Positions 1 to 24,374 of a stretch of DNA of 24,374 nt are shown here, one piece after another. Origin of the DNA: Lachnospiraceae bacterium (GTDB lineage Bacteria; Bacillota_A; Clostridia; Lachnospirales; Lachnospiraceae). Position numbers and translations under genes: made by a program. The notes under the pieces are model-generated. The model made no database searches, was not told where the DNA came from, and worked only from the letters and a program-made list of their open reading frames with translations. The number at the start of each line of letters is the position of its first letter. Within the stretch, counting starts at the first letter, position 1. Where the stretch lies: contig JAGADM010000047.1 in NCBI GenBank assembly GCA_017613595.1, forward strand, positions 1-24,374, given 5' to 3'.

Positions 1-710
1 TCGTAGCATACGTCGAGAGCCTTCTCATCCCATTCCGGAAAATGTTCCATGAACGGAGCGGAGGAACCGCATACGCCGACTTTGATCGAAGCGTCGATCC
101 ATTTCATCGCCTTTGCCGTCTCGTTAACCATTACGCCGTAGCCGAACGGATCCTTGTCCCAGCTGCCGAGCTGCCAGGGGCCGTCCATCTCGTTGCCGAG
201 ATACCAGGTCTTAACGCCGTAAGGCTTCTCGTGGCCGTTCTTACGGCGAAGGTCGGACCAGTAGGTGCCGCCCTCATGGTTCGTGTATTCGATCAGATCC
301 ATCGCGTCCTGCGTGCGTCCGGTACCCATGTTAACCGTATAAAGAGGTTCGGTGCCGATCTTCTCGGCCCACTGCAGATATTCGTCGTGGCCTACCTCGT
401 TCGTAATGTACTGGTACCATGCGGGATCCAGATGAACTTTACGCTCGGACTTCGGTCCGATGGAATCCTTCCACTGCCATGCAGAAACAAAGTTTCCGCC
501 AGGCAGTCTTACAGCCGGAAGCCCTGTCGCTTTCAGCGCGTTGATGACATCGGTACGGAATCCCTGCTCGTCGGCAGTCGGATGCTTCGGATTGTACATC
601 GTTCCGTTAACCATTGTTCCGATCGGCTCAAGAAATGCCGAGAACAGCTGGTTACTGATCTCACCGATTGCAAACCCCGGGTGCACGGTGATAGTTGCTT
701 TCTTACCCAT
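1..710 (-). CDS. abfA: GH51 alpha-L-arabinofuranosidase (3' end cut by window edge)
   Basis: Family GH51 enzymes release terminal arabinofuranosyl residues from arabinoxylan and arabinan oligosaccharides. Only the first 236 residues are in the window; full-length family members are about 500. The translation opens MGKKATITVHPGFAIGEISN and contains the family hallmarks AVRLPGGNFVSAWQWKDSIG and WYLGNEMDGPWQ. Glu174 of GNEMDGPW matches the position of the acid/base glutamate (Glu175 in the Geobacillus enzyme). The nucleophile would lie beyond the edge. There is no signal peptide, so the protein is expected in the cytoplasm. The ATG is chosen because AGGAGG precedes it at normal distance. It lies 83 nt downstream of the MATE gene on the same strand and may be co-transcribed with it. 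With the GH10 and GH3 genes nearby it fits arabinoxylan use. Family assignment is strong; substrate is inferred. Confidence 0.93.
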   Translation of the reverse strand, partial: MGKKATITVHPGFAIGEISNQLFSAFLEPIGTMVNGTMYNPKHPTADEQGFRTDVINALKATGLPAVRLPGGNFVSAWQWKDSIGPKSERKVHLDPAWYQYITNEVGHDEYLQWAEKIGTEPLYTVNMGTGRTQDAMDLIEYTNHEGGTYWSDLRRKNGHEKPYGVKTWYLGNEMDGPWQLGSWDKDPFGYGVMVNETAKAMKWIDASIKVGVCGSSAPFMEHFPEWDEKALDVCY

Positions 711-735
711 AAATCTTTCCTCCTGAATATATTAC

Positions 736-752
736 GCCGGATGTTGTCCGGC
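736..752 (-). other. GCCGG-stem hairpin upstream of the GH51 gene
   Basis: This is a perfect 6-bp inverted repeat, GCCGGA and TCCGGC, with a 5-nt loop, in the short gap between the MATE stop and the GH51 start. No T-run follows it in either direction, so it is not a standard intrinsic terminator. It may be an RNA stability or processing element. Similar GCCGG hairpins sit ahead of three other genes in the window (4716-4741, 7907-7930, 19783-19811). Confidence 0.5.
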
Positions 753-793
753 TTCGGCATGAGCGGCAGCAGTAAAGGCGCCGGCCGATGCCT

Positions 794-2359
794 TTATTTC
801 GTACCGGTATTGGTACCGGTGGAAATTCGTTTGATCCATTTTTCGCTCTTTAAGCGGAAATAGCACCAGATCGCCTTGATGATCTGGTCGGACTTGAGAC
901 AGATGTAAATCCAGAACGGATCGAGGTGCAGTACGAATCCGGCAATGATTCCGAGCGGAAGAGCGACTGCCCAGAGAAAAATGTTATCCATGAGCATAAG
1001 CATCTTCGTATCGCCGCCGCCGCGGAGCACGCCCTTGGTCATAATGCTGTTGGTCGCCTGGAAGATCAGTATGATACTGATCGCGATCATGAGCTGGTTC
1101 GCGAGATTCTTCGTATTGGCGCTGACATCATATCCGCCGATAACGGGATTCTTGATGAGTAAAATGATACCCGCGGCGAGAAGTCCGAGCGCAAGGCCGA
1201 GACCGAAGAACATCCAGCCCTGTTTCATCGTCTTCTTGCGGTCGCCCTGACCGAGTGTCTGGCCGGTTACGATAGCGCCCGCCTGACATACGCCCTGGAT
1301 GCCGACCGTACTCATCTGCTGCGTTACGGCAGTGATGGAGTTGGCCGATGTAAACTCGGAACCGAGACGTCCGATTACCATCGCTACGGAGTTGTTTCCG
1401 AGTGCGAGGATACCGTCGCTGATCAGTACCGGAATACTGATGCGGATGTATTCCTTAAGAAGCGAACCGGTCTTCATGAATATATCTTTGATCCGGAAAC
1501 GGATACGCTTATCGACAACAAGCAGATAACCGACGATCATAACCGCCTCGAATACACGCGCGATCAGAGTGCCGAGGGCGGCACCCTTAACTTCCATACG
1601 CGGCGCGCCGAAATGACCGAAGATAAATGCGTAGTTTCCGAGAAGGTTTACAAACAGTGCGCCGATCGAAACGAAGAGCGGGAACAATGCCTGTCCGACG
1701 CTTCGAAGGACGATCGTTACGGTAAGGGAAGTGCCTAAGAAGAAATAGGTGATGACCGAATACCGCAGATAATCGGCGCCGCGGCGGACAATCTCGAGGT
1801 TGTTCGCATTTTCCGCGGCAACGCGTTCAAAGTCAGCGGCGGATACGGTCGTGAGGTCAACCTGTTTCTTCGCGTACATTTTCATAATAGTTTCGGGCAT
1901 TATGAACGTTGCAACCGCGAAGAGCGTGGCGAGGAGCAGCGTGAGACGGAGCATCAGGCATACCGTCTGCTTGAGTGCCACGGAAGCGTCATCTTTATCA
2001 TCCAAGTCGGGTGATACCATGATTGCTTCGTTGCGATGCCGTTGCTTCATACCCCAATAGCGGGATACCAGTACCGAGGCACCCATGCCGAGACCCATAC
2101 AGAAGATATGGTAGATTCCGATGAAGGTGTTCGAAAGCGATACGGCAGCGAGAGACTGCTCGCTGGCAAGCTCCGCCGCGGTCTTTCCGAGCGCGCCTAC
2201 CGATACGGCGTCGTAAACGCCGCCTGAGCTTCCGATGCTTCCGACCATGATCGTGTCGAGCATGTTAACGCCGACGGCAATCAGGCTCTGCAGCGCGATC
2301 GGGATGGCGAGTATTATTACCTTTTTATAGAAAGCGGGATCTTTTTGGAATAATTTCAT
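794..2359 (-). CDS. MATE family efflux transporter
   Basis: A 521-residue polytopic membrane protein of the multidrug and toxic compound extrusion family, which exports organic cations or drugs using a sodium or proton gradient. Family signs are the N-terminal AIPIALQSLIAVGVNMLDTI helix, the GLGMGASVLVSRYWG segment, the paired second half starting near ISIPVLISDGILALGNNSVA, and GVLRGGGDTK near the C-terminus. The length is a little above the usual 440-480 residues; an insert of about 20-30 polar residues (QRHRNEAIMVSPDLDDKDDA) lies in one cytoplasmic loop. The start follows AAAGGATG, with a sigma-A-type promoter upstream at 2419-2447. The natural substrate cannot be told from the sequence, and the position beside glycosidase genes does not by itself imply a sugar role. 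Confidence 0.93.
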   Translation of the reverse strand: MKLFQKDPAFYKKVIILAIPIALQSLIAVGVNMLDTIMVGSIGSSGGVYDAVSVGALGKTAAELASEQSLAAVSLSNTFIGIYHIFCMGLGMGASVLVSRYWGMKQRHRNEAIMVSPDLDDKDDASVALKQTVCLMLRLTLLLATLFAVATFIMPETIMKMYAKKQVDLTTVSAADFERVAAENANNLEIVRRGADYLRYSVITYFFLGTSLTVTIVLRSVGQALFPLFVSIGALFVNLLGNYAFIFGHFGAPRMEVKGAALGTLIARVFEAVMIVGYLLVVDKRIRFRIKDIFMKTGSLLKEYIRISIPVLISDGILALGNNSVAMVIGRLGSEFTSANSITAVTQQMSTVGIQGVCQAGAIVTGQTLGQGDRKKTMKQGWMFFGLGLALGLLAAGIILLIKNPVIGGYDVSANTKNLANQLMIAISIILIFQATNSIMTKGVLRGGGDTKMLMLMDNIFLWAVALPLGIIAGFVLHLDPFWIYICLKSDQIIKAIWCYFRLKSEKWIKRISTGTNTGTK

Positions 2360-2418
2360 GAGACTACATCCTTTTTTGACTGATCAGCCGGCATTCAGCA
2401 CAAACCGGTTCAGATTAG

Positions 2419-2447
2419 AGTATACCATTTCATTTTCCGTAAAACAA
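2419..2447 (-). promoter_or_regulatory. sigma-A-type promoter for the MATE gene
   Basis: Read on the minus strand: TTGTTT, 17-nt spacer, TATACT with an upstream TG (extended -10). It points toward the MATE start about 60 nt downstream. The -35 is weak (TTG only); the extended -10 compensates. Confidence 0.55.
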
Positions 2448-2506
2448 CCGAAAAATGGCTAATAAATTTAAAGTATCTAAGCTTTTTTTGAAGAAAATGT
2501 ATTATA

Positions 2507-2561
2507 TTATCCGATTCCCCGACAGACTTATCCGATTCGCTCTTTGGAGGTTGTCCGACAA
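2507..2561 (+). promoter_or_regulatory. direct-repeat operator candidate upstream of the GH10 xylanase
   Basis: The 11-mer TTATCCGATTC occurs exactly twice, at 2507-2517 and 2528-2538, a period of 21 bp or two DNA turns. A weaker copy with an internal palindrome, TTGTCCGACAA (2551-2561), overlaps the -35 of the promoter. Tandem sites on one DNA face just upstream of -35 are the usual arrangement for an AraC-type activator. That reading is inference; the repeats themselves are directly visible. Confidence 0.5.
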
Positions 2562-2579
2562 TCCCGTTTCTGCTATAAT
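2551..2579 (+). promoter_or_regulatory. promoter of the GH10-SIMPL-GH3-NTPase operon
   Basis: TTGTCC, 17-nt spacer, perfect TATAAT at 2574-2579. The predicted transcription start is near 2586, giving a short leader before the ATG at 2610. The poor -35 suits an activator-dependent promoter. Confidence 0.7.
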
Positions 2580-2609
2580 GAAAAGAAAAATGCGCGAAAG
2601 GATTTACCC

Positions 2610-4691
2610 ATGGAGAAGACTGTATTGAAGGAAGTTTACCGGGATTATTTCAAGATCGGAACGGCCGTGGAACGCATCAATGAGCGGTTCACGAAGAACG
2701 AGATCGGAAACCCCGAGAAAGAGGCGCTGATCGCACGCGAATTCTCAAGCATGACATGCGCGAACGAACTGAAACCCGCATATAATATGGGATGGAACAG
2801 CCCTGAGGCAAAGGAGGACTACCTCCCGTTCGTGATCAATCCGAACGCCAAGGCAATGTTAGACTGGGCCAAGACGAACGGCGTGAAGCTGCGCGGACAC
2901 GTTATGGTATGGCACAGCCAGTGCGCACAGGAGGCGTTCTGCAAAGGCTATAAGCCGGTAACGATCCCGACCGATCCGGAGAAATTGAAGGAGAACCCGC
3001 GTCTTAAGTTCTTCGAGAAGCTCGACCCGGTCTGCTTTGTCGACCGCGACACGATGCTGAAGCGTCTTAAGAGCTACATCCGCTCCCTCGTTGAATATAT
3101 GTACAAGGCCGGCTACGCATCGACGATTTACGCGTGGGACGTTGTAAATGAGGCGATTGAGCTTGCCGACAAGACCGAGACCGGTCTTCGTAACAGCTAC
3201 TGGTATCAGGTGATCGGTGACGATTTCATCTACTGGGCATTCCGTTTCGCGAACGATGCCGTAGCGGATTATTCCGCGCAGTACGCGAAGGAGTACGGAA
3301 TTGACGTGGGCGACAGGAACGCTCTGAAGACGATTCAGCCTGTTTTATTCTATAATGACTACAATGAGTGGCAGCCCGATAAGAAAGCGGCGATTATCGC
3401 GAATCTGAAGCGTGAGGGGCACGGTCACGGCAGCGTGATCGGCGAAGGACTCCTCGGCGGTATCGGCATGCAGGGACACATTTCCGACAACAACGATATC
3501 GATGAGTATATCGCGGCGCTCCGCGAATACGATTCGATTGCTCCCGAAGTACACATTACGGAGCTCGACGTCAAATGCACCTGCACGAACATCAACCGCG
3601 AGTACTATCAGGCAGTGTTCTATAAGGAATTCTTCGAGCGTCTGATCGCCGAGAAGAAGGCAGGCGTGAACCTGACGAGCGTAACAATCTGGGGCCTTAC
3701 CGACGACAATTCCTGGATCCGCGGCGCGGACCCGCTGCTGTTCCGTAAGGACCTTTCGAAGAAGAAGTCCTACGACGCTTTGATCTATGCCGTAACGGGC
3801 GGAGATCTCGGCGAGCCCGAATATGTCGCAAGAGACATGTCGAAGAAGGTTTACGACTTCGAGACGCCTGCGGGCGAAGAGCCGAAGAAGCCCGACACAT
3901 ACGGTTTCAAGATGAAGGGCTTCGGTGAATGCGTTCTGACGCAGGAGAAGGTGCACAGCGGAACAACCGCACTTACGACGACACCCCGCTTTGCCGACTG
4001 GATGGGAATCACGTGCGATATTTCGGATTTCCTCGGCCAGACGATCCGGATCGACGCGTGGGTATACAGTGAGGCAAAGGAGATCCGTCTCGGTCTTGAT
4101 ATCGAGGACGTGTTCCCGGTAATCGCGACCGTAGAGGGCGGCAGCGAGTGGAAGAAGATTTCCGCTTCCTACAAGGTGCCTTCCGACCGTCATTCGATCC
4201 GTCTGTTCTTCAGCACGAAGGATGAGAATCCGGGCCATGTAAGTCCGCTTTTCCTCGATGATGTAACGATCGAACTGATCGGGCAGGAGGAAAGCTTCGA
4301 AGAGGAGACCAATATCGCGGCAATCCGCGGCGCAGGCCATCTGCCGTTCCTGTATGTTACGGATAAGGAATCCGTCGACGGAGCAGGGCACGCCCTCTGC
4401 GTAACGAGACAGGAGAAGGACGCGACCGTGAAACTCGACGTGAGCGCCTATATCGGCTATACGGTTGATGTCTCCATGTATGTTAAGACCGCCGATCATG
4501 AAATCCGTGCGGGACTTGACGGCACTGAGCCTGTTGTGTTTGCTAAAGTAAGTTCTACCGCGGTAGAATGGAAGGAGATCGAGATGCGTGTATCCATTCC
4601 GGATACGTTATTGTCGGCGGAGCTGTTCATTGAGACCGACGGCAACGCGGATTTCTTCGTGGACGACGTATTTATCCGTCCCGTACAGTAG
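2610..4691 (+). CDS. GH10 endo-beta-1,4-xylanase with two C-terminal CBM-like modules
   Basis: A 693-residue retaining xylanase. Residues about 10-395 form the GH10 barrel. It shows MVWHSQ, acid/base Glu181 in WDVVNEAIE, nucleophile Glu318 in VHITELDVK, and a late ITIWGLTDDNSW-type segment (here VTIWGLTDDNSW). Residues about 405-560 and 570-693 are two beta-rich modules, ending in FLDDVTIEL and FFVDDVFIRP, that resemble the CBM4/9/22 group. No signal peptide is present: the protein starts MEKTVLKEVYRDYF. The reading frame is open from 2544, but the ATG at 2610 is chosen because GAAAGGAT precedes it and the promoter at 2551-2579 would lie inside the longer form. It is first in an operon with SIMPL and GH3 genes. 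It is probably a cytoplasmic enzyme for imported xylo-oligosaccharides, although binding modules on such an enzyme are unusual. Confidence 0.95.
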   Translation: MEKTVLKEVYRDYFKIGTAVERINERFTKNEIGNPEKEALIAREFSSMTCANELKPAYNMGWNSPEAKEDYLPFVINPNAKAMLDWAKTNGVKLRGHVMVWHSQCAQEAFCKGYKPVTIPTDPEKLKENPRLKFFEKLDPVCFVDRDTMLKRLKSYIRSLVEYMYKAGYASTIYAWDVVNEAIELADKTETGLRNSYWYQVIGDDFIYWAFRFANDAVADYSAQYAKEYGIDVGDRNALKTIQPVLFYNDYNEWQPDKKAAIIANLKREGHGHGSVIGEGLLGGIGMQGHISDNNDIDEYIAALREYDSIAPEVHITELDVKCTCTNINREYYQAVFYKEFFERLIAEKKAGVNLTSVTIWGLTDDNSWIRGADPLLFRKDLSKKKSYDALIYAVTGGDLGEPEYVARDMSKKVYDFETPAGEEPKKPDTYGFKMKGFGECVLTQEKVHSGTTALTTTPRFADWMGITCDISDFLGQTIRIDAWVYSEAKEIRLGLDIEDVFPVIATVEGGSEWKKISASYKVPSDRHSIRLFFSTKDENPGHVSPLFLDDVTIELIGQEESFEEETNIAAIRGAGHLPFLYVTDKESVDGAGHALCVTRQEKDATVKLDVSAYIGYTVDVSMYVKTADHEIRAGLDGTEPVVFAKVSSTAVEWKEIEMRVSIPDTLLSAELFIETDGNADFFVDDVFIRPVQ

Positions 4692-4715
4692 AAAAAGATA
4701 AGTTTGCGGTTGTAT

Positions 4716-4741
4716 TTGCCGGCATCATGAGGTGCCGGCAA
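4716..4741 (+). other. intergenic hairpin between GH10 and SIMPL genes
   Basis: Perfect 9-bp inverted repeat TTGCCGGCA / TGCCGGCAA with an 8-nt loop. No T-run follows, so it is not a typical terminator. It ends about 27 nt before the SIMPL start and could stabilise or delimit the upstream xylanase message within the operon. Confidence 0.6.
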
Positions 4742-4767
4742 TGCTTGCGGTAAGAAAGGAGTATGCC

Positions 4768-5427
4768 ATGCGTGAGATGAGAGTTACCGGAGTGGGAAGA
4801 CTGTCGGTAAAGCCGGACCGGATCCGTCTGATGATGAATCTGTCGGATACGAAGAAGGACTATGAAAAGGCTTTGGAAGCGTCTTCCGAGATGAGCAGCA
4901 AGTTGCAGAAGGTGTTCACCGGATGCGGATTTCAGGAGGATGATCTGAAGACGACTCGTTTTTCGGTGGACGCGGAATACGAAGGCTACACCGACAAGAA
5001 CGGAAACTGGAAGCAGAGATTCAAGGGCTATCGCTTTGAACAGTCCTTAAAGATTGAGTTTCCGTCGGACAACGAACGGCTCGGGACGGTGCTTTACGCG
5101 CTTGCAAAAAGCGGCGTGAAGACGGAATTCCGGATCCAGTATACGGTTTCCGATCTGGAAAAATGCCGCAACGAACTGCTCGGCAAGGCGGTTGCGGACG
5201 CAAAGGAGAAGGCGGCGGTTCTTGCCGCGGCAAGCGGCGTGAAGCTCGGCGATATCATGCGGATCGATTATTCCTTCGGCAACGCGGATATCTGCTCGGA
5301 GCCCGTAATGCTTCGGAGTATGGCAATGGACTGCCAGGCGAAGGAGGAAGGTTCATACGGATTCAATATGGTCGCGGACGACATCGAAGCGGATGACAAT
5401 GTGACGATTTGTTTTGAAATCATGTAA
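4768..5427 (+). CDS. SIMPL domain (DUF541) protein
   Basis: A 219-residue protein that is one SIMPL/DUF541 domain from end to end, starting MREMRVTGVGRLSVKPDRIR. The family pattern of alternating strands is visible, with YRFEQSLKIEF in the middle, and the long helix KAVADAKEKAAVLAAASGVKL followed by GDIMRIDY is typical. Family members are usually secreted or periplasmic and linked to oxidative stress or oligomeric scaffolds, but the biochemical role is unsettled. This one has no signal peptide. The ATG at 4768 is preferred over upstream starts because AGAAAGGAG precedes it at 7 nt. It sits 24 nt before the GH3 gene and therefore belongs to the glycosidase operon, with no known reason for that link. 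Confidence 0.88.
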   Translation: MREMRVTGVGRLSVKPDRIRLMMNLSDTKKDYEKALEASSEMSSKLQKVFTGCGFQEDDLKTTRFSVDAEYEGYTDKNGNWKQRFKGYRFEQSLKIEFPSDNERLGTVLYALAKSGVKTEFRIQYTVSDLEKCRNELLGKAVADAKEKAAVLAAASGVKLGDIMRIDYSFGNADICSEPVMLRSMAMDCQAKEEGSYGFNMVADDIEADDNVTICFEIM

Positions 5428-5451
5428 GCGTATATTAAGGAGGATTTTAGA

Positions 5452-7896
5452 ATGGACAGATGGGCGAGAGCGAAGTATTGCCCGATTCTCCCGGTGGGAG
5501 AGAACGGAACGTTTGTGACGGGAAGCGCGGAACACAGGGCACTTTCCAAAAAAGCCGCGAAGGACGGCATGGTGCTTCTTGAGAACAACGGAGCGCTGCC
5601 GCTTCGAAAGGGAGCGAAGATTGCGCTCCTCGGCAAAGGAACCTTTGACTACGTGCGAGGAGGCGGCGGAAGCGGCGACGTATACTGCGCGTATTCGAAG
5701 AACATTTATGACGGCTTTAAGGAAGTCGGCGGACATGAGATTTATGAACCGCTCTGCGACTTCTACCGTGAGTATGTTAAGAAGCAGTACGCGGAGGGCT
5801 ACGCGCCCGGTATGACGATCGAGCCCGAAGTGCCCGACAGGCTGCTGCATGAGGCGTCCTCATTTGCCGATATCGCGGTTGTGTCGATCAGCCGTTTCAG
5901 CGGCGAGGGATGGGACCGCTCGGAGATTTCCTTCTATGAGGACGAGGTTAACCCGTGGATCATCGGACAGGATGATACCGAGTCTTTCGAGAACCTCTGC
6001 ATCCCGATGAACGAGCTTTCGGCAAGGATCTTCCCGCGCAGGGATTTCTATCTTTCCGACGCGGAGGCAAAGATGATCGCCCTTGCGAGAAAGACTTTCC
6101 CGACCGTAATTGTTCTCCTGAATGTCGGCGGAATGATGGACCTCAGCTTCCTTCGGAAGAATGAAATCGACGCGGCTTTGTATCTGTGGTCGCCCGGTAT
6201 GGAAGGCGGTACGGCGGCAGCGGAGCTTCTGTGCGGAATCGGAAGTCCGTGCGGCAAACTGCCGGATACGTTCGCGGATTCGCTTGACGCGTATCCGTCG
6301 ACGGCAACGTTCCATGAAAACGGCCGCTATGTACCCTATGATGAAGATATCTATGTCGGCTATCGCTATTTTGAGACGGTTCCCGGAGCGGCGGAGCATG
6401 TTGTATATCCGTTCGGCTACGGAATGTCTTATACGACGTTCGGCGTGCGGGAAGCAAGCACTGAAATTGAGGACGATACCGTTACGGTTTCCGTCTTCGT
6501 GAAGAATACAGGCAATGTCACGGGCCGTGAGATCCTGCAGCTTTATGTCGAGGCGCCGCAGGGCAAACTCGGCAAAGCGGGACGGACGCTGATCGCATTT
6601 GCCAAAACGCAGGAACTGAAGCCCGGCGATGAGGAACTGCTTACGTTAAAGGCGCCGGTTGAGTCGTTTGCAAGCTTTGACGATCTCGGAAAGATCGCCG
6701 CGGACTGCTTCGTGCTGGAGGCGGGTACCTACCGCTTCGCACTCGGTACATCCGTACGCGACGTGACCGTGCTTGATAAGACGTTTGCGGTTGAGAAGGA
6801 CCGCATTACCGAGCGGCTTTCGGACCGCCTCGCTCCGACCTCTCTTGCGGAAAGACTCTGTGCCGACGGAACGAAGGAAGCGCTTCCGACAGGGGAGCCT
6901 TACGACTCCGATTATGACGCAATCGGGCGGGTTGCAAAAGGCGCGGATTCGGGGTATACTCCTTATGTGAGATCCCGCGAGCAGCATCTCATTAACCGTC
7001 CTTACCGCGAAGGCATTACGCTTCCGAAGGAGATGGGCGGCAAAGGAACGATGGAAGGTTTTCTTTCCGCCTTGACGGACGATGAACTGATCCATCTGCT
7101 CGGCGGACAGCCCAATACGGGTATGGCAAACACGTTCGGCATGGGCAATCTGCCCGAGGCCGGAATTCCGTCGTTTATGACTGCGGACGGACCTGCGGGT
7201 GTACGTCTCGGCGCGTACTGCGGCGTGTACACGACGTGCTGGCCGTGCGCGACACTGCTTGCTTCCACGTGGGATGAGCAGCTTCTTACCCGCATCGGCG
7301 CGGCTGCGGGAGCGGAACTGAAGGAGAGCAACATCTACATGTGGCTCGCTCCGGCGGTTAACATCCACCGCAATCCGATGTGCGGACGTAATTTTGAATA
7401 TTTCTCCGAGGACCCGCTTCTTGCCGGCAAGCTGGCAGCAGCCGAGGTGCGCGGAATCCAGACGAACAAGGTTGCCGCGACCGTCAAGCATTTTGCGTGC
7501 AACAACAAGGAAACGAACCGTATCTACTGCGACGCGAGAGTGTCGAAACGGGCACTTCGTGAGATTTATCTCAAAGTATTCGAAATCATTGTAAAAGAAT
7601 CGGATCCCTGGTGCGTAATGAGTTCCTACAACCTGATCAATGGGCGCAGATGCTCGGAGTCGGAGGAACTTCTGACCGGAATCCTCAGAGACGAATGGGG
7701 CTTTAACGGCCTTGTGATGACCGACTGGTGGAACCGCGGCGAACACTACAAGGAAGTGCTTGCGGGTAACGACGTGAAGATGCCGGCGGGCTTCCCGGAC
7801 CGTCTCAGAAAGGCAATGGAGATCGGCGTTCTGAAGCGTGAGGATCTGCTTCGAAGCGCCAAGCGTCTCATCGAGCTGTTCCTGAAATTCGAATAA
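5452..7896 (+). CDS. domain-permuted GH3 beta-glycosidase (beta-glucosidase/beta-xylosidase)
   Basis: An 814-residue GH3 enzyme whose usual domain order is reversed. Residues about 25-265 are the GH3 C-terminal alpha/beta sandwich (MVLLENNGALPLRKG; Glu152 in FSGEGWDRSE is the acid/base candidate). Residues about 340-415 are the fibronectin-III-like domain (VKNTGNVTGREILQLYV). The catalytic barrel comes last, residues about 525-814, with TADGPAGVR, GRNFEYFSEDP, Lys679-His680 in VKHFACNN and the nucleophile Asp758 in LVMTDWW. This swapped order is established for beta-glucosidases of Ruminococcus albus and Butyrivibrio fibrisolvens. There is no signal peptide, so it is cytoplasmic. AGGAGG precedes the ATG. 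Operon context with GH10 suggests xylobiose or xylo-oligosaccharide cleavage, but beta-glucosidase activity is equally possible. Confidence 0.94.
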   Translation: MDRWARAKYCPILPVGENGTFVTGSAEHRALSKKAAKDGMVLLENNGALPLRKGAKIALLGKGTFDYVRGGGGSGDVYCAYSKNIYDGFKEVGGHEIYEPLCDFYREYVKKQYAEGYAPGMTIEPEVPDRLLHEASSFADIAVVSISRFSGEGWDRSEISFYEDEVNPWIIGQDDTESFENLCIPMNELSARIFPRRDFYLSDAEAKMIALARKTFPTVIVLLNVGGMMDLSFLRKNEIDAALYLWSPGMEGGTAAAELLCGIGSPCGKLPDTFADSLDAYPSTATFHENGRYVPYDEDIYVGYRYFETVPGAAEHVVYPFGYGMSYTTFGVREASTEIEDDTVTVSVFVKNTGNVTGREILQLYVEAPQGKLGKAGRTLIAFAKTQELKPGDEELLTLKAPVESFASFDDLGKIAADCFVLEAGTYRFALGTSVRDVTVLDKTFAVEKDRITERLSDRLAPTSLAERLCADGTKEALPTGEPYDSDYDAIGRVAKGADSGYTPYVRSREQHLINRPYREGITLPKEMGGKGTMEGFLSALTDDELIHLLGGQPNTGMANTFGMGNLPEAGIPSFMTADGPAGVRLGAYCGVYTTCWPCATLLASTWDEQLLTRIGAAAGAELKESNIYMWLAPAVNIHRNPMCGRNFEYFSEDPLLAGKLAAAEVRGIQTNKVAATVKHFACNNKETNRIYCDARVSKRALREIYLKVFEIIVKESDPWCVMSSYNLINGRRCSESEELLTGILRDEWGFNGLVMTDWWNRGEHYKEVLAGNDVKMPAGFPDRLRKAMEIGVLKREDLLRSAKRLIELFLKFE

Positions 7897-7906
7897 ACAT
7901 TTAAAA

Positions 7907-7930
7907 GGCAGCCGGCCTTTACCGGCAGCC
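7907..7930 (+). other. intergenic GCCGG hairpin after the GH3 gene
   Basis: GGC-A-GCCGG, loop CCTTTA, CCGGC-A-GCC: eight base pairs with one A/A mismatch. There is no T-run, so it is not a clear terminator. It lies between the GH3 stop and the ribosome binding site of the next gene. Confidence 0.45.
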
Positions 7931-7956
7931 CGAATATTCCTCCGGAGGTATCTCTG

Positions 7957-8592
7957 ATGGCTTCTAAGAAACTGATCATCTTAAGCGGCGGACCGTGTGT
8001 CGGCAAATCCACAGTCGGACAGAAGATCTTCGAGCACTACGTCAACAGCGCGTTCTGTAACGGCGACTGGTGCTGGTGTGTGAATCCGTATTCGATTGAG
8101 GATAAGCGGCTTCGAAACGGCGATAAGAACATGGCATTCCTGATTTCGACGTATCTGAATTCGGGATTTGAATATGTCGTATTTTCCTCCGTGGTGATGA
8201 CCGATCCGGACGCAAGGGAGAACATCCTGCGCGCGATTACGGCCGACGACTATGAGATCATGAGCTTCCAGCTCGTGTGCACCGAGGATACGCTGAAGAT
8301 GCGAAAGGACGCTTCCGGCGTTAAGAAGACGGTTTCGTTCTTCTGGCTGGAACTGCCGCCGTATCCGGGAGAGATTGTCATTCATACCGATGGCAAGACG
8401 CCCGACCAGGTATGCAAGGAAATCTGTAAGCATATCGACGCGGCCGTGAAGGCGGAAAAGGAGAAGGCGAAGGCAGCTAAGGAAGCCGCAAAGGCGGAGC
8501 CGAAGACGGAGAAGAAGTCTTCCGCGAAGACGGTTAAGGAAACGGCAAAGGAGCCGAAGAAGACCGCGGCAAAGAAAACGAAAACCAAATAG
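7957..8592 (+). CDS. P-loop NTPase/kinase-like protein with a Lys/Ala-rich tail
   Basis: A 211-residue protein. Residues 1-160 look like a small nucleotide-binding kinase fold: strand LIILSGG runs directly into a Walker A loop GPCVGKST (residues 12-19), followed by strands YVVFSSVVM and MSFQLVCTED. This resembles AAA-type or shikimate-kinase-like NTPases, but no specific substrate motif is recognised. Residues about 160-211 are a highly charged tail made almost only of Lys, Ala, Glu, Thr and Ser, similar to nucleic-acid or ribosome-binding tails. CGGAGG precedes the ATG. It is the last gene of the GH10 operon, 60 nt after GH3, and is followed by a strong terminator. The function is unknown. 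Confidence 0.82.
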   Translation: MASKKLIILSGGPCVGKSTVGQKIFEHYVNSAFCNGDWCWCVNPYSIEDKRLRNGDKNMAFLISTYLNSGFEYVVFSSVVMTDPDARENILRAITADDYEIMSFQLVCTEDTLKMRKDASGVKKTVSFFWLELPPYPGEIVIHTDGKTPDQVCKEICKHIDAAVKAEKEKAKAAKEAAKAEPKTEKKSSAKTVKETAKEPKKTAAKKTKTK

Positions 8593-8606
8593 ATACGCAG
8601 CAGACG

Positions 8607-8634
8607 GGGGCATCGGAAACGATGCCCCTGTTTT
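8607..8634 (+). terminator. intrinsic terminator of the glycosidase operon
   Basis: Nine-base-pair stem GGGGCATCG / CGATGCCCC closed by a GAAA tetraloop and followed by TGTTTT. This is a strong rho-independent terminator 14 nt after the NTPase stop codon. Confidence 0.92.
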
Positions 8635-8638
8635 AGGA

Positions 8639-8667
8639 TTGCTATAACGGAAGAGTTATGCTATACT
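8639..8667 (+). promoter_or_regulatory. promoter of the cobalamin-riboswitch operon
   Basis: TTGCTA (8639-8644), 17-nt spacer, TATACT (8662-8667). The predicted start is near 8674, just upstream of the riboswitch P1 stem. A TTGACA at 8670-8675 has no good -10 at 17 nt and would start transcription inside P1, so it is disfavoured. Confidence 0.65.
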
Positions 8668-8695
8668 CTTTGACAAATCCTATATCGATATGGAA

Positions 8696-8871
8696 GATAC
8701 GGTTTGAAAGTTGTAAAGATGAGTAGATTAATAGGGAATCCGGTTCGAATCCGGAACAACCGCCATTACTGTATTTGACGAAGAAGACGCGGATGCCATT
8801 GGGGTCATCCCCGAGAAGGCGCGCCTTGACGCAGGAACTGCTATATCATGAGTCAGGAGACCTGCCGTATC
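8696..8871 (+). ncRNA. cobalamin (adenosylcobalamin-type) riboswitch aptamer
   Basis: Diagnostic conserved segments occur in order: AGGGAA at 8733-8738, GGTTCGAATCCGG at 8742-8754 in place of the usual GGTGAAAATCC-like element, CCGCC then ACTGTA at 8760-8773, and the B12-box end AGTCAGGAGACCTGCC at 8851-8866. A perfect 7-bp P1 stem, GATACGG (8696-8702) with CCGTATC (8865-8871), closes the element. The conserved ACTGT is separated from GCC by an extra ATT. This RNA class binds cobalamin and lowers expression of uptake or synthesis genes; here it heads an ECF transporter operon. The rest of the 529-nt gap between genes (8593-9121) holds terminators, the promoter and the expression platform. Confidence 0.93.
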
Positions 8872-8890
8872 TTTTCAGGTAATCACGCTT

Positions 8891-8988
8891 GGGCAATGGG
8901 AGAGTGCAGCCGATATATCGCCGGAATGGCTTTGGTGTACATCCTTAAGATGGCCCAGGGCTTTGTTTCATGCGGTTATCAGTTGCCC
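8891..8988 (+). promoter_or_regulatory. possible antiterminator pairing of the cobalamin riboswitch
   Basis: GGGCAA at 8891-8896 is complementary to TTGCCC at 8983-8988, which includes the 5' arm of the terminator at 8985-9013. The two pairings exclude each other, as expected for a transcription-attenuating riboswitch. The pairing is short and was found by eye, so it is tentative. Confidence 0.35.
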
Positions 8989-9013
8989 TTCACGAAAAGT
9001 GAGGGGCTTTTTT
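8985..9013 (+). terminator. riboswitch-controlled intrinsic terminator
   Basis: GCCCTTCAC pairs with GTGAGGGGC (one T-G wobble) around a GAAAA loop, followed by six T. It lies between the aptamer and the first gene, so it is most likely the ligand-dependent off switch. Confidence 0.88.
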
Positions 9014-9063
9014 ATGTCAGATTGCCTGCAATGAGAGGGCAGATGCGGCAGCTGACGGTCAAA

Positions 9064-9079
9064 GGTTCCCGTCGGAACC
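9064..9079 (+). other. leader hairpin before the EcfT gene
   Basis: Perfect 6-bp inverted repeat GGTTCC / GGAACC with loop CGTC, 27 nt upstream of the ribosome binding site of the T component. No T-run follows. It could be a leader structure. Confidence 0.35.
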
Positions 9080-9121
9080 GCGCAGCGGCTGCTTATATCG
9101 GAGTCGAAAGGAGGAATGCAG

Positions 9122-9997
9122 ATGGCTTACGAACGGATACATCCGGCAGTGCTTGCCGTATACTTCCTTTCCGTCACGATACCGGCGATGTTTTCCCTGA
9201 ACCCGGTATTCCACATCGCTGCATTTGCCGGCGCAGTACTGTTCCTCATTCTGACGGAGCCGGAACTGCCGAAGGCAAGGACCGTCATTTGGATGTCGTT
9301 TCTGTTCCTGGCGGTCGTCATCATAAACCCGATATTCAATCATCGCGGACAGACAGAACTGTTCTTCTTAAACGGTCACGCGATCACACTCGAATCAATC
9401 TGCTACGGCGTACGGAACGCGCTGTGTGTCACCTCCGTACTGCTGTGGTGCCGGATATTCAACCGTATGGTAAGCAGCGAAAAGCTGCTGGCGCTTTTAG
9501 GGAAGCATTTTCCGAAGACGGCGCTTCTGATATCCTCGTCGCTGCGGCTTGTTCCGCTTCTGAGGCACCGCGCGGAAGAGATGCGCGACACACAGAAGGA
9601 ACTCGGCCTTTACGGCAACGGAGAAATGCCCGATCGGCTTTCGGGCGGCGCCAGAGTGTTCTCCATGCTTGTCACCTGGTCATTAGACCACGCGACTGCC
9701 GTGAGTGCCTCAATGAAGGCGCGCGGGTACGGACTCAAAGGAAGAACGACGTATTCCATCTACCGTTTCGGACGATTGGACGCGATACGTATGGCACTGC
9801 TTCTCGTCATTGATGCCGCGATTATCGGGATCATGGCTTCGGGGCGGATGGCGTTCAGCTTCTATCCGGCGCTCACCATGGAGCGCGGAACGTTCACGAC
9901 GATCGGAATCGTTTTATACTGCCTGCTCGTTTTTACGGCGGCATTCACGGAAGGAAAGAATCGGATACAATGGAATTATTACAGGTCGAAAATCTGA
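9122..9997 (+). CDS. ecfT: ECF transporter T component (CbiQ-type, energy-coupling transmembrane protein)
   Basis: A 291-residue integral membrane protein that couples the ECF ATPases to the substrate-binding S component. Membrane segments are visible at about residues 10-45, 55-72, 92-112, 223-240 and 258-275. The cytoplasmic coupling region carries the conserved pair of T-component motifs: SSLRLVPLLRHRAEEM (about 139-154) and the Ala-Arg-Gly motif SMKARGYG (197-204), which docks in the ATPase grooves. The ATG at 9122 is preferred over 9116 because AAAGGAGG lies 7 nt upstream. It is the first gene after the cobalamin riboswitch and overlaps the ATPase gene by 28 nt. Vitamin specificity is set by the S component and inferred here from the riboswitch. 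Confidence 0.92.
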   Translation: MAYERIHPAVLAVYFLSVTIPAMFSLNPVFHIAAFAGAVLFLILTEPELPKARTVIWMSFLFLAVVIINPIFNHRGQTELFFLNGHAITLESICYGVRNALCVTSVLLWCRIFNRMVSSEKLLALLGKHFPKTALLISSSLRLVPLLRHRAEEMRDTQKELGLYGNGEMPDRLSGGARVFSMLVTWSLDHATAVSASMKARGYGLKGRTTYSIYRFGRLDAIRMALLLVIDAAIIGIMASGRMAFSFYPALTMERGTFTTIGIVLYCLLVFTAAFTEGKNRIQWNYYRSKI

Positions 9998-11640
9998 CAT
10001 TTTCCTATCCCGAGAGCGGTAGAGCGGCGCTGAAGGATGTTTCCTTTTCCCTGGCGGAAGGAGGCTTTACGATTGTCTGCGGGCCTTCCGGATGCGGCAA
10101 ATCGACCCTTCTCAAGCTTCTGAAGAAGGAAATCGCGCCTTACGGAGAGATTCACGGGACGCGCCGGTATCAGGGTGTCTCTTACGAAGACCTTGAAGCG
10201 CGTGTGTCCGGATCGCAGATCGGTTATCTCGCGCAGGATCCGGACAGCCAGATCGTGATGGATACGGTGTGGCAGGAGCTTGCTTTCGGCGCGGAGAACC
10301 TCGGCATGAAGCAGGAGGAAATCCGTTCGCGTGTGGCGGAGATGGCGGCGTATTTCGGCATTGAAAGCTGGTTTCACAAGAAGACGGAGCAGTTATCCGG
10401 CGGACAGAAGCAGCTGCTGAATCTCGCTTCGGTCATGACGCTGGAGCCCCGCGTACTGCTTCTTGATGAGCCGACGGCACAACTTGATCCGATTGCTGCG
10501 GGCGACTTCTTCGCGATGATCGGGCGGCTTCACCGCGAACTCGGCGTGACCGTCCTGATCGCGGAACACCGGCTTGAGGAAATTCTTCCGATGGCAGACC
10601 GCGTGCTGTTTCTGGACGGCGGTGAGATGCGTTATGACGGTTCGGCTGACGGAATCGGCACGTTCCTTCGAAGTGTGTCCGAAGGTATGGCAGCAGGACT
10701 TCCCGCGGCGGTACGCCTGTACGGGCTTCTCGGCGAGACCGGCCCGACCCCGCTTTCCGTTGTGGAAGGAAGACAAATGATAAAGCGCTACGCGAATACG
10801 ATCCGCGATATCGAGGCGGCCCTGTACGAAACCGGGAAGAATCCGGCGGCGGAGATCCGCGGGGGATGGTTCCGGTACGGCCGGAACGGACAGGACGTAC
10901 TGCGCGATGCGGCTTTGACGATATACGAAGGCGAGCACTATTGTCTGTTCGGCGGCAACGGCAGCGGAAAGACGACACTGCTTTCCGTAATCTGCGGAGT
11001 CCGTCGTCTGTACGCCGGCTCGGTAAAGCTGTTCGGAAAGCCGCTAAAGGCATTTCGGGACGGTGAACGCAACCGCGGTGTAACGGCGATGCTTCCGCAG
11101 GACCCGAAGGAGGTCTTCGTGTGCGATACGGTCCGGGAGGACTGGGAGCTTGCCTGTAAGACAATGGGTATCAACGGGAAGGAACGGGACGAAGCCGTAG
11201 CGGCAATGGCCGCGAGACTCGGAACCGAAGAACTTCTTACGAGACATCCGTACGATCTGAGCGGCGGTGAGCAGCAGAAGGCGGCGCTCGGAAAAGTGCT
11301 TCTACTGAACCCGAAGCTATTGCTTCTCGATGAGCCGACCAAAGGACTCGATGCCGCTTACAAGGCGGAACTGTACCGCATTCTGAAAGCCGTGCAGGCA
11401 GCCGGAACGACAATCCTTACGGTGACGCATGACGCGGAATTTGCCGCGGAGTGCGCGGACCGCGCGGGACTTTTCTTCGACGGGGCGGTGGCTGTGTCCG
11501 GACCGGTCAGGGATGTATTTTCCGCGAACGCATTTTATACAACCGCCGCGTGCAGGATCGCGCGCGGGTATTACGGGAATCCGATCACCGTTTCGGAAAT
11601 CGCGGAGCTGTGTCTTAAGAACGGGAGGGTGACGTCATGA
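9970..11640 (+). CDS. ecfA: ECF transporter fused double ATPase (EcfA-EcfA')
   Basis: A 556-residue protein with two ABC ATPase domains in one chain. Domain 1 has Walker A GPSGCGKST (38-46), signature LSGGQ (142-146) and Walker B LLLDEP (163-168). Domain 2 has Walker A GGNGSGKTT (328-336), signature LSGGEQ (430-435) and Walker B LLLLDEP (450-456), followed by the H-loop THD. Many ECF systems use two separate ATPases of about 280 residues each; the fused form is known in dedicated (group I) ECF transporters. Both sites look intact. The gene starts inside the end of the T gene, with GGAAGGAAAG as ribosome binding site, and its TGA overlaps the ATG of the S component by 4 nt. It powers uptake of the presumed cobalamin substrate. 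Confidence 0.94.
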   Translation: MELLQVENLTFSYPESGRAALKDVSFSLAEGGFTIVCGPSGCGKSTLLKLLKKEIAPYGEIHGTRRYQGVSYEDLEARVSGSQIGYLAQDPDSQIVMDTVWQELAFGAENLGMKQEEIRSRVAEMAAYFGIESWFHKKTEQLSGGQKQLLNLASVMTLEPRVLLLDEPTAQLDPIAAGDFFAMIGRLHRELGVTVLIAEHRLEEILPMADRVLFLDGGEMRYDGSADGIGTFLRSVSEGMAAGLPAAVRLYGLLGETGPTPLSVVEGRQMIKRYANTIRDIEAALYETGKNPAAEIRGGWFRYGRNGQDVLRDAALTIYEGEHYCLFGGNGSGKTTLLSVICGVRRLYAGSVKLFGKPLKAFRDGERNRGVTAMLPQDPKEVFVCDTVREDWELACKTMGINGKERDEAVAAMAARLGTEELLTRHPYDLSGGEQQKAALGKVLLLNPKLLLLDEPTKGLDAAYKAELYRILKAVQAAGTTILTVTHDAEFAAECADRAGLFFDGAVAVSGPVRDVFSANAFYTTAACRIARGYYGNPITVSEIAELCLKNGRVTS

Positions 11641-12317
11641 AGAAAGCCGTCACGATCATCCTTCTCTGTGTATTGATCCCGGTGCTTGTAATCGGGGGTG
11701 CAATCGTGTTCCGGGAAAGGTTCTACGCATGGCTTGCGGTCCTTGTCGCGGTTCTTTCGTGTCTGCCGCTTCTCTATGCGTTTGAGCGGCGAGACAGTAC
11801 GGCCAAGGAACTGATGGTATTGGCGGTTATGATCGCGCTGTCGGTGATCGGCCGCGTCGTATTTGCCGCGATTCCCGGATTCAAGCCGGTTACGGCGATT
11901 ACGATCATCGTTGCCTTAAGCTTCGGCGGCGAGGCCGGCTTCCTTGTCGGCTCGCTTTCCGCAGCCGTGTCGAACTTCTATTTCGGACACGGACCGTGGA
12001 CGCCTTTTCAGATGTTCGCGTGGGGCATCATCGGGCTGATCGCGGGACTTCTTCGAAAACCGCTTCGAAAGAGCAAGGTTCTTCTGTGCATCTACGGAGC
12101 GCTCGCGGGAGTCGCCTTTTCGCTGACGATGGATGTCTGGACAGTGCTCTGGGCGGAGGGCACATTTGTCTTAAAGGGCTATCTTGCCGCGATTGCGGCG
12201 GCGCTTCCGCTGACGGTTGAATACGCCGTTTCCAATGTTGTTTTTCTCCTTCTTCTTGCCGGACCGGTGGGAAAGAAGTTAGAAAGAATAAAAAAGAAAG
12301 AAGGTTTGTTTCAATGA
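11637..12317 (+). CDS. ECF transporter S component, probably cobalamin/corrinoid-specific
   Basis: A 226-residue hydrophobic protein with about six to seven membrane helices, the size of an ECF substrate-binding S component plus one extra N-terminal helix. The segment AITIIVALSFGGEAGFLVGS, followed by AAVSNFYFGHGPWTPFQMFA and WGIIGLIAGLL, is characteristic of the vitamin S-component superfamily. The charged tail KKLERIKKKE is cytoplasmic. The start overlaps the ATPase stop (ATGA) and the stop overlaps the next start (ATGA), implying translational coupling. Specificity for cobalamin or a corrinoid precursor is inferred from the riboswitch and the transcobalamin-like neighbours; the sequence alone would also allow another vitamin. 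Confidence 0.88.
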   Translation: MKKAVTIILLCVLIPVLVIGGAIVFRERFYAWLAVLVAVLSCLPLLYAFERRDSTAKELMVLAVMIALSVIGRVVFAAIPGFKPVTAITIIVALSFGGEAGFLVGSLSAAVSNFYFGHGPWTPFQMFAWGIIGLIAGLLRKPLRKSKVLLCIYGALAGVAFSLTMDVWTVLWAEGTFVLKGYLAAIAAALPLTVEYAVSNVVFLLLLAGPVGKKLERIKKKEGLFQ

Positions 12318-13204
12318 AAAAACTGATGATTCTTGTATTGTCGGCAGCGATGCTCCTCGGTCTGAGCGGCGTTGCGCTTGCGGACGATACGAAGGTAAAT
12401 GTGTCGATCGCCGATAACAACGGCGAGGCGGTTCTCGTGCAGAAGCCCGTTACCGTTACGGATGTTGACGGCGACGGAACGCTTACGGTAGGCGATGCTC
12501 TCGTATGCGCTCATGAGGTGTACTTCGAAGGCGGAGCCGAGGCCGGTATCAAGACCTCCATGGGAACCTACGGTCTGCAGCTTGACCTGCTGTGGGGCTA
12601 TGACAACGGCACCGGCTACGGCTACCTTGTCAACAACGCTTTCAGCATGGGCCTCGGTGACCCGGTGAAGGACGGCGATTATGTATACGCATACATCTAC
12701 ACTGACCTTACGAACTGGTCCGACACTTACTGCTTCTTCGATCAGAACACCGTTTCCGCAGAGGAAGGCGGCAAGGTTACCCTTACCCTTTCCGCAGCCG
12801 GCTACGCAGCGGATTATTCGCAGCTGAACAGCCCCGTGGAAGGCGCTAAGATTCTGATTGACGGTAAGGATGCCGGTGTTGTAACCGATGCGGAAGGTAA
12901 GGCGGAGATTACGCTTGCCGATGCCGGTGAGCATGTGATCAGCGCTTCGAAGGACGGCATGGTTATGGTTCCGCCGCTTGCCGTAGCAACGGTAGAGAAG
13001 AAGGAAGAGCCGACTCCCGAGCCGACCGAGGCACCCACGGTTACGCCTACTCCCGAGCAGAAGAACGAGACTGCGGCTCCCGCGGACAATACGACGAGCG
13101 AAAACAGCAGGAACGCTTTCATGGTCATCATGATCGCTCTCGGTGTTGTTATGGCTGCGGCTATCGTTGTAGGTGTTGTTGTAGCGGTTAAGAAAAAGAA
13201 CTGA
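12314..13204 (+). CDS. membrane-anchored DUF4430-like surface protein of the B12 operon
   Basis: A 296-residue exported protein. Residues 1-23 are a signal peptide ending ALA before DD. Residues about 25-148 resemble DUF4430 (transcobalamin C-terminal-like): a NGTGYGYLVNNAFS strand pair is followed by DPVKDGDYVYAYIY. A loop DVDGDGTLTVGDAL (50-63) looks like an EF-hand/dockerin calcium loop. Residues about 153-217 form an Ig-like or carboxypeptidase-regulatory-like domain (VEGAKILIDGKDAGVVTDAE). A Pro/Thr/Glu linker (about 228-262) leads to one membrane helix (267-292) and a KKKN tail, so the protein is tethered to the outer face of the membrane. It overlaps the S-component gene by 4 nt. A role in corrinoid capture or handover to the ECF transporter is inferred. 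Confidence 0.82.
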   Translation: MKKLMILVLSAAMLLGLSGVALADDTKVNVSIADNNGEAVLVQKPVTVTDVDGDGTLTVGDALVCAHEVYFEGGAEAGIKTSMGTYGLQLDLLWGYDNGTGYGYLVNNAFSMGLGDPVKDGDYVYAYIYTDLTNWSDTYCFFDQNTVSAEEGGKVTLTLSAAGYAADYSQLNSPVEGAKILIDGKDAGVVTDAEGKAEITLADAGEHVISASKDGMVMVPPLAVATVEKKEEPTPEPTEAPTVTPTPEQKNETAAPADNTTSENSRNAFMVIMIALGVVMAAAIVVGVVVAVKKKN

Positions 13205-13214
13205 GTGATATTTC

Positions 13215-14867
13215 ATGAAACGTAACGGATGGATGAAAACCGTATTATGCGGCCTGTGCGCGGTTCTGCTTTCGCTGCTGTTAATTCCGGCAGCGGGAGC
13301 GGAATCGCCGTCCGATCCGTCCGGAGAATACGAGGCGGGAATCCTTTCCTATCTTTCGGAGACTTCGGGAGCGGATTCGGTGCAGGCATGGCTTGACCGG
13401 GACGCGGAGGAACTGTTCAAAACTCCCGCGGAGTGGTATTTTCTTGCGCTTTATCAGGGCGGAAAATACGACTTCACAAGCTTTGCGCAGCAGTACCGCA
13501 GGCGTCTGCCCGACGGGCAGAGTAAGCTTGCCGGAGCTACCTGGCTGAACCGGATCATGACCGCCTGGCTTCTCGGGATGGAAACCGATGCGGACGAGGT
13601 CCGGCAGCATACCGCTGCCGGCGACATCATGAGCCTTGTGTACGGTCTTCATTATTCGACGGTTTCCAAAGAAGCCTTCGTCAGCCCCGCTTCGCTTACC
13701 GAAAGGCAGTGTGAAGACGGCGGATGGAGCCTCAAAGGAGATTTCGGAGATCCGGACGTTACATCGATGGTGCTTACGGCGCTCGCGCCGTATTATGAGA
13801 CCGATGAAGCGGTGAAGGCTGCCGCGGACAGAGGCGTAGAGTACCTTTCAAAAAAGCAGCTGCCGAACGGCGGCTACAGCAGTTTCGGAACGGATAACTG
13901 CGAGAGCGCGAGCCAGGTTGTCATTGCGCTTTGTTCGCTCGGAATCAATCCAATGACCGACGCGAGGTTTCAGAAGGAAGGCGGCAATCCGCTTACGACG
14001 ATGGGCCGCTTCCGCTGTGAGAACGGCACATTTGCCCATAAAGAAGGCGGAACCGGAGCGGAGATCACAACCGCCGAAGTTCTGTGCGCCCTTACCTCCT
14101 ACAGACGTTTCCTTACGGGAAAGACGCCTCTTTATCAGGCGGAACGGAGTGATGTCTGGGGGACGGATCCGAAGGAAGATGACCGGAAGCCCGATGATAA
14201 CGGGAACAAGCCGGAAGACGGTTCCTCCGTATCCGCAGAGAGTACTCCGGGAGGAAAGAACGCGGGGAAAGATTCCCGGGAGGCGGAGAAAGGCTTCTTC
14301 GGAGCGGAGCCGTACAAGTTCATTGTTTCGGGCGTTATCGTACTGCTCCTTGCGGTGTCGATTATTCTTTTGAAAGTCCGGAAACGGCTTACGAAGAAGA
14401 ACGGGCTTTTCGCCGCCGGACTTGCGGCACTTCTCATTATCCTGACGTTCGCAACCCGTTTCGAGTCGGTCGGAAAGCACTATACCGGCGGAGAGATGCC
14501 GGACGCAATCGGAAGCGTGACTCTGACGATCCGCTGCGATACGATCGCCGGCGAGCAGGGGGCTCCGAAGGACAGTGTGATCCTTCCGGTTACGGAGGTG
14601 AAGATTGCCGACGGTGATACCGCATTTGACGTGATCGTAAGAGCGGCAAAGGAGCACCGCATCGCGATGGATTACACGGGCAGCGGAGGCTCGGTTTACG
14701 TTAAGGGAATCGCCGGTCTGTATGAATTTGCATACGGAAACATGTCCGGCTGGATTTACCTCGTGAACGGCGAGATCATGGCGGTCGGATGCGGTCAGGC
14801 CGAAGTGAAGCCGGGAGACGAGATATCCTTTCAGTATACGAAAAATCTGGGGGAAGATTTAAAATAA
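13215..14867 (+). CDS. transcobalamin/intrinsic-factor-like protein (alpha-toroid + DUF4430) with internal membrane hairpin
   Basis: A 550-residue exported protein. It has a signal peptide (1-29, ends AGA). Residues about 36-305 form an alpha/alpha toroid of the prenyltransferase/intrinsic-factor type, with repeats CEDGGWSLKGDFGDPDVTS, QLPNGGYSSFGTDNCESASQ and CENGTFAHKEGGTGAEITTA. A polar linker (about 305-366) follows. Two membrane helices (368-388 and 397-414) are separated by the basic turn VRKRLTKKN. Residues about 433-545 are a DUF4430 domain (ADGDTAFDVIVRAAKEH, then GWIYLVNGE and VKPGDEISFQYT). Mammalian intrinsic factor and transcobalamin pair the same two domains and hold cobalamin between them. 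By the positive-inside rule the basic turn is cytoplasmic and both domains face out. It is the last gene of the riboswitch operon, 10 nt after its neighbour. Cobalamin binding is inferred. Confidence 0.86.
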   Translation: MKRNGWMKTVLCGLCAVLLSLLLIPAAGAESPSDPSGEYEAGILSYLSETSGADSVQAWLDRDAEELFKTPAEWYFLALYQGGKYDFTSFAQQYRRRLPDGQSKLAGATWLNRIMTAWLLGMETDADEVRQHTAAGDIMSLVYGLHYSTVSKEAFVSPASLTERQCEDGGWSLKGDFGDPDVTSMVLTALAPYYETDEAVKAAADRGVEYLSKKQLPNGGYSSFGTDNCESASQVVIALCSLGINPMTDARFQKEGGNPLTTMGRFRCENGTFAHKEGGTGAEITTAEVLCALTSYRRFLTGKTPLYQAERSDVWGTDPKEDDRKPDDNGNKPEDGSSVSAESTPGGKNAGKDSREAEKGFFGAEPYKFIVSGVIVLLLAVSIILLKVRKRLTKKNGLFAAGLAALLIILTFATRFESVGKHYTGGEMPDAIGSVTLTIRCDTIAGEQGAPKDSVILPVTEVKIADGDTAFDVIVRAAKEHRIAMDYTGSGGSVYVKGIAGLYEFAYGNMSGWIYLVNGEIMAVGCGQAEVKPGDEISFQYTKNLGEDLK

Positions 14868-14874
14868 TAATCTT

Positions 14875-14914
14875 AAAAGGGAGGAAGCTTTTGCGGCGTC
14901 CTCCTTTTCTTTTT
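14875..14914 (+). terminator. intrinsic terminator of the B12 operon
   Basis: AAAAGG(G)AGGA pairs with TCCTCCTTTT with one bulged G, followed by CTTTTT. It begins 8 nt after the stop codon of the transcobalamin-like gene. Confidence 0.75.
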
Positions 14915-14951
14915 CCGCCGGAATATTTATGCGGAAAAGGGCGCTGACAGA

Positions 14952-14980
14952 TTGACAAGAAAGCCCGAAATGAATAGAAT
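14952..14980 (+). promoter_or_regulatory. promoter of the sugar isomerase-like gene
   Basis: Consensus TTGACA (14952-14957), 17-nt spacer and TAGAAT (14975-14980). The predicted start is near 14987, about 26 nt before the ATG at 15013. Confidence 0.85.
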
Positions 14981-15012
14981 AGAATGTATTAAGAGACAGG
15001 AGGTCTTTGACT

Positions 15013-15828
15013 ATGTTATTCGGAATGCCGACATTGATTGAGAACAAGTCTTTGGAAGAGGATGTAAAGCTTTGCGAACGCCTGGGACTCTCCTTTGTGG
15101 AATTGAACATGAATTTCCCGCAGTATCAGGTAGACCGGCTTGAGAACACGGAAGTGCTCCGCTCCGCCGCTGAGAAGGCAGGGATCTTCTACTCCATCCA
15201 TATGGAGGAGGACTTTGATATCGCCACGTTCAACCCGCTGACCGCGGAAGCTTATCTGGAAACGATGCGCAGAACGATCCGCGTTGCGAAGAAACTTTCC
15301 GAGCTGAATCCCGAGGACAGCCCGTTTATCATCAATATGCATATGGTACACGGAATTCATATCACCCTTCCGGACCAGAAGGTTATGTTATATGAGAGCC
15401 GCAAGGAAGAATATCTGGATTCCTTCCTTCGTTTCCGTACCCTCGTGGAAGAGTGGATCGGCAATGAGAAGATCCTGATCACGATTGAGAATACCGACGG
15501 CTTTAAGCCGTATGAGACCGAAGCAATCGGTTTGCTTTTGGAGAGCCCGAAGTTCGCGCTGACGTGGGATATCGGACACTCCAAGGCCATTGGGGAGACC
15601 GACATGCCGTTCCTTTTGAAGAACTGGAACCGTATCGTGCATTTCCATGTGCATGACGGACAGGACAATCCTCCGGCGAGCCATCTCGGACTCGGCGACG
15701 GCGACATCGATCTGCAGACGAGACTGGAATTTGCCCAGAAGTGTAATGCAAACTGCGTTCTCGAGACGAAGACGAGCGAGGCGCTTGAGCAGAGCAAGAC
15801 GTGGCTGATCGGCCATAACTGGGCGTAA
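15013..15828 (+). CDS. sugar phosphate isomerase/epimerase-like TIM barrel protein
   Basis: A 271-residue protein of the xylose isomerase-like/AP endonuclease family 2 barrel superfamily. Metal-site residues are visible on successive strands: Glu in ITIENTD, Asp and His in LTWDIGHSK, His and Asp in HFHVHDGQ, and Glu in CVLETKT. Related proteins act as sugar or inositol isomerases, epimerases or endonucleases; the exact substrate is not clear. The ATG at 15013 is used because AGGAGG (14998-15003) is 9 nt upstream; a TTG at 15007 is too close to it. The gene is monocistronic, with a consensus promoter upstream and a terminator hairpin 33 nt after the stop. Confidence 0.88.
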   Translation: MLFGMPTLIENKSLEEDVKLCERLGLSFVELNMNFPQYQVDRLENTEVLRSAAEKAGIFYSIHMEEDFDIATFNPLTAEAYLETMRRTIRVAKKLSELNPEDSPFIINMHMVHGIHITLPDQKVMLYESRKEEYLDSFLRFRTLVEEWIGNEKILITIENTDGFKPYETEAIGLLLESPKFALTWDIGHSKAIGETDMPFLLKNWNRIVHFHVHDGQDNPPASHLGLGDGDIDLQTRLEFAQKCNANCVLETKTSEALEQSKTWLIGHNWA

Positions 15829-15861
15829 TGCGGCAGGGATGCAATAACACGGAATTGTATT

Positions 15862-15896
15862 GGGTGGCTCTCATGAATGATGGGACCACCCATTTT
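15862..15896 (+). terminator. intrinsic terminator after the isomerase-like gene
   Basis: GGGTGG pairs with CCACCC, continued by TCTCAT with ATGGGA (one bulged C, one wobble), then ATTTT. It separates the isomerase gene from the GNAT gene. Confidence 0.85.
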
Positions 15897-15901
15897 GCCT
15901 G

Positions 15902-15938
15902 TTTTCGGCATGTCCGAAAAGGGCGGCAATACTATAAA
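15902..15938 (+). promoter_or_regulatory. candidate promoter with inverted repeat before the GNAT gene
   Basis: A perfect 7-bp inverted repeat TTTTCGG / CCGAAAA (15902-15920) covers the expected -35 region, and TATAAA follows at 15933-15938. The -35 itself is poor. The palindrome could be an operator or a second terminator-like hairpin; the sequence does not decide. Confidence 0.4.
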
Positions 15939-15956
15939 ACGCGTAAAGGAAACGCA

Positions 15957-16421
15957 ATGAAGAAAGTAGATTATCAGATCAGAGTAATGACGATGGACGA
16001 TTACAGCGGCGTGTATGCCCTCTGGCAGAGCATTCACGGCTTCGGTATCCGTTCCATCGACGATTCCCAAGAGGGCGTGGAGCGCTTTATCACGCGGAAC
16101 CCGAGGACAAGTATGGTGGCGGTCAAGGAGGACGGCGAGATCATCGGCGCCATCCTGTGCGGACACGACGGCCGCAGAGGCACATTTTACCATGTGTGCG
16201 TGCGCGAGCAGTACCGCAACCAGGGTATCGGCAAGTCCATGGCGGTAGCCTGCATGCGAGCCCTCAAAGAAGAGAAGATCAACAAAGTGACACTGGTCGC
16301 CTTTACGCGGAATTCGCTCGGAAACCAGTTCTGGAAAGGCGCCGGCTGGACCTTCCGCGAAGATCTGAATTATTATGATTTTACGTTGAATGAGGCAAAT
16401 ATCACAGAATTCAACAAGTAG
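15957..16421 (+). CDS. GNAT family N-acetyltransferase
   Basis: A 154-residue single-domain acetyltransferase that moves acetyl from acetyl-CoA to an amine. The acetyl-CoA pyrophosphate loop is seen in motif A as YRNQGIGKSM, after the strand GTFYHVCVRE. The later segment VAFTRNSLGNQFWKGAGWTF is the usual last strand and helix. The frame is open from 15828, but the ATG at 15957 is chosen because AAAGGA lies just upstream and the terminator at 15862-15896 would otherwise be inside the gene. It is 15 nt before the lipoprotein gene and likely in the same transcript. The substrate is unknown. Confidence 0.92.
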   Translation: MKKVDYQIRVMTMDDYSGVYALWQSIHGFGIRSIDDSQEGVERFITRNPRTSMVAVKEDGEIIGAILCGHDGRRGTFYHVCVREQYRNQGIGKSMAVACMRALKEEKINKVTLVAFTRNSLGNQFWKGAGWTFREDLNYYDFTLNEANITEFNK

Positions 16422-16436
16422 AAACAGGAGCTTTTT

Positions 16437-17993
16437 ATGAAGAAACTGATCCGGCTCGCGGGGGTTATGGTAATGGCCCTGGCACTTGCGGGCTGCGGAA
16501 AAGATAAGCAGAAGAAGGCGACACCGACGCCCGAGCCGACTCCGGATGTAACCGTGACGGTTACCGCGGAGCCGACGCCCGAAACTTCCGGAACGAGGAC
16601 TCCGGTCGTTTCGCTGCCGGTTGTTTACGGCGCGGGTGACGACGGATGGATCTGTCAGGGTATGCTTACCGTGGATACGGACGATCTGCTTCCGGCTTCG
16701 TTCGGGAAAGGAACGGAGCATATTGCGGGCACGCTTACGGAGTACCGTGTGCAGAATAACGCCAACACAGAACTGTTCCGCGTCACCGGCACGGTAACGG
16801 AGCAGGGAATCGTCTTCACGCTAAAGATCGGAGCTTACGAGCGAAGGATCAAAACCGTGGCGGAAAGCGAAGAAGGAAACACAATCGACGTGATCCGCTT
16901 TACGGAACGTATGGTGCTTCGGCAGAACGGAAGCGATCTGCTCGCATTTGCCGCTGACGCGGACGCGCTGACGGTCGGAGCGAACGGCAATGAAGGCGCG
17001 TGGGCATTCCGGTTCCCGGTGCAGAACGGAATTGTGGCAGAGACTGACGCGAGCGGTTCCCTCTACCTCGGGGAGGATATGCTTTCGAAGAAGGTCGCCG
17101 GTCTTAAGGATATATACGACGGTTCGTACCTTGCCAAGATGGAAGACAGGATTCGTGCGGAGGCAGCGACGGAGGAGCGTTCCGCCGACTATGTCCAGGT
17201 GACGAAGAAACGTGTTACCGCGGACGGAAGGTGGACGGAATATAACGTCATATACCAGTCGAACACCGTCATCGTGGACCGCAGCGAAAGCGGTTCGAAG
17301 CAGGTGACCGAATATGAATTCCGCGAGCTGAGCAACGGTATCAGCGAAGCAGCGTATTTTGCGAATACGGTTGACGCGAAGCCGGAGTACACATTTGCCG
17401 TAGAAGAACTCGATGAATTCCGCTCGGAGATTTACGGAAACACGGAGCGCGAAGAGCGTGACGAAGCGGAGTTTCTGCGCGGACGTATCCCGTTCATCAT
17501 CGTACCGACCGAATACGGCTATATGGAGCGCGGCTACAGGAAGGACGGCGATACGCGTGAAGATTATATCCGCCTGTGCTTCTGCGACGGAACGGTCTCG
17601 GGAAGCGTTTACGCGGTTTATAACGATACGGATGCGGTTTCGGTACGGGTGATCCGGCTCGGCGCCGCAGACGGAAGAGTATACGCGGACGGGATAATCT
17701 ATGCGTTCAGCGCTGACAGCTCGCAGAAAGCGGCTTCGCCGCGCAGGGAACTTCATGAATATACGTATGACCGGTTCGGTGTGATGACAAAGGAAACGAA
17801 GCCCGGATACTCAGCAACGTATGAATACGCTTTCAGCGACTTCGCGTACGGCGGAGCGGACGACACGATCCGCCATGAGTGGCAGAATCTGATGCCTTAC
17901 CTCGAGAAGGCTTTGCAGGCGAAGGAAGCGGCACGGAAAGAAGCGGAACGTAAGGAAGCCGAGCAGAAAGAAACGGAACAGGAAGAACCGTGA
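16437..17993 (+). CDS. lipoprotein of unknown function
   Basis: A 518-residue secreted lipoprotein. The signal peptide ends with lipobox LAGC, so Cys20 would be lipidated and the protein anchored outside the membrane. A Pro/Thr/Glu/Val linker covers about residues 28-60. The main part (about 60-490) is rich in beta-strand-like stretches and aromatic residues and has no motif I recognise; short patterns such as WTEYNVIYQSNTV and ATYEYAFSDFAYGG suggest repeated beta hairpins. The last 30 residues are a charged helix of Lys/Glu/Ala (EAARKEAERKEAEQKE), perhaps a coiled coil. ACAGGAG precedes the ATG. Its TGA overlaps the GTG start of the nuclease gene by 4 nt, so the two products probably act at the same surface. 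Confidence 0.85.
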   Translation: MKKLIRLAGVMVMALALAGCGKDKQKKATPTPEPTPDVTVTVTAEPTPETSGTRTPVVSLPVVYGAGDDGWICQGMLTVDTDDLLPASFGKGTEHIAGTLTEYRVQNNANTELFRVTGTVTEQGIVFTLKIGAYERRIKTVAESEEGNTIDVIRFTERMVLRQNGSDLLAFAADADALTVGANGNEGAWAFRFPVQNGIVAETDASGSLYLGEDMLSKKVAGLKDIYDGSYLAKMEDRIRAEAATEERSADYVQVTKKRVTADGRWTEYNVIYQSNTVIVDRSESGSKQVTEYEFRELSNGISEAAYFANTVDAKPEYTFAVEELDEFRSEIYGNTEREERDEAEFLRGRIPFIIVPTEYGYMERGYRKDGDTREDYIRLCFCDGTVSGSVYAVYNDTDAVSVRVIRLGAADGRVYADGIIYAFSADSSQKAASPRRELHEYTYDRFGVMTKETKPGYSATYEYAFSDFAYGGADDTIRHEWQNLMPYLEKALQAKEAARKEAERKEAEQKETEQEEP

Positions 17994-18598
17994 AAAAGAA
18001 ACAGGACGGAAGATGGCAGGATTATCTCCCGCAGAGCAGAGTCGGGAGAGAAGCGAAGAAACGGAAACGGCGCAGAAGGATCATTATCCTTCTTGTCGTG
18101 CTGCTTCTTGCCGGTGTTCTTGCAGGTTCGCTGATCCGGTTCCGAGGATTCGGGCTGTTCCGGAAGAAGACGCCCGCAGGACTTGTCCGTGTGACGTTAG
18201 AATCGGTATATGACGGGGACACGATCCGCGTTAAGATGCCGGACGGAACGGAGGAGACCGTGCGCATGCTGATGATTGACGCGCCGGAGAGCGTTCATCC
18301 GGATGAAACGAAGAATACCGAGGAAGGCCGCAGGGCCGCGGAGTTCCTTTCGGAGCTTCTTAAGAAACATAAGACGCTTTATCTTGAATATGAGGACCCG
18401 GAGAACAACCGGGACCTGTACGGACGGCTTTTAGCGTATGTCTGGTTAAAAGATTCTACATCGGTAGAATCATCATATATAAAGGAAAACATGGTTAATG
18501 CCATCATTCTTTCAAACGGGCACGCCGCTTTTCATGTTTATCAGAACGGCAACCCGGTGAAGGAAGAATACCGAAAGGTTCTGGAGGGGTTACAATGA
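17990..18598 (+). CDS. membrane-anchored thermonuclease (SNase-like) family protein
   Basis: A 202-residue protein with a very basic N-terminus (KKRKRRRR, 23-30), one membrane helix (31-49) and a staphylococcal-nuclease domain (65-200) outside the membrane. Catalytic and calcium residues of the family are present: Asp75 and Asp77 in YDGDTIRV, Arg92 in VRMLMIDAPE with Asp97 and Glu100, and Arg146 in DLYGRLLAYVW. These enzymes cut DNA or RNA phosphodiester bonds using calcium. Translation starts at GTG in a 4-nt overlap with the lipoprotein stop, and its own TGA overlaps the next ATG. Likely roles are use of extracellular nucleic acid or surface defence; these are inferred. Confidence 0.92.
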   Translation: MKKKQDGRWQDYLPQSRVGREAKKRKRRRRIIILLVVLLLAGVLAGSLIRFRGFGLFRKKTPAGLVRVTLESVYDGDTIRVKMPDGTEETVRMLMIDAPESVHPDETKNTEEGRRAAEFLSELLKKHKTLYLEYEDPENNRDLYGRLLAYVWLKDSTSVESSYIKENMVNAIILSNGHAAFHVYQNGNPVKEEYRKVLEGLQ

Positions 18599-19770
18599 CG
18601 GAACGGCTGTATGAATCGAATGCCTATGATGTCTCTTTCGACGCAAGGGTAACGGATGTGCGTGAAGGGGACGGCGTCTTTTATGTGACGCTTGACCGGA
18701 CGCTGTTCTTTCCGGAAGAGGGCGGCCAGTCCTGCGACCGCGGTACCCTTGCGGGCTTTCCGGTAACGGATGTGCAGATGAAAGACGGAGAGATTGTTCA
18801 TACGGTCAGCGGAAATATCCTTCCCGGGAGCGATGTGCACGGTGAGATCGATTGGGAGTACCGCTTCCGTAACATGCAGATGCATTCGGGCGAGCATGTA
18901 TTCTCGGGACTTGTGTTTAAGTATTTCGGATATGCCAATGTCGGATTCCATCTGAGTGAGAACAGCGCGACGATGGACTATAACGGCAAGCTTACGGCGG
19001 ACGATGTCGCCATGCTCGAGGAGCGCGCGAACAGAGTCATCACGGAAGGGCACGCAATTCGCGCATGGTATCCGTCGAAAGAGGAACTGGCATCGCTTTC
19101 CTACCGGAGCAAGAAGGAAATCGACGGGGCCGTAAGGCTTGTGGAGATCGAAGGAACAGACCTTTGCGCATGCTGTGTCCCGCACCTGCGCAATACTTCG
19201 GAAATCGGCTTCCTGAAGATTATATCACTGGAGAATTATAAGGGCGGCGTACGGCTGCAGTACCGCTGCGGTCTGCGTGCGCTTGATCATTACAGAGACT
19301 GCCTGTCGCTTCTTAACGCAGCGGGAAGACTTCTTTCCGCGAAGCAGGAGGATATTCCTTCGGCGATTGAACGTTTGCAGGAAGAGGCAAAGGACCTCGC
19401 GTTCCGCCTCGGCAACGCGGTGCGGACGGAGATTGCGGAGAAGATCCGGAAGCAATACGAGGCTGACAGCGCGAGCGGGTCATTTTCCGGGAACGCGCTG
19501 TTCGTATTTAACGCCGATCCGGGGCTCCTCCGGTACGCGATGGACGAAGCGCGTAAGAACTACAGCGGCATAGTTGTCATACTGATTCCGCAGGACGGAG
19601 GCAGGTTCCGCTATCTGATGGAAGGAAGCGAACGCACGGCGGAACTGCAAAGCGGCTTACGCGAACGCTTCGGGGCAAAGGGCGGCGGAGCCAACGGTTC
19701 CGTAAGCGGCAGTGTGGAAGCTTCGGAGGAACAGCTCAGGGCTTTCTTCAGCGAGCGGGGAATCGGCTGA
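18595..19770 (+). CDS. alanyl-tRNA editing protein (AlaX-L type, with DHHA1 domain)
   Basis: A 391-residue free-standing editing factor related to the editing half of alanyl-tRNA synthetase, which removes serine or glycine wrongly attached to tRNA-Ala. Zinc ligands are visible as His97 and His101 in MHSGEHVFSG and Cys193 and His197 in CACCVPHLRN. The early FFPEEGGQSCDRG segment is the usual substrate-binding loop. Residues about 240-391 form a helical linker and a C-terminal DHHA1 domain ending in a glycine-rich FGAKGGGANGSVSGSV. The start overlaps the nuclease stop by 4 nt, with GGAGGGG ahead of it. The operon with two surface proteins has no obvious functional reason. Confidence 0.92.
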   Translation: MTERLYESNAYDVSFDARVTDVREGDGVFYVTLDRTLFFPEEGGQSCDRGTLAGFPVTDVQMKDGEIVHTVSGNILPGSDVHGEIDWEYRFRNMQMHSGEHVFSGLVFKYFGYANVGFHLSENSATMDYNGKLTADDVAMLEERANRVITEGHAIRAWYPSKEELASLSYRSKKEIDGAVRLVEIEGTDLCACCVPHLRNTSEIGFLKIISLENYKGGVRLQYRCGLRALDHYRDCLSLLNAAGRLLSAKQEDIPSAIERLQEEAKDLAFRLGNAVRTEIAEKIRKQYEADSASGSFSGNALFVFNADPGLLRYAMDEARKNYSGIVVILIPQDGGRFRYLMEGSERTAELQSGLRERFGAKGGGANGSVSGSVEASEEQLRAFFSERGIG

Positions 19771-19782
19771 AACACTCAGTTG

Positions 19783-19811
19783 GGGAATTATCCGGCATAA
19801 CGCCGGATTCC
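19783..19811 (+). other. GCCGG hairpin upstream of ptsI
   Basis: ATCCGGC (19790-19796) and GCCGGAT (19802-19808) form a perfect 7-bp stem with loop ATAAC, extended by GGA/TCC outside a 3-nt bulge. It is followed by CTATAAGGGG, not a T-run. It lies 16 nt before the ptsI start, so it could affect translation or end the upstream message. Confidence 0.5.
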
Positions 19812-19826
19812 TATAAGGGGTTTACA

Positions 19827-21440
19827 ATGGAAGTACTTCACGGAAACAGAATATCCGCGCAGACGGCGATCGGACAGATCCGGATCCGTACGGAACAGAC
19901 CGTACGGGTACAGCCGGTTCCGGCCACGGATGCGGAAGCGGAGATCAGGCGGTATGAAGCGGCAGTGCGTCAGGCGGCCGCCGAACTTCGTGCGCTTTCC
20001 GAGAGGGCAAGCCGAAGCATCGGCCCCTGGAACGCGAGAATATTCGAAGTTCACGCCATGATGGCGGAGGACATCGATTACCGGACCAAAGTTACGGAAG
20101 CCATCCGCGAGCGGAAGGTGTGCGCGGAATACGCGGTGGAGCTTGCCGGAAGGCATTTCGCGGGCATGTTCGAAAATATGGAGGATTCGTATTTTCGGGC
20201 CCGCGCGCAGGATGTAAAGGACATAACGGACCGGCTGATCCGGATACTGCTCGGAGAGAAGACTTCGGCGGAACCGGACAGACCGTATATTCTTGCGGCG
20301 TCGGAGCTGACGCCGGGCGACCTGATGCGTCAGGACCGCAGCTGTATCCTCGGTATCGTAACCGAGCAGGGTACGGCGTATTCGCATGCCTCGATCCTCG
20401 CGAGAAGCATGAGCATTCCCGCTTTGACGGGCATCCGTATCGACCCCGCATGGGACGGACACATGGCGATTCTTGACGGGGAGAAAGGCTGTCTGATCAT
20501 CGATCCGGACAGCAGTACCGTGAAGGAATACCTGCGTCTTACCGCGGCGCGGGCAGGCACGGAGCCGGGACCGGATGAGACGGAAGCCGGGCAGACGCTC
20601 ACAAAATCCGGAAAGCGAATCGTACTCCGCGCGAACATCGGTGATGAAAATGAACTCGACGCTGCCGTTTCGGGCGGCGCGGAAGGGATCGGACTTCTCC
20701 GTACGGAATACCTTTTCATGGAGGCAGGCGAGCTGCCGAACGAAGAGGAACAGTTCCGTTACTATAAACAGTTCGCGGAAGCGATGAAGGGGCAGAAGGT
20801 TGTCATCCGTACTGCGGATATCGGCGCCGACAAGCCGGTATCGTATCTTGAGATGCCGCATGAGGAGAACCCGGCGCTCGGAAAGCGCGCCATCCGCCTC
20901 TGCTTTGACAACAGCGATATGTTCCGCACACAGCTTCGCGCGATATTCCGAGCGGCGCAGTACGGCAATGTCGCGGTATTGTATCCGATGATCACCTCTG
21001 AGTGGGAGATGAAAGAGATTGTCCGTGTTGAGGATGAGGTTCGAAGAGAACTCCTCGCGGAGGGCATCGAAGTCCCGGAAGTGCCGCGCGGCATCATGAT
21101 CGAAACGCCGTCGGCCGCGGTCATCAGCGACCGCCTTTCGGAATACGCCGATTTCTTCAGTATCGGCACCAATGACCTCGCGCAGTACGTGCTGGCGGTA
21201 GACCGCAAGAACGCGTCGGTCGCGAAGTATTACGATCCGTGGCATGACGCAATCCTCAGACTTCTTACGATGACGGTGCAGAACGCTCATCGGAAGGGGA
21301 TTCCGGTATGCCTCTGCGGAGAGCTTGCGGCCGATCCCGGGGCGACGGACAGACTGATCGCGCTCGGCGTGGATGAACTGTCGGTTGCACCGTACCTGCT
21401 CCGTGATATACGGCGCTCGATCCGTGCCTGTGAGGTGTAA
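19827..21440 (+). CDS. ptsI: phosphoenolpyruvate-protein phosphotransferase (PTS enzyme I)
   Basis: A 537-residue cytoplasmic enzyme that transfers phosphate from PEP to HPr, the first step of sugar uptake by the phosphotransferase system. The N-terminal HPr-binding domain covers about residues 1-140. The phosphohistidine domain has His187 in TAYSHASILAR. The PEP-binding barrel follows, with LRANIGDENELDAA, GIGLLRTEYLFM, TNDLAQYVLAVDR and active-site Cys497 in VCLCGELAADP. It is slightly shorter than the usual 570 residues. The start (LHGNRISAQTAIGQ) lacks the common SPG sequence, so it is somewhat divergent. AAGGGG precedes the ATG. No HPr or EII gene is adjacent; it lies 56 nt after the alanyl-tRNA editing gene. 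Confidence 0.93.
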   Translation: MEVLHGNRISAQTAIGQIRIRTEQTVRVQPVPATDAEAEIRRYEAAVRQAAAELRALSERASRSIGPWNARIFEVHAMMAEDIDYRTKVTEAIRERKVCAEYAVELAGRHFAGMFENMEDSYFRARAQDVKDITDRLIRILLGEKTSAEPDRPYILAASELTPGDLMRQDRSCILGIVTEQGTAYSHASILARSMSIPALTGIRIDPAWDGHMAILDGEKGCLIIDPDSSTVKEYLRLTAARAGTEPGPDETEAGQTLTKSGKRIVLRANIGDENELDAAVSGGAEGIGLLRTEYLFMEAGELPNEEEQFRYYKQFAEAMKGQKVVIRTADIGADKPVSYLEMPHEENPALGKRAIRLCFDNSDMFRTQLRAIFRAAQYGNVAVLYPMITSEWEMKEIVRVEDEVRRELLAEGIEVPEVPRGIMIETPSAAVISDRLSEYADFFSIGTNDLAQYVLAVDRKNASVAKYYDPWHDAILRLLTMTVQNAHRKGIPVCLCGELAADPGATDRLIALGVDELSVAPYLLRDIRRSIRACEV

Positions 21441-21529
21441 ACTCTTGTGCACAAAGCCCGCAAAATGAGAAAAATGCGGAAACTACGGTAAAATATGGAA
21501 AAAAGTGCCCATTTTCCTGAAAAAACAGG

Positions 21530-21558
21530 TTGACAAGTATATATTATCGTGGTAGTTT
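21530..21558 (+). promoter_or_regulatory. promoter of the cold-shock protein gene
   Basis: Consensus TTGACA (21530-21535), 17-nt spacer and TAGTTT (21553-21558), preceded by TG as an extended -10. The predicted start is near 21565. Just upstream, GGAAAA / TTTTCC around 21497-21517 could form a weak hairpin for ptsI, but this is not convincing. Confidence 0.65.
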
Positions 21559-21564
21559 TAAGAT

Positions 21565-21687
21565 GCAGTCAGGTAGATAGACAGACCAACAAGTTGTGTG
21601 TATTTCATGGCTTGTCGGTTTGTTTTGTTTTAAGGGGTTTTCTTAAGACCGTTGATGTGCAGATTTTTATGAAGGAGGTACTGGTTC
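21565..21687 (+). promoter_or_regulatory. long structured 5' leader of the cold-shock gene
   Basis: About 120 nt of untranslated leader separates the predicted transcription start from the ATG. ACCAACAAG (from about 21587) can pair with CTTGTCGGT (from about 21612) with one mismatch, and TTAAG / CTTAA forms a second small stem near 21632-21649. A perfect AAGGAGGT (21672-21679) precedes the ATG by 8 nt. Long leaders that refold at low temperature control cspA-type genes in other bacteria; the same role here is inferred. Confidence 0.5.
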
Positions 21688-21897
21688 ATGACTGGTACAG
21701 TAAAGTGGTTCAACGCTCAGAAGGGTTATGGCTTCATTAGCAATGATGAGGGCGGCGAGGATGTATTCGTACATTTTTCCGCTATCCAGAGCGAGGGCTT
21801 CAAGACTCTTGAAGAGGGTCAGAAGGTATCTTTCGAGACCGAGCAGGATCCCAAGGATTCCAAGAAGCTCAGAGCGGTTAACGTTGTTGCTATGTAA
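21688..21897 (+). CDS. csp: cold-shock protein (CspA family)
   Basis: A 69-residue single cold-shock domain, the full size of the family. It binds single-stranded RNA and DNA and acts as an RNA chaperone. The start [17 protein letters not shown] contains RNP1 (KGYGFI), followed by RNP2 (VFVHF) and the usual [10 protein letters not shown] strand. The gene is monocistronic, with its own promoter, a long leader and a strong terminator. Confidence 0.97.
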
Positions 21898-21930
21898 TTT
21901 ATAATTGCATCGGACAGTACGCGAACACAA

Positions 21931-21969
21931 AAAGACCGGGGAGTTCTCAATGAGAGCTCCCCGGTTTAT
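21931..21969. terminator. bidirectional terminator between csp and vanY
   Basis: Stem ACCGGGGAG / CTCCCCGGT (21935-21965), with inner TCTC / GAGA pairing. In the plus direction it is followed by TTATT and ends csp. In the minus direction it is followed by CTTTTT and ends the convergent vanY gene. Confidence 0.88.
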
Positions 21970-22035
21970 TGCGTTTATGGGGTATCGGCGGCAAATGTCA
22001 CTGCCTGCCTTTTCTAACCGGTAATTATCATTAAA

Positions 22036-23289
22036 TCAGGTTCCCTGTCCGCTGCCGCTTGCGCTTCCCCACGGATCATCCTCGCCGGTCGGTTGCGCGG
22101 TCGGTTCCGAAGTGGGCTCGGAAGTCGGTTCCGCGGTCGGTTCGGTCGTGGGCTCAGCGGTAGGCTCCGTCGTCGGCTTTGTCTCGGGAGTGACTTCCTT
22201 AGTGGGCTCCGCAGCAGACGTCGGCGCGGCTGTCGGCACCTCGGTCGGAGTGGGCGTCGGAGTCGGAGTAGGAGTGGGATTCGATCCCAAATCGGACGGA
22301 ATGTTCGCCGAAGTCGGAAGCGGCTCGCCGTTCTTATAGGCGATGTATTCTTCGAGGCAGTAGCCGAGCTGATACATCTCGGTCGCGGCCTCTACGCCGA
22401 CATAGCGGAAATGCCACTGCTCATAGGTGATTCCGGTGATCTTCGTCTTGTCCGAAGGATAACGGAGTATGAAACCGTATTTATAGCAGTTCGCTCGGAA
22501 CCAGGTGTAGTCGTATTTTTCGTTGTCGAGAACCCAGATATCGAAGCCGAGACCCGTGCGGTGCTCGCTGGCATTGCCGGGAATGGTCTTCGGAGGATTG
22601 AGACTTCGGTCGCGGTTATTCCAGAACTTGTCCTGTGTCGCGTAGTTGCGGTAAGCACCGGTCTGCGAAACCTTTACGCCGAACTTGGTGGCGTCGTGGT
22701 AGGCGGTACACATCTCATTCAGATGGATGAGCGCCTCACGGTTGCCGCGGTCGTATCCGTCCTCTTCGGTTTCCACAACGAAATCGCGCTTCGAAGCAGC
22801 TACGGTATTCGGATTCTGAATGGTATAGAAATCGGCGGTCAGGATAGCATCGAGACGGACCAGATTCTCCGGATTGCCGGTGTACTTCAGGCGGTGTGTC
22901 CAGTTGACAAGCATCAGGTAATCGATTGTCCAGTCGTCGCCCGGAACCGGGTCCGCGTACACGTCGGTCGTAACGCTGTCGCACATACCGTAAACGTAAG
23001 GCGTCGGTGTCGGGGTGGGAGTCGCGGGCTCCTCGCTCGGCGTGGGCGTCGTCACTTCACCGCCGAACGGATCGGAAGTGGGTGTTTCGGGCGTCGGGTC
23101 GTTCTTCACAACCGCACCGCTCGGACCTTTCTCCTCGGGAGTCACCTTGCTGCGGTCCTTCAGCATCAGCACAACCAGACCGACGATGACCGCTAATATG
23201 ATCAGCAGAAGAATGAACTGCACGCGGCCCGCATCAAAGAGACGGCGAAGCGTGGATTTCTTCTTTCTGACAGGATATCTTGAAGCCAT
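22036..23289 (-). CDS. vanY: VanY/M15-type D-alanyl-D-alanine carboxypeptidase, membrane-anchored
   Basis: A 417-residue protein that trims the terminal D-Ala from peptidoglycan stem peptides. It has a short basic cytoplasmic start, one membrane helix (about 23-43), a Pro/Thr linker (50-98), the catalytic domain (about 105-335) and a long Pro/Thr/Glu tail (345-405). Zinc ligands His243 and Asp250 are in SEHRTGLGFDI, and Glu290 and His293 in EQWHFRY supply the base and third ligand. The tail is unusual for the family and may let the protein span the cell wall. The gene is expressed from its own promoter, divergent from pgi. The vanY name denotes family only; no vancomycin-resistance genes are nearby, so a role in wall remodelling is more likely. 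Confidence 0.92.
   Translation of the reverse strand: MASRYPVRKKKSTLRRLFDAGRVQFILLLIILAVIVGLVVLMLKDRSKVTPEEKGPSGAVVKNDPTPETPTSDPFGGEVTTPTPSEEPATPTPTPTPYVYGMCDSVTTDVYADPVPGDDWTIDYLMLVNWTHRLKYTGNPENLVRLDAILTADFYTIQNPNTVAASKRDFVVETEEDGYDRGNREALIHLNEMCTAYHDATKFGVKVSQTGAYRNYATQDKFWNNRDRSLNPPKTIPGNASEHRTGLGFDIWVLDNEKYDYTWFRANCYKYGFILRYPSDKTKITGITYEQWHFRYVGVEAATEMYQLGYCLEEYIAYKNGEPLPTSANIPSDLGSNPTPTPTPTPTPTEVPTAAPTSAAEPTKEVTPETKPTTEPTAEPTTEPTAEPTSEPTSEPTAQPTGEDDPWGSASGSGQGT
22078..22280 (-). repeat. in-frame Pro/Thr/Glu repeat coding tract in vanY
   Basis: Tandem short repeats encode TEPT, AEPT and SEPT units plus a run of PT pairs. The DNA copies are imperfect, in 12-nt units. This is coding low-complexity sequence and likely to vary in length between strains. 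Confidence 0.8.
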
Positions 23290-23340
23290 TATTTCATAAA
23301 TCCTTTCTTGTTTTTCGGAAAATGAGTAAATGCGACTAAA

Positions 23341-23349
23341 ATTATACCA
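23341..23349 (-). promoter_or_regulatory. extended -10 promoter of vanY
   Basis: On the minus strand TGGTATAAT is a consensus -10 with the TG extension. No clear -35 is visible in the AT-rich stretch upstream. The start codon is about 50 nt downstream, preceded by AAAGGAT. Confidence 0.6.
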
Positions 23350-23390
23350 TAAATAAGATAAAAAAGATAGTTTTTTTTATATCGCTGTTA

Positions 23391-23399
23391 TGATATACT
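23391..23399 (+). promoter_or_regulatory. extended -10 promoter of pgi
   Basis: TGATATACT is an extended -10; the -35 region is a T-run without consensus. The predicted leader is about 60 nt. The 179-nt gap between vanY and pgi holds only these two back-to-back promoters and leaders. Confidence 0.55.
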
Positions 23400-23468
23400 C
23401 GGATTGAACGCAGGACATCACGGAAAATGTGTCCGTAGCGGTAAGTATTATAAAGAGAGGCACAGCAT

Positions 23469-24374
23469 ATGGCAAATGTTACATTTGACAGATCTTTCGC
23501 GGATCGTTTTATCCGTCCGGAGGAACTGACACAGATTAAGACCGCTGCGGAAGCGGCAAGAAAGGAACTGGTTTCGAAGTCCGGCGCAGGCAACGATTTC
23601 CTCGGCTGGATCGATCTTCCGGTTGCCTATGACAAGGAAGAGTTCGCACGCATCAAGAAGGCTGCAGCGAAGATTCAGAGCGATTCCGACGTTCTTCTCG
23701 TAATCGGTATCGGCGGTTCCTACCTCGGCGCGAGAGCGGCAATCGAATTCCTGCGTCACTGCTTTTACAACAGCGTATCGAAGGAGGTCCGCAAGACTCC
23801 CGAGATTTATTATGTCGGAAACAGCATCAGCTCAACTTATATCGCACACCTGAAGCAGGTGATCGGCGACCGTGATTTCTCCATCAACATGATCAGTAAG
23901 TCCGGTACGACGACCGAGCCCGCAATCGCGTTCCGCGTATTCAAGAAGATGCTGATCGACAAGTACGGCCGTGAAGAGGCCAACAAGCGTATCTACGCAA
24001 CGACCGACAAGGCAAGAGGAGCCCTCAAGAAGGTTGCCAACGAAGAAGGCTATGAGAGCTTCGTTGTTCCGGATGACGTCGGAGGACGTTTCTCCGTTCT
24101 GACCGCAGTAGGTCTTCTCCCGATCGCCGTAAGCGGTGCCGATATCGACAAGCTGATGGCAGGCGCGGCTTCGATGCGTGAGATTTGTCTTAACAATGCG
24201 TATGAAGAGAATGATGCCGTTCAGTATGCGGCCGTTCGTAATATCCTTTACCGTAAGGGCAAGGCTGTTGAGGTGCTTGCGAACTACGAGCCTTCGCTCC
24301 ATTTCGTTTCGGAATGGTGGAAGCAGCTGTACGGCGAGTCCGAAGGTAAGGACCAGAAGGGTATCTTCCCGGCA
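23469..24374 (+). CDS. pgi: glucose-6-phosphate isomerase (3' end cut by window edge)
   Basis: The first 302 residues of a roughly 450-residue enzyme that interconverts glucose-6-phosphate and fructose-6-phosphate in glycolysis. The two sugar-isomerase (SIS) domain hallmarks are present: [17 protein letters not shown] and [38 protein letters not shown] carries the conserved glycine-arginine segment of the active site. AGAGAGG precedes the ATG. The gene has its own promoter, divergent from vanY. The reading frame stays open to the edge. Confidence 0.97.

Follow-up and report, generated by a model that had tools for sequence, protein, structure and literature searches.

The window analysed here, a stretch of 24,374 nucleotides from a Lachnospiraceae bacterium (contig JAGADM010000047.1), carries on its + strand a promoter-like site, a cobalamin riboswitch, a terminator-like hairpin and the genes for EcfT (T), a fused pair of ATPases (A-A'), an S component (S) and two surface proteins (P4 and P5), in this order. 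From T to P5 the genes overlap by 28, 4 and 4 nt, with a 10-nt gap left between P4 and P5, and this arrangement confirms the description in an earlier note on this DNA, which had listed the riboswitch, the terminator, T, a fused A-A', S and two surface proteins with gene overlaps. The features are the following:

8639..8667, + strand: promoter-like site, TTGCTA-17-TATACT (consensus scan)
8683..8883, + strand: cobalamin riboswitch aptamer, RF00174 (cmscan, full model, 94.5 bits, E 1.2e-22)
8985..9007, + strand: intrinsic-terminator-like hairpin with TTTTTT, the presumed expression platform (scan)
9116..9997, + strand: EcfT, energy-coupling transmembrane subunit (PF02361 CbiQ, 32.1 bits; cut-off 25)
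9970..11640, + strand: EcfA-EcfA', a single fused protein with two ATPase domains (two ABC_tran stretches)
11637..12317, + strand: S component, CbrT-related (PF07155, 47.7 bits)
12314..13204, + strand: P4, with signal sequence, beta domain, Ig-like domain and C-terminal membrane anchor (AF2 model, pLDDT 85.2; domain matches)
12356..12709, + strand: P4 beta domain, residues 15-132, transcobalamin/haptocorrin beta-domain fold (comparison of the predicted structure)
13103..13198, + strand: P4 C-terminal transmembrane helix, residues 264-295 (model secondary structure; hydrophobic sequence with basic end)
13215..14867, + strand: P5, with toroid, membrane hairpin and beta domain (AF2 model, pLDDT 84.4)
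13302..14123, + strand: P5 alpha/alpha toroid, residues 30-303, extracellular by inferred topology (model and Foldseek)
14310..14453, + strand: P5 transmembrane hairpin, residues 366-413, with modelled helices at 366-388 and 394-413 and the short basic loop KRLTKKNG
14502..14864, + strand: P5 beta domain, residues 430-550, DUF4430 (PF14478, 60.5 bits, residues 467-543)

Scoring 94.5 bits against a curated gathering cut-off of 31.5 bits, the aptamer belongs to RF00174. The promoter-like and terminator-like parts are recognized by their position (for the former, just 5' of the riboswitch), since 0.6 and 0.7 such sites, respectively, are expected by chance in the stretch. The hairpin lies between the aptamer and EcfT, the first gene. 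A 321-aa open reading frame (8848-9813), which overlaps both the riboswitch and EcfT and is without a Pfam match, was dismissed. The operon is probably a riboswitch-preceded importer of the B12 type, together with two surface proteins for capturing scarce B12-like molecules.

The ECF module and its substrate

EcfT, the two ATPases (here fused) and the S component are encoded together, making the ECF module complete. EcfT and the two ATPase domains are of the usual ECF kind, and S is the more informative subunit. The best NCBIfam matches of the A-A' fusion are ECF ATPase models, all under their own cut-offs. When S was compared with the PDB as a single sequence, the best match was 6fnp_A (E 1.4e-10), with 4hzu_S, also an S component, next at E 0.014, and when it was compared as a 23-member profile (alignment A3, formed by the window and 22 of the 65 related loci with an S gene), 6fnp_A was the sole match at E <=0.01 (E 1.8e-15). 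The entry 6FNP is ECF-CbrT, described in PMC5997447 as transporting cobalamin and cobinamide, with an S component that binds the substrate itself. By this homology, which stands above that to other solved S components, S appears to be of the CbrT type, and it may likewise transport cobalamin and cobinamide. Additionally, in two of the related loci (L026 and L029) S is fused behind two ATPase domains, which ties it to the T/A-A' motor. Pfam assigns S to the riboflavin S family (PF07155), which we take as a general resemblance among S components; below cut-off, S also matches riboflavin and folate S models.

These same matches could nonetheless be read as signs of a different cargo, whether cobalt, a corrin precursor (for instance cobinamide) or some unrelated vitamin, the riboswitch then reflecting only the B12 economy. 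The match of EcfT to the CbiQ family fits with cobalt, ECF-CbrT itself accepts cobinamide (PMC5997447), and in C. difficile the cobalt ECF operon cbiMNQO is also preceded by a cobalamin riboswitch (PMC11477304). However, S has no match to the CbiM model in Pfam or NCBIfam, the one solved relative of its family at E 0.01 is CbrT, and a metal ion would need no clamp resembling intrinsic factor, such as the one predicted below for P5. Moreover, in 38 of the 80 genomes of relatives, chosen for their long contigs (many of them MAGs and possibly incomplete, so that absences are soft), CbiC, of corrin-ring biosynthesis, was found in eight and not seen in 30, where cobalt alone would be of little use. 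We regard the import of another compound as quite improbable. A B12-binding domain was above cut-off in 37 of the same 38 genomes and, considered with the CbiC counts, this makes most of them look like B12 users that must import it.

The surface proteins P4 and P5

The predicted model of P5 has the fold of intrinsic factor and transcobalamin, with the toroid and the beta domain in one chain: in a Foldseek search, rows 1-15 were all haptocorrin, transcobalamin or intrinsic factor, at 9-12% identity to the animal carriers in structural alignments. By sequence, the DUF4430 domain of P5 alone found only antibody chains in the PDB. Two hydrophobic segments lie between toroid and beta domain in every one of the 42 aligned P5 rows, and an N-terminal hydrophobic segment is present in 41 of them (alignment A1, with the window and 41 of 64 listed P5 proteins, one of the 64 being the window's own); a second alignment, A2, holds 39 of 120 among the matches listed (425 found), with two-domain forms of ~500 aa left out. 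Given the segments in 42/42 rows, P5 was rejected as a transcobalamin proper, which is a soluble carrier, and filed as a membrane relative. According to the positive-inside rule, basic loops lie on the cytoplasmic side, which would place the loop of the P5 hairpin in the cytoplasm and both the toroid and the beta domain outside. In such a topology, P5 would act like an intrinsic factor whose central part is anchored in the membrane.

In P4, structure comparison of the predicted model gives the beta domain the transcobalamin/haptocorrin beta-domain fold. This domain surfaced in a second comparison, the best 50 structures of a plain Foldseek search being mostly Ig-like and without transcobalamin. 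At the sequence level, the Pfam scan found no DUF4430 signature in P4, its profile had no match to the P5 beta domain, the comparison of P4 and P5 profiles aligned the signal peptides alone, and the P4 profile gave one meaningless match among solved structures (E 0.64). As a single sequence against the PDB, P4 matched best a pectate-lyase chain (E 0.0017), over residues 154-249 of the Ig-like part.

Peripla_BP_2 (PF01497) is absent from both P4 and P5 in a Pfam scan to E 0.1, so that neither carries a BtuF-type domain. A FecCD-family permease (the family of BtuC) was above cut-off in 20 of the 38 genomes and in the other 18 none was; in G017, G019, G040 and G051 a canonical cobalamin riboswitch precedes one such permease by ~3.3 kb, and pairs of this kind also occur in G066. 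The operon is, therefore, not always the sole candidate importer, and a BtuFCD-type system could even be the main one, with the operon as an accessory. FecCD permeases also serve iron and haem uptake, however, and with the 18 genomes in which none reaches the cut-off, we find this unlikely. Given the permeases in 20 relatives and the fact that an S component such as CbrT binds substrate itself, we would describe P4 and P5 as a capture layer added to the importer rather than as the replacement for a BtuF-type protein that the earlier note had proposed.

It is also conceivable that P4 and P5 do not feed the transporter at all, serving instead in corrinoid sensing, surface storage, the taking of corrinoid from another protein or enzymatic modification by the toroid. 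The P5 toroid profile matches squalene-hopene and drimenyl cyclases, residues D179, D181 and T183 of the toroid are invariant, and, as in ECF-CbrT (PMC5997447), an S component can do without a binding protein outside the cell. Against this, P4 and P5 are tightly linked with T-A-S in two gene orders, they share the same kind of beta domain, and P5 has no cytoplasmic domain, only its short basic loop. Such roles seem to us unlikely, and a capture layer feeding the transporter remains the preferred reading of the pair.

Related loci and split forms

The 80 related loci are the best 80 of 548 confirmed stretches, found with patterns derived from A1, which favour full-length relatives; by their record titles they are mostly from Lachnospiraceae, Ruminococcus and unclassified Clostridia, many from ruminant gut. 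Profiles of the window and its relatives were used to assign gene order. Of these best 80 loci, 63 have P4, P5, T and A together and 56 have all five genes; several loci are truncated where their contig ends, and an S gene fused to A did not enter this count. Two layouts were found, T-A-S-P4-P5 (the window and nine loci) and P4-P5-T-A-S.

RF00174 was searched for in the genomes of all 80 loci and RF01689 (AdoCbl-II) in those of 41, the latter giving 17 matches at E 0.001, eight of them above cut-off. From 60 riboswitch stretches compared letter by letter with the loci, 52 were inside them and eight, on other contigs in the genomes of L013, L015, L036, L047, L053, L075, L076 and L078, were dropped. 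Considering the 72 loci with >=600 nt before the first gene, and riboswitches <=1.5 kb upstream of its open frame or overlapping it, a verified cobalamin riboswitch (RF00174 or RF01689) is found at the first gene in 48, with 37 above the curated cut-off and 11 below (weakest 22.2 bits). Among the other 24 loci, L032 has a riboswitch preceding a P4 gene separated from P5 by genes for a BtuF-like protein, DUF3842 and a Na+/H+ antiporter, and direct scans, which covered 14 of the 24, add L013 (AdoCbl-II, 41 bits) and a weak case in L022 (25.2 bits, below cut-off). An all-Rfam scan of 11 loci (L009, L010, L021, L023 and L080, at gathering cut-off only, and L004, L015, L033, L050, L056 and L058) detected neither a cobalamin riboswitch nor, upstream, one for another ligand. 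The c-di-GMP-I riboswitch present in L010 is located downstream of P5. L026 and L029 carry a second riboswitch between P5 and T, which would put both operon halves under corrinoid control.

Compared with its two nearest loci, the window shows an identity of 86-89% for S and 55-77% for P4 and P5, and dN/dS is 0.16-0.28 for P4/P5 and 0.08-0.13 for T, A and S (several dS values are >1, that is, saturated). Positive selection on P4/P5 was not seen; they evolve faster than T/A/S, still under purifying selection. A slow S with faster P4 and P5 would suit a constant transporter whose exposed surface meets changing neighbours.

A wider sample took 118 genomes evenly across the class to which L001's genome belongs, and 61 of them have DUF4430. 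Within the 59 DUF4430 genomes outside the original 80, RF00174 has a match in 49, and a DUF4430 gene lies <=8 kb downstream of it on the same strand in 40, compared with four for the mirror arrangement, so the link between the riboswitch and transcobalamin-type proteins extends well past the nearest relatives of the window; 49 of the 113 riboswitches in this set take part in the pairing. Thirty sample loci were fetched (the best-scoring DUF4430 place, one per genome, ~3.2 kb each; L155 is L001's own gene). In 13 of them the toroid and the beta domain have separate genes, the toroid gene immediately preceding the other (gaps of -24 to 85 nt), five have both domains in larger frames (754-1078 residues), and two, one being L001's own gene, encode a single toroid-plus-beta protein of <634 residues. 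Of the 13 split loci, 11 have EcfT and EcfA after the beta gene, and six have the pair <=8 kb downstream of a same-strand RF00174 match (scan for RF00174 only). The beta proteins of all 13 have a hydrophobic N-terminal segment (signal peptide or anchor), and a C-terminal membrane segment in the separate toroid protein was found in L141 only, several others ending in repeats that, we assume, resemble S-layer anchors.

One reading of P5 is that two such split proteins were joined head to tail, in which case the hairpin would represent two former anchors. A broader and tentative proposal, to which we give slightly less than even odds, is that of a clostridial split intrinsic factor, with separately anchored toroid and beta-domain proteins, encoded in the order toroid-beta-ECF and often under cobalamin riboswitches, closing over the corrinoid and loading a CbrT-like S component. 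In the Lachnospiraceae/Ruminococcus group the two would have fused, the toroid C-terminal anchor and the beta N-terminal segment becoming the P5 hairpin, and the split system may preserve the bacterial ancestor form of animal intrinsic factor and transcobalamin.

Probable corrinoid scavenging and known systems

Our main reading, with a probability of roughly 0.8, is that the operon lets a Lachnospiraceae-like bacterium scavenge corrinoids (vitamin B12-type compounds), with capture by P5 and P4 feeding a CbrT-like ECF transporter. Sequence and models support the riboswitch, the transporter parts, the CbrT kinship, the toroid and beta folds, the hydrophobic anchors and the conserved linkage, while corrinoid binding and the hand-off from P4/P5 to S are what we infer. 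The earlier note had proposed such a corrinoid capture-and-uptake system with an ECF importer for B12, and had looked to predicted structures and to the riboswitches of homologous operons for an answer; the modelled P5 fold and P4 beta domain, the nearness of S to CbrT, the cobalamin riboswitches at 48/72 operons and the lack of other-ligand riboswitches upstream in the 11 loci all speak for it.

Since the cobalamin riboswitch class is described as OFF at high cobalamin (PMC11477304), plentiful cobalamin would favour the terminator and switch the operon off, and scarcity would allow transcription. With the P5 hairpin in the membrane, the toroid and the beta domain outside would close on the corrinoid as in intrinsic factor and transcobalamin, and P4, with a second beta domain on a stalk, may be the first captor, a partner or a lid. 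Together they would raise the local corrinoid concentration and hand the corrinoid to S, and the T/A-A' motor would then turn this CbrT-like component over, as expected from ECF-CbrT, for ATP-driven release inside.

In P5, the alpha/alpha toroid and beta domain are those of animal intrinsic factor, transcobalamin and haptocorrin, in which they clamp cobalamin. The animal carriers are soluble, secreted and without membrane segments, their domains being joined by a soluble linker, whereas P5 has a membrane hairpin between the domains. If the binding is true, Gram-positive gut and rumen bacteria would compete for B12 with relatives of the host's own carriers, and the bacterial source of these carriers, proposed in 2007 (PMC1796856), would gain a working genetic context.

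The idea of B12 scavenging by bacterial toroid/SLBB proteins is not new, having been predicted by Burroughs et al. 2007 (PMC1796856), who also described paralogous pairs and CbiO/CbiQ neighbours. As in the low-GC Gram-positive SLBB proteins described there, a secreted toroid and beta-grasp, often with a second paralogue, accompany a CbiO-like ATPase and a CbiQ-like membrane protein; the accessible text of that work does not mention the riboswitch, the S component, the membrane hairpin or the split and fused forms, and the P4 beta domain is here invisible to Pfam. Among the titles and abstract openings covered, none joins toroid/SLBB proteins with cobalamin riboswitches and CbrT, which is weak evidence of absence, subscription papers being mostly outside this scope. 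In C. difficile, the cobalamin riboswitches listed in the accessible part of PMC11477304 precede cbiMNQO, a BtuCDF-like operon and a biosynthesis operon, none of the window's type. The present operon type is, in this context, a concrete, regulated and testable candidate for B12 capture.

ECF-CbrT from Lactobacillus delbrueckii (PMC5997447) shares with the window a homologous S component and an EcfT-A-A' module. Its cbrT gene sits in an nrdJ-cbrS-cbrT-pduO cluster and the accessible text describes no surface receptor, whereas the window has A fused with A' and two surface-protein genes in the operon. Finally, Bacteroides BtuG (PMC6977713) is likewise a surface-associated B12 captor serving an importer, but, as far as described there, it is a beta-propeller, a different fold, and works with BtuB in the Gram-negative outer membrane.

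Riboswitches around CbiC and the ECF genes

The corrin-ring biosynthesis gene CbiC is retained in four genomes (G017, G019, G040 and G051), in all of which a gene of the FecCD permease family, which includes BtuC, lies about 3.3 kb after a canonical cobalamin riboswitch (RF00174); in G040 and G051 this riboswitch lies about 0.1 kb behind CbiC. The P4-P5-ECF operon of these four genomes carries instead an AdoCbl-II aptamer (RF01689), the match in G019 being below the cut-off.

In two related loci, a second cobalamin riboswitch is located inside the cluster, with P5 (the toroid protein) on one side and the T subunit on the other (L026:11669-11801 and L029:11692-11824), and is followed in both by a triple A-A'-S fusion. 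A c-di-GMP-I riboswitch was also seen a short distance downstream of P5 in another locus (L010:12184-12293).

Other features of the window and of a related locus

One further RNA element was matched in the window:

21588-21966, + strand, cspA thermoregulator RNA (RF01766), 85.9 bits against a gathering threshold of 78

The gene under this match appears to be a cold-shock gene. Upstream of the operon (794-7896), ORF translations read by eye suggest an exporter of the MATE type together with a xylanase (GH10-like) and a glycosidase (GH3-like), a set fitting a plant-fibre-degrading gut bacterium. In locus L021 (6105-8448, - strand), a tRNA gene pair occurs twice, about 2.2 kb apart and with identical scores, as if the stretch had been duplicated.

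Variation in P4 and its arrangement with P5

The beta domain of the window's surface protein P4 (12314-13204) contains a stretch, DVDGDGTLTVGDAL, that resembles a calcium loop. Precomputed Pfam labels assign a dockerin or EF-hand to four P4 homologues (P0103, P0107, P0117 and P0176), and the beta-Ig unit is doubled in other relatives (sequences read: P0071 and P0105). Two tandem P4 genes precede P5 in L064 (618-2246), and in L032 (6160-9944) the interval between P4 and P5 holds genes for a Na+/H+ antiporter, a DUF3842 protein and a BtuF-type (Peripla_BP_2) protein.
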